Positions 1 through 56,146 of a DNA stretch of 56,146 bases are shown here, in pieces. The stretch is from Candidatus Dojkabacteria bacterium (GTDB lineage Bacteria > Patescibacteriota > Dojkabacteria > SC72 > JAFGCJ01). The first letter of the stretch is position 1; each line of letters opens with the position of its first letter. Position numbers and translations under genes: made by a program. The stretch is from NCBI GenBank assembly GCA_016929645.1, contig JAFGIK010000036.1, forward strand, positions 1 to 56,146. Reading direction: 5' to 3'. The notes beneath the pieces were generated by a model, which had not been told where the DNA came from, searched no databases, and was given only the letters and a program-made list of their open reading frames with translations.

Positions 1-94
1 CATTGATAGGTTAGATCTCTCAATTCTCGCAACTGGTCCCATTTTTGTGAACCATGTAGGTGGGCATTATCTACCCGATGAGTAGACTTTTGCT

Positions 95-123
95 TTGACA
101 CAAAGCTTAATAGTTATTATAAT
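95..123 (+). promoter_or_regulatory. Consensus sigma70-type promoter TTGACA-N17-TATAAT
   Basis: ttgaca at 95-100, 17-nt spacer, tataat at 118-123, directly upstream of the helicase gene. Confidence 0.8.
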
Positions 124-173
124 TGCTTGACATAACGCCCTTTCTTTTTTCTAATTTCATCAGAACTCGAAGA

Positions 174-2075
174 ATGAAAAATCCTGTAGAAAAAGCGGAT
201 TTCAACAAATATCGGCTATACAAAAAACGCAATCTCATACCTTTAGCCAAAAGAATTCCAGCACAAAATACCGAAAAACAAAATATCCAAGAGGAAGAAA
301 AAAAATACAGTGAGGTATACGATAAGATAAAAGACGATTATAAAAAATGGGAAAAGTTTCTAAAAAAACAATATGACCTGATGCAAATGTTTAACCGCGA
401 AATTGACCTTACCTCAAAACCAGATGATAAAGCAAGTGCAAGAAGCCAGTACAGAAAATCTGTTACAAATTTAGAACAAACAACAAAAAGGATAAATAAT
501 ATATCCAATATTTCAACAAGCCCTTACTTTGGAAAGATAAAATTCAAATTTTCAGAAAACACACCACTACACAACTACAAAAATAAAGAATTAGTATTTT
601 ACATAGGAAAACAAGGACTCCAATTACAAAAAACAAAAATAACAGATTGGAGAGCCCCAATTTCAACAATTTACTACAATTTTCCAAAACCCCAGAGCAA
701 TTGCTTTTACAAAACACAAGGAAATGTAGTCTCAGGAGATCTCAAGCAGAAACGAAAAATCGATATCGAACACTCCCAGCTGATCGAAGTTTTCGAAGGA
801 GAAGATCTGCCAAGCTTGGTTGGTTCAGATCCTTTTTTGCTGAAACAATTGACAAAAAGCGCAAGCACAAGACTAAAAGATATTATTTCAACAATACAAG
901 CAGAGCAAAACGAAATAATCTCTCACGAGATTGATAAGGATATAATAATCCAAGGTGTTGCAGGAAGTGGGAAAACAAGCATTGCAGTTCATAGATTATC
1001 TTGGCTTTTGTACAACTACAAAGAAATCGATCCCAAAAAATGCTTGATCATTGCCCCAAGCAAGCTATTCTTGAAATATATTGCAGAAATACTGCCAGAA
1101 ATTGGATCAGAAGACGTGCCACAAACAACATTCGAAGACTGGGCTTTGAGTAAACTCAAACCTTCATTAAAAGACGAACAGATAAATCTTGACAAAAAAG
1201 ATCCAGAAGCAAAGAGAAAATCTCAGATAAAGTATTTATCCGGTTTAGAAAAATTTGTAAGAAATTTAAAAAAAGATAATACAAAGGTATCAACAGGAAA
1301 TTTGGTAAAAATTTATAAAAAATACGCAAAGACCAAAGAACTTTCAAAATTTGATCTTTCTGCCCTAATCTACATGAAAGTCTTAAGTCTTGGAATTGCC
1401 CCAGCAGAAAAGATTGATTATCTTGTGGTTGATGAAGCTCAAGATCACTCTCCAGCTGAGGTTTTCATTCTAAAAAAGTTCACAGATATTGGAAGAAATC
1501 TATTTGTTGGAGACATTATGCAAGGAATAATAAATCATTATGGATTTGAGTCCTGGGAAGAACTGATAAAAGAGGTTTTTAATGAAAATGAAACAGATTT
1601 TTATAAAATAAAAGTCAGTTACCGTTCAACAAAGAACATAATTGAGTTTATTAATAAAATATTAATAAAAAAAGGAATATCCGCAAACAAACTACCCCGC
1701 CCGGTTCTAAGAACAGGAAAAGATCCATTAGTATTCGAGGAAGACACCGAGTCTGTCTTCAATAAGATTATCGAAATTTTGAAAAAACAAAAAGACGACA
1801 TTGGGGAAAATGTTGCAGTAATAGTACCCGAAAAATACGTAGAACTTTTTTATGATGAAATTTCACAGAAAATAAAAAAGTTAAGCCAGGTAAAAACATT
1901 TGACGATAATTATAATGGAGGCATTGTAGTCGGTCATGCCAAAGTTTTCAAAGGAATCGAATTCGATAGTGTCATATACGTCAACAGTAATATCAGCGAA
2001 GAAAAACTAGCCTTGAAAGAATTCTATGTAGCATGCACAAGAGCGATGCATAATCTATACTTAATCAATATCTAA
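174..2075 (+). CDS. HelD-like UvrD/Rep superfamily helicase (RNAP-associated type)
   Basis: YIGKQGLQ..TDWRAPISTIYY and IIQGVAGSGKTSIAVHRLSWLLY are HelD-type motifs; C-terminal VVGHAKVFKGIEFDSVIYV and CTRAMHNLY. Start moved from 123 to 174 because the promoter -10 overlaps 123. Confidence 0.85.
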   Translation: MKNPVEKADFNKYRLYKKRNLIPLAKRIPAQNTEKQNIQEEEKKYSEVYDKIKDDYKKWEKFLKKQYDLMQMFNREIDLTSKPDDKASARSQYRKSVTNLEQTTKRINNISNISTSPYFGKIKFKFSENTPLHNYKNKELVFYIGKQGLQLQKTKITDWRAPISTIYYNFPKPQSNCFYKTQGNVVSGDLKQKRKIDIEHSQLIEVFEGEDLPSLVGSDPFLLKQLTKSASTRLKDIISTIQAEQNEIISHEIDKDIIIQGVAGSGKTSIAVHRLSWLLYNYKEIDPKKCLIIAPSKLFLKYIAEILPEIGSEDVPQTTFEDWALSKLKPSLKDEQINLDKKDPEAKRKSQIKYLSGLEKFVRNLKKDNTKVSTGNLVKIYKKYAKTKELSKFDLSALIYMKVLSLGIAPAEKIDYLVVDEAQDHSPAEVFILKKFTDIGRNLFVGDIMQGIINHYGFESWEELIKEVFNENETDFYKIKVSYRSTKNIIEFINKILIKKGISANKLPRPVLRTGKDPLVFEEDTESVFNKIIEILKKQKDDIGENVAVIVPEKYVELFYDEISQKIKKLSQVKTFDDNYNGGIVVGHAKVFKGIEFDSVIYVNSNISEEKLALKEFYVACTRAMHNLYLINI

Positions 2076-2181
2076 ATTTGGTTTATCAAACGGTTCAAAT
2101 TTAAGAGGTTGACCCGAAAACCCAAAACAAATATAATTCCAACAGATTTAATACAGTTTTTAACCTCATTTTTCCGAAATT

Positions 2182-2349
2182 ATGGCAAAAAAAGAAATAA
2201 AAACAGTAATCGCTCTGCAATGTTCAGAATGTAAAAGCAAAAACTACACAACGTACAAATCAAAGCAATTACAAGGAAAATTAAATACAAAGAAACATTG
2301 TAATGTCTGTGGAAAGCACACAGTTCATAACGAGACAAAGGCCAAATAA
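2182..2349 (+). CDS. rpmG: 50S ribosomal protein L33 (55 aa)
   Basis: MAKKEIKTVIALQCSECKSKNYTTYKSKQ...CNVCGKHTVHNETKAK; CxxC pairs; short ORF not in the supplied track. Confidence 0.9.
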   Translation: MAKKEIKTVIALQCSECKSKNYTTYKSKQLQGKLNTKKHCNVCGKHTVHNETKAK

Positions 2350-2380
2350 GTTAAGTTACAACACATTACAGGATAATCAA

Positions 2381-2455
2381 GGGCCTATAGTTTCAATGGT
2401 AAAACAACGGTCTCCAAAACCGTAATTCTCCGTTCAAATCGGAGTAGGCCTGCCA
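2381..2455 (+). tRNA. tRNA-Trp (CCA anticodon), 3' CCA encoded
   Basis: Cloverleaf: GGGCCTA/TAGGCCT acceptor, ACGGT-CTCCAAA-ACCGT anticodon arm, classic position upstream of secE. Confidence 0.93.
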
Positions 2456-2560
2456 AACTAACGAAACTACCAATCTTGATTAATTCGCAAAATTAAAGAA
2501 AGTGCCATTAAAAAGCAATAAGTAAAGAATTTTAGTTAAAAATATGATATATTTAAGACA

Positions 2561-2749
2561 ATGCTAAATAATTTAGGACAAAATATAAAGAAATTAATAA
2601 AGGAGTACAAGGAAGTTAAGTGGCCTTCAGCAAAGACAACAATTAACCTTACACTTTATGTAATTATAGTTTCTGCTATAATCACGCTGATGATCTTAGG
2701 CGCAGATGCATTCTTCTACGAGCTACGATCAAGATTTATTATTAACTAA
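2561..2749 (+). CDS. secE: Preprotein translocase subunit SecE
   Basis: 62 aa, IKEYKEVKWPSAKTTINLTLYVIIVSAI; between tRNA-Trp and nusG. Confidence 0.93.
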   Translation: MLNNLGQNIKKLIKEYKEVKWPSAKTTINLTLYVIIVSAIITLMILGADAFFYELRSRFIIN

Positions 2750-2764
2750 TACAGATTAAATACA

Positions 2765-3424
2765 ATGAGTCCCAAAAAGAAGCTGAAAGAAGAAAGCAAA
2801 GATTCTAGAGTAAAAATTACACAAAAAGCTGACAAAGAAAAAGTTAAAGCTGCAAAAAAACAGGCAGAAAAGAAAGCTAACCAGAAACCTCCAAAAAACG
2901 ACAAGACAAAATGGTATGTAATCAGTACTCAATCAGGACATGAGAAGCGAGTTGAAGAAGCAATAAAGCAACGAATCGAGGCAATGCAATTACAAGATAT
3001 TATCAGTGAAGTTTTCGTCCCGATCCAGAAGAAAATAGTTATCAAAGACGGCAAACAGAAAGTTAAGGAGGAACGAATTTTCCCAGGATATGTCTTAGTC
3101 AAAATGATGCTTGATAAAGATACTTGGGAAATTATAAGTAATACTGAAGGAGTCTCAGGATTTGTTAGATCATCAAAATACCCAAGACCATTACCAGACG
3201 ACGAAGTTCAGGCAATATTGAAATTTATGGAAATTGAACAGCCAGCATTCCAGGCAAGCTTTAGTATTGGGGATGCAGTTAAGATCAAAGATGGTGCTTT
3301 TGTTGATTTTGTCGGAAGCGTAAAAGAGATCGATCAGGCGAAAGGTAAGGTTAAGGTTCTTATTTCAATATTTGGAAGAGAAACACCAGTCGAGCTTGAA
3401 CTAAGCCAAGTAGTCAAACTCTAG
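2765..3424 (+). CDS. nusG: Transcription termination/antitermination protein NusG with Lys-rich N-terminal extension
   Basis: KWYVISTQSGHEKRVEEAIKQR ... RIFPGYVLVKM ... KOW-type SIGDAVKIKDGAFVDFVGSVKEID. Confidence 0.95.
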   Translation: MSPKKKLKEESKDSRVKITQKADKEKVKAAKKQAEKKANQKPPKNDKTKWYVISTQSGHEKRVEEAIKQRIEAMQLQDIISEVFVPIQKKIVIKDGKQKVKEERIFPGYVLVKMMLDKDTWEIISNTEGVSGFVRSSKYPRPLPDDEVQAILKFMEIEQPAFQASFSIGDAVKIKDGAFVDFVGSVKEIDQAKGKVKVLISIFGRETPVELELSQVVKL

Positions 3425-3461
3425 AAAATTGAAAATTATATTAAATTATTGTTAAGAAAAA

Positions 3462-3881
3462 ATGGCAAAAGAAGTAAAAATCAAATTAAAACTACAGATA
3501 GCAGCAGGACAAGCAACTCCTGCTCCACCTATTGGACCAGTATTAGCTCCTCATGGAATTGATTTGAAGGCATTTTGTGATCAATTTAATGAAAAGACAA
3601 AAGAAGCTCAGGGTATAATTACACCCGTTGTTTTGACAGTATACGAAGATCGATCTTTTGATTTTGTGACCAAAACTCCACCTGTTGGTGAGTTAATTCG
3701 AAGAGAGCTCAAACTAAAGAAAGGTTCTGATAGACCAAATCTTAACAAGGTTGGAAAATTGACTGAGGAACAGATTTCAAAAATTGCAGAAGTCAAAATG
3801 CCAGATCTTAATACAACCGATTTAGAAAAAGCAAAGGAGATCATAAAAGGAACAGCTAGACAGATGGGTATAGAATACTAA
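3462..3881 (+). CDS. rplK: 50S ribosomal protein L11
   Basis: LQIAAGQATPAPPIGPVLAPHGIDLKAFCDQFN. Confidence 0.97.
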   Translation: MAKEVKIKLKLQIAAGQATPAPPIGPVLAPHGIDLKAFCDQFNEKTKEAQGIITPVVLTVYEDRSFDFVTKTPPVGELIRRELKLKKGSDRPNLNKVGKLTEEQISKIAEVKMPDLNTTDLEKAKEIIKGTARQMGIEY

Positions 3882-3996
3882 AACTTAACATTCGTTTATT
3901 TTAAAATTTATTTTGAAATTCGAAAATAACCCAACAGTTTAGAGTAAAATATGTTGGAAGATTATTAAATTACAATTAATTTATATTACTTGATAA

Positions 3997-4689
3997 ATGA
4001 AACACAGAGGAAAAAAATACAAAAAGATAACAGAAAATGTTACAAAATCAGAGTTATCTGTAATTGAAGCAATAAAAAACGTCAAAAAACAAGCATACAC
4101 ATCATTTGCGTCAAGCATTGATTTACATGTATCACTGAATCTACCAAAAGACAAAGATTCAAAATCCATTAAGGCTTCAGTTTCACTACCAAACCCTGTA
4201 AGCCAGGAAGACTCAAAAATTATTGTATTTTGTGAAAAAGATGATATTAAATCAGCAAAAGATGCAGGTGCAATTGATGCTGGACTTGAAGATTTAGTTA
4301 AAAAAGTTCAAGAAGGATGGACCGACTTTGATATAGTTCTAGCTACTTCAGAGGTCATGCCTAAAATTGCAATATTAGGTAAAGCTCTTGGACCAAAAGG
4401 ATTAATGCCAAATCCAAAAACAGGTACACTTGTCACAGATATTAAAAAAGGCGTTGAAGAATTTAAAAAAGGTAAAACAAAGTTTTCTTGTGATGAGGGA
4501 GGTGTTGTTCATTTTAAGGTTGGAACTACAGAAATGGAAGACGATAAAGTAAAAAATAATATTGACTCAGCTATCAAGGCAATAAGAGAAGCCGTAGGTA
4601 AAAACTCACCTACCCTACTAAAAACAATCGTTATTGCTCCGACAATGGGACCAAGTGTAAAAATCAAGAATTCAGAATACCAGGAGTAA
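3997..4689 (+). CDS. rplA: 50S ribosomal protein L1
   Basis: LGKALGPKGLMPNPKTGTLVTDIKKGVEEFKKGK. Confidence 0.97.
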   Translation: MKHRGKKYKKITENVTKSELSVIEAIKNVKKQAYTSFASSIDLHVSLNLPKDKDSKSIKASVSLPNPVSQEDSKIIVFCEKDDIKSAKDAGAIDAGLEDLVKKVQEGWTDFDIVLATSEVMPKIAILGKALGPKGLMPNPKTGTLVTDIKKGVEEFKKGKTKFSCDEGGVVHFKVGTTEMEDDKVKNNIDSAIKAIREAVGKNSPTLLKTIVIAPTMGPSVKIKNSEYQE

Positions 4690-4800
4690 TTTGATCAATA
4701 ACGACTTCTAAAGCAGGGAATAAAAGATTAATTACCAAAAGGTAACAGGGAAATAAAGTATTCACGATAAGATAATTTGACAAAATATCTTATCTAAACT

Positions 4801-4857
4801 ATCATTCAGACCAATAGCCAAAGACTGCAGCCTTAAACTGCATAGGCAAGTAATGAT
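4801..4857 (+). promoter_or_regulatory. Ribosomal protein L10 leader-like RNA structure
   Basis: Outer stem ATCATT(4801-4806)/AATGAT(4852-4857); inner GCC-AAAGAC-TGCAG-CCTTAAA-CTGCA-TA-GGC (4817-4847), 42 nt upstream of rplJ. Confidence 0.75.
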
Positions 4858-4898
4858 TTTCAAATAAAAATAATAATAAATTCAATAATAAGACCAAC

Positions 4899-5423
4899 AT
4901 GGCAAAAACCAAACAAGAGAAAGAAGTATTGTTGGAACAATATAAGGAGCTAATTGCTAATAAACCAAATTATATTTTGGTCAACACAGAAAAAGCTTCA
5001 GCAAACCAACTCACAGAATTAAAAAAGTTATTGAAAAATATAGATTCTGTTTTAGTAGTTGTAAAAAATACATTGTTCAAAATAGCAGCACAGGAAAAAA
5101 ATCAACCTGATCAGATGCAGGAGCTAGAAAATGCTACAGCTGTAATATTCTCAGGAGAGGATATAGCTGCAACAGCAAAAGCTTTAAAAGAAATGCAAAA
5201 AAATGATGAGATCTTAGAAACAAGATTTGGAGTACTTTTCGGAGAATATGCAGATCAAGGCAAAGTGAAGCAGATTGCCGATCTTCCATCAAGAGAAGTC
5301 TTACTTTCGAAGCTTATTGGTTCCATGCAAGCTCCTATCTCTGGATTTATGAATGCAATTACAGGTAATGCAAAAGGGTTTGTTCGTGTTTTATCAGAAA
5401 TTAAAAATACAAAAAGTAATTAA
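4899..5423 (+). CDS. rplJ: 50S ribosomal protein L10
   Basis: 174 aa, between rplA and rplL; VVVKNTLFKIAA...ATAVIFSGEDIAATAKALKEM. Confidence 0.95.
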   Translation: MAKTKQEKEVLLEQYKELIANKPNYILVNTEKASANQLTELKKLLKNIDSVLVVVKNTLFKIAAQEKNQPDQMQELENATAVIFSGEDIAATAKALKEMQKNDEILETRFGVLFGEYADQGKVKQIADLPSREVLLSKLIGSMQAPISGFMNAITGNAKGFVRVLSEIKNTKSN

Positions 5424-5448
5424 TATAAATTTATAATTAATAAAAATT

Positions 5449-5895
5449 ATGGCAGAAGAAAAAGTTACAAAAGAAGTAGAAGCCCCAAAAGAAGAGGCCA
5501 AAGAGGTTGATACTTCAAAGCTTTCGAAGGAAGCACAACAGGTTTTAGAACTCGTTGAAAAAATGACAGTTCTAGAGCTAGCTGATCTTGTCAAAGTAAT
5601 GGAAGACAAGTTCGGTGTCAGTGCAGCAGCTCCAGTAGCAGTTGCAGCAGTTGGTGCAGCAGCAGGAGAGCCAGCAGAGGAAAAAAGCTCCTTCACTGTA
5701 GTCCTTAAATCAGCAGGTGATCAAAAGATCAACGTAATTCGTGTTGTCAAAGACGTTACAGGACTAGGATTGAAAGAGGCAAAAGATCTCGTAGAGGCCG
5801 CTCCTCAAAATATCAAGGAAAATGTAAAAAAAGAGGATGCCGAAGAGCTTAAAACAAAGCTTGAAGAAGCCGGTGCCGTTGTTGAACTAGCGTAA
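5449..5895 (+). CDS. rplL: 50S ribosomal protein L7/L12
   Basis: Ala-rich hinge and [55 protein letters not shown]. Confidence 0.97.
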
Positions 5896-5915
5896 TCATG
5901 ATCTAGACTAAATTT

Positions 5916-5973
5916 GGGGCCGGAGGGAGATTTTTTGATACTCAAAAAATCTCCCTCCGGCCCCATCGTTTTT
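5916..5973 (+). terminator. Long perfect hairpin (23-bp arms, 3-nt loop) after rplL
   Basis: GGGGCCGGAGGGAGATTTTTTGA-tac-TCAAAAAATCTCCCTCCGGCCCC followed by atcgttttt. Confidence 0.8.
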
Positions 5974-6148
5974 ACACCTTAAAAATTGCACAAATCCCCT
6001 ACTATCTCGATATCTGTCAGAAAAACCTACTATAACAACCAAATATCAACACTCCGCATCTAGTAAAGTAACATAAAATATAGTAAAATTAGGTGATTTT
6101 TTTCAATACTGACAAAAACAGCACAACTAAAATTAGACCCAAAAACCT

Positions 6149-6820
6149 ATGCCTCAATTAACTCAATGGTTCTTAGATAGAGGTATATCAGAAGACATTC
6201 TCCTTATCATAAGCTTCATACCAATACTTGTAACAATGACATCAATCTCAAGGTATATTTTCGGTATAAAAACATTTGGTATATATTCTCCAATGGTACT
6301 AGCATTTTCCTTTTATTTTATGGGAGCAAGACAAGCCTTTATTTTTACATTTATTGTAATACTTGGAGCATGGTTAATTAGAGATCTTATTCGGAGGATG
6401 CAATTCCACTACATTTCCCGTATTGCAATTATTTACTGCGGTGTAAGCATTTTCATGCTCATTTCTATTACATTATCAACATTTATTTCAAGTAAAGACC
6501 CGTTTTTTAATTTTGGTCAACTTTCAATAATTCCAGCAATAATGATCATTTCAATTACAGATAGATTTGTTTCAAATTTTATTAAAAAAGGGCCAGATGC
6601 GGCGGTAAGATTAACATTAGAAACTCTTATAATTGCAATTCTTGGATGGGCATTAATGAGATTTGAACCGACCCGATATTTTGTTTTAAACAATCTATGG
6701 CTAATACCTGTAATGATTTTTGTAAATTATCTAACAGGCAACTATACAGGGATGCGTTGGACAGAATTTATTCGTTTTAATCAGGTAATAAAAAATGCTT
6801 CCGATAGTTCAAATGATTAA
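6149..6820 (+). CDS. Polytopic membrane protein resembling the 7TM_transglut domain, without a transglutaminase domain
   Basis: FGIKTFGIYSPMVLAFSFYFMG...NYLTGNYTGMRWTEFIRF signature; overlaps the following RimK-related gene by 26 nt. Confidence 0.75.
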   Translation: MPQLTQWFLDRGISEDILLIISFIPILVTMTSISRYIFGIKTFGIYSPMVLAFSFYFMGARQAFIFTFIVILGAWLIRDLIRRMQFHYISRIAIIYCGVSIFMLISITLSTFISSKDPFFNFGQLSIIPAIMIISITDRFVSNFIKKGPDAAVRLTLETLIIAILGWALMRFEPTRYFVLNNLWLIPVMIFVNYLTGNYTGMRWTEFIRFNQVIKNASDSSND

Positions 6821-8330
6821 AAATAGCAGACAGACACTTGGACTTAACCATAGAAATGCGGTTTACATTAGGCCGTACAACAAGTCAAAATTCAAGAGAA
6901 TCGCAGATGATAAACTCTTGTGCAAAAAGATTCTTTCACGGAATAATATTCCGACATCTCAGATCTACAAAGTCATCCGAAACCATGACCAGCTAGACTC
7001 TATCAAATGGGAAGAACTGCCTAAAAGTTTTGCATTAAAACCTAATATCGGTACAGGTGGTAGTGGGATCATCGTTGTCTATGGTCGAGTCAAAAACAGT
7101 CTTGAATGGATAAGAACTGATGGATCAACATTAAATGTAAATGCTCTTAAAAATCATATAAGTAAAATTCTTGACGGACAATTTTCTATGGGAAACCGAA
7201 AAGATACAGCATTTATAGAAGAACGGGTCATCAATGATCCATTATTGAAGAAGTATTCATATAAAGGTGTTCCAGATATTAGAGTAATTGTCTTTAACAG
7301 GGTTCCCATTATGGCTGAGTTAAGACTGCCGACAGCAGAATCAAGAGGTGCTGCAAACCTTCACGCAGGTGGTATTGGTGTTGGTATCGATATTGCAACA
7401 GGTATAACTACAGTCGCAATCCACCGAATAAGTAATCTCTTAACTTGTTTCCCTGGAATGTCCGACATGTATGAGATTATTGAAAACACTCTTGACGAAA
7501 ATCAACTTCCGATTAGCGGTATTCAGATTCCTCATTGGAGAGAAATTCTAGAGATAGCAATCAAATGCCAAGATGTTTCAGGACTAAAATTCCTTGGTGC
7601 AGATATAGCATTAGATCGAGATAAAGGACCACTAGTCTTTGAGCTCAATGCACGATCAGGAATAGCAATTCAAACAGCAAATCTATCTGGGATGCGAGAC
7701 CGACTAGAAAGAATTAACGGGCTAAAGATAAAGGATGCCGAGCATGGAATACGAATCGCTAAAAACTTATTCGGAGGAGAAGTTGAGGATGAAATTAAAT
7801 CAATTTCAGGAAGGAATATTCTTGGGCTTATAGAGAAAGCAATATTCCAACCAGTACCTCCAACAGAAGTTCCTGTAGAAGAGGTGAAAAAACACAAAAA
7901 AAGAAACAGAAAGAAAAGGAGTGGTTTTACAACAATAAAAACAAAAGTTAGAATTAATACAGGTATAAGAACATCTAAAATTTCTCCGATCCTTGCTACT
8001 CGCCTGGGATTTAGGCCAGCTTTAGATTTTTTTAAAAATGAAGAAATACCGGATTCTTTTCAATCAAGAGATGACGCTCGGAAATATCTTGAATCTGTAA
8101 AAGAAAAATTAATAGGTCATACAAATATTGTTGATGTTGTAATAACTGTTGAGGATGACAAAATTTCAATACGACCTGTGATCGAAATAGAAATAGAGCT
8201 TGATGAGGAGAATATAAAAACCCAAATGATAATAAGTAACAGGAAGGATATGCCATACAGTGCAGAAATTGGTAGAAATGATCTCAAAAATTTTCTCATC
8301 GATACAAGTAAGACGTTCTCTTTACACTAA
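6795..8330 (+). CDS. RimK-related ATP-grasp ligase (alpha-L-glutamate ligase-related) fused to C-terminal RimB-like retropepsin domain
   Basis: N-term LGLNHRNAVYIRPYNKSKFKRIADDKLLCKKIL..FALKPNIGTGGSGI and FELNARSGIAIQTAN; C-term TTIKTKVRINTGIRTSKIS...ISIRPVIEIEIEL..TQMIISNRKDMPYSAEIGRNDLKNFLIDTSKTFSL. Confidence 0.8.
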   Translation: MLPIVQMIKNSRQTLGLNHRNAVYIRPYNKSKFKRIADDKLLCKKILSRNNIPTSQIYKVIRNHDQLDSIKWEELPKSFALKPNIGTGGSGIIVVYGRVKNSLEWIRTDGSTLNVNALKNHISKILDGQFSMGNRKDTAFIEERVINDPLLKKYSYKGVPDIRVIVFNRVPIMAELRLPTAESRGAANLHAGGIGVGIDIATGITTVAIHRISNLLTCFPGMSDMYEIIENTLDENQLPISGIQIPHWREILEIAIKCQDVSGLKFLGADIALDRDKGPLVFELNARSGIAIQTANLSGMRDRLERINGLKIKDAEHGIRIAKNLFGGEVEDEIKSISGRNILGLIEKAIFQPVPPTEVPVEEVKKHKKRNRKKRSGFTTIKTKVRINTGIRTSKISPILATRLGFRPALDFFKNEEIPDSFQSRDDARKYLESVKEKLIGHTNIVDVVITVEDDKISIRPVIEIEIELDEENIKTQMIISNRKDMPYSAEIGRNDLKNFLIDTSKTFSLH

Positions 8331-8382
8331 TCAACATATTGATATTTAACCCGACAATATTTAGTTAACATATCTTACAAAA

Positions 8383-9378
8383 ATGCATAAATATACTCTC
8401 GAGGAATTTAGACAACAGGTCTGTAACTCACAAATGTCACTTTACATGAAAGCTGCACAAGATCTTGGTATTAAGAGCAAGATCTTAATAAAAGGTATTT
8501 TGGTAGAATTTGAAAAAGATAACAAAAAATGGAGAATTCATAAATCATTACTACCTATAAATGACTCTGTATCAATGATGCTATCAAGCTACAAATCTAC
8601 TTGTAACCAGTTTTTAGGGAAAAATAGTATCCCTGTTCCAATTCAGATAAGCACTGACAAATCTGAAGACATTCATAAATTTGTCGAACAAAATCATCTC
8701 GCTAAAATTGTCATAAAACCAATACGTGGATTTGGAGGATCCGGAATTACAATGCTTCCTCAAAAAAATCAGATAGATGGAGCATTCAACCTTGCTTATG
8801 AAAAAGCCCTGACAAATTTACGAAAAAGAGTGATTGCTGAAGAATTCATTTCTGGAGAAAATTACAGAATACTTGTATTAGGAGGCAAAGTAATTGCAGC
8901 CATACATAGAATTCCAGCGTTTGTTGTCGGTAATGGTAAATCAACGATTGAAGAACTAATAAAACAAAAAAACATTGAAAAAAGTAAGAATGATGCAATT
9001 GAAATTCCTGTTGATAACGAAACCCTACTCGCTCTCAAAGATCAAGATTTATCAATTGAGTCGGTTCCACAAAAACAAGAACGAATCAAACTTAGATTTA
9101 ATGCTAATTTTTGCACAGGAGGATCGACTAGAGAATGTCTAGCCGAAGTTCATGAAGAATACAAGAAAATTGCAATTGCAGCAACGAAACTTTTAGGTCT
9201 TAAGTTCTCAGGTATTGATTTGATAACCCCTGATATCTCAAATACCAATGTAAAATATGCAATTAATGAAGTTAATCATGACCCAGGGCTTCGAATACAT
9301 TATAATGTAGATGAAGGGGAAAAAACTGATATCGCAGTAATAGTTCAGAAATATATTCTTGAAAATTATAATAATTAA
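8383..9378 (+). CDS. ATP-grasp protein, cyanophycin synthetase-like
   Basis: IVIKPIRGFGGSGITML...SGENYRILVLGGKVIAAIHRIPAFVVGNGKSTIEELI...INEVNHDPGLRIHY. Confidence 0.8.
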   Translation: MHKYTLEEFRQQVCNSQMSLYMKAAQDLGIKSKILIKGILVEFEKDNKKWRIHKSLLPINDSVSMMLSSYKSTCNQFLGKNSIPVPIQISTDKSEDIHKFVEQNHLAKIVIKPIRGFGGSGITMLPQKNQIDGAFNLAYEKALTNLRKRVIAEEFISGENYRILVLGGKVIAAIHRIPAFVVGNGKSTIEELIKQKNIEKSKNDAIEIPVDNETLLALKDQDLSIESVPQKQERIKLRFNANFCTGGSTRECLAEVHEEYKKIAIAATKLLGLKFSGIDLITPDISNTNVKYAINEVNHDPGLRIHYNVDEGEKTDIAVIVQKYILENYNN

Positions 9379-9395
9379 ATTCTAATAATCCAAAG

Positions 9396-11078
9396 ATGAA
9401 AATAAAAGTTCTTCAAGGTTTAAATTTAATAAATCCGCACACAACAGTAATTGTCGAGATGGAAAAAGTAAGCGATGAACTTGTAAAAATGATAAAAGAA
9501 ATTCATCCAATATTCCTTATCGACTACAAAATACACACGGAGGCCAAGCTAGAAGTGCAAACACATATTCCAAACTTATGGAAGAATGAACAATTTCTAC
9601 AGCCAATAGAAGACTATGCAACAGGTAAAATCGATTATGAAAAAGCACGTCTTGAAATGCTTGAAGTCGCACGGTTACTTTTAGGTTCAATGTCTACAAT
9701 CCCTACCCTACATGCTGCGCACAAGAAAGGTTATGAAACTATCCAGTATTTTGTAAATGACAGTTCAATAGAAAAACTTTCTTTTAATAGGACTTATTCA
9801 ATAGGAATTGGCTTAGAGTCAGAGGTCATGACATCAGCATCATCTACAAGAGATGCTCATCTTGCCCAAAAAATACAGCGAGATAAATCAATAACCAATC
9901 AGGTCATAGAAAAGATGGGAATGCCAATTGCTAAATGGGCAATTGTAGACTCAAAAGAAAAATTAAAAGACCTAGGAGATAAAGTCGGCTACCCTCTTGT
10001 CATGAAACCAGTTGGCTTAACAGGTGGCCATGGTGTCCAAATCGGTATGAAAAATTCTCAAGAACTTGAGGAGGCTTGGGATAGAATACAAAGTTACTAT
10101 GAGAAAGATATGACACATCAAGAAAAAAAATCAGAATGGCAAAAAACAATAATCATTCAGCAAGTATTAAAAGGCTCAGATTACAGAATCCTTGTAGTTA
10201 ACGGAAAGTTCCAAATCGCAACACACAGGCTTCAGGCACAGGTTACAGGAGATGGCTCAAGTTCTATTGAAGAACTAATCAAAAAAGAAAATGAAAACCC
10301 AGCCCGTGATATTAACCTGCCAACTCACACACTCAAGCCAATTGTTATAGATAAAGATCTCATCAAAGTTTTAGAAAAACAAAACCTAAATATCAACTAC
10401 ATACCAAAGAAAGATGAAGTCGTAAGGGTCAGAGACGTTGCAAGTATGAGCCAAGGTGGAATTACAGCTGATGTAACAGACAAAATTCATCCTCAGATAA
10501 AATATATTTGCGAATCAATTGCACAGACTATTCATGCATTTGTTCTTGGAGTTGATGTACTAGCCCAGGACATCTCTAAACCACTCACAACAGACAATGG
10601 AGGAATTATTGAGATGAATACAATGCCTGAAATATATCTCAATACTCATCCAGTAATAGGGACTAAGAGAGAAGACTTTGGTGAACTGATTTTACAAAAT
10701 CTAATTAACCAGAATATCCATACAAATCGTGTAGTAGTATTAGGAGATATCTCTTATGAAAAGATCGAAAAGAACGTAACGGAACAACTGCCAGGTGCAA
10801 CAAAGATTGGAAGATTCTACAACAACACAATATACATCAATGGATTTGAAATCAATAGTAAATTATCGATACATACTGGTGTTTTATGTATGAAAAAGAA
10901 TAAATCCCTGGATACAATAGTCCTTCACTACCAAGATATTCAGGAGATAGAGGAAAATGGTCTAGGATTCGACAATATTGACCTTCTAATCTCAACGGAA
11001 GAGACTATCAATAAAGTTAAGGCAGATGTTCAAAAATACCTTGACGAAAAATTAATAAAACGAATGATTATAGTTTAG
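9396..11078 (+). CDS. Cyanophycin synthetase-like ATP-grasp protein lacking a full Mur-ligase domain, with a ~110-aa C-terminal extension
   Basis: VMKPVGLTGGHGVQIG...KGSDYRILVVNGKFQIATHRLQAQVTGDGSSSIEELI...IIEMNTMPEIYLNTHP. Confidence 0.8.
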   Translation: MKIKVLQGLNLINPHTTVIVEMEKVSDELVKMIKEIHPIFLIDYKIHTEAKLEVQTHIPNLWKNEQFLQPIEDYATGKIDYEKARLEMLEVARLLLGSMSTIPTLHAAHKKGYETIQYFVNDSSIEKLSFNRTYSIGIGLESEVMTSASSTRDAHLAQKIQRDKSITNQVIEKMGMPIAKWAIVDSKEKLKDLGDKVGYPLVMKPVGLTGGHGVQIGMKNSQELEEAWDRIQSYYEKDMTHQEKKSEWQKTIIIQQVLKGSDYRILVVNGKFQIATHRLQAQVTGDGSSSIEELIKKENENPARDINLPTHTLKPIVIDKDLIKVLEKQNLNINYIPKKDEVVRVRDVASMSQGGITADVTDKIHPQIKYICESIAQTIHAFVLGVDVLAQDISKPLTTDNGGIIEMNTMPEIYLNTHPVIGTKREDFGELILQNLINQNIHTNRVVVLGDISYEKIEKNVTEQLPGATKIGRFYNNTIYINGFEINSKLSIHTGVLCMKKNKSLDTIVLHYQDIQEIEENGLGFDNIDLLISTEETINKVKADVQKYLDEKLIKRMIIV

Positions 11079-11122
11079 TAAAAGAATAAAGTTCAAGTTA
11101 TTTAAATTATAAGAAATTTATA

Positions 11123-12052
11123 ATGAAATTTTTGATCGTTGATAAGAGCAAGAGAGTTGGAGATCTTGATTCACAACACTACGCAGTACAACGTATTATT
11201 GACAGTCTTGGTAAAAAACAAATAGAACACGAATTCTGCCATTTTGATGAAATTTCAATATGTGTTGAAAATGGACAGTTAATGCTTAGAATCAAAGGAA
11301 AACCACTCACTGACTTTTCACACATAATAATGAGAGGACACAGAAGAGAGGAATTTCAGATAAAACAAGCTGTCGTGTTCTTCAGTGAAAAACATGGGAT
11401 CAAAGTACAAAACGCAGAATTCATTAAGTTAATGCCAAGCTACAACAAGCTATTTCAACAGGTATTTATGGCACAAAACGGAATTCCATATATTGATTCA
11501 GCATATGTACTCAACGGAATGTATCACGAAGAATCAGAAACACTTGACAGGTTAGAGTTTCCGCTAATTTACAAACATGTCTGGGGTGAATATCGCGTAG
11601 AAAAAATCGATGGAGAAGACAAACTGAAAAAAAATGTTTTTCTAGTAAACAACATCGATGAGTTAAAAAAACAATGTACTGATCGAAGCGATCCCCAGGA
11701 TTATTTTATTCAAAAATATGTCGATATAGGAGAAGATACAAGAGCAATGATGATTGATGGAAAATTTATTGGAGGTTGGAAAAGAGAAGCAAACGAAAGC
11801 TTTTTAACAGTCGGGGGAAAACCCAAGTACAGCCTTTTTAATAATCCAGATCAAGAATATCTCGAATTAGTTGAAAAAACAGCAAAACTATTCAAAGCTC
11901 AATACTGTGCACTAGATGTCATATACTACAAAGATAAACCTCACATTCTCGAGATTAATATGGACCCAGGATTTAAAGCATTTGAGACCAAAATTGAAGG
12001 AATGGAAATCGACATCGCAATGGCAATCGTTGATAACATGCTTGAGAAATAA
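11123..12052 (+). CDS. RimK-like ATP-grasp ligase
   Basis: IYKHVWGEYRVEKID...FIQKYVDIGEDTRAMMIDGKFIGGWKREA...ALDVIYYKDKPHILEINMDPGFKAFE. Confidence 0.8.
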   Translation: MKFLIVDKSKRVGDLDSQHYAVQRIIDSLGKKQIEHEFCHFDEISICVENGQLMLRIKGKPLTDFSHIIMRGHRREEFQIKQAVVFFSEKHGIKVQNAEFIKLMPSYNKLFQQVFMAQNGIPYIDSAYVLNGMYHEESETLDRLEFPLIYKHVWGEYRVEKIDGEDKLKKNVFLVNNIDELKKQCTDRSDPQDYFIQKYVDIGEDTRAMMIDGKFIGGWKREANESFLTVGGKPKYSLFNNPDQEYLELVEKTAKLFKAQYCALDVIYYKDKPHILEINMDPGFKAFETKIEGMEIDIAMAIVDNMLEK

Positions 12053-12080
12053 GTAAGATTTACAAAAAACTGAAATTAAT

Positions 12081-13244
12081 CTATACCAATCCTGTTTCAG
12101 AGAATATCCTATCAACAAGATGTTGCGTTGGATATACCGAAGGTTTTGGAATAATACCCTCCTCTACTAAAGGAATCCAGGAATATGCAATTTTACCTGC
12201 ATACATATATTTATACCCATTCTCATCGCCAGAAAGCTTTCTTCGAATATTAAGAAAACCTCGGAAATATGACACATCTTTACAGTAGCAACCAGTAAGA
12301 GACGTATCTGACATTCCGCGTTTAACTCGATACGTTATCTCAAATGCTGATCGTCTAGCATAAATCGATCTAAGTGCATCAAAGATTTGCCTAAAAGATG
12401 AATACTGAGCCAAATATATTGCATATACAAATGCAGCCCTCTTCTTAATATCTATCGCTCTTAATAACCCAAACTTTTCCTCGTTATATGTTGCTAGACC
12501 TTCTTCATCATCAAGATAATCAGCAACAGTAGGCTTGCCAAAGGATTCTATACCTGTAGCAAAGCCGTTACTTGAACGAAGAACATGAGTTAGAATCTCA
12601 TGAACAATCGTCTTCCTTATCTTCTCAACGTTAGTATCAATATTCGGATCAAGCATAACTCTCTTTGTCTTTGCAACAGTACGGATACCAGAAGACACAA
12701 TAGCCTTTGATTTATCAACCTCCCAATCAGTCAGATCAAGAATCTCAAAAACTTTTTGAAAAACAACAACTAAATCATCATATCTAAGCTTTCGCTGTCT
12801 TAACTTTTTATCAGATTCTACAATATTTATGTCACCATAACGCCTTCGTAAAACTCTACAAGCTTTTCGAAACAATTTGTAAGATGGAAGTTTAAAACGC
12901 TCATAGGAAATCTTGACAAAACGCTCATCATCTCCGATCGATTCAAGCAGCTCGGATGTCTGTTTTTTACTTTCTACAATTTGAAGAATTATATTTGATA
13001 TCGCAGGATCTACATCACTAACAACCCGAAGATTATCAAGAATTTTAAGTTGCTCCATATTATCTTTTTCAGCTTTACGGTATTTAAAAACCGGGTTATA
13101 ATCATCTTCTTTAAAAAACTTAGCCCGCTCTTCTTCAAGATTTTCAGGAACAAGATACAAACTTAACGGAGTCGCGATATTTGATAGAATTTCGTTAACT
13201 TCTTCAAGAGTAAATTCTGTTTTATTTTTAGTGAAATTAAACAT
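12081..13244 (-). CDS. DUF1704/MATCAP-like zinc metallopeptidase (QEGLA-type family)
   Basis: IVHEILTHVLRSSNG (HExxxH) followed by YLDDEEGLATYNEEKFGLL, the EGLA motif of this family. Confidence 0.78.
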   Translation of the reverse strand: MFNFTKNKTEFTLEEVNEILSNIATPLSLYLVPENLEEERAKFFKEDDYNPVFKYRKAEKDNMEQLKILDNLRVVSDVDPAISNIILQIVESKKQTSELLESIGDDERFVKISYERFKLPSYKLFRKACRVLRRRYGDINIVESDKKLRQRKLRYDDLVVVFQKVFEILDLTDWEVDKSKAIVSSGIRTVAKTKRVMLDPNIDTNVEKIRKTIVHEILTHVLRSSNGFATGIESFGKPTVADYLDDEEGLATYNEEKFGLLRAIDIKKRAAFVYAIYLAQYSSFRQIFDALRSIYARRSAFEITYRVKRGMSDTSLTGCYCKDVSYFRGFLNIRRKLSGDENGYKYMYAGKIAYSWIPLVEEGIIPKPSVYPTQHLVDRIFSETGLV

Positions 13245-13258
13245 CTATAATTATTGGA

Positions 13259-14899
13259 TTATGTAATTTTATCTATTAACATATACATCGAAGATTCGAG
13301 AAAACCCGTCCAAACACGGAAAAATCTTTTTATATTAGCATTAAATCCTCCACCTTGCTTGCTAAAACCACGAAAAAACCACTCCAAGCCTAAATATCCT
13401 AAATTGACATCCACTTTGTTAGCCTCACCAGCAACAAAATCAAAAGTCCCACCAAGGCTAATACCAAGCCCACACTTTAATTGAGATCTATTTGCAAAAA
13501 GCCATTCTTCTCCGCCTTTTACACAAACAACAAGTATATCAGGATTTGCTTTATTTATTAACTTCAGAGCCTCGGAAGATGATTCTTCTGAACGCTTCCC
13601 AGGATAAACATCCTTGATTTTAAGACCAGGATACTCTTTGCTTAAGCGTTCAGAAGCAAGAATACCAGTATTTCCATGTCCGAAATCAAATCCTCCATAA
13701 AAGAACACAGAATACCCCCTTTTTAAGGCAAGTTCCATAAGTGGACGGATTAACTCAGACCCGGAAACTTTTGCACGCAAGACACTTCTAATCGCGTCAG
13801 GATAGAAAATTACAAGGATACCAGACAGGATAAAATGAAACACCCCCTCCACCAATCGTATCACAAAATTATTACTCAATTCTAAACTCCTCAAATATGC
13901 AGCCCACAAAACAAAAATACCATCGGACAATGATAAAACCCCATTATTCAGCGCATCTCTGAAATACCTGTCACGCTGGGCCTTCACAACATATTCAGAA
14001 TAAGGAGTAACAACATACGAAAATTCCCCAGAATTTATCAGCTTGTCCATCTTTCCGATTGCAGATTCCACTGTCTCATTATTGATTTGCACACCCAAGA
14101 CATCAACAACATCTACCCTCCTTCTTGATTTATCTTGAATATACAATTTGAACAAATCATTAATCTCAGACAATATTACTGAAATGCAAACACACAGAAT
14201 TGCAAAAGAAAAAAGTCCAAAATAAGGAATAATTGAAAATAAATACCCTAAAATAGCAATTAAAATTATACTTGAAAGAAAATTTATTAAATCTTGAAAT
14301 TTTTTAGCTTTGTGAAGCCAACGTATAAGAAAAATAGATAAAAATACAATACTAAGTGCCCAAAATATAGAGATAAACATAAATAATACTAGAAAAATAT
14401 AGCAGAGTACTATCGGAATTACTCTTAACAATCCAGATTCCATATTCCTTATAAAAACCAACTTAGAGAAAAATATATAAAAAAGAGCCATGGAACCAAC
14501 AAAAATTGACAAAAACAATCCATAATAAATATACGTAGAAACAATATTCCTTAAAATAGAAATTTCAATCATAGGAAGTTGCTGATTGAAATAGTAACCA
14601 ATACATAGCAAAATCAAACAGTAAATTGAGAAAATAAGTTTATTACTCCAAAGCTGAAACCCAAGGAATATAATTATGAAAAATATTAGCGAATATACCC
14701 AGACCCCAGAATTAATTATGTTAAATCCAAAAAAATTAAACAGAAACAAAATAAAAATGCTAAAACAGAACAACCCAACAATATAAATATTCTCAAGACC
14801 AGAAATATCAAACAGGCTTTGTTTCAAGGATGGGTCCTTTTCTTTAGTCAAAATTTTCAATGTTGCTTTATCTTTTCCAAAATTTTTAGATTTGGGCAT
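13259..14899 (-). CDS. WecG/TagA/CpsF (GT26) glycosyltransferase fused to N-terminal polytopic membrane domain
   Basis: VDVLGVQINNETVESAI...YVVTPYSEYVVKAQRDRYFRDALNNGVLSLSDGIFVLWAA...FFYGGFDFGHG...LGISLGGTFDFVAGE; about 250 aa hydrophobic N-terminus. Confidence 0.82.
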   Translation of the reverse strand: MPKSKNFGKDKATLKILTKEKDPSLKQSLFDISGLENIYIVGLFCFSIFILFLFNFFGFNIINSGVWVYSLIFFIIIFLGFQLWSNKLIFSIYCLILLCIGYYFNQQLPMIEISILRNIVSTYIYYGLFLSIFVGSMALFYIFFSKLVFIRNMESGLLRVIPIVLCYIFLVLFMFISIFWALSIVFLSIFLIRWLHKAKKFQDLINFLSSIILIAILGYLFSIIPYFGLFSFAILCVCISVILSEINDLFKLYIQDKSRRRVDVVDVLGVQINNETVESAIGKMDKLINSGEFSYVVTPYSEYVVKAQRDRYFRDALNNGVLSLSDGIFVLWAAYLRSLELSNNFVIRLVEGVFHFILSGILVIFYPDAIRSVLRAKVSGSELIRPLMELALKRGYSVFFYGGFDFGHGNTGILASERLSKEYPGLKIKDVYPGKRSEESSSEALKLINKANPDILVVCVKGGEEWLFANRSQLKCGLGISLGGTFDFVAGEANKVDVNLGYLGLEWFFRGFSKQGGGFNANIKRFFRVWTGFLESSMYMLIDKIT

Positions 14900-14982
14900 A
14901 ATTAATTTTGTATAAAATTACTCCTTGTCCTATGCTCCATATTACCAAATACAAAACCTATTTACCTGTATGATCGTATAAG

Positions 14983-15987
14983 TTACTCGCTATCTAAACT
15001 TTTTTGTAATATATCAAGATTCTTTAGAGCTTCTCCCGTACCTTTCACAACACAATACATAGGTTCCTCTGCTACGTGAGCAGGAACACCTGTCGCTTTT
15101 GTCAGCAATCGATCAATGTTTCGAAGCATCGCAGTACCTCCGCTAAGGACCATTCCTCGATTAATAACGTCAGAAGATAACTCTGGTGGTGTTTTTTCAA
15201 GAACATCCTTAACAGCCTTAATTATCTTGCTTAATGGATAATTCAAAGCTTCAACCGTTTCATTTGATGTTACTTCAACCGATCTTGGCATACCACTAGT
15301 ACTATCACGACCACGAACATCCATAGTCATAAAGTTATCAATAGGTAAAGCAGAACCAATTTTTAACTTAATTTCTTCTGCAGTTTGTTCACCAATCAAT
15401 AGTCCATGATGTTTCCTCATATAAGAAATAAGAGCATCATTCAATGCATCACCTGCAACACGTACTGAATTATATACAACCATACCATTAAGTGAGATAA
15501 CAGCAACTTCTGTCGTACCACCACCCATATTTACAATCATATTCCCAGACGAAGTATGAATAGGAAGCTTTGCTCCAATTGACGCTGCAAGGGGTTCAGG
15601 AATAAGCCAAACTCTTTTTGCTCCAGCAGAGAGAGCAGCTTTTCGTACAGCACGCTTCTCTACTGACGTAATACCAGCAGGAACACTTATCATTACATCA
15701 GGCTTAAATAAACGTGAATAGCCAATTGTTTTATTCAGGAAATATTTCAATAATGCTTCCGTTATGCGATAGCTGGCGATAACACCACTTCTCAACGGTC
15801 TTCTGGCAATGATATTGTCAGGAGTCTTTCCAATCATTGTCTTTGCTTCATTTCCAACAGCTACAACAGAATAATCATCCGTATTCAAGGCAACAACAGT
15901 TGGCTCTACAAGTACAACGCCCTGTGGTTCAAGGAAAACTATTGAATTTGCTGTGCCAAGGTCAATACCAATTCTTTTGTTAAACAT
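14983..15987 (-). CDS. mreB: Rod shape-determining protein MreB
   Basis: RIGIDLGTANSIVFL...PEPLAASIGAKLPI...MIVNMGGGTTEVAVISL...GMVLSGGTAMLRNIDRLL. Confidence 0.95.
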   Translation of the reverse strand: MFNKRIGIDLGTANSIVFLEPQGVVLVEPTVVALNTDDYSVVAVGNEAKTMIGKTPDNIIARRPLRSGVIASYRITEALLKYFLNKTIGYSRLFKPDVMISVPAGITSVEKRAVRKAALSAGAKRVWLIPEPLAASIGAKLPIHTSSGNMIVNMGGGTTEVAVISLNGMVVYNSVRVAGDALNDALISYMRKHHGLLIGEQTAEEIKLKIGSALPIDNFMTMDVRGRDSTSGMPRSVEVTSNETVEALNYPLSKIIKAVKDVLEKTPPELSSDVINRGMVLSGGTAMLRNIDRLLTKATGVPAHVAEEPMYCVVKGTGEALKNLDILQKSLDSE

Positions 15988-16111
15988 ATAAGCCTTATTA
16001 TAACATTGATCATTATCTCAGTCATGTGAGAATTTATTACAAAAATTAATATTTATGAAACAAATCCAGAACATTGATTCATATACAGCAGACTGATATA
16101 CTTCAGAAGAT

Positions 16112-17854
16112 ATGATTAAGACAGATTCAAACAAACAACTTGACATAGCTGTCCTTTCATCATACATATTGCCCATTCTCCTAATTATTGGAACAATCCT
16201 CGTCTATTTCACTGCAAGAGGTTACAGAATTGACTTTGAAAATCAAGAAATCGAGACAACCGGTACACTAAACATCAAATCTTCACCCACAAGAGCATAC
16301 GTAATTCTTGACGATAAGTTAATAGGCAAGACACCCAAAGTTAGCACTGGACTGGCAGAAGGCGAACATTCAATAACCATACAAAAAGAAAACTATCACT
16401 CATGGAGTATGGATTTTTACCTTGAAGGAGAAAGCTTAATCCCAATACATATTCCATTGTATCTTAAAGAAACAATGCATAAGAAAATTTTCCAAATAGA
16501 TGCAGACACAGAGCTAGATCAGATTATCAATTCTGAGAATAATGAATTTATTTACTTTACTACCATGAGGAAAGAAGAGACACAAGATCAGCAGCAAGAG
16601 GAATCAGAAAACAATCAAACAGATCAGGCTCTGGACACTTATACTGACATAGAAATCTGGAGATACCAGATTAATAAATACTTTTGGCAATTCGACATAA
16701 AACCAGAGATCGTCTATACCCTGGAAGTTTATGATGAGCAAAACGACAACAATAAAACAGCCCAAAAAATCAATATCAAAAATTACAGCATTTTACCTTC
16801 ACCTAATAATGAAAATATTCTTATAAAAACGAATATTAACGATAGAGTTTACTATTATATTACGGGCAACCTTACTCAAAACGAAAACAAACTTACAGAG
16901 TTGGATTTACCTAACATTACAGAACAAGACAAAATATCATGGTCCAAAGATTCCAAGTACCTGATACTGGAAAAAGAAAATGAGCTTCGATCCATAAACA
17001 TACAGGATGGACAACAAACAATAATTATTGAGAAAAATCACAATACTGAATTTATCTGGACGTCAGACATGCAAGGAAATCTATACTATGTTGACGAGAC
17101 AAAAAATTCCTACGATTTTTACCAAGTTCTTCAAAACGGAAAACAAAAACAAATGATATTCAGGACATACAGAACAAACATAAACGAATCAACAGAAGAA
17201 ACACAAACAAATCCTGATCAACAAGATATAAACCAAGATACAAAGCAGGAGGCTCAAGACAACACAGAAGATTCAAAACTAATCGAAGAACAGAACCAAG
17301 ATGTCAAAGGAGCACAAACAGAAGCCATCGAAGTTACATTAAATAAATTGAACGATATTATAGTATCAGATAACGGAAACTTCATGATAATCTTTTCCGA
17401 TAACAAATTAATCGTGAACAATAATAAAGAGAGTACCACAGACAGTTACTCTGTCGACAATCCTGAATTCATTGGATTTTCACCATCACAAGAAGGCTTT
17501 TTATTTCTGGAGGAAGGGAATAAAGTCATAAATTACAACATTGAAATAGAGGAAAATCATCCACAAAAAAAAGAAGGTCCAACATATCTTTTTGAATTTG
17601 ACGAAAATTCAAGCTATTCAAACTTCAACTGGCATCCTTACGAAAACGTTATTTTCTATACGAAAGAAATAAAGAATTCTGAAAATGTAGATGACACACA
17701 ACTCAAGTTATGCGTATTCTATATTTATAATAAACAGGAAATCGAGATCGACGACAATTTAATATTCAGTCAGTATTCTATAAACAGCGAAAGAAATAAA
17801 CTCTATACCTTTTGTCAAAAAAATTACCTGTGTGAAATAATAATTTCAGAATAA
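16112..17854 (+). CDS. Membrane-anchored PEGA-domain protein with probable beta-propeller-like C-terminus
   Basis: One TM helix then TGTLNIKSSPTRAYVILDDKLIGKTPKVSTGLAEGEHSITIQKENY; repeated WSKDSKYLIL / WTSDMQGNLYYV. Confidence 0.65.
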   Translation: MIKTDSNKQLDIAVLSSYILPILLIIGTILVYFTARGYRIDFENQEIETTGTLNIKSSPTRAYVILDDKLIGKTPKVSTGLAEGEHSITIQKENYHSWSMDFYLEGESLIPIHIPLYLKETMHKKIFQIDADTELDQIINSENNEFIYFTTMRKEETQDQQQEESENNQTDQALDTYTDIEIWRYQINKYFWQFDIKPEIVYTLEVYDEQNDNNKTAQKINIKNYSILPSPNNENILIKTNINDRVYYYITGNLTQNENKLTELDLPNITEQDKISWSKDSKYLILEKENELRSINIQDGQQTIIIEKNHNTEFIWTSDMQGNLYYVDETKNSYDFYQVLQNGKQKQMIFRTYRTNINESTEETQTNPDQQDINQDTKQEAQDNTEDSKLIEEQNQDVKGAQTEAIEVTLNKLNDIIVSDNGNFMIIFSDNKLIVNNNKESTTDSYSVDNPEFIGFSPSQEGFLFLEEGNKVINYNIEIEENHPQKKEGPTYLFEFDENSSYSNFNWHPYENVIFYTKEIKNSENVDDTQLKLCVFYIYNKQEIEIDDNLIFSQYSINSERNKLYTFCQKNYLCEIIISE

Positions 17855-17917
17855 AACATATTCAAGGGGAAAAATATCTTGTGATTAAGAAAAATAAAAA
17901 AATATCACTAACCTTTT

Positions 17918-18523
17918 TTACGAATTAATAACCTTTTCTATCCTCTTTAAATTCACAAGAAATTCCGTATTTTTACTACCTTTCCCTTTAATTGGAGATT
18001 CCACTACACCTTCGATAGAAAATCCAAATTTATCAATATTTTCAAGTACAGCATCTAAAACACTTTTTACTTTCAAAGGATCAAGCTGACCACGAATCAG
18101 CCATTTTTGAGGAGCTTCATAATGAGGCTTTATTAAACTTACAGCCCTACCATTAGTCTTAAGCAATTTGTACGCTTGTGGCAATATTTTATCCTGTCTT
18201 GTCCAACTAACATCAACAGAGATAAAATCAACCTTTTCTGGCAATTCGACAAATAAAGCATTAGTGCGCTCCATAACAACAACCCTTTTATCGTTACGAA
18301 GTTTCCAATCAAGAACCCCATACCCAGTATCAACTGCATAAACTTTTCTCGCACCAAATCTAAGAAGACAATCTACAAACCCCCCGGTACTACAACCTAA
18401 ATCAGCGCACACAAGATCTTTTACACTAACATTGAATACTTTAAGTCCATACTCAAGCTTCTGTCCTGCTCTTGATGCAAAATCTGAATTTGATGAAGAT
18501 TGTTTATCCAAAAAGTTATTCAA
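17918..18523 (-). CDS. TlyA/FtsJ-type rRNA methyltransferase, no N-terminal S4 domain
   Basis: SRAGQKLEYGLKVF...CADLGCSTGGFVDCLLRFGARKVYAVDTGYGVLDWKLRND...VDFISVDVSW. Confidence 0.8.
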   Translation of the reverse strand: MNNFLDKQSSSNSDFASRAGQKLEYGLKVFNVSVKDLVCADLGCSTGGFVDCLLRFGARKVYAVDTGYGVLDWKLRNDKRVVVMERTNALFVELPEKVDFISVDVSWTRQDKILPQAYKLLKTNGRAVSLIKPHYEAPQKWLIRGQLDPLKVKSVLDAVLENIDKFGFSIEGVVESPIKGKGSKNTEFLVNLKRIEKVINS

Positions 18524-18573
18524 GAAATGTTATATATTTTCCAGTTTTACTGGAGAATCAGACAACACCAAAT

Positions 18574-18648
18574 CGCACCTGGCGGGAATCGAACCTGCAA
18601 TCTACGCGTTAGGAGTGCGTTGCTCTATCCAAATTGAGCTACAGGTGC
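18574..18648 (-). tRNA. tRNA-Arg (CCT)
   Basis: Reverse complement GCACCTGTAGCTCAATTTGGATAGAGCAACGCACTCCTAACGCGTAGATTGCAGGTTCGATTCCCGCCAGGTGC; loop CTCCTAA. Confidence 0.88.
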
Positions 18649-19060
18649 AAAGATAGTATGAATATTATATTATGAATTATATTGCATTTTTCCCAAAATT
18701 ACCTAATTTTACAGAAATTCAGTTAACTTGACTAATAATATGATCTATCTCGACGGTCCTAATTAAAGAATAACTTGAAGTTATCAATCAACGAAACATT
18801 ATGCTAATATCAATATATAATATTAATATATCGAGACAACAATATTGCAAGGTGTTGACAGTACTACATGTAGACAAATAGTAATTTATCATATTAAATA
18901 TAAATAGTATTTTATAGAATAATTATGTTTATGTAAAAAAGAATCTAAACAGTATATTGAGTAGATAATAATGGTAAAAGATCAGATTAATACAAAACAA
19001 GACCCCAAACAAACTCTTAAAATTCTGCTATAAAAGTTCTTAAATTTCACCCCGGTAAAA

Positions 19061-20320
19061 ATGGATAAAAAAATATTACATGAAAAACTAGTAAAAGAGA
19101 TCTCCAAAGAAATAGCCCAAAAAAATTGTTTTTATTTCAAAAAACAGAAATTCCTTGTATCTAAAACCGGTTTATACCTATACAAAATGAAAAAAGAAGA
19201 AAAACGATTAAGAATAAGACAGGTACGAAAGTTCCATTCATTCTTTTCAAAACAATGGATTAATTTATTAAAACGGAAAATACATAAAATTAGAATTAGC
19301 GATTGGATCGGGATAGACTCAAAAGACATTGCTTTCGCAAAGGAATTTAATCCAAATGATAAAATTTGGACTCACTACTTTGGTCTTGATCTTTGTGGAA
19401 AAGATAGCAAAATATGCGATTTAAACAGCGATAGAACAACAATAGTCGGATATCAAGACGAATTTATTGAAGTCTTTAGTAAATATTTTCCAAAATCAAA
19501 ATATCAAGGATTTTATTATCAGCTAAACAAAACAATTAATAAAGAATACAAAGGAATCGATCCTAAAAAAGTTTTTGTACTAATATCTACTGAAGAGAGT
19601 CAAATAAAACCCATAACAAGCTTTGCTAACAGATTCAACTACTCCATCGGTGACATTACAAAATTCGATTCCAATAATATTGACTTGGTCATAAGACAGG
19701 TTAAGACTGAGGAAATATTAGCAAACAAGAAGAAATATTCAAAATTATTAAAATTCCTACGAGATGGAGGAAAAATAATAAATCCACTCGGCTCATATTT
19801 ACCAGGAAATAAAGGATGGATAACAATAATTAAAGTTCTAAGATTAATGCCAGATAATTGGTTTCCAAAGACCTGGCTAATTAGTAAAGGAATGGTTCTT
19901 GAGGATACAGGCAAAATATATAAAATTGAAGAAATTATTGATCAATTTAAAGACAAAAAAGGTGTAAATATAAGAAAAAATTATGTTATCAAAAAAGGAT
20001 TCAGTGCTGGTGGTTGGAAAGTAATGATAGGAAATCAGATGAGAAAAAATAAGTGGGAAAGTTTATGGAAAAAAATTATAAAAAGTAAAGATAGTTGGGT
20101 CGTAGAGAAAAAAGAAGAAAACAACATGACAAAAATATTAGTTGGCGATTGGGAAAGCCAAGATGACAAAATAATTACTTCAGAAAAATATTTAAATATA
20201 ATACAACGAATTTACTCATCTTCTGGAAAACCAGATCTTTTCTCTGGTGAAGTTTTTGGCAGTACTTCGGACAAAGTTAATGCTAGTGGGTATACTTTTC
20301 CAATTACCATAGACGACTAA
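19061..20320 (+). CDS. Hypothetical protein, possibly divergent ATP-grasp-like in C-terminal half
   Basis: GKIINPLGSYLPGNKGW...NYVIKKGFSAGGWKVMIG...SWVVEKKEE pattern resembles an ATP-grasp core. Confidence 0.4.
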   Translation: MDKKILHEKLVKEISKEIAQKNCFYFKKQKFLVSKTGLYLYKMKKEEKRLRIRQVRKFHSFFSKQWINLLKRKIHKIRISDWIGIDSKDIAFAKEFNPNDKIWTHYFGLDLCGKDSKICDLNSDRTTIVGYQDEFIEVFSKYFPKSKYQGFYYQLNKTINKEYKGIDPKKVFVLISTEESQIKPITSFANRFNYSIGDITKFDSNNIDLVIRQVKTEEILANKKKYSKLLKFLRDGGKIINPLGSYLPGNKGWITIIKVLRLMPDNWFPKTWLISKGMVLEDTGKIYKIEEIIDQFKDKKGVNIRKNYVIKKGFSAGGWKVMIGNQMRKNKWESLWKKIIKSKDSWVVEKKEENNMTKILVGDWESQDDKIITSEKYLNIIQRIYSSSGKPDLFSGEVFGSTSDKVNASGYTFPITIDD

Positions 20321-20333
20321 AATTGAGAATAAA

Positions 20334-21140
20334 TTAATTATCTCCAAGCAGAGACCATAGTGCAACATGAAAGGATTTGAACCCAGCGGCAATAGAACTC
20401 GATTTCACCTCTATAACATAAGGATTTTGTTTCTCCAGTTGAATTAAGGCCACAGAATCGTTAAAAATAATAAAATCAAATCCGGAAAAATGTGATTCAG
20501 CAGGTATAAATTTCACTTTATAGTTTTTAGAATAACCACCCTCCATACGTTTTTTTATAACTTCTCTAGCAAGTGGTGTATCAACAAGTATATCTCTAAC
20601 ATTTCTACTTATCTTTTGTTCAACAGCCCTTTTTTGAACTCCCAATCCATATTCAAAAACTTCATAATATTTATCAAGATTCGCATAAGAATAAACTTCT
20701 TCCTCCGTAACAGTCTTATAGTAGTATGATTTAACACTTGTCTTTCCTTCATAATAACGAATATTAACTTCAGCACGATTATCATTCCTTACTGAAGTGG
20801 TATTAAAACTCTCAATAAATTCCTCAAAATTTTTTTCAACACTCTCTATCTGCTTAAACTTGTTTTCAAGATCAAGCTTCTTTTCCATAATAAGAACTTT
20901 AATTTTGTTCAGATCCTCAGCAACAAGCTTTTTCCTTGAATGGTTAACTGTTTGACTTAATAAGCCTTTTTGCATAAGCCTTTCCACATTTTCTCTAACT
21001 GTCGTCCTAGGAATTTCTACTTTCCTCGTAAGATCTGCAATCGAAGAAGGACCAATCTCTAAAAGCTTAAGATATATCATAGTCTCAGTGTCGGAAATCC
21101 CCAATTTCTCCATAACCTCACTGATATTCGTAGTATTCAT
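20334..21140 (-). CDS. TrmB-family HTH transcriptional regulator
   Basis: MEKLGISDTETMIYLKLLEIGPSSIADLTRKVEIPRTTVRENVERLMQKGLL; start at MNTTNIS (21140) preferred over 21191. Confidence 0.75.
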   Translation of the reverse strand: MNTTNISEVMEKLGISDTETMIYLKLLEIGPSSIADLTRKVEIPRTTVRENVERLMQKGLLSQTVNHSRKKLVAEDLNKIKVLIMEKKLDLENKFKQIESVEKNFEEFIESFNTTSVRNDNRAEVNIRYYEGKTSVKSYYYKTVTEEEVYSYANLDKYYEVFEYGLGVQKRAVEQKISRNVRDILVDTPLAREVIKKRMEGGYSKNYKVKFIPAESHFSGFDFIIFNDSVALIQLEKQNPYVIEVKSSSIAAGFKSFHVALWSLLGDN

Positions 21141-21169
21141 GTGTTGGCAGATAAGTTTGAATTTAAAAA

Positions 21170-21187
21170 CGGTAACGACGATTACCG
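21170..21187. promoter_or_regulatory. Candidate operator palindrome CGGTAA-cgacga-TTACCG
   Basis: Perfect 6-bp half sites, about 30 bp upstream of the TrmB-like start. Confidence 0.45.
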
Positions 21188-21420
21188 TCAATTAGTTTAA
21201 ATTGATAATACATCACAGTTACATAAATGTCAATATAACTTATCATAACGGCAAAAGATTAATAGACCGTCGTATTCAACCGTTATCCAAGAGCTTCGTT
21301 ATATTTCATAAATTTACTCAGTTATCAAATTTTAACCATAATTTTTTACATAATTATGTAATTCTCTATTAATATCAGATTTTGTTGACACAAATACCAA
21401 TCGTAATACAAATTTGCTAA

Positions 21421-21448
21421 TTGACACAAAGACAGTTAATAGTAAAAT
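21421..21448 (+). promoter_or_regulatory. Sigma70-type promoter TTGACA-N16-TAAAAT
   Basis: 32 nt upstream of ORF 21480. Confidence 0.6.
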
Positions 21449-21479
21449 AGAAACAATAGTAAATTAAAAACTGCCAAAA

Positions 21480-22394
21480 ATGACCGGTCTTCAAGTATGG
21501 GAGCAAATAAAAAGATTGAAACTCGATAAACTACCCGAGGTATACGAGATACAAAAAAGTATTGTACCCTACTTTTACACAAATATACCAACAGGCTTAT
21601 TAAATAGAATTAATGACAAAATCAAACAACTTCTAAATCAATCAGTGCAACAGACACCTCTCGAAAATACTACAGATACTTCACAAAATGATGTACAAAT
21701 CAACAAATCAAAATCAGAAATCCTGATAAACACTGATATTGAAGACAAACAAGAAGATAAGTTTTTTGAGAACAAAGGAGAAAAAGAAACAAAGTCTCCC
21801 AACAGCACAGCAGCAATCAATGCTAAAATTGATAAAATCGAAAGGAGACTAGATTTAGTAATGGCTTTACTTAATAAACTAAATAACACTGCCAAACGAA
21901 ATACTTCAGAGTATGACTACAAATCAAGCACGTATGACGAACCACATCTAAATGAGAATACACCAATCAAGCCATTACCAATACCACCTGCACTAGAGTC
22001 TCACACAGACCCAAATATTACCAAACCAACAAAAACCTTGCCCAAAAGTGAAGATCCATCGTTTAAACCTAAACATCCTTTTTTTGATAAATTACAGAAA
22101 AACATCTCAAACATATCTCAACAACTGCAACCAGATCTACAAGAACAAAATACATCACAAAATCAACAACCTGATACCCAAACACCTCAATTTTCAAGTC
22201 CAGCACCAACAATACCACCACATACACAAGATTTGAACCAACCAAACACAACAAATCCTAATACTCCGCAAGGACCTACACAAGAGGATATAAAAAAACA
22301 GAATCAACAAAAAGATCAAGAACAACTTAATAGAGTAATGCAAAAACTAAACGAACTTCGCCAACAACGTCTAGTAGCAAACCAACAACAATAA
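21480..22394 (+). CDS. Hypothetical protein, Gln/Pro/Asn-rich low-complexity C-terminal half
   Basis: Complete ORF with promoter; C-term QNQQPDTQTPQFSSPAPTIPPHTQ. Confidence 0.6.
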   Translation: MTGLQVWEQIKRLKLDKLPEVYEIQKSIVPYFYTNIPTGLLNRINDKIKQLLNQSVQQTPLENTTDTSQNDVQINKSKSEILINTDIEDKQEDKFFENKGEKETKSPNSTAAINAKIDKIERRLDLVMALLNKLNNTAKRNTSEYDYKSSTYDEPHLNENTPIKPLPIPPALESHTDPNITKPTKTLPKSEDPSFKPKHPFFDKLQKNISNISQQLQPDLQEQNTSQNQQPDTQTPQFSSPAPTIPPHTQDLNQPNTTNPNTPQGPTQEDIKKQNQQKDQEQLNRVMQKLNELRQQRLVANQQQ

Positions 22395-22465
22395 GCATCA
22401 TCGAAATAATAATCACTCAAGATACAGCAAATTTTACAAACTGATAATGTCAGAACTCTAAAAAA

Positions 22466-23473
22466 CTATTCTAAATAACTCTCCCTATTATCAACTTCAA
22501 TTGTTACAGAGCCATTATCTGCCGAAAGTGAAACCCTGCCACCAACCGGAAATGTGAACCTTGGTTCAGTATGACCAAAATCAAAGTCTACTACAACAGG
22601 CAAATTACTAAGCTCTTTTTTAGATCCAATGATCTCCATTAATTTATCAAAAGTAATCCCACTATTATTTTGAAATCTTCCAATCACCAATCCTCTCACA
22701 TTTTCAAACCAATCTTGATGAAATATTGACTGCAAAAATCTATCAAGCAAAAGAGCATTAGTACCACAGTCATCTTCCAAGAATAGAACAATATCATCAA
22801 ACACTCTTACATATTCCGTACCGGAAAGAAGACAAAACGTACTTATATTACCACCAATAATAAAGCCTTCGGCATCACCCTCATTTATCACAACTGGACC
22901 CTGATTCTTAACAGGATTCCGACTATCCTGATCAATCCACCATTCATCATCACTCCACTCCAAACTTGGCTCAACAATAAATCTATCTTTTGACATAACA
23001 CATTTTTGAAAATGATCAACAGTATAATCCACCTGAGATTTCTGTCCAAAAGTCGAATAATGCGGTCCATAAAAGGTTACCAGTCCTGTTTTAGCAAGAA
23101 TTGCATTACATAATATTGTAATATCGGAATACCCGCAAAATACCTTAGGATTCTCAGCAATAATCTCCCAGTCAATATATTTCAAAAGTTGATTTGAATT
23201 GAAACCACCAATAACAGTTAGTACTCCATTGATATTTTTATCTGAAAATGCCCAATGTAGGTCCTCAACCCTGCTTTCAATCGATGAAGACAGAAAATCA
23301 TCAGATTCCTCAACATTTTTTCCAAAAATTAGCTCCAATCCAAGATCGTCGAAACGCTGCTTGGCAATTTCTCTGGTCTGTGCAGAGATTATAGACATCG
23401 ACCTTGAAGGAGCAATTACCGCTATTTTATCGCCTTTTCCTAAAGGCTTTGGAAAAATTGGTTTCATATACAT
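22466..23473 (-). CDS. LD-carboxypeptidase / MccF-like peptidase S66
   Basis: LGKGDKIAVIAPSRS...GVLTVIGGFNSNQLLKYIDWE...VFCGYSDITILCNAI. Confidence 0.88.
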   Translation of the reverse strand: MYMKPIFPKPLGKGDKIAVIAPSRSMSIISAQTREIAKQRFDDLGLELIFGKNVEESDDFLSSSIESRVEDLHWAFSDKNINGVLTVIGGFNSNQLLKYIDWEIIAENPKVFCGYSDITILCNAILAKTGLVTFYGPHYSTFGQKSQVDYTVDHFQKCVMSKDRFIVEPSLEWSDDEWWIDQDSRNPVKNQGPVVINEGDAEGFIIGGNISTFCLLSGTEYVRVFDDIVLFLEDDCGTNALLLDRFLQSIFHQDWFENVRGLVIGRFQNNSGITFDKLMEIIGSKKELSNLPVVVDFDFGHTEPRFTFPVGGRVSLSADNGSVTIEVDNRESYLE

Positions 23474-23523
23474 TAATGCTAATATTAATGTTTGTTAATT
23501 AATTCTATAATAATTCTCAACAT

Positions 23524-24945
23524 ATGGAAAATAACGTTCAGAAAACAGAAATTAACGGACAAACAGAAAAAAAAGAATGCAACATACCAAAGCTATCAAG
23601 AAGACAATTCCTGCAACTCACCGGGGCTGCTGGACTTCTTTTGGCAGTACAAAACGGATTTGAAGCGTCAAAGATTTACAGCCAGCTAAAAGAGCAACTT
23701 GATAAAGATTATGAATACGCTAGACGATTCTCTACTCCTGAGGCATTTTTCAAAGAAAATCAAAGCTGGTTAAGTCAAATAGAGGTAGGCTGGAACTTCA
23801 GAGTCAGCCATATGCTTTACGTGTCAGCAAAAACTGGCATCCCATTTGGTAAAGGCCAAGGCATAATTCCAGAGGCGATCTTTGTTGCGGATGTAATAAA
23901 CGAAAAGTTAGCAATGACAAAAGGCAGACTAGGAATTCGCTTAAGCGAGGTGTTACCAACAGATGTAACTAAATGTAACCTTGATGATCCACAGCTAAAT
24001 ATGGACTTTTATCGCCCATGGCTTGATCAATTTCAGGCCTGCAACCAAAAGCTATATATAAGCCCAGGCATAAAGTCGCCTGGATGGCCGGAAATTCATA
24101 TCCCTAATGCATATATCAAAAAAATATATCAACAAGCAGGCATGGAAACCCCAAATAACAGTCACTTAATACACAAAGATGATCCATTAGCCAAATTCGC
24201 ACTCAAAGCGATGGCTCAGGTATACCAATATTTCCAAGAAAATTACCCGAACTTGATAGCCGGAATCGTCCCAGAAAACGAGCATAACAATAAATTTGGC
24301 CCTAATGGAAGACAATGGTTACTAGCAGACGATTATTTAATACTAGCTTCCCAACTAGCAAACCATTATTTTCCAGATGTTCCAATTATCATGAACTGTC
24401 CTGGAACTAGGAATACATTAAGAAAAACAATCAAGTCAATAAACATAGTTAGTGCAGCAGTACCAAAAATTCCATATTTTATTGCAGGAATCAACTCATA
24501 TCACATGCAGCCATATACCAGAGAATTTGGTGATAATTATCTTATGACAAGACTAAATGACCTTTTCTGGCTTGGTTTATTTATGGGAAAGCTAGAGCCA
24601 CAAATACAACAACTGGATAAAAGAGGCAATAAAGTTATTATCACAGAGGCTCAAGCAGAGCCATGGTATAACAATAACGACAAACACCCGGATATGTTCA
24701 AACCGGGAAACGATTTTCAATTCTTCTGCTTCTTTCTTATTAGAATGATGCGATACTGGTGCCAGGATCAGGAGATATCTGATTTTTCGTTGCCCAACTA
24801 TGTAAATGAAAGAGTTGAGATTTTACTTTGGGGCATTGAAGAGCTTACTCGTCATATGATGAGAGGCGAAAATGACAACTATACGATGGAGCATGAAAAA
24901 ATTATCAGACTAATAAATATGATTGGAGCTCAAAATTTGCGCTGA
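23524..24945 (+). CDS. Secreted glycoside-hydrolase-like TIM-barrel protein with Tat-like signal
   Basis: LSRRQFLQLTGAAGLLLAV twin-arginine-like; GIVPENEHNN and KVIITEAQAEPWYN look like paired catalytic-Glu strands. Confidence 0.5.
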   Translation: MENNVQKTEINGQTEKKECNIPKLSRRQFLQLTGAAGLLLAVQNGFEASKIYSQLKEQLDKDYEYARRFSTPEAFFKENQSWLSQIEVGWNFRVSHMLYVSAKTGIPFGKGQGIIPEAIFVADVINEKLAMTKGRLGIRLSEVLPTDVTKCNLDDPQLNMDFYRPWLDQFQACNQKLYISPGIKSPGWPEIHIPNAYIKKIYQQAGMETPNNSHLIHKDDPLAKFALKAMAQVYQYFQENYPNLIAGIVPENEHNNKFGPNGRQWLLADDYLILASQLANHYFPDVPIIMNCPGTRNTLRKTIKSINIVSAAVPKIPYFIAGINSYHMQPYTREFGDNYLMTRLNDLFWLGLFMGKLEPQIQQLDKRGNKVIITEAQAEPWYNNNDKHPDMFKPGNDFQFFCFFLIRMMRYWCQDQEISDFSLPNYVNERVEILLWGIEELTRHMMRGENDNYTMEHEKIIRLINMIGAQNLR

Positions 24946-24969
24946 GCTAGCTGAGCTAAACGCAAAAAA

Positions 24970-25821
24970 CTATTTCATTTCAATTAAAATTTCCTCATAA
25001 TATCTGACTTCCCAACTGTAAAGACCAGTATCAAGAAAGTCCTTTACGACGACATCTGGCGTTGATGAAACATCCTTGACTGTCGCATGCCCAAAATCAC
25101 TTGCATTATCACGAGATGGAAACATAATTGCCAGATTCATTGGCTTGCCGGCATAAGCATATACAAGAGCTCGAAAAATCGATTGTTCAAGACAATAACC
25201 AGCCTTTGACTCGGCCAGATCAGACAATTTTACAGGATCCTGTTCACTCGACTTTGCCATTTTTTCATCATAATTAAAATCTTCAATATTTAGTGCTGAG
25301 AAATTCTGTTTTGAAAAATCATACAATGCAGAAGAATCATCAACCATAGATGTTCCTTGCTCGATTAGTGAATTCAGATATGGGTCAGAAATATCCGCAA
25401 GGACATTCTGCTCATCCGAGAGAAACAAGATATCACCATTTGACGCAAAATTCACAACTACAGGTACAAAATCAGGATCCTGATTTTCCATAGCATTCAC
25501 TTGCCCATCGCTTACATCAATATCAAAGTTCTTGATTGTTATATCAAATGTATCGTTTGATAACTGACTCTCAAAACTTACATCTCGATCAGATCCAGTA
25601 TTTTTGTCATCTTCAGATTGACCATCGCCACTGTCCGACGATTCCGACACATCATCATCACCGGACTCATCAGAAGTATCATCTTTCTGTAATTCATCTT
25701 TTTTAACAGTTTTAATATTTGATAAAATTAAAATCACAAGAACTAAAGACACAATAATACAAGCGACAATACCCGTAGCACCCAAAAGGCCGCCAAAAAG
25801 GATTCTATTTTTCCGATTCAT
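24970..25821 (-). CDS. Membrane-anchored protein with possible transglutaminase-like Cys/His core
   Basis: N-terminal TM, acidic Asp/Ser linker; KAGYCLEQSIFRALVYAYAG...SDFGHATVKD. Confidence 0.45.
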   Translation of the reverse strand: MNRKNRILFGGLLGATGIVACIIVSLVLVILILSNIKTVKKDELQKDDTSDESGDDDVSESSDSGDGQSEDDKNTGSDRDVSFESQLSNDTFDITIKNFDIDVSDGQVNAMENQDPDFVPVVVNFASNGDILFLSDEQNVLADISDPYLNSLIEQGTSMVDDSSALYDFSKQNFSALNIEDFNYDEKMAKSSEQDPVKLSDLAESKAGYCLEQSIFRALVYAYAGKPMNLAIMFPSRDNASDFGHATVKDVSSTPDVVVKDFLDTGLYSWEVRYYEEILIEMK

Positions 25822-25839
25822 GTTTTTTAAGAAGTTAAA

Positions 25840-25873
25840 AATAAGTGTTGATACTCAAATATTAACACTTATT
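25840..25873 (-). terminator. Hairpin with downstream T-run on minus strand
   Basis: AATAAGTGTTGAT / ATTAACACTTATT (13-nt arms, one wobble) between 25930 and 25821 genes. Confidence 0.5.
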
Positions 25874-25929
25874 GCTAAGGAAAATATACTATTGCGTTTT
25901 TCATCAGAAAATCAACGATGAGATGAAAG

Positions 25930-28900
25930 TTATCGACCTATGCCACCACGATTTTTTTCACGTTTTAATTCTTCATCAACAACATGGGGATCTACGTGAG
26001 ATACAAGGGTAAGTAATAAAAAAGGATATGAGAAAACTCTATTTTGCCACTTTACAATAGATTGTCTAACACCTTCCTGTACTCCATATTGTCCCCTAGC
26101 TTCAAAGGCATTATATACGCAGGCTCTATCATGTAGTTTTTCCAAAAACTTACGACCGAGAACTTTAGGGAACGCAGACACGGCTTTAGCTCTATTTGCA
26201 GCAGCTACAAGCAATTTCCTTATTGATTCCGTTCCTAAATATGCTTTGAAGTTCTTAAACAGACTAATTATTCCTTCTGCAATACCATCGACCATCCTTT
26301 TTCCAATTTCCTCTGACACTGATATTAACCACAAATCATGATCGGAGAAGACTGGTATATTTGAAGTACATGTCATTATATAGCCATCTTGTTCCTCTTT
26401 GAAAGCAAACAGTCCATTCAATGTAGGATATAATCCATTCAATGTAGGATCACCACGAAATCTGTTTGAAATTACATCGTATTGACCCTTTGTTATTGTT
26501 ATACTTCTATCTTTCTCATCCTTGCTTCCAGAAAACAGGACATTTATAGCATCGACATCCCCGCCAAGACACTGCGTTAAAACACCTTTATCATCATCCG
26601 TTATCAGAGTATAATTTCTTTGAGATTGCACCACGTTACAGAATTCAAAGTATTTTTCACCAAGCTTTTCCTTATCGCTTTCTGTTACTAAGACCGATTT
26701 TGTGTAATATGTAAGGTTAGCAAATATTTCAGGATTAATTTCACGTAAATCTTCAAGGCCAAGACCGGCAGCTCTTGCACCAGCAATATCTAGTATATAT
26801 ATCGTAGATTTAGGACTACCAAACAAAACATCAAAACGACGATTATCACTACCAATATTGAGCATCCTCATAACAGATTGCACCTGGTGAGGAGTCAACT
26901 TAAGTATCATGTTAACAACAAGATTTGCAAGAAAATCAGTAATAGGCTCAGACATTTCACCATCCACTGACTCTCCAGTAATTCTCTTACCACTCATATC
27001 TGATACAAGGGCTGTATCGTAAAGTTCTTCAATAGATTTTAGCAACTTTATCAATGAAGGAAGTTTAAGCATAGGTGTTTCACCAGAAGTAAGATCTGCA
27101 TTCAATTCTTGAACCAGGCCTTCATTATATATTGGTCCCAAAGATATCAGGCCTTCCCACATTGCAATCCCACATGCTCTTTCTAAAGCTTCCATAATCC
27201 CTTTTTCAGCAACACTCCCAGCAGCATCTTGATATAATGCGCATAATAATGAAGGAAACGTTCCCACAGGTCGATGCTCACCTTCCCTCCACTCCTGAAG
27301 GATTCCATCTATCTGCTCCTGAGTACACCAAGCGTTTAAAGCATCATGATCAAAAATACCTTCATATAAACTCAGAGGAAGCATCGCATATAAATCTGCA
27401 GATACACCGTCAGCCTTTTCTGTTGGACCCAAAGGCTTAAATCCGGTTGCTCTTTCAAGCAGTGTAACTCTTTCAGCTAAAAGTGGCATACGACTAGAAG
27501 TATCTCTCGCTTCAAGAACATCATCCCAGCGCGCAGTAAGTACTTCACCTGCCATAACTCTAAGTTTATGCTCCAATTGGGCATTTTCGACATCACGATC
27601 ATATCCGCTAATCACACTTGAAACCTTGGCAAGACGCAATAGCAGCTCCACTCGACTCCTAGCTACAGCAACAATGTTTGAGCCAGATTCACTATCTACT
27701 ACCTTGAGAAAATTATCAACAAGTGAAGAATCTCTTCCTCTTGGTTCAGGACTTACTGAACGACCCAACTTTGGACTTGTCCTGGCTAAATAATCAGCCT
27801 GTTCTATCATCTGACTTGCATCTTCTGAAGTAAATCTATCATTCCCATAATCCATTACGGTCACACCTGATAAAATCTTATCCAGAGCAAAGTCAACCCT
27901 GAAATATGATGAAAGTAACAACATATCAGATAAAGCAACCACCGCGTTATGCTGCTCACCTGTAATCTTACCTTCTTTTAGTCTTGATAACAGAATTTCA
28001 TAAAAATGATCTAAGCGCTCGACATCTGCATCATCCGTACTTATTAAATTGATAATATGCCTGGCACTTCCAAAATTTAATAGGGTCTGTGCAACATCAG
28101 GACATTGGGCTACGGGAAGCTCTTCAATATACCTTCGCCAATCTTCAATATCATGGAAATACGCTTCTGCACCACTTAAATGCTGGGTAGCCAAATCATT
28201 ATCTTTTCGTTTTCTATCTTCAAAATCGGCAACAGTTTCATGAATTGCACGGGAATCTAAAAGTATCTCAGGTAAAAGATTGGAATAACCGTTATTTACA
28301 ACATTATCTACTAAATTATAGGATTGACGGAAAGCTTTACCTTCAGAAGAAGGATAAACACAGCGTTCATAACATCCACGCAAATAGGCATATCCCGAAA
28401 AAGAAGAAGTATCACAAAGAGACACAATGCCAAGAGTATTTTCAATATTCGAAATAGTTTGTTCTGATCCTAATATACTGGAAATCAATACATTTAATTG
28501 TTCTGCATTTTGATAACCTGATGTCAGAATTTCAGCAATTCGCTGAGGCATATCTTTTCGTTTTGATCCTTTATGCCAGGATTTAAGAACCTCATAAACC
28601 AGCCTTGATTGAATGTTTTTAAGCTGAGTATCTGGACTGGAAAACGCCCGAAACATACCACAAAGATTTTGCTCAAAGCTAGAATGCAAATTTTTAGATA
28701 ACCTCCTGCCGGATCTATTATCATCCAATCCTTTTAGCTGGTCTTTTTCCAATTCAAGATAAAGACCTAAAAGCTTGGAATTCCTTGGATCTGAAGAAAA
28801 TTTCTCACTAAGTTGAGGTATATACTCTAATGGGAATTGATCCTTTTTGCTAGGGGTAAGAAACTTAAAATCGCGATTGAGATTTTCAATATAACGAGGA

Positions 28901-29019
28901 TTACTATAGACCGCAGCCAAATCATGACCCCAGGTTTTCTTATCAAAAACCAAATGATGCTCACCCGAGCCTTCGCAACCAGAAGTCCAATTATCTCTTG
29001 CGTATGATTTAACATCCAT
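25930..29019 (-). CDS. Hypothetical 1029-aa protein, no recognisable domain
   Basis: Single long ORF; contains 7-aa duplication PTLNGLY-PTLNGLF. Confidence 0.7.
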   Translation of the reverse strand: MDVKSYARDNWTSGCEGSGEHHLVFDKKTWGHDLAAVYSNPRYIENLNRDFKFLTPSKKDQFPLEYIPQLSEKFSSDPRNSKLLGLYLELEKDQLKGLDDNRSGRRLSKNLHSSFEQNLCGMFRAFSSPDTQLKNIQSRLVYEVLKSWHKGSKRKDMPQRIAEILTSGYQNAEQLNVLISSILGSEQTISNIENTLGIVSLCDTSSFSGYAYLRGCYERCVYPSSEGKAFRQSYNLVDNVVNNGYSNLLPEILLDSRAIHETVADFEDRKRKDNDLATQHLSGAEAYFHDIEDWRRYIEELPVAQCPDVAQTLLNFGSARHIINLISTDDADVERLDHFYEILLSRLKEGKITGEQHNAVVALSDMLLLSSYFRVDFALDKILSGVTVMDYGNDRFTSEDASQMIEQADYLARTSPKLGRSVSPEPRGRDSSLVDNFLKVVDSESGSNIVAVARSRVELLLRLAKVSSVISGYDRDVENAQLEHKLRVMAGEVLTARWDDVLEARDTSSRMPLLAERVTLLERATGFKPLGPTEKADGVSADLYAMLPLSLYEGIFDHDALNAWCTQEQIDGILQEWREGEHRPVGTFPSLLCALYQDAAGSVAEKGIMEALERACGIAMWEGLISLGPIYNEGLVQELNADLTSGETPMLKLPSLIKLLKSIEELYDTALVSDMSGKRITGESVDGEMSEPITDFLANLVVNMILKLTPHQVQSVMRMLNIGSDNRRFDVLFGSPKSTIYILDIAGARAAGLGLEDLREINPEIFANLTYYTKSVLVTESDKEKLGEKYFEFCNVVQSQRNYTLITDDDKGVLTQCLGGDVDAINVLFSGSKDEKDRSITITKGQYDVISNRFRGDPTLNGLYPTLNGLFAFKEEQDGYIMTCTSNIPVFSDHDLWLISVSEEIGKRMVDGIAEGIISLFKNFKAYLGTESIRKLLVAAANRAKAVSAFPKVLGRKFLEKLHDRACVYNAFEARGQYGVQEGVRQSIVKWQNRVFSYPFLLLTLVSHVDPHVVDEELKREKNRGGIGR

Positions 29020-29144
29020 AGCTTAATATTTACGCCTTATCTATAAAATAATGGGCTAGATTTGCCGCCATTATATCATCAGTTATAGAGCCAAACAATA
29101 GCATAATAGTTTTCGATAATACTCAAAGAAATCTACCAAATTAC

Positions 29145-29627
29145 CTATTTTTCGGGCTTTTCAAAATCCTTATCCCACTCAATCAAAATATCCTCTTTGT
29201 TATCAGGATTAATAAGCACAGGCAGCTCAATACCCCTTACAAGTCTGCCAATATCTAAAATATCAACAATTTCTTTATGTTTAATCGTATATTTTCCAAA
29301 CATACTGTTATCAATTTCAAATGTCATCTCCAGCTGGGGCTGATCATTGACAGTAAGGCCTGTTCTCTCGCAGCCTATCAACCGAGCATTTCCAGACAAA
29401 CCGACTTCATGGAATCTCTGCACACGTTTCAGATTCTTTTTTTCAAGATAGTTCAAAAACATCACTAATCCTATGGGAAAAATCGTAAAACTCATACCCA
29501 TAATAAAGAAAAACCACCGAAGCGAAAACCCATCATCAGTCAAAGCCTCAGGATCAGTGAAGAAAATTGCTATAAAAAAACCTATTCCGACAAGAAATTG
29601 AGGGATAACAAAAAGGAATTTGGACAT
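29145..29627 (-). CDS. Small two-TM membrane protein
   Basis: Two N-terminal hydrophobic helices followed by soluble domain. Confidence 0.5.
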   Translation of the reverse strand: MSKFLFVIPQFLVGIGFFIAIFFTDPEALTDDGFSLRWFFFIMGMSFTIFPIGLVMFLNYLEKKNLKRVQRFHEVGLSGNARLIGCERTGLTVNDQPQLEMTFEIDNSMFGKYTIKHKEIVDILDIGRLVRGIELPVLINPDNKEDILIEWDKDFEKPEK

Positions 29628-29676
29628 AATTATAAAAGAATTAGTTTAATTATAGGGCAAATATAAAAATTAAATA

Positions 29677-30132
29677 TTAAGCAATACCAAGCTTCTTTTT
29701 TCTAATATTATTGATAATCAAAACTGTAATAAAATAGACAAGAGAAAACATTACAAAGACAGCTACAAATATAATAATCGCTAAAAATACCAACCCCAAC
29801 CCATTGAAACCTCCCCAAAAATTCTGTAAATATTCATCCAAATCACAAGAATACACTGGAATATCAGTAGCATATGGACCACAAACACCACTATAAGACA
29901 TAAGATGTCCCATATAAAGAGTACCAATTACAAGAACATCGACAATCACAGGAATACTTAATGCAAGAAGAAAATAAGTCAATATCAGAAGAGCTATATT
30001 CAACCTTTTTGGGGAACTTTTACTGGAGCACGAAGCTGAAGAATCACAAGATATTTGAGAGTTATCTGCCATAATATTCCTAAAAAAGTTAGTTTTATGC
30101 CAGCCAAATACTCCTAATACTTCAGCATCCAT
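29677..30132 (-). CDS. Small multi-TM membrane protein (start may be 30072)
   Basis: Hydrophobic segments in the translation. Confidence 0.45.
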   Translation of the reverse strand: MDAEVLGVFGWHKTNFFRNIMADNSQISCDSSASCSSKSSPKRLNIALLILTYFLLALSIPVIVDVLVIGTLYMGHLMSYSGVCGPYATDIPVYSCDLDEYLQNFWGGFNGLGLVFLAIIIFVAVFVMFSLVYFITVLIINNIRKKKLGIA

Positions 30133-30229
30133 AGTGGATTATTAATTATAAGTTTATCATACAAGGAAAACTTTTGATATAATCTCAAATATTTAACATT
30201 AAGAGAATAAGCCGATTCAGATATATACC

Positions 30230-30871
30230 ATGGAAAATCAATCCACTCTAAATGCAGTTTTTAGTATTTCTGAGCCCTTAAAGTCAGAAATCATTAAAAT
30301 TTCATTAGAAATTAAGGAAAAATACGGTTCAACCTGGTGGCTCGATAACAAACAATACTATCTTCATCTTCCGCTGTACCTTTTTGCATGCAATAAAAGC
30401 TCTGTTCCTAAAGCAATTGAAGCAGGTGAAAAATTTGCTGCAAAACTAGAACCTATTGAAGTCAAAGTCGAGGATTTATTTAAAAGCCATGGAGGACTGA
30501 TTATGATTAAGTTTTCCCTTCCTGAAAAGCTATATCAATACCATATTGAATCATTAGAAATATTCAACCCTATACGTAATGGATGCCTTAGAGACAAGAT
30601 GAAAAACAAAGAATTTCTTGAGAAGCTCTCAGACACCGAGCGCAAAAATATTGATGACTACGGACATATCTGGATCAAAGATAAGTACAGTCCCCATGTA
30701 ACAATAGCAAGAATCGAAGACGAATCAATAGCCAATGAAATTATCGACAAATACAAATTCAAATTCATAGGTAAAAAGGCTTTAATTGAAAGATTTCAGA
30801 TCCATGAAGCATTCTATGGTGTTGACGACAGGGTGGAATTGGCACTGGATGTGAAGATCGGCGGAAAATGA
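30230..30871 (+). CDS. 2H phosphoesterase superfamily protein (2'-5' RNA ligase-like)
   Basis: Two HxT/H-x-h motifs: YYLHLPLYLF and SPHVTIARI. Confidence 0.65.
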   Translation: MENQSTLNAVFSISEPLKSEIIKISLEIKEKYGSTWWLDNKQYYLHLPLYLFACNKSSVPKAIEAGEKFAAKLEPIEVKVEDLFKSHGGLIMIKFSLPEKLYQYHIESLEIFNPIRNGCLRDKMKNKEFLEKLSDTERKNIDDYGHIWIKDKYSPHVTIARIEDESIANEIIDKYKFKFIGKKALIERFQIHEAFYGVDDRVELALDVKIGGK

Positions 30872-31189
30872 TCAAGGATAACAGTGATTTGATGGGATTT
30901 TATATCATCAGAAAACTATCTTTTGATATTGTTGCTACTCGACTATAAATTAAAGGCTTTTTCTCGATTAATTATTTCAGACTTAATTTCGTATCACTCA
31001 TATCCCCCAATTATGTCAAATTGAGGGAAACAAATCCCGCAATTTAACAAATTTGTGGGAATCATGAAACGATTAAGCATTTAATAATTGCATATTTCAA
31101 GACGACTAGACATTTTTTCAAGCAGCGCGAAAAGTTAAATGAAATTTATCGATACTCTTATCAACTTTTTAAACTAAATCCAACGTAAT

Positions 31190-32899
31190 TCAGCGAATAG
31201 ATATGCCAAGCGGACAGGGAACATTATCAGAAGTTTTTCCAACCCATAGCAATGAGGCTACTTGTGACAAGTCCGTAATACTTACATCATCAGGCGCTAA
31301 GAACGTTGTACCATCTAATTTAGTAACTACTAGTTGAAGCAACTGTGGATCATATTCTATTGTAATGTTTGAAGGTGTCTCAAATTCTATTAGTCCAAAT
31401 TTTTCATACCCACCACAAGCAAGCGTTAAGTTGGTATTTACTTGTCCCGCAGGGATAAAGCTAACATTGCTCGTATTTGCACTTGAAGCATTTCTATATA
31501 TTTCCGCCCCAGGAAAATAAAAGCTACCACTTATTGTTCCTGCATACCAATAACTCACAAGTTCTTCAATAGTTGTAATATCTGCCAAAAATGGGTTACC
31601 AGAAGATCTTACCATTTCTATCAAAACCTGATCAGCATCTACGTATATACTTTGGCCTCCATTAAGATAATATGCATTTGCATTTTCAACCTGCTTGGCA
31701 CGAATCTTATCAACATAATTGTAGACAAAGTTAGCATATGCATTTTGTAAATCGACTTCCGGTTGGAGAGTCTGCGACAACCAAATATAAAAACCCCATA
31801 AGCCATAGTTTTTATCCTGAATATCCAAATTCCCTTGCGCAGTAAACCATTCGACACTTTCAACAAAATGCCTACGTATTGATGGATTATTATTATATGC
31901 AAATTCGGTAAAATCCTGAGCTGGAATCTGCTGTAAATAATAAACAACCTCCATAGCTCTAGCCATGCTTTCTTCAATTTCTGGACGCGATCCACAAAAG
32001 TAAGTTTGAGGATCTGCCCAGTCATCTACTTTTGTTACATTACCCAAAACAGAAGTAAAGTACTTATGAATAAATTCATGGAGTAAAGTTGCAATCCATT
32101 CCTGTGACGATTCAGACGGTATTTGGCCATAATCTGTACTTACAATAATATACCCACCTCTAGCACAAGGCTTATTTGGATCTTTTGCATCAGAATATGT
32201 CCAATCCGTCATTGTTACAGCATTACCACCAGATTCCTTTTTTAAAAATATCTCTAATTTATCATCTTCTACTGGGTAAAGCGGTAAAGCTAACGATCCT
32301 TTCCAAAAACCAACCGCTTGCTCACTAGCTGATTGTATTGACTGTAAAAGACCTGCAGAGGCAGGATCTTGCGCATCATAATAAATACGAAAGTCAGGAG
32401 AATCAACAACTTTTGGCTCAACAAATGTTGAAATCTCCTCGCGTACACGATTGTAAGGCTCTACTGTCGAAACTGGACATTCACCAGCACACGGTGTGAA
32501 AGTCGGACGAGGAGTAGATGTTAACCTTATCGGAACTGTAGGTGTAGGAGTGAAAATTGAAGATTCTCGAGGAATAATATTAGTTGCAGTTGGAGATGGT
32601 CCTACACTAGGACCCGAAGTAGACACTCCACTCGGTTCAGACCCACATGAAGTTCCTAAAGTAAGCATAATCAAAGCAACAACAAAAGCTTTAGCAAGGC
32701 GATTATCGCAGATTGATCCTTTCAAATGATTTTGAGAAAGTCTTAGAAACCTTGTATAAAGATCAGGCAAAATTTGCAATAAATCATCACCAGCTTCAAA
32801 TATTTCTGCTACATAAGGATTAAAATCAGGCAAAATACCTTCTGTATAAGGATTTCTTTCGTATCCAATATTTAAGACATTTTCATTGATTTGAAGCAT
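31190..32899 (-). CDS. Membrane-tethered putative zinc metallopeptidase with Pro/Thr-rich linker
   Basis: TM-like VVALIMLTLGTSCG, TPTPTVPIRLTSTPRPTFTP linker, LLHEFIHKYFTSVLG (HExxH). Confidence 0.6.
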   Translation of the reverse strand: MLQINENVLNIGYERNPYTEGILPDFNPYVAEIFEAGDDLLQILPDLYTRFLRLSQNHLKGSICDNRLAKAFVVALIMLTLGTSCGSEPSGVSTSGPSVGPSPTATNIIPRESSIFTPTPTVPIRLTSTPRPTFTPCAGECPVSTVEPYNRVREEISTFVEPKVVDSPDFRIYYDAQDPASAGLLQSIQSASEQAVGFWKGSLALPLYPVEDDKLEIFLKKESGGNAVTMTDWTYSDAKDPNKPCARGGYIIVSTDYGQIPSESSQEWIATLLHEFIHKYFTSVLGNVTKVDDWADPQTYFCGSRPEIEESMARAMEVVYYLQQIPAQDFTEFAYNNNPSIRRHFVESVEWFTAQGNLDIQDKNYGLWGFYIWLSQTLQPEVDLQNAYANFVYNYVDKIRAKQVENANAYYLNGGQSIYVDADQVLIEMVRSSGNPFLADITTIEELVSYWYAGTISGSFYFPGAEIYRNASSANTSNVSFIPAGQVNTNLTLACGGYEKFGLIEFETPSNITIEYDPQLLQLVVTKLDGTTFLAPDDVSITDLSQVASLLWVGKTSDNVPCPLGISIR

Positions 32900-33148
32900 A
32901 GCGCGATGATATCACAATATGCCCCATAAACATACATATTAGGTCTACAACGTATTGAGGCAGTCGCACTATGTAAAAACTATTTTTCCCTAATATTGAC
33001 AGAATAATCTTACATGTTAAGGCGTATGAATATAAGTGGAAGTTCTTATTTAAGATTCCAGATTTAGATTAATTGATGTCCGATTCCAAAAGCTCGGAAT
33101 AAGCTTTAGCTTTGGGAATAAGCGATAAAATTGTTTAACAAAACAACA

Positions 33149-33165
33149 TCGGGCTAGCCGGACTC
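33149..33165 (-). repeat. Partial copy of tRNA-Pro 3' end
   Basis: tcgggctagccggactc vs tRNA 33321-33337 tcggggtagccggactc (16/17). Confidence 0.5.
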
Positions 33166-33282
33166 AGTCTCTTCATATTAATCTTTTATTGTAAGACATA
33201 CGTAACTGTAAGCTCGTTGCATTCGTCACTCGCTAACCAGTATACGGAAACCGGCTTCGCCGGTGTTATTCCATATACTCGT

Positions 33283-33321
33283 ATATGTTTGAAAATACAA
33301 ACTTTGTATTTTCAAACATAT
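33283..33321. repeat. 39-bp near-perfect palindrome abutting tRNA-Pro 3' end
   Basis: ATATGTTTGAAAATACAAA-c-TTTGTATTTTCAAACATAT. Confidence 0.85.
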
Positions 33322-33394
33322 CGGGGTAGCCGGACTCGAACCGGCGACCTCACGTACCCGAAACGTGCGCTCTAGCCAACTGAGCTATACCCCG
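33321..33394 (-). tRNA. tRNA-Pro (CGG)
   Basis: Reverse complement CGGGGTATAGCTCAGTTGGCTAGAGCGCACGTTTCGGGTACGTGAGGTCGCCGGTTCGAGTCCGGCTACCCCGA; loop TTCGGGT. Confidence 0.92.
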
Positions 33395-33499
33395 AATATG
33401 ATGAATTTTCACACTATTATAACACTAAAATATTGTTACTTAATTGCCTAGATACGCGTACTATAAGGTATCGAATACCCCATAAGGGTGATTCATTAA

Positions 33500-33974
33500 A
33501 AACCAAAAGACTTGAGAAATCTTTCAGAAAAGGAGATATAACATGGGAAAGAGAATGTTGCAAAAAATCGGTCTGGGAGGAGTTTTTTTCCTCCTTTGCA
33601 TCATCGGGCTCATACTGGCAGACACATTTGGCATCCTGCCAAGAAAAACCGATATTACGGCAACACCTCCGGTTTTACGGAGTACTAGTTACTCGTGGCA
33701 ACGAGTAGAAACGCAACAGTACCTCCTGGAACCCGGCAAAACAATGGAATTTCAAAGTCAGGGAGAAGTCTTCTCCATGACAAATTCCACGAATGCCGGA
33801 CTAATCTGCGCAAGATGCGAAAGCATCGCAGACGGGAGGATAAAAGTTAACGGAAAAATAGTTGGTTCATATTCGCAATCAGAGGAGGATTTTATAATTT
33901 CAATAATAAAGTAAAATCCCGCCACAATCCAATGTAAACCATATTTTCAAAACAAAACTCAAGTCTTTTGGTTT
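33500..33974. repeat. 17-bp inverted repeats (33500-33516 / 33958-33974) bracketing a small ORF
   Basis: AAACCAAAAGACTTGAG and CTCAAGTCTTTTGGTTT, exact. Confidence 0.8.
33543..33914 (+). CDS. Small single-TM protein, unknown function
   Basis: Strong SD aaaggagatataac-ATG; TM GVFFLLCIIGLILADTFGIL; C-terminal short beta-rich segment. Confidence 0.6.
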   Translation: MGKRMLQKIGLGGVFFLLCIIGLILADTFGILPRKTDITATPPVLRSTSYSWQRVETQQYLLEPGKTMEFQSQGEVFSMTNSTNAGLICARCESIADGRIKVNGKIVGSYSQSEEDFIISIIK

Positions 33975-34034
33975 ACATTCCTTGATATTCAGAGAAAACG
34001 CCAGAGATCGAAAACCATCAAATACGTAATCAAA

Positions 34035-36668
34035 CTACATTCTCTCCAAAACCTTAATTCCAAGAACCGTTAATCCACGCTTAATCACCCTTGTTACTAA
34101 TTCAGAAATTGCAATTCTAAGGGATTTTTCAGAACCCATAGCTTCACCCAAACTCTCATGTTCATAGAAATTGTTGAATTTCGAAGAAATCTCAAACAAA
34201 TATTCAGCCAATATATTCGGTGCATAATTGTTTGCAGCTTCTAGTACGATTTTAGGATATTTTAATAATGAAATTATCAAATCCCGATCTATCTGGCTAA
34301 TACTTGAAGACACATCAGACGATAGTCTAGCAACATTATTAATATTTTTTTCATTAAATCCACTTTCAAGAACGTTTCGTAAAACGTTTCTAGCCCTGGA
34401 ATAAGAATACATCACATAAGGCCCACTCTTACCAGTAAATGACAAGGCCTCATCTTTATCAAAAACAATATTTTTATAGGGATCTTTGGACAGAAACTGA
34501 TATCTCAAGGCCCCAATACCAACGTCCTCAGCAATAGATTCTTCTTGTTCTGCACTTAACTTTATATTACTTTTTCTCTTCTTCATAACTTCAAGTGCAG
34601 CAGCATGCATCATATCCAAAAATGAATCTGCCGTAGTGTCGCCACTTCTAGAACTCACTTTTTTCCCATCTTTTCCTACAACCATACCATAAGCAAAATG
34701 GTAAACCCTATCAACTGACAAAATTTTTAGACTATCAAGAAGGGCAAAAAGCTTATGAAAATGCGATATTTGCTCATTACCAACAACCCATATCGCCTTC
34801 CAGGGATTAAATTTATCTATCTTCTGTAGAGTCAGGAAAATATCCTGCGTATGATACAAACTTGTCCCATCCGATCGTAACAATATAACATCATCAACAC
34901 CATACTTTTCCTTTAAACGACCAATAACCGCACCATCAGGAAGTTTTTCAATGACACCATTGCCAAGATGGTTTAAAATAATATCTTTTCCTTTTTTATA
35001 AACATCACTTTCAAGCCAAAGATGACCACGCTCTTCATCAAGTCTACTCAACGTAGATACATGTCCATCAAATGCCCACTTAATAACCTTTTTCCACAAT
35101 TCCATCACTTCAGGAACTCCAGACTCCCAGTCAATAAGCATTTGATCCATCTCTTTTTTATCTTTTTCTTCACTCTTATAGTGCTTGATACCTATCCTGT
35201 AATATTTCCCAACGAAATGATCTGACTTAAGGCCCTCGTCTTCAGGAGTTTTACCCTTAGAAAAGTTTTTTATTGCCCACATAGCCTGACAGATCTTTAT
35301 TCCTCGATCGTTAATCAAATTATCAACATCTACATTGAATCCAGTTTTAGAGAAAAGGCGAGTTAAAGCCCTTCCTATAAACAAATTTAATAAGTGACCA
35401 ACATGTGCAGGAGCATTTGGATTAATTGATGGACTTTCAACCAACATATTTTTATCTTTACCTACTGATGAATCACCATATTTTTCTCCTTTTTCTAAAG
35501 CATCATTTAACTCTTTAATAATAAATTCATTATTTAATGAAAAATTAATGAACCCATTTGGAGCAACAGAAATTGAAGCAAATGTATTAATTAACTCTTT
35601 TTCCCCATCAATAAACTCGACTATATCGCTTGCAATTTCCCTTGGAGCTTTTTTTAAATCCCCTGCCAATAGCATCGCAACATTACAAGAAAAATCTCCA
35701 AACTGAGGATTCTGAGATGTAGCTAGACTTATATTAGCAACACCCTCAACTTGGTTTTTAATTAAAAATTCATTAATTCGAGACATAATCAAATTATGAA
35801 TTCTGCTTTGAAACTGTGTTTCATCAATCAAACCCATGGATTGGACTTTCCTCTTAAGAAAATCATGTTTTGCTCCCACAGGATTGATATTTTCTTTATC
35901 TGATAATGTTTTTTTAAGGTTTTCTTCTATATCGATGTCATTAACATCTTTAGTTTCGTAATCAATTTCAATTGAAAGATTGTCTTTGTTCAAAACAGAA
36001 ATTTCTACAGTAGCACCAAATTTAGACTCAAGATCAGAGGAAAAATCCTTAACGACTTTTTCTACATTCACTCCATCAATAGACGAAAAAGTTTCAATAA
36101 TAAAATAAGCGTCCTTAGTCTTCTTTGTAATTTTTGTCCTATCGCTTTGCCTCCAGTTCCACATTCTACAGGTAACAGAGTGTTTATCTACCCACACGAT
36201 CTCCCCTTTTGAAGGTATCTCAATCTTAGAGCTTGCAATTCCAACATATTTATCATTACCATCGGAAAATCTGAGCTCCAGATCTCCATAAACCTGGGCT
36301 AAATCTTCTCCACCAAACGGAAGTCCATACTTGAGAGAATACCAGTTATAAAGATTCACAACAGGATTGATATTAGGAAGACGTTGCCCTTTTATTATTC
36401 TTTTAATCAAAGCAATATGAGAAGATTTAAATTTGTCTGATTTTAGACCTGCATTTTGGGCTAACTTTGATATCACATCAGACCATACACTAAATCGACT
36501 TTCTTTTAAAATGTCATTATTATCATTTTTCAGATTGGAATAAGTCTTATCAATACGATCGTTAATCCACTTCCCTGGGATCTCATTATTAAGACCTCTT
36601 GCAATAACAATATACTCACACAAATCTGGAAATCTCTTAATAATATCAGGCGAAAGTTTAAACTCCAT
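34035..36668 (-). CDS. argS: Arginyl-tRNA synthetase with N-terminal B3/B4 tRNA-editing-type domain
   Basis: N-term LPNINPVVNLYNWYSLKYGLPFGGEDLAQVYGDLELRF...KGEIVWVDKHSVTCRMWNWRQSDRTKIT; then SINPNAPAHVGHLLNLFIGRALTRLF and MVVGKDGKKVSSRSGD. Confidence 0.9.
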   Translation of the reverse strand: MEFKLSPDIIKRFPDLCEYIVIARGLNNEIPGKWINDRIDKTYSNLKNDNNDILKESRFSVWSDVISKLAQNAGLKSDKFKSSHIALIKRIIKGQRLPNINPVVNLYNWYSLKYGLPFGGEDLAQVYGDLELRFSDGNDKYVGIASSKIEIPSKGEIVWVDKHSVTCRMWNWRQSDRTKITKKTKDAYFIIETFSSIDGVNVEKVVKDFSSDLESKFGATVEISVLNKDNLSIEIDYETKDVNDIDIEENLKKTLSDKENINPVGAKHDFLKRKVQSMGLIDETQFQSRIHNLIMSRINEFLIKNQVEGVANISLATSQNPQFGDFSCNVAMLLAGDLKKAPREIASDIVEFIDGEKELINTFASISVAPNGFINFSLNNEFIIKELNDALEKGEKYGDSSVGKDKNMLVESPSINPNAPAHVGHLLNLFIGRALTRLFSKTGFNVDVDNLINDRGIKICQAMWAIKNFSKGKTPEDEGLKSDHFVGKYYRIGIKHYKSEEKDKKEMDQMLIDWESGVPEVMELWKKVIKWAFDGHVSTLSRLDEERGHLWLESDVYKKGKDIILNHLGNGVIEKLPDGAVIGRLKEKYGVDDVILLRSDGTSLYHTQDIFLTLQKIDKFNPWKAIWVVGNEQISHFHKLFALLDSLKILSVDRVYHFAYGMVVGKDGKKVSSRSGDTTADSFLDMMHAAALEVMKKRKSNIKLSAEQEESIAEDVGIGALRYQFLSKDPYKNIVFDKDEALSFTGKSGPYVMYSYSRARNVLRNVLESGFNEKNINNVARLSSDVSSSISQIDRDLIISLLKYPKIVLEAANNYAPNILAEYLFEISSKFNNFYEHESLGEAMGSEKSLRIAISELVTRVIKRGLTVLGIKVLERM

Positions 36669-36697
36669 GACTACAAAAAATTATATCAAAATAAAAT

Positions 36698-36771
<74 letters not shown>

Positions 36772-36912
36772 ATCACACATATCCTTATACCAATACGAAA
36801 AACTCAATACACCACTAATTATATCATTACTTACCTATACAAAAGCAATTCAAACAAATCATCTTCAAACTGCTGTTCAAAAATACCAAAAGTGAAACAA
36901 TAAATTCAAAAA

Positions 36913-36985
36913 CGCACCTGGCAGGATTCGAACCAGCAACCTTTGGTTCCGCAAACCAATGCTCTATCCATTAAGCTACAGGTGC
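36913..36985 (-). tRNA. tRNA-Arg (GCG)
   Basis: Cloverleaf; anticodon arm TTGGT-TTGCGGA-ACCAA. Confidence 0.9.
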
Positions 36986-37098
36986 AAAAATACCAGAAAG
37001 GAATAATAAACAAATTAAATTTTAAGGAACTAGCCCGAGGGAAACATAATCCAAAAGTAACAAAATATATCATGTTACAAAAAAGTACTTTTACAACA

Positions 37099-37172
37099 CG
37101 CACCCGAGGGGATTCGAACCTCTAACCTACTGCTTAGAAGGCAATTGCTCTATCCAATTGAGCTACGGGTGC
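37099..37172 (-). tRNA. tRNA-Arg (TCT)
   Basis: Cloverleaf; anticodon arm ATTGC-CTTCTAA-GCAGT. Confidence 0.92.
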
Positions 37173-37327
37173 ATTAAAAGTGCTATCAAACGAATAGTAT
37201 TTTACCACGAAATGAGCAAATTACTAAGACAAAAAGACAACGGTCATTAACAGACCTGCATATTTCACCAAAATATTAAAATTTTGTCAAAAAAATATCA
37301 ACACACAACAATATGGGCTAGTATTAT

Positions 37328-38278
37328 TCAGTAGCGTTGCCAGCTTAATCCATCGGTTTTTACCCTAATAGTACCTTCAAAATCAGTCCTCAGGTAATCA
37401 ATATCCAGAGAATCAAAGGTCTCAAGCGTTTCTTCGTGCGGATGGCCAAACTTATTATCTTTGCCACAACTACAGATAACAAGATCAGGATTCGTTTTCT
37501 CCAGAAATGCCTGACTGCTAGCAGTTTTAGAGCAATGATGCCCTGCTTTTAGAACATCAATATCATCGAATTCCAGAGAATTTGTTGAAGACAAAAGCTC
37601 TGATTCCACCTCATTTTCCGCATCTCCCATCAACAAAAGGTTAAAATCTCCAAAAGTCACCAACAATACGATAGAGTCATTATTTACATTTTCGTCAAAT
37701 GATAAACAACGACTAATCTGACAAGTTTTCATGCCTTTTGAAGCATAATTCATGGAAATAGAAGTAGATAAACCTGCATCATTAATCCCATATTCGCCAG
37801 AGTACTGACAAGTCACTGGCCACAACACTCGAAACCGAACCCCATCGATATCAATTGAAAATGTATTTTCAACGAGCTTTATACTAATATCCTTGTCGCA
37901 AACATATTTTAAAAAAATCTCAAAATATAAACTTTCATAAACAACAGGATTCAACCATACTTCAGAAATATCGTAAAACCTAATCACATCGATAAGTCCA
38001 CCAATATGGTCCAGATGAGGATGAGTTAACACAACAATATCAATTTTCTTTGATCCAAAAGGTATTTCATCTGCTAAAGAATATAGAGTTTCGGCATTTT
38101 CTCCGCCATCTACAAGTATTCGTTTGTGGCAGGGCGATTCGATTAAAATCGAATCGCCCTGCCCTACATCCAAAAAAGAAACCTTCAAAAAAGAACTTCC
38201 AAAACTAGAAATCAGGTTAAACAATAAATAAATCATAATTCCTGCAAGCGACACTTTTTTTTCTAGATCAATTTTCAT
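37328..38278 (-). CDS. ComEC C-terminal metallo-beta-lactamase domain as a separate ORF
   Basis: VSFLDVGQGDSILIESPCHKRILVDGG...VVLTHPHLDHIGGLIDV...LLLMGDAENEVE. Confidence 0.88.
   Translation of the reverse strand: MKIDLEKKVSLAGIMIYLLFNLISSFGSSFLKVSFLDVGQGDSILIESPCHKRILVDGGENAETLYSLADEIPFGSKKIDIVVLTHPHLDHIGGLIDVIRFYDISEVWLNPVVYESLYFEIFLKYVCDKDISIKLVENTFSIDIDGVRFRVLWPVTCQYSGEYGINDAGLSTSISMNYASKGMKTCQISRCLSFDENVNNDSIVLLVTFGDFNLLLMGDAENEVESELLSSTNSLEFDDIDVLKAGHHCSKTASSQAFLEKTNPDLVICSCGKDNKFGHPHEETLETFDSLDIDYLRTDFEGTIRVKTDGLSWQRY
38128..38163. repeat. Perfect inverted repeat (17-nt arms, 2-nt loop) within comEC MBL coding sequence
   Basis: GGCAGGGCGATTCGATT-aa-AATCGAATCGCCCTGCC. Confidence 0.85.
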
Positions 38279-39788
38279 TTAGTGAATAATCCTTATGAAA
38301 ATTTAAAATAAAGCAAAATATCAGAAAATAACAAAAAATAGCGTGTGGTGTTTTGAACCATGTTATTTGAATCACGGTTACAGGGAGAGTAGACACAAAC
38401 TCCAATATCTTTATAAACAAATCAGTATAAATCCATGCGAAAAAACAAGGAATAAACGATAACGGACAAAACATGATATTAACAAGCAAAACGGCAGCAC
38501 AACAAAACACAATACCGTCGCACAAGGAAAATACTAAAAGATTAGCAATCAATCCAACGACTGACAAAACCCCAAAATTAACAATGCATATAGGCGTTGT
38601 CAACAAAAAGGCAGATAAGGTTATTGCAATTTGCTCGCAAAAAACAAGATTCTTAAAAGCTCTAAGTTGCAATAACACCGGAGACAAAAACACAATACCT
38701 ATTACTGAACAATAAGATAATTGAAAACCCAAATCAAAAATAATCTCAGGATTTATAAGCACATGAAGTGCGGCACAGATAATTACCAATAGTTGCGAAT
38801 CGACTTTATAACCCAATAATAACGCTACATTTCTAATAACCATAGAAATGAAAGCTCGTTGCAAGGATGCACCAAATCCCGCCACTAAACAAAAAACAAA
38901 AGCCATTACAGAACCTAAAAACAATCGATATTTACGATTAATCATGAATAAATAACCTGACATTGACGACACTAATTCCAAATTAGAACCCGATGCTGCA
39001 ATCAAATGAGTCGTACCAGTAACCCAGAGAATATTACTAAACGATTCTGAAACATCTTCTTGAACACCACTAACAAAACCCATCGCTAACGATGCATGAG
39101 GCTCTGGTAAACTGGATTCATAGATGTTTAGCAGATACAGTCTTGTGTTGCTAACCGTGTTATATTTTCCTGAATCAGCTTTGCTTACAAGTGTAGCTTT
39201 GTAAGGATAGTACATAACCATGTCTAAACCATGATTATGCAAATAATTCTTATACTTAGAATCGAAATCCAATGCATCTACATCTTGAACAATCCCATCA
39301 AATTTAATAATATCGCCTATCCTATAGAGCGGATACTTGTCCGCATATACTAGAAGGTTGCAACTAGCAGGATTCTAATAATTTACTAAATTTGGATCTT
39401 CAATTAAATCATTAGCAGTAGAACTGTCAGTAATTCTTATAACATTCAATTTTATCAGTTGTTTATCTAATTTTTCTTCAGGCTCAGATGAAATATAGCC
39501 AATAACTGCATTTGAACTGCCTAAATACTTATCATATAAAGATAAATCACATAGATCTTCAGATCTAAATGTAAATAAAGAACGAACAAGAAATATAAGC
39601 ATGCCCAAGCCCAAAAACAGCAGAAACCGATAAGTTTTACGAAAAACTAAGCCTGCTAATATGATAAAAATGCATAATACCGCAAGGATTTGCTTACCTA
39701 AAATTACTGACAAAAGAATCCCAAAACTTACAAGCAGTACTGGAACCTTCTCTATATATCTCAACAAATTTAAGAATTTCACAAGCAT
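38268..39788 (-). pseudogene. comEC: ComEC N-terminal and competence domains, interrupted by in-frame TAG at 39375-39377
   Basis: Reading through gives ...LIEDPNLVNY*NPASCNLLVYADKYPLYRIGDIIKFDGIVQDVDALDFDSKYKNYLHNHGLDM...; same frame both sides. Confidence 0.8.
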
Positions 39789-40477
39789 ATCTGATCCTTC
39801 ATTTTCTCAAAAGTCGATTCACCAATCCCCTTTACATCCATAATATCTTCGATCCTATTATATGGCCTTGCCTCAATAATTTTGGTTGCAGTTGCTGGAC
39901 CTACACCAGTAATCGATTCAAGTTGTGAAGAATCGGCAGTATTAATACTTATCCTGCCATCAGAACATAGACCCGAACTATTTGATATAACACCATTATT
40001 TAAGTCTCCATCTAATGATTGAACCTCCCTGTTAAGCAAAATACAATCAGAATCAGTTAAGCTTGGAATGTAAATCTTTTGATTAGGTTGCAGCAACTCG
40101 GCACGATTAAGATTTTTATCAACCCATTCTATACAAACATCATCAGAAAAGCCTTCTGAAAGACTAATAATGTCGTTAACAATAGACCCGGATTTAAGGC
40201 AATAAACATCAGGCAAAATAACACTCCCAGAGATGTCGACCCAGAGATCACAATCTGATGATTGCTGTTCAATATCACCATTTTCTTGCAATTTTTCTTC
40301 ATCACTATAACTTCCATCAGTATATAAAGGACTTGGTGATATATTTTTGCCATTTTTATTGAAAAATACGTATCCAAGTACCAAAATCACTAAAATTATT
40401 CCAACAACAACATATATTTGATGTTTCTTGTCTTTAAAAAATAATTTATAGTCAAAATTTAATATATTTTCATTCAT
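39779..40477 (-). CDS. comEA: ComEA-like helix-hairpin-helix DNA-binding protein
   Basis: N-terminal TM; SINTADSSQLESITGVGPATATKIIEARPYNRIEDIMDVKGIG; overlaps comEC. Confidence 0.85.
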   Translation of the reverse strand: MNENILNFDYKLFFKDKKHQIYVVVGIILVILVLGYVFFNKNGKNISPSPLYTDGSYSDEEKLQENGDIEQQSSDCDLWVDISGSVILPDVYCLKSGSIVNDIISLSEGFSDDVCIEWVDKNLNRAELLQPNQKIYIPSLTDSDCILLNREVQSLDGDLNNGVISNSSGLCSDGRISINTADSSQLESITGVGPATATKIIEARPYNRIEDIMDVKGIGESTFEKMKDQICL

Positions 40478-40532
40478 GTTCTAATTTTAGACAACAAGGA
40501 TTAAAAAAACATAAAAGTGATATAATATAAAT

Positions 40533-40886
40533 ATGGGACTCACATACATAACAGTAAAACTTGTTAACCCCAAAAACACACAAGCGAAATTCAAGAGAAA
40601 GTTTCTTGTAGATAGCGGTGCAACTTATTCTGTTGTTGATGCCAATGTTCTTAAGACATTAAAAGTTGAATCTATTCGAACACAGAAATTTATCCTTGCA
40701 AACGGTGAGGAAATAAAAAAAGATATTGGTGAAATTACATTTATTTATAAAGGGGATAAAGCTACTTCTCCGGTAGTATTTGGAGATGATAATATTTTCC
40801 TTCTTGGTGCAGTAACACTTGAAAGTTTTGGATTTATCGTCGATCCTCTGAATAGAAAACTAAAGAAACTCCCAATGCTTATTTGA
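40533..40886 (+). CDS. Stand-alone retropepsin-like aspartic protease
   Basis: RKFLVDSGATYSVVDANVL...FLLGAVTLESFGFIVDP. Confidence 0.75.
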   Translation: MGLTYITVKLVNPKNTQAKFKRKFLVDSGATYSVVDANVLKTLKVESIRTQKFILANGEEIKKDIGEITFIYKGDKATSPVVFGDDNIFLLGAVTLESFGFIVDPLNRKLKKLPMLI

Positions 40887-40941
40887 AGACATTTTAGTCA
40901 ACATTCACACATATAAAAAATACCCCCAAAAAGCAAAGAAT

Positions 40942-41622
40942 TTAATTTTCGTGAATTACTATATCTTCAATAACAACATCACTTAAAGGTTTATCACTAG
41001 AATCAGTACTTACCTTTGATATTTCATCGACTACATCCATTCCTGAAATGACTTTCCCGAAAATCGTATGTTTCCCGTTAAGATAAGTTGGATTTGAGCC
41101 CGTCACTGTGATAAAAAACTGAGAACCGTTTGTATTTGTGCCACTATTTGCCATAGCAAGAACACCATTATCAGAAAATGTATACTTTGCAAGGATCTCA
41201 TCATTAAATGTATAACCAGGACCGCCAGAACCATTTCCATTAGGATCACCCCCCTGAATAACAAAATTTTCAACAACTCGATGAAAAAGAAGACCATCAT
41301 AGAAGTTTTCTTTGGCAAGGAATATAAAGTTATTCACTGCTTTTGGAGTATCTTTTTCATATAAATCAACAACAATGTCCCCATGATTCGTCTTAATTGT
41401 AGCAGTATAGTCAATGTCCTGATCTATCTGCATTTCAGGATATTCAGAATATTCACCTCCTTCTGAGTTACCAAGATTTGAGATATCGTTACTACCTGAA
41501 AAATAATCACCTCCCTGACCAAAATAAATTCCTATGAAAACTATCAACGCAACAGCACCAGCAAGAGGAAGTAATACATCTTTATGATCTTTTAACATAT
41601 CTACAGGATTTAATGCTCCCAT
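40942..41622 (-). CDS. Membrane-anchored cyclophilin-type peptidyl-prolyl isomerase
   Basis: TIKTNHGDIVVDLYEKDTPKAVNNFIFLA...GLLFHRVVENFVIQGGDPNGNGSGGPGYTF. Confidence 0.93.
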   Translation of the reverse strand: MGALNPVDMLKDHKDVLLPLAGAVALIVFIGIYFGQGGDYFSGSNDISNLGNSEGGEYSEYPEMQIDQDIDYTATIKTNHGDIVVDLYEKDTPKAVNNFIFLAKENFYDGLLFHRVVENFVIQGGDPNGNGSGGPGYTFNDEILAKYTFSDNGVLAMANSGTNTNGSQFFITVTGSNPTYLNGKHTIFGKVISGMDVVDEISKVSTDSSDKPLSDVVIEDIVIHEN

Positions 41623-41645
41623 AATAATCTATATCAAAATTAATT

Positions 41646-41665
41646 TGTGCCTGCCTATAGGCACA
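41646..41665 (-). terminator. Small hairpin between leuS and cyclophilin genes
   Basis: TGTGCCT-gcctat-AGGCACA. Confidence 0.35.
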
Positions 41666-41755
41666 GCAATCTTAATAAATACCCTGACAAACCCTTATAA
41701 AATAAATAAATACAAGTATAACTGGGCATAGAACGATCAATATTGTTTCGACATA

Positions 41756-44179
41756 TTATACAACAATCGTTACAATCCTACCCGGTACATAAATAAACTT
41801 CTTAATTTCGTTTCCCTCCATATATTTTTTGACATTATTATCTGAGATTGCAAGTTCCTTTACCTGATCCTCAGTCATACCCTCTGTAACATTTACTTTA
41901 CCTCGAACTTTACCATTGATTTGAACAGCAATCTCTTTTGCCTCATTTTTAAGAGAATTTTCATCAAACTTTGGCCACATTTGAGAATGAACGGAGAATT
42001 CCTGACCTAAAATATCCCAAAGTTCCTCAGCAGTGTACGGCATAAATACCGATGTCAAAAGAACAATCTTCTTTACAGATTCTTTAGAAATTTCAGATTT
42101 TTCAGCCTTATCAACACCATTTAAAAATTCCATTAACTTAGCAATAGCTGTGTTATACCCAAATTTAGCAATATCTTCAGAAACATTCTTAATCGTCTTG
42201 TTAACCAGAGATGAAATTTTATCAGAATCTTTCTGGCCAAAATCATCTTTATTTTCCGACACAAAACAGTAGAATCTCTCGATGAACCTTTTTACACCAA
42301 CTAAAGTATTCTCATTCCAAGCCATTGTTCCATCAAATGGTCCCATAAACATCAAATAAGTTCTTACCACATCAACACCATGTTTTTCTGCAACTTCATC
42401 AGGGATAATAACGTTTCCTCTGGATTTGCTCATTCTCTGACTATCAGGACCAAGAATCACACCATGAGACATTCTTCGATAATATGGTTCAGGAACAGAT
42501 TTTGGCACAACACCGAGATCCCATAAAAATTGATAGATAAAGCGAGAATACAATAAATGCAAGGTATTATGCTCATCACCACCGACATATACATCAACTG
42601 GCATCCAATACTCAAGTTTTTTCATATCTGCAAATGATTTGTCGTTATCTGGATCAAGATATCTCAGAAAATACCAATCACTACCAGCCCAATTAGGCAT
42701 AGTATCGGTCTCTCTTTTGGCAGAACCACCGCATTTAGGGCATGTCGTATTTACCCATTCTTCAATATTTGCCAATGGACTTTCACCTGTATCAGTCGGC
42801 TCATACTTCTCAACCTTTGGTAACTCAATTGGCAAGTTCTCTTCTTTTACAGGAACCCATCCGCATTTCTCACAATGAACCATAGGAATAGGCTCACCCC
42901 AATAATGCTGTCTTGAGAAAATCCAATCACGAAGATGATAATTAACAGCTTTGACACCAACACCTTTTTCACCAAGCCATTTAATAATTTTTGCAATTGC
43001 GTCCTTTGGAACCATACCTGTAAGAAAATCAGAATTGATCATCTCACCAGTATTTACATCAGTGTATGCTCCATCATCATAATTCCATTCAGTTTTTGAT
43101 TTAATTACAGGAATAATTTCAAGTCCAAATTTCTTCGCAAAATCATAATCACGCTGATCATGTGCAGGAACAGCCATAATGGCACCAGTTCCGTAAGTAG
43201 AAAGTACAAAATCAGAAATCCAAATAGGAATCTCTTTATTATTAACAGGGTTAATAGCATAAAAGCCCGAAAAAACACCAGTTTTTTCTTTCTGCAATTC
43301 AGATCGCTCTAATTCAGATTTCTTCTTTGATTCCTCAACATATTGCTTAATCTCTGGATTACTAATAACTTCTGAAACCAACCAATGCTCTGGTGCTACA
43401 ACCATAAAAGTGGCACCCCACAAAGTATCGGGCCTTGTGGTATAAACTTTCAATTTTTTATCAAAGCCTTTTATCTCAAAATCAACTTCTGCTCCTTCAC
43501 TTCTGTCAATCCAGTTAATTTGAGCAGCCTTAACTTTTTCAATAAAATTCGTCTTTTCCAAACCACTGATTAATCTATCAGCATAATCTGTAATTTTGAC
43601 AATCCACTGACTCAGATTCTTCTTAGTGGCAACTGCCCCACACCTTTCACACTTACCATCAACAACTTCCTCATTAGCAAGGCCTGTCTTGCAACTTGGA
43701 CACCAGTTTATTGGCTTTTCTTCCTTATACGCAAGACCTTTTTCAAAAAGTTTTATAAAAATCCATTGAGTCCACTTATAATAATTCGAATCTGTGGTAT
43801 TAACTTCTCTTGTCCAATCAAAAGAAAATGCAAGCTGCTTCATTTGATTTTTAAATGTGGCCGTATTCTGATCCGTTGCTTTCGACGGATGAATTCCCGT
43901 CTTAATTGCATAATTCTCAGTAGGTAAACCAAAAGCATCCCATCCCATAGGGAAAAGAACATTAAAACCACTCATCCTTTGATATCGTGCATAAACATCA
44001 GCACCGGTCATTGTGAAAGCGTGGCCAATATGAAGACCCTCACCTGAAGGATAAGGAAACTCTACCAAGACATATTTTTTCTGTTTTTTGGAAAAATCTT
44101 CAGCTTTATAAAGGAGATCAGCAGATGCCCATTTTTCTTGCCATTTAGATTCTATTTTCTTTGAGTCCATCTTGCTCAT
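41756..44179 (-). CDS. leuS: Leucyl-tRNA synthetase
   Basis: FPYPSGEGLHIGHAFTMTGADVYARYQRM; RMSKSRGNVIIPDEV. Confidence 0.97.
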   Translation of the reverse strand: MSKMDSKKIESKWQEKWASADLLYKAEDFSKKQKKYVLVEFPYPSGEGLHIGHAFTMTGADVYARYQRMSGFNVLFPMGWDAFGLPTENYAIKTGIHPSKATDQNTATFKNQMKQLAFSFDWTREVNTTDSNYYKWTQWIFIKLFEKGLAYKEEKPINWCPSCKTGLANEEVVDGKCERCGAVATKKNLSQWIVKITDYADRLISGLEKTNFIEKVKAAQINWIDRSEGAEVDFEIKGFDKKLKVYTTRPDTLWGATFMVVAPEHWLVSEVISNPEIKQYVEESKKKSELERSELQKEKTGVFSGFYAINPVNNKEIPIWISDFVLSTYGTGAIMAVPAHDQRDYDFAKKFGLEIIPVIKSKTEWNYDDGAYTDVNTGEMINSDFLTGMVPKDAIAKIIKWLGEKGVGVKAVNYHLRDWIFSRQHYWGEPIPMVHCEKCGWVPVKEENLPIELPKVEKYEPTDTGESPLANIEEWVNTTCPKCGGSAKRETDTMPNWAGSDWYFLRYLDPDNDKSFADMKKLEYWMPVDVYVGGDEHNTLHLLYSRFIYQFLWDLGVVPKSVPEPYYRRMSHGVILGPDSQRMSKSRGNVIIPDEVAEKHGVDVVRTYLMFMGPFDGTMAWNENTLVGVKRFIERFYCFVSENKDDFGQKDSDKISSLVNKTIKNVSEDIAKFGYNTAIAKLMEFLNGVDKAEKSEISKESVKKIVLLTSVFMPYTAEELWDILGQEFSVHSQMWPKFDENSLKNEAKEIAVQINGKVRGKVNVTEGMTEDQVKELAISDNNVKKYMEGNEIKKFIYVPGRIVTIVV

Positions 44180-44409
44180 CTTTATAAAGATTAAAATTAT
44201 GTAAATTTTTTATTGAACGAAAAAATGAGGGATTACGAAAAATATTAATAAGAAAAGTACACACATATCTTTAAGAATTCCCGCACCAAATCATAGTTCA
44301 ATGAGATACATTATATCAAAATTTGGTTAAAACAGTAATTATGATGACAGATAACATCCTATAGCTTGTCAATCAAAATCAGAATCCAGTCATTCTCAGC
44401 AAAAATGCC

Positions 44410-44976
44410 TTAAGTGCAGTTAGCATAGCAAAGAAAAACCTTACCACGGATAGCGTTTTTTTGCACAACACTTTTTAGAGAAACCTCTCTGTTATCACCA
44501 CTGATAAGAAATTCATTATCAGAAAGCTCATAACCAAAAGAACAATCACCAAAATCGCTCTCAAGGAAAGCCTTACCAAAATCCGGATCAGAATCCGCAT
44601 ACATATCCTCGTTCTCTTCTTCTCCATCTATCATAAGTATGCCATCAGCAAACTGAATTTTTTCACCAGGAAGACCGACAACCCGTCCAATATATAATTT
44701 ACCTTTATTATAATAGGTGACAATATCCCCACGATTAAAATTCTTCCTCAAAGAATTCATTGATAAAACATAGGACCCATCTTTGAAAGTCGGGTCCATA
44801 CTGCTTCCCACTACTTCATTGGTACCAAACATGTTTAATCCCAAGAACAATAAACCACCCAAAACCAAAAGTATCATTAGACCTACTGGTAAAAAGATAC
44901 CAACCAGCAATAAGCTTTTGTTTACCTTAACTTTTTGCAAATTGTTCATTCTTTCCATTTTGGACTTTAATTTCAT
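44410..44976 (-). CDS. Signal peptidase I-like protein
   Basis: NEVVGSSMDPTFKDGSYVL...YIGRVVGLPGEKI...LISGDNREVSLKS. Confidence 0.85.
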   Translation of the reverse strand: MKLKSKMERMNNLQKVKVNKSLLLVGIFLPVGLMILLVLGGLLFLGLNMFGTNEVVGSSMDPTFKDGSYVLSMNSLRKNFNRGDIVTYYNKGKLYIGRVVGLPGEKIQFADGILMIDGEEENEDMYADSDPDFGKAFLESDFGDCSFGYELSDNEFLISGDNREVSLKSVVQKNAIRGKVFLCYANCT

Positions 44977-45076
44977 GAAAATCTAATCAAAGTTTTATTT
45001 AATAATTAATATTGAGTTAAATATTTTAATCATTATATACGTAGCCAGTCAATAAAACAGCACCACAAAAAGACCA

Positions 45077-45907
45077 TTAACCTTCAGGCACAAACTTTTC
45101 AAAAAGCGGCATATCTTCACCAATGTTCCAAAAATGGTCAAACATTTGCTTTTGGAGATGGAACATCTGATCGTTATGAATCTCAATTGCCATATAATCC
45201 TCGTTTAAAAAATGTGAAAAAACAACAATATCATCATACAAATAAATATCGTGCTTTATTTCAAGAACCTTTGGTGAAATATACCTTTCCTTATGAATTT
45301 CCTTCATTTCTTCCGGATATTGAGACCACAATGTACCGTCTTCAATAGTATTCGACAGCTCAAAACTATATATTTTTCGATTGAACAACTCACGATGTAT
45401 CAGACTTGCATAATCTGCTCCAAGTATGAGTTTCCAGTCAAGATAGCCTAATTGATAAATCTTTTTATTTTTAGATTTCGTACAGTTCCATATTACCTGT
45501 TTAATACCTTCCACTCCTCGGTATAAGTGCGCTAATGAAGAACAACTCGACTGAGACATAGAACTTTGAAGCTTCATTATAGTTGTTTGTAAACAACTTT
45601 TAACCTTAGACAATTTCTGTTGTTCAGTATTATAAATCATTTTCAGAAATTCAGGATCTTGAGCAGAAAAATATGATTTCTTTTCCTCATAAAGCGGTTT
45701 AATCAAACCTTTTTTTATAATTTCCTCCAAAGCCCTATATACAGAAGCACGGTTTATACCAGTTTCCCTGGAGATCTGTAAAACACTTAAGCCTGGTTTT
45801 CTTAATAAAGTTTTATATATTTTTATTTGTTTCACATTCAACCCTAGTAGGATAAGAGTCTGATCTACATTTGATTCAACAATTCTGTTCGACATATCGT
45901 ACAACAA
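45077..45907 (-). CDS. TrmB-family HTH regulator
   Basis: LLGLNVKQIKIYKTLLRKPGLSVLQISRETGINRASVYRALEEIIKKGLI. Confidence 0.75.
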   Translation of the reverse strand: MLYDMSNRIVESNVDQTLILLGLNVKQIKIYKTLLRKPGLSVLQISRETGINRASVYRALEEIIKKGLIKPLYEEKKSYFSAQDPEFLKMIYNTEQQKLSKVKSCLQTTIMKLQSSMSQSSCSSLAHLYRGVEGIKQVIWNCTKSKNKKIYQLGYLDWKLILGADYASLIHRELFNRKIYSFELSNTIEDGTLWSQYPEEMKEIHKERYISPKVLEIKHDIYLYDDIVVFSHFLNEDYMAIEIHNDQMFHLQKQMFDHFWNIGEDMPLFEKFVPEG

Positions 45908-45966
45908 TTATGTTAATTACGGCCTTCATTATAAAATTTAGCATTAATTTGTTCAAGTAATCAAAC

Positions 45967-46920
45967 ATGGAAATATATATACAATCAAATAAAACTTTAT
46001 TTAGCAGAGCTATTAATGATATTTCGAAAAAGTCGCCAGACAAACAGAAAAACATAAAATTCATTAATATTCCATTAATTATTCAAAAATTAGGGCTTTT
46101 TCCCAAAATATACGAATCAGATGACAAAAAAATATTAGGCGTGGCTGATCCACACGAACTAGGCTGGGATTTATCATCAAAACAAATCAAAAGTATTAGA
46201 AATCTAAAATCAATTTGTACAAAATCAAGTTATATCGAATATATTGATCTCAAATTATGCCGTGAAAAAAGAATTAGCGTAAAAAATAATCCAGGTATAA
46301 ATTCACAATCAGTTGCAGAATATGCCATATGGATGATGCTTTCTCTTGCACGAAGGCTACCCCAACAGATAAATAATAAATTCGTAAGTGAATATGATGA
46401 AAAAGATGAACAAACCGAAATTTCTGGGAAAACCGCCGGAATATTTGGCCTTGGGAAAATTGGAAGTCGAATTGCAAAAATGAGCAAAGGGTTAGGAATG
46501 AAAGTCATTTATTGGAGTAGAAAGAGCCGTGAAAAGAACTATAAATATGTAGCAATTGAGAAATTAATGAAAACTTCAGATTTCATTTTCAACTGCCTGG
46601 ATTTAAATAAAGATACAATGGGATTTTTTAATCAAGAATTACTAAAATTGATGAAGAGTAATGCATATTTTATAAGTGTAATGGGAGGCATGGGATATGG
46701 AATCGAAGACAATGATTATTTATGCAAAGCTGTTATAAAGGGGAAAATTGCGGGTTTTTCTATAGAAAAAGAACATGAAAAAAATTATAAAATAATGAAA
46801 ATACCTGCTGGCACGAATATATTTATTCCTTCAAGCCTGGCATTTTTCACAAAAGAAGCAAACGAAAGAGCGTATTTGCATTTTATAGAAAATATTTGCG
46901 AAGAAGTAAAAAAGAGTTAA
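45967..46920 (+). CDS. D-isomer-specific 2-hydroxyacid dehydrogenase
   Basis: NPGINSQSVAEYAIWMMLSLARRLP...GKTAGIFGLGKIGSRIAKMSKGLGMKVIYWSR. Confidence 0.8.
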   Translation: MEIYIQSNKTLFSRAINDISKKSPDKQKNIKFINIPLIIQKLGLFPKIYESDDKKILGVADPHELGWDLSSKQIKSIRNLKSICTKSSYIEYIDLKLCREKRISVKNNPGINSQSVAEYAIWMMLSLARRLPQQINNKFVSEYDEKDEQTEISGKTAGIFGLGKIGSRIAKMSKGLGMKVIYWSRKSREKNYKYVAIEKLMKTSDFIFNCLDLNKDTMGFFNQELLKLMKSNAYFISVMGGMGYGIEDNDYLCKAVIKGKIAGFSIEKEHEKNYKIMKIPAGTNIFIPSSLAFFTKEANERAYLHFIENICEEVKKS

Positions 46921-46989
46921 TTAGTTTAATTTGGCCTTGCGTCAACAAAAAGGCTGGAAAATATTATCAAAAATGACAAGACAATAGAC

Positions 46990-47898
46990 TTATCCAAATA
47001 TTCTTTTGTTCTGAACTTCCAGATATTTATTTTTTCCCCATAACCTCACCATCCTTTCAGTCACAGGTTTGGCCAAAGCCCAGTTTAAAAGAAAAATAGA
47101 CTTTAATGAGGTTGCCAAAGCATCACTGCAAATTTTCATTCCCCATACCTCATTTTCATCTGCACTTGCGATTCGGACATAACGATCCTTAATAGAAATT
47201 CGAAGGCGCATATCAAAAACTGGATTATCAATATATCTAATCTCTGTTTTTATTAAATATTCAGGATCGCGATTCCATTGATAAGAAATAACATGTTTTG
47301 CCCAATCATTAAGACATACAAGCTCACGATCAATTGATTTTCGATGACGACGAACACGATTATCAGACGTTACAATTTTATTTAAAACTTTCTGTCCGAA
47401 AACATCAGTTGGCACCAAATTATCCCAAGCATATTGATCTAGATCCACCGCATATAACTCCTTGTCATTGTAAATTTGTATCAATCCATCAATGCCTGGA
47501 AAAAATTGAAAATCCACGTCATTCTTTTTATCGTGAAAAATACCCCTAAGCCACGGCAGAATCTCAACAATATCAACTTCAAGCTTAACAAGATCTTTTT
47601 GCTTTTCCCTTGTTATTTTTCTAAGCAAAGACGGATTTTTAGCTCTAACCAAAGTCTGGTATTTTGTTATTCCGTCACTCTGTTCAAGTTCAACTAAACC
47701 CTTAAGTGACAAGTTCATTAAAACATCATATATGGAAGATCTTGGAATCCCGGTTAATTTTGAAATTTCAGTAGGATTCAGCCCATCATTTTTAATAGCA
47801 ACAACATATACTTTAATTTCCTTTTCATTAAGACCAAATTTCTTTAGAGTCCGAACTACCAATGGATTAGATTTACTAAGGTCATTAACTTTATTCAT
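46990..47898 (-). CDS. TrmB-family HTH regulator
   Basis: VRTLKKFGLNEKEIKVYVVAIKNDGLNPTEISKLTGIPRSSIYDVLMNLSLKGLVEL; start MNKVNDLSKS at 47898. Confidence 0.75.
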   Translation of the reverse strand: MNKVNDLSKSNPLVVRTLKKFGLNEKEIKVYVVAIKNDGLNPTEISKLTGIPRSSIYDVLMNLSLKGLVELEQSDGITKYQTLVRAKNPSLLRKITREKQKDLVKLEVDIVEILPWLRGIFHDKKNDVDFQFFPGIDGLIQIYNDKELYAVDLDQYAWDNLVPTDVFGQKVLNKIVTSDNRVRRHRKSIDRELVCLNDWAKHVISYQWNRDPEYLIKTEIRYIDNPVFDMRLRISIKDRYVRIASADENEVWGMKICSDALATSLKSIFLLNWALAKPVTERMVRLWGKNKYLEVQNKRIFG

Positions 47899-47917
47899 AA
47901 AGGATATTTTACTGCAA

Positions 47918-47966
47918 GTGCCGGGGTTTGTCGAAAGTGTTCGACACTTTCGACAAACCCCGGCAC
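47918..47966. repeat. 49-bp perfect palindrome (23-bp arms, 3-nt loop) in divergent intergenic region
   Basis: GTGCCGGGGTTTGTCGAAAGTGT-tcg-ACACTTTCGACAAACCCCGGCAC. Confidence 0.9.
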
Positions 47967-48035
47967 CCAGTGATACAATCCCAACATCTGCCAACAAGCC
48001 TAAAACAACATATCGTTCACAAATACGTAGACGAA

Positions 48036-49238
48036 ATGAGTAATAAAATACCAACAAAACTGAAAATGATTTACCTGATAACCTTTCTTGGAGAACTCTA
48101 CCTCATCATCCCAATCTGGATATTTTTCTATCAAAGGGTTCTAACCTTTGAACAGATTGCCCTTATAACTTCAATTCAACAGCTCACTGCAGTCTTATTT
48201 GAACTGCCGACAGGAGCATTCGCTGACCTCTTCGGCAAAAAGAAAACTCTAATTATATGCTACTTTTTGTACTCAATATCACTGCTTTTCATGCCATTCG
48301 GATTTGCGTTTATTTACTTCATAATCCTAGAAATCATTAAAGGTATAGCAAAAGCAATGTATTCCGGCACATTTGAAGCGTTTGTTTATGACACATTAAA
48401 AGATCAAAACAAGGAAAAAGAATATCCGAAAATCACAGCAAACATGACTACAATTTCGTGGGTCGCCCTTATTATCGCTGGCGTCTTAGGAGGGTTTATG
48501 TATGAAATATGGTATGGCCTACCATATATTGTCCTCGGAATAATTTACGTAATTATTACCATTATAATGATATTTTTCACCACAGAACCAAATACAGACA
48601 CGATAAAATATAGCCTCAAAAGCTACATATCTCAGAACACAAAAGGATTTAAGGAACTCTTTGCATCTTTCAAGACGTCAACTATTGTTTTAATCCTTGC
48701 TATAGTAACCTTTGGATACTATGTTGCTTCAGAACTTCTCGGCATATCTCAAGCCAAAGAATATGGAATGAACGGAATACAGGTTGGTTTTCTATTTTCA
48801 ATCGGCTATCTATTTTCTGCAGTTGCATCTCAATTTTTCCCAAAATTACTCAAGAAATTTGGTAATAAAATACTATTCACAGTATCAACAACAATGCTGA
48901 TTCTATCCTTCTTGCTAGCAAAATTTGTAAGTCCAGTACTTGGTGCAATGCTAATTATCATGCGAATATCGTCTTCTACTACATTTTCAAACCTTAGAAC
49001 AGTAAAGGTTAATTCCCTGGTAAGCTCGAAAAATAGGGCTACCGCACTATCCTCGTTCTCTTTAATGTACGTATCAGCCTACATTATTACAGCCTATTTT
49101 GCAGGAAAATATATTGAGGCGAAATCACCAAATGAATTTGCCTTTTTAATAGGAATAATCGTAACAATAATGGCAGGATTTTTAGGATTTATCAGTATTT
49201 TTGGGAGGTCTATTCGGACAAATTCGAAGGAGGTTTGA
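48036..49238 (+). CDS. MFS transporter
   Basis: About 12 TM; ELPTGAFADLFGKKKTLIICYFLYSISLLFMPFG. Confidence 0.85.
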   Translation: MSNKIPTKLKMIYLITFLGELYLIIPIWIFFYQRVLTFEQIALITSIQQLTAVLFELPTGAFADLFGKKKTLIICYFLYSISLLFMPFGFAFIYFIILEIIKGIAKAMYSGTFEAFVYDTLKDQNKEKEYPKITANMTTISWVALIIAGVLGGFMYEIWYGLPYIVLGIIYVIITIIMIFFTTEPNTDTIKYSLKSYISQNTKGFKELFASFKTSTIVLILAIVTFGYYVASELLGISQAKEYGMNGIQVGFLFSIGYLFSAVASQFFPKLLKKFGNKILFTVSTTMLILSFLLAKFVSPVLGAMLIIMRISSSTTFSNLRTVKVNSLVSSKNRATALSSFSLMYVSAYIITAYFAGKYIEAKSPNEFAFLIGIIVTIMAGFLGFISIFGRSIRTNSKEV

Positions 49239-49253
49239 GACCGAGACTCAACT

Positions 49254-49502
49254 TCATGAAATTTTAACCCCTAATTCCTTAATCTTGTCCTCTCTCGATA
49301 ATTTCTTAATTTGAACTTCACGCCTCAATGCCAAGGATTTATCCTTAAACTTTTCTTTATGTATCAATCTAAAAGGCAAGCGGGAATTAACATATTTCGA
49401 ACCTTTACCACTTCTGTGAGCCAACATACGACGGGGAATATTATTGGTTATACCTGTATATAAAGATTTATCGCAACACAATAAAACATATAAATAGTAC
49501 AT
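49254..49502 (-). CDS. GIY-YIG nuclease domain protein (UPF0213-like)
   Basis: MYYLYVLLCCDKSLYTGITNNIPRRMLAHRSGKGSKYV. Confidence 0.92.
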   Translation of the reverse strand: MYYLYVLLCCDKSLYTGITNNIPRRMLAHRSGKGSKYVNSRLPFRLIHKEKFKDKSLALRREVQIKKLSREDKIKELGVKIS

Positions 49503-49525
49503 TATACGCTTAATACCAACAAAGT

Positions 49526-50149
49526 TTACTTTTTGATATCTTTTATCTTGGAAACTATATTATCAGCCTCACCAGATTCTATCTCAGCCTTTCTATCTTT
49601 CAAATGTCCCTCAAAAATGGACCTTGCCGTATCTGTAAAAAACTTGTTTTTACTTCTATATTCAAAAACAGTTGTTGGTGAAAGGCCATATGATACTACG
49701 TTACTGTAAAAGCCCTCTTTATAAGTATCAGACAGATTATCTGCATCAACCATACAAGCAATTTCTGTATCTCCATTAGGTTCTTTAGATTTGTGGTTAA
49801 TAACTACCCTTATAATCGAATTTATTAGCTCCTTGGAATATCCAAGCTCTTCAAGTACTTCTTTGATTATTTCTGGTGCTTTCTCCAAATGCAGTTTTTC
49901 AGCAATTTCCTTATCTTCACCCTTCACATCAGCTTGATATTTTTCTGGAACATTTACCCAACCAATATCATGAAGCATAGCAGCAGGTATCAAAACATCC
50001 TTATTCCCACCCTCCCCTGCAATAATTTCCTCCATAGCTAGTGTGACCAGTTTGGAATGCAAAACATAATCCTTTTTCCCAACACCTTTTAATTTCGCAG
50101 TAACAACATTCCAAACATTTTCATACTTAGTGTCCATATTCATGAACAT
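49526..50149 (-). CDS. HD-domain phosphohydrolase
   Basis: HSKLVTLAMEEIIAGEGGNKDVLIPAAMLHDIGWV...VINHKSKE. Confidence 0.8.
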   Translation of the reverse strand: MFMNMDTKYENVWNVVTAKLKGVGKKDYVLHSKLVTLAMEEIIAGEGGNKDVLIPAAMLHDIGWVNVPEKYQADVKGEDKEIAEKLHLEKAPEIIKEVLEELGYSKELINSIIRVVINHKSKEPNGDTEIACMVDADNLSDTYKEGFYSNVVSYGLSPTTVFEYRSKNKFFTDTARSIFEGHLKDRKAEIESGEADNIVSKIKDIKK

Positions 50150-50241
50150 TAAAATTTAGTTAAATACAAAAATTATACTGACATTATTAGTAATCTCAGA
50201 AATAGTCAAATTTTGCTCGCCAATTAAATAAAAACAAAATT

Positions 50242-50841
50242 TCACTTATTTGTAGCCTTAGTTAGGTATTTATTATCCATTCCTTCAGCAAAAAGTCGAT
50301 CTAATTCGGACACATAACTTGATATAAAATCAAAATGGAAGTTTCGGATTATATTTATTTCAACATTATACATTTTGAATATCCATTTATGCGTATTACC
50401 TTTTTGCTTCAAGTCTACAAGCTCAAAAATTACTGCAGTACAATCTGCTATTTCTAATATATCTCTCTCAAGATCAGATAATTCTGGTACATCAATATCG
50501 CCATCTTTAATAAGAGCCTGCGTAGCCTTATTTTCAGCAAATTTATGTACCTGCCTAATATCCTGATCAAAATATGATTGATAAGAACGACTTCGAGAAG
50601 GTATATCACCAATTATTGCCTCACTCCAATCATGTATTAGTGCACCTGTTAACAAATTGCCAACATTGATTTCCCCTTTGAACTTAGAACACAACAACAA
50701 AACAATTGAACTAACACGAAATGAGTGACCTGCAATACTATCAAGGCTTTCTGAAGGGATTCCAGCAAAAAGATTAGGTCCAATTCTTTTAACATACTTA
50801 AGATTATTCAAACACTGTAAAACATCAAAAATTTCTTTCAT
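50242..50841 (-). CDS. HD-domain hydrolase (YfbR/HDDC-like)
   Basis: IAGHSFRVSSIVLLLCSKF...GALIHDWSEAIIGDIPS. Confidence 0.8.
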   Translation of the reverse strand: MKEIFDVLQCLNNLKYVKRIGPNLFAGIPSESLDSIAGHSFRVSSIVLLLCSKFKGEINVGNLLTGALIHDWSEAIIGDIPSRSRSYQSYFDQDIRQVHKFAENKATQALIKDGDIDVPELSDLERDILEIADCTAVIFELVDLKQKGNTHKWIFKMYNVEINIIRNFHFDFISSYVSELDRLFAEGMDNKYLTKATNK

Positions 50842-50861
50842 AATTAGGATGGTGGATTAAA

Positions 50862-51878
50862 TTATTTGCCGCCCTTCTTCCTGAAAACAGAACAAAGAAT
50901 AAACTGTTTTTTAATGAAATTATTACACAATTGTTGCCAAAGTATAGCCAGTCGATAAAGACGTAGATAAATATCATTTAAAAAAGCAGAACTTGTAATA
51001 AATTTTTTAACATCTTTTTTAAATACAGATTCTGAATAAATGAAATTTTCATCTTTATCAAAAAAAGGCTTTCTTGTAACATCAATTCTCTCTGGACTAT
51101 CAATTATGGTCCCACTGTTATACTCTCGAAAATCAACAAAATTAACATCAAACCCATACTTTTGCGCCATAATTTTCATAGAATTTTCAGAAAACCACCA
51201 TAAATGAACAGGAGGCAAATCAGTATCCCAAATGACATTAACACCAAACAACGACTTGTTTGGTGTTGTCAAAATCAATCTTCCACCAGGATTAAGCATC
51301 TTTTGAAAAGCATTCATGAAAGCATCAGGATGTTCAAGATGCTCAATCAGCTCTGTAGCAATTATAACGTCATACTTTTTACTTGATGTTTCACTTAGTT
51401 TTAATACATCTGCTACTTCATATAGATCTCCAAAAGACTCTTTTGCTAGTCTAATTGCATTCTCAGATATATCAACGCCCCTTATATTAAAACCTTTTTT
51501 GCTAATAGCGTAAGTCAGATAACCCTGTCCACAACCTACCTCTAAAATTTTAAGGCTCTTATCTTTAATTTCATTAAGAACATTATAAATTGCCCAATAC
51601 GTTTCTTCTCTTTCTGATAAATATCCAAGAGGATCATCACTTTTTTTAATATTTTTTTTATACTCCGCATATCTATCGTAGCCAGGAACTTTATCAAGGT
51701 TAGAATATATTAAGTTATAAACGTTTTCATCGCTTTTAAGGGGATCAACAAACGAGGTATTACAAAATCCACAAGAATATATGTCAAATACAAGATTATC
51801 CTTATACCCTATCACACCTTTCTGCATAAGCCTAGCTTTATTGCCACAAATAGGACAAATAATTGTTTGCGCAACCAT
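50862..51878 (-). CDS. SAM-dependent methyltransferase with N-terminal zinc ribbon
   Basis: ICPICGNKA..CGFCNTSF; LKILEVGCGQGYLTYAISKKGFNIRGVDISENAI...GGRLILTTPNK. Confidence 0.85.
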   Translation of the reverse strand: MVAQTIICPICGNKARLMQKGVIGYKDNLVFDIYSCGFCNTSFVDPLKSDENVYNLIYSNLDKVPGYDRYAEYKKNIKKSDDPLGYLSEREETYWAIYNVLNEIKDKSLKILEVGCGQGYLTYAISKKGFNIRGVDISENAIRLAKESFGDLYEVADVLKLSETSSKKYDVIIATELIEHLEHPDAFMNAFQKMLNPGGRLILTTPNKSLFGVNVIWDTDLPPVHLWWFSENSMKIMAQKYGFDVNFVDFREYNSGTIIDSPERIDVTRKPFFDKDENFIYSESVFKKDVKKFITSSAFLNDIYLRLYRLAILWQQLCNNFIKKQFILCSVFRKKGGK

Positions 51879-52025
51879 TAAAAATCAATACAAATATAAT
51901 TAATATCGATGATTATACATCATTAAAGGGAGACTTACAGATAAATACACTTATTCTAACCAAACACCCAAAACCGAAAATTCCTTTATTTTTGATCCTA
52001 AAACATCAGTAAAAAAGTATTGATT

Positions 52026-52508
52026 TCACGATATTCTTTTAAACAGCAACGTCTGTCTATTTTTAAACTCGGATTTATCATAAAATATTAACGCCATTTC
52101 ATTATAGCTTGAACACTGCAACTCGACCCATTCAAGACCCTTTTCTTTAAAGAAATTCTCAACACTCTCCATAAGTTTGGTACCGATGCCTTTCCTTCGA
52201 TATTTTCCACTCACATATAACTCAATAATAGAGCCAAATTTCTTAATGTTTGTATCAAAATAATCAGCCTCCTCTGTCTTAAAAGTAATAAACCCCGCAT
52301 ATTCACCATCTAGCAAAGCAACCAGAATATACGGGTCATTCTTTTCAATAGATTTTGTAAGATATTCACGAAATTTATTCGTTAAATCCTCAGAATTCGT
52401 CACATAATAATCAGAATCTAAATCGTGATGATATTTGTACTGTTCCTCCCACAAAGGAATTAATCTATCTAAATCTTTAATTTCAGGCTTAATAATCCTT
52501 ATTTGCAT
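52026..52508 (-). CDS. GNAT-family N-acetyltransferase
   Basis: IIELYVSGKYRRKGIGTKLMESVENFFKEKGLEWVELQCSSYNEMALIFYDKSEF. Confidence 0.88.
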   Translation of the reverse strand: MQIRIIKPEIKDLDRLIPLWEEQYKYHHDLDSDYYVTNSEDLTNKFREYLTKSIEKNDPYILVALLDGEYAGFITFKTEEADYFDTNIKKFGSIIELYVSGKYRRKGIGTKLMESVENFFKEKGLEWVELQCSSYNEMALIFYDKSEFKNRQTLLFKRIS

Positions 52509-52597
52509 AAATCAGAAAATATAAATTTATATTCAAGATTATACAATAATCAGGGTTTATTAGTTCACCTAATTTATATAGTTATAATAAGATGATA

Positions 52598-52619
52598 GAG
52601 GTTGGAGATGTGGAAGTTT
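52598..52619 (+). repeat. Left copy of imperfect 22-bp direct repeat flanking the ATPase gene
   Basis: gaggttggagatgtggaagttt vs 53934-53955 gaggctggaggtgtggaggttt, 19/22. Confidence 0.5.
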
Positions 52620-52753
52620 TTCAATCACAAGCTAGCCTGCTTGGGAAGCCTAATCTCACTTAACAATAGGACCGACCCACAACAATCAAGCTTCTATTGT
52701 CGATAAGCTTGCAATACTTGAGCTTTTATTGCGGTACATGGTATAATCTGGAC

Positions 52754-53899
52754 ATGAAAATCAAAAGAATAATAACAGAACAGTTAAAGAATAGTGTCCT
52801 CTCATCAGGGAAGATTGTAATATTATACGGCGCAAGACAAGTAGGAAAAACAACTTTAGTAAAGGACATTTCTGAGAGTTTGAACTTAAATTCACTATAC
52901 ATTTCTGCTGATGAATCAGATTTAGCTGAAATATTTTCTTCACAAAGCCTTCAGAAGATGAAAGAAATTGTTGGAAATAAGGAACTGTTGATAATAGACG
53001 AAGCCCAAAGGATAGAAAACATAGGAATTAATCTAAAAATACTACATGACAACCTTAAATATCTTAAAATAATCGTCACCGGTTCCTCCTCTCTTGACTT
53101 AGCCAATAAAATTAGCGAACCACTTACAGGAAGGACTCGTACATATCACCTGTACCCTATTTCAGTGCTTGAGTTACAACACTCAAACACAGATCACGAA
53201 ATAAAATCGAGTTTAGAAAATCTATTAATTTACGGAATGTACCCTGAAATAGTGCAATACGAGTCTTTAGAAGAAAAAAAGCAGCAAATTGAAGAGATAG
53301 AAAAACAGTATCTCTACAAAGACGCGTTGGAAATAACAAATATCAAATATTCAAAAAAACTAAAATACTTGATGAAATTACTTTCTTTCCAGATTGGTTC
53401 AGAAGTATCTATAAACGAAATATCTACACAACTCGGAATTTCTCGAGATACAATAAATGATTATATCGATTTGCTTGAGAAAAATTTCATATTATTCAGG
53501 TTAGGGGGGTTTAGTCGCAATAGCAGAAAGGAAATAACAAAAAACGATAAAATCTATTTTTACGATTTGGGAATTAGAAATGCTGTAATCGGCAATTTTC
53601 ACAGGATTGAAGATCGCAATGACATCGGACAGCTGTGGGAAAATTTCTTAATAATTGAAAGACTCAAACTTTTAAAGTATTCAAAAGCTTCTTTTACTCA
53701 GTATTTCTGGAGACTTTGGTCTGGAGCGGAACTTGACTACGTTGAAGAGCTGAACAGCGAACTATACGGTTATGAGTTTAAATTTCGCAAGGATAAATTC
53801 AAAGTTCCAAAGTCATGGCAAGAAAAGTACAACACTTCCGCAAAGTTGATAAACAAAGAAAATTTTATTGAGTTTTTAAGACTGAAAGAAAGTTTTTAA
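52754..53899 (+). CDS. AAA ATPase with DUF4143-type C-terminal domain
   Basis: VILYGARQVGKTTLVKDI...LLIIDEAQRIENIG...IVTGSSSLDL; tataat at 52741 suggests start at 52754. Confidence 0.88.
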   Translation: MKIKRIITEQLKNSVLSSGKIVILYGARQVGKTTLVKDISESLNLNSLYISADESDLAEIFSSQSLQKMKEIVGNKELLIIDEAQRIENIGINLKILHDNLKYLKIIVTGSSSLDLANKISEPLTGRTRTYHLYPISVLELQHSNTDHEIKSSLENLLIYGMYPEIVQYESLEEKKQQIEEIEKQYLYKDALEITNIKYSKKLKYLMKLLSFQIGSEVSINEISTQLGISRDTINDYIDLLEKNFILFRLGGFSRNSRKEITKNDKIYFYDLGIRNAVIGNFHRIEDRNDIGQLWENFLIIERLKLLKYSKASFTQYFWRLWSGAELDYVEELNSELYGYEFKFRKDKFKVPKSWQEKYNTSAKLINKENFIEFLRLKESF

Positions 53900-53933
53900 C
53901 TGGAGACAGCAGGTTGAATCTCGAACACTCGGA

Positions 53934-53955
53934 GAGGCTGGAGGTGTGGAGGTTT
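53934..53955 (+). repeat. Right copy of imperfect 22-bp direct repeat
   Basis: See 52598-52619. Confidence 0.5.
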
Positions 53956-53982
53956 CTATTTGATAAGTGAGAATATTCGACC

Positions 53983-54411
53983 TTAAGACCAAGGTCCCCA
54001 TGAATCAATAGGTTCTTCAATCACAGCTACCTCTGGAATTTGATACATTCCCGGTTTAATTAAGTGTTGATTACATATGTAGTAATAAGGAACTTTTACT
54101 CGCTCAAAGATAGGTTCATGGCATTTCTTGTATTTCTTTCCGCTATTACAAGGACATTGATCATTCCTACCTGTTTCTTTTAGTTTTTCTATCAAGTAAG
54201 GTTGATTAAGTAAAAAATATGCAGCAGTATCGAAAGAATCGAAGAATACTTCCTTCTTTTTAATAAACCCCGAATGATCTCCTGATGTATGCCCAATATA
54301 TATTTGAGAAGGAGACTCAAATTGATATTCAGAGAGAAGACTTTCTAGATAGTCCTTTTGTGAACAAATAGCTTTTTTGTATGAGTTATTGATAATGACA
54401 TTATTAATCAA
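53983..54411 (-). CDS. SEC-C motif protein
   Basis: GRNDQCPCNSGKKYKKCHEP. Confidence 0.8.
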   Translation of the reverse strand: MINNVIINNSYKKAICSQKDYLESLLSEYQFESPSQIYIGHTSGDHSGFIKKKEVFFDSFDTAAYFLLNQPYLIEKLKETGRNDQCPCNSGKKYKKCHEPIFERVKVPYYYICNQHLIKPGMYQIPEVAVIEEPIDSWGPWS

Positions 54412-54420
54412 GGAAATATC

Positions 54421-55116
54421 TCAGTTAGACAGAGAGTTTAAAATTTCCTCTTCAAGAATGAAACTATCTGTAGAATGCCAATACGCCACATAAAATGATG
54501 ATGATAAAGGAATAAGTATCAAAGTATCCTTCAAACCCATATGACGATTGGAGATATTCATAAATTGGCATTTGATCTTTAACCCAGCCGTAGAAATGAA
54601 TTGGTCGCTCAATAAAAAGTTTTTCACGCTTTCAATAAGTGCAAATTTATAACCATTTTTAATGGTATCCGCCAGTAACTTAATATAATGCTCATTGAGA
54701 ATTTTTTTCGATAGAAGAGGAATTTTATCTTCCTTTTGAATACTAGAAAATTCTGTCAAAAGGGCACCGCTTCGATAATAGAAAAGGAGAAAAATAGGAA
54801 GTAAAGATTCAATTTCTACCTTGTTTTCTTCAATATCATCAACTGTACCATTCTTAAATTGTTCAATCTTTTTTATAACCTCTTTGAGTTTTGGCGCTGC
54901 TTCTGTTTCAATTTTGGAAAAGAAGTTTTCTACAGTATTAGTCTTTAGATGATCGTCTTCATAAATAAATCGAGCACTCATTGAGCTGGGAGGAGATGTG
55001 GGATAGACAGTTTTTTTATTTAGAAGTGTTTCAAAAAATTTGTCATCAGAATTTACAAAATTCCATAGAACAAACTCAGGAATATAACGTTGATTTTTAA
55101 CAATATTTTGACTCAT
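54421..55116 (-). CDS. DUF4238-like protein
   Basis: VKNQRYIPEFVLWNF...SPPSSMSARFIYEDDH...VENFFSKIETEAAPKLKEVI. Confidence 0.65.
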   Translation of the reverse strand: MSQNIVKNQRYIPEFVLWNFVNSDDKFFETLLNKKTVYPTSPPSSMSARFIYEDDHLKTNTVENFFSKIETEAAPKLKEVIKKIEQFKNGTVDDIEENKVEIESLLPIFLLFYYRSGALLTEFSSIQKEDKIPLLSKKILNEHYIKLLADTIKNGYKFALIESVKNFLLSDQFISTAGLKIKCQFMNISNRHMGLKDTLILIPLSSSFYVAYWHSTDSFILEEEILNSLSN

Positions 55117-55234
55117 CTACATGTTAAACTAAATCATTACAACAAAGAGGGTATTAGCTCTTTCGGTCCGCTCAGCTTTTCTTTTAACAATCCTTTAGGA
55201 GACTACCCTCGGAGAATTCTTTTAATCACAATTC

Positions 55235-55450
55235 TTAATCCTCATCATCAGGCGTAAATCCTTTTCGAACTTCATTTTTTAAATCTACAGACGGTTCGTC
55301 ATTAGCTGTTTCAGGGGATGGAACATTATCTTCCCCTAAATTAATTTCATTTGTAAGCTCTGAATCTTGTGGTTCAGTCGCCTCTTGGGGATCTGGGGTA
55401 CTATCGTTAGAGTTCGTTATCACTTTATTAGAATCATCATTATTACCCAT
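55235..55450 (-). CDS. Small acidic low-complexity protein
   Basis: 71 aa ORF, 5-bp gap from upstream gene on the same strand. Confidence 0.45.
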   Translation of the reverse strand: MGNNDDSNKVITNSNDSTPDPQEATEPQDSELTNEINLGEDNVPSPETANDEPSVDLKNEVRKGFTPDDED

Positions 55451-55455
55451 TACTT

Positions 55456-55992
55456 CTAAAATTTAAAATTTAAATCGATAACAGGGATCTCATACATCTC
55501 TAAAACAATGTGGATCAATAAAATTATAATTGCAGCTACCAACAACCACACAGCAGTTCTAAGCCAACGATACTTTTGATTAAATAGAATATCATTCTTC
55601 TCATACGAGGCTGAAATACTCTTTATTACCTCCAGTTTCAGCCAATAAATCCCCTTCTTATAGTTCTTACTAAATGTATTAATAAGTTTTGACGGACGAG
55701 GATCATTCCTCCATATCTCTTTCTTACTCAATATAAAAACACGAAATGTATAAAAACAAGAACCTATCAGTAATAATGCCTCAACAATAACAAGATATAG
55801 GCGATCCAAAGAATCATTCTGAACAATTTGTAATAAACCTGCAAAAAGTATACCTGCAACTGCAAATACAATGCTTGATTTAGTATCAAGAGCCCCCAAT
55901 TTTTCAATCTGTTGATCCAATTTTCCTGAAACAGACTCTAATATGAAATCATACTGCTCCTTAAGATCTTTCGTATCTCCCCCTTTACTCAT
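55456..55992 (-). CDS. Membrane protein with about three TM segments
   Basis: LDTKSSIVFAVAGILFAGLLQI, LYLVIVEALLLIGSCFYTFRVF, WLRTAVWLLVAAIIILLIHIVL. Confidence 0.6.
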   Translation of the reverse strand: MSKGGDTKDLKEQYDFILESVSGKLDQQIEKLGALDTKSSIVFAVAGILFAGLLQIVQNDSLDRLYLVIVEALLLIGSCFYTFRVFILSKKEIWRNDPRPSKLINTFSKNYKKGIYWLKLEVIKSISASYEKNDILFNQKYRWLRTAVWLLVAAIIILLIHIVLEMYEIPVIDLNFKF

Positions 55993-56146
55993 TCGACAAC
56001 ATATTTTTATAAATAAATTACTACCAGATTATATCACAAGCCCTTTAATAAACTCTGACTTGTACAGGTTGGGTACATATTGCAGAAATCAAGAGAGAGA
56101 ATTGTTGACAGATAATTTATCATACATCTCCATTGGTGTTAAGTAA

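Follow-up and report, generated by a model that had tools for sequence, protein, structure and literature searches.

The closest characterised system to the locus analysed here is the rlo operon of Pseudomonas, which governs osmotic tolerance, cell shape and antibiotic response. In P. aeruginosa rloABC, RloA is a secreted, separate retropepsin which cleaves poly-Glu, RloB is a 7TM protein with an inactive transglutaminase domain and RloC is an ATP-grasp ligase; the defects of the rloA mutant are rescued by deleting rloB or rloC, and an Asp to Asn exchange serves as the dead control for RloA (PMC12239564). An ATP-grasp ligase and a retropepsin in one polypeptide are found in the RimBK/RimABK ribosome-modification system, where RimB is located at the N-terminus of RimK; RimK glutamylates S6, and RimB both removes this Glu and stimulates RimK (PMC11957791). 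In the Rhizobiaceae FGase-QEGLA-ATP-grasp operon (annotated records), a MATCAP/QEGLA protein stands beside an ATP-grasp ligase. The human MATCAP/TMCP tubulin carboxypeptidases act on protein tails, and the TMCPs take off poly-Glu (PMC10499314).

The locus lies in a 56,146-nucleotide stretch of a tiny Candidatus Dojkabacteria genome (contig JAFGIK010000036.1, here called the window) and comprises six linked and correctly called ORFs, A to F. It resembles rloABC in having homologs of the RloB 7TM protein, the RloC ATP-grasp and the RloA retropepsin, with the RloB- and RloC-type genes adjacent. It differs in that gene A lacks the transglutaminase domain, in that the retropepsin, predicted to be catalytically dead, is on the C-terminus of a ligase predicted to be cytosolic, and in the addition of three ATP-grasps and a MATCAP protein. 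Compared with RimBK, the ligase is of the RloC type, the retropepsin is C-terminal and there is a 7TM partner. The composition had been proposed as a new variant; the ligase–retropepsin fusion itself is already known from RimBK, although with the two domains the other way round. The Rhizobiaceae operon contains neither a 7TM protein nor a retropepsin, and the human enzymes share the homologous catalytic domain (HExxxH and EEG), whereas here there is no tubulin and the bacterial copy is linked or fused to a ligase. The patescibacterium L118 joins the Rlo-like and FGase sets in the order 7TM-B-F-FGase-ATP-grasp-CphA-like. Our literature search returned no paper linking DUF1704 with ATP-grasp enzymes and none on Dojkabacteria with cyanophycin.

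Gene content of the locus

Genes A–E are on the + strand and F is convergent on the - strand, with a gap of 28 bp between E and F; coordinates and strands agree with the original prediction of five packed genes converging on a metallopeptidase. A and B overlap by 26 nt. The terminator hairpin is the boundary between the operon and the upstream rplJ-rplL. A promoter scan at the locus gave a number of sites not above that of shuffled sequences, and an RNA-family search of the window found tRNAs only. The features are as follows:

5917-5963, + strand: intrinsic-terminator hairpin, strong (20 pairs, 11 of them G-C, then a T-rich tail)
6149-6820, + strand: gene A, RloB-like 7TM membrane protein (PF14402)
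6795-8330, + strand: gene B, RloC-type ATP-grasp with a C-terminal retropepsin-like domain (PF14397)
7926-8318, + strand: retropepsin (RimB/RloA-like) domain of B (PF05618 match at 8142-8318)
7956-7964, + strand: altered catalytic motif of the B retropepsin, DTG to NTG
8383-9378, + strand: gene C, CphA-type ATP-grasp, G domain only (cyanophycin synthetase profile, PDB 7lgm)
9396-11078, + strand: gene D, CphA-type ATP-grasp with an N-terminal domain (PRK14016, PDB 7lg5)
about 10713-10997, + strand: Mur-ligase remnant of D, truncated, without P-loop
11123-12052, + strand: gene E, RimK-like ATP-grasp (PF08443)
12081-13244, - strand: gene F, MATCAP/QEGLA-family metallocarboxypeptidase (PF08014; HExxxH at 12585-12602, EEG at 12498-12506)
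14983-15987, - strand: second MreB copy (MreB2), close to F throughout the order; associated, and not claimed as a component

In the window PF14402, PF14397, Pfam RimK and PF08014 all score above their cut-offs, in agreement with the families proposed. Gene A matches PF14402 at 63 bits (cut-off 25) and the NCBIfam RloB model at 52 bits, the latter match being confined to the 7TM part, and the profile matches Legionella RloB at 63 bits. According to Pfam, its 223 amino acids consist of the 7TM part only, so the transglutaminase domain is absent, as had been claimed. In two other Patescibacteria examined, a PKD domain is found in the place of the transglutaminase domain.

Concerning gene B, the ligase comes first and the retropepsin follows. 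The protein matches PF14397 at 215 bits (cut-off 31.4) and TIGR02291 at 264 bits (below the cut-off of 314), the profile matches Legionella RloC at 283 bits, and there is no membrane-type hydrophobic stretch (maximum KD19 1.5). The retropepsin domain in the window scores 20.7 bits against PF05618, under the Pfam cut-off of 27; some relatives score above it, and a profile built from 92 relatives matches genuine Legionella RloA (E=1.5e-12). In the window copy and in its sister G001, Asn stands in place of the catalytic Asp (NTG), a change overlooked by the original prediction. Among the residues that contact poly-Glu, the window copy keeps R114 and R137 and has R instead of K46. Judging from the motif, the domain is probably dead here, and the removal of a tag by it, as originally proposed, is not supported; no further retropepsin was found in this genome. 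Structure models from shallow alignments reached a mean pLDDT of 38 for B and 41 for D.

The three further ATP-grasps C, D and E match Pfam RimK at 62, 32 and 48 bits, respectively (cut-off 21), and E matches the RimK subfamily profile at 79 bits (cut-off 143). The nearest profiles to C and D are cyanophycin synthetase, GshF and N-acetylglutaminylglutamine synthetase: C scores 203 bits against cyanophycin synthetase (cut-off 850) and matches PDB 7lgm (E 7e-60) within the G domain only, and D scores 240 bits against PRK14016 and matches PDB 7lg5 (E 5.5e-65) over residues 168-576 of 879. The description as paired CphA-like enzymes is right at the level of the family and does not extend to the catalytic parts. 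The G-domain His267, whose exchange (H267A) inactivates cyanophycin synthetase (PMC9262961), is aligned with Gly in D and has no His counterpart in C; the Mur-ligase M domain is absent from C and truncated in D, which lacks the GTNGKT P-loop. D's remnant recalls the single-site CphA2; Mur-ligase activity is not expected. Since C and D lack the G-domain His and a working Mur-ligase domain, a storage polymer of cyanophycin type is unlikely.

The nearest profiles, together with the osmotic defects of rlo mutants (PMC12239564), would fit another reading, in which the CphA-like ligases make a soluble cyanophycin- or N-acetylglutaminylglutamine-like peptide as an osmolyte or storage oligomer, recycled by F and other peptidases. 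We consider this improbable: the same catalytic losses speak against it, as do the lack of a Mur-ligase partner in the locus and the position of C and D outside the core found across the phylum. An assignment to primary metabolism (D-Ala-D-Ala or glutathione synthesis) is not supported: all scores against the D-Ala-D-Ala ligase and glutathione synthetase equivalog profiles are far under the curated cut-offs.

Gene F matches PF08014 (MATCAP) at 97 bits (cut-off 27) and the human MATCAP structure 7z5g (E 1e-25). The zinc site (HExxxH and [EQ]EG) is intact in all 73 MATCAP copies, that of the window included. By analogy with the TMCPs (PMC10499314), we infer that F may remove a C-terminal Glu or Tyr.

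Distribution across Patescibacteria

Gene order is conserved across one order within Candidatus Dojkabacteria: most of the 38 related genomes retain it, and 38 of the 41 genomes of the set have the core gene, so that the locus is not a chance assembly. Gene E is conserved within the order. Across the phylum the core is A-B, with or without F, and 117 of the 389 Patescibacteria sampled have the 7TM–ligase–retropepsin combination. A directly adjoins B in 119 of 137 genomes, with a median gap of -1 nt. F occurs in 70 of the 117 genomes with B and in 8 of the 272 without it (P 4e-36). In 35 genomes, which represent 13 families, B and MATCAP form a single fused protein; two of these proteins were scanned and match Pfam MATCAP at 121 and 194 bits. 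The original prediction of a MATCAP-linked peptide-ligase locus with several ATP-grasps is borne out, the link extending even to fusion in other Patescibacteria, and its kinship with the 7TM-transglut, RimK-like and aspartyl-protease theme is supported. In these versions one polypeptide unites a ligase, a retropepsin and a carboxypeptidase of the tubulin-tail type; such fused enzymes are compact and can be expressed and assayed directly.

A single-protein scan of the genome contigs found two loci only, and no relatives of B were found in the viral contigs searched. A role in anti-phage defence was rejected, as the PADLOC scan gave only one 14-bit chance match. In other lineages the neighbours include RuvC, YebC, UvrC and queuosine synthesis genes, which we judged to be synteny only.

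Retropepsin decay and MATCAP presence

The D[TS]G motif is present in 94 of 136 retropepsin copies. It is lost in 42 of the 91 copies from MATCAP-bearing genomes vs none of the 45 from MATCAP-free ones. All 17 inferred losses fall in MATCAP-bearing lineages, which hold 52% of the tree length; taking branches as independent, P is about 1e-4, or 0.016 if the losses are counted as 7. A phylogenetic independent-pairs test was not significant and is underpowered because few pairs differ. The poly-Glu contacts K46, R114 and R137 are each conserved in 44/44 MATCAP-free copies (two of them having R for K46), and in the MATCAP-bearing copies these positions decay. The loss of contact residues in this order could mean that the chain is no longer poly-Glu. 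Replacement of one eraser by the other is not obligatory, since the D[TS]G motif is still intact in four of the fused proteins; DTG is also kept in most MATCAP-bearing Dojkabacteria of this order.

That one peptidase decays solely in the company of the other leads to the prediction of a shared product for the two, and this would give the QEGLA/MATCAP family a bacterial role. The alternative is that decay and MATCAP presence are by-products of lineage, with the decayed domain acting as a ligase activator and no functional replacement. The stimulation of RimK by RimB (PMC11957791) is a precedent for such an activator, 33 of the 35 fused proteins still have a recognisable fold, and fused proteins make up 31 of the 42 dead copies, so that part of the signal may stem from few lineages. 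Losses also occurred, however, in the window clade, G006, G012, G008 and the G251 clade, MATCAP being present every time, and none of the 45 MATCAP-free copies is dead, which makes the by-product explanation a rather poor candidate.

A proposed writer and eraser at the membrane

We propose, with a confidence of about 0.55, that the locus is a patescibacterial form of the Rlo system which writes and erases an acidic peptide chain in the cytoplasm, is coupled to the membrane and has had its erasure taken over by MATCAP. B, held beside A, would start the chain or lengthen it amino acid by amino acid, using ATP to ligate each to a C-terminal carboxylate, the residues added being most likely acidic, and the CphA-like C and D and the RimK-like E would put on further residues. 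Ancestrally, trimming would have been the task of the retropepsin joined to B; where MATCAP is present, the metallocarboxypeptidase F would have taken over this task while the retropepsin decays repeatedly, here by D to N, and the decayed domain may persist because it binds the chain or stimulates the ligase. What the system produces would probably act on the cell envelope and rod elongation. The protein families, their conservation and co-occurrence, the fusions and the active-site losses come directly from the sequence comparisons; the substrate, the Glu-like chemistry, the acceptor, the trimming by F and the link to elongation are what we infer from them.

Concerning elongation, A, B, D and F are missing from two genomes of the order that are near-complete, with E absent or represented just by a 42-bit paralog; the same two genomes also lack both MreBs and the MreB-linked PBP. 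This shared loss, which amounts to one or two events, suggests a link of the locus to cell-wall elongation, although chromosomal linkage could explain it too, because the module and the MreB genes are near neighbours in that family. For ultrasmall bacteria, which are mostly without a cultured representative, the locus draws attention to the biology of the envelope. A wider version, which we hold only tentatively and regard as doubtful, is that MATCAP relatives erase an acidic tag written by membrane RloC-type ligases, so tuning MreB elongation, and that the tubulin enzymes descend from this bacterial kit.

It is also conceivable, if unlikely, that the ligases act on the C-terminus of one particular protein, that F takes the added residues off again, and that no free or envelope-bound chain is built. 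The glutamylation of S6 by RimK and its reversal by RimB (PMC11957791) offer a precedent, and protein tails are the targets of MATCAPs (PMC10499314). MreB2 would be the natural candidate, as F is still close to it where F has left the operon (G001, G006 and G012); its C-terminal tail was nevertheless rejected as the acceptor, being neither conserved nor acidic across the order. The 7TM partner adjoining B in 119/137 genomes argues against a specific-protein target and points to the membrane.

Locus layout and gene families

The six genes lie where the original prediction placed them and are packed as described, genes 5 and 6 being convergent with 28 bp between them; a strong terminator hairpin (5917-5963) between rplJ-rplL and the operon sets these apart. 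All the family assignments were upheld by family searches of the six proteins:

6149-6820 (+): A, 7TM_transglut, RloB-like
6795-8330 (+): B, ATPgrasp_ST (RloC-type ligase) with C-terminal RimB-like retropepsin domain
8383-9378 (+): C, ATP-grasp, nearest relative cyanophycin synthetase
9396-11078 (+): D, ATP-grasp, nearest relative cyanophycin synthetase
11123-12052 (+): E, RimK-like ATP-grasp
12081-13244 (-): F, MATCAP metallopeptidase

None of the six reached a primary-metabolism equivalog cut-off in family profile searches. Concerning the two ATP-grasps described as CphA-like, the nearest relative is indeed cyanophycin synthetase, but the name needs qualification. C consists of the G domain alone, while D contains an N-terminal domain, the G domain and ~95 residues that match the first part of the Mur-ligase domain and lack its P-loop; His267 of the G domain, needed in SuCphA1 (PMC9262961), is replaced by Gly in D and missing from C. 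Based on these features, C and D are predicted peptide ligases, not cyanophycin synthetases.

Two neighbours in the window are also of note. A shortened HelD-like RNA-polymerase recycling helicase (123-2075; 293 bits, cut-off 419) is located upstream of the ribosomal protein genes, and at 13259-14899 a WecG/TagA glycosyltransferase and a long multi-helix membrane region form a single protein; an O-antigen-ligase-like protein occupies the corresponding site in the compared genome G005.

Conservation and distribution

Among named genomes, those of Candidatus Dojkabacteria are the closest relatives. In 38 related genomes the order is ribosomal proteins, A-B-C-D-E, opposite-strand F, MreB and a PEGA protein, in most of those contigs long enough to show it. 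B is present in 38/41 genomes of the set. G020 (2 contigs) and G021 (3 contigs), both near-complete, are missing A, B, D and F. E is missing from G021 and represented in G020 by just a 42-bit paralog; the D profile, which picks up C in other genomes, has no match in either. These absences suggest that the genes act as a unit. In G023, and seemingly in G024 too, C and D are separated by an acyltransferase of the AAT type (Ntn hydrolase), and D and E by a glycosyltransferase plus an alpha/beta hydrolase (L041:11398-12375 and 14053-16299).

Across the phylum, the B profile matches in 117/389 sampled Patescibacteria. The 7TM gene directly adjoins B in 119/137 loci (gap median -1 nt) and is often ~510 aa long; two such proteins examined carry a PKD domain and no transglutaminase domain. 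MATCAP is found in 78/389 genomes and is strongly tied to B (70/117 with B vs 8/272 without). Fusion of MATCAP to the B C-terminus, which yields a ligase-retropepsin-MATCAP protein of ~800 aa, is seen in 35 genomes from 13 families. The extra ATP-grasps right downstream differ from lineage to lineage; in one genome (locus L118) the set is joined to FGase-ATP-grasp partners found beside QEGLA proteins in Rhizobiaceae. A literature search of limited reach on bacterial MATCAP gave almost nothing, which is no proof of novelty. A more distant MATCAP relative (frames ~450-490 aa) occurs without B in family f22 (G204, G270, G311, G336, G344), and an RloC-type ligase is encoded in an unannotated stretch of an archaeal plasmid, that of Halobacterium sp. 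DL1 (L205:6001-6861).

Retropepsin decay beside MATCAP

A profile of the C-terminal domain (92 B proteins) matches Legionella RloA (E 1.5e-12), DTG region included. The window motif is NTG; D48N serves as the dead control in Pseudomonas aeruginosa RloA (PMC12239564). No second PF05618 protein was detected in the 95%-complete draft genome. Of 136 copies, 42/91 from genomes with MATCAP have lost D[TS]G, vs 0/45 from genomes without. A tree built from the ATP-grasp part alone requires a minimum of 11 motif changes; with regain disallowed the count is 17 losses, every one of them in MATCAP lineages, and these lineages make up 52% of tree length. Random placement of losses by branch length gave P about 1e-4 (0.016 with a conservative count of seven losses); the treekit independent-pairs test, with too few informative pairs, was not significant. 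The positions of K46, R114 and R137, the poly-Glu contacts in PaRloA, are basic in 44/44 copies without MATCAP and decay in those with it; which residues correspond depends on how we aligned Legionella RloA with the published residue numbers. In the window, R is kept at all three sites and the catalytic Asp is gone. The MATCAP active sites are intact (73/73). Since the retropepsin fold is still recognised in 33/35 fused proteins, the domain may still serve in binding or activation; RimB stimulates RimK (PMC11957791).

Proposed mechanism and possible tie to cell shape

RloA cleaves poly-Glu, and cells without it are cured by removing RloB or RloC (PMC12239564); therefore the target of RloA is presumably made or presented by RloB and RloC. 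In contrast to rlo, here one cytosolic protein carries ligase and retropepsin, beside its 7TM partner. Human MATCAP relatives take C-terminal residues and poly-Glu off tubulin (PMC10499314). Observed in the genomes are the families, their conservation, the fusions, the co-occurrence and the motif decay. From the rlo genetics, the ligase-retropepsin fusion and the human activity we infer the chemistry, acceptor and direction of trimming: an acidic chain would be made at the membrane by A and B, extended or capped by C, D and E, and trimmed by F, which would have replaced the retropepsin in that role.

A tie to cell shape is suggestive only, because it involves one or two loss events and, in the family concerned, the genes lie within about 25 kb. 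G020 and G021, which lack the module, are also without both MreB copies, and among six genomes searched for transpeptidases only these two miss the MreB-adjacent one, two other transpeptidases being kept. Within the order, this pair has naturally lost the rod machinery. F stays near the second MreB copy (14983-15987 in the window) even outside the operon (G001:C2, G006:C13, G012:C61), and in four other families B is followed, directly or after a few genes, by a class A PBP. P. aeruginosa cells without RloA are short and wide (PMC12239564). The PEGA-domain protein downstream of the second MreB copy (16112-17854) is kept across the order.
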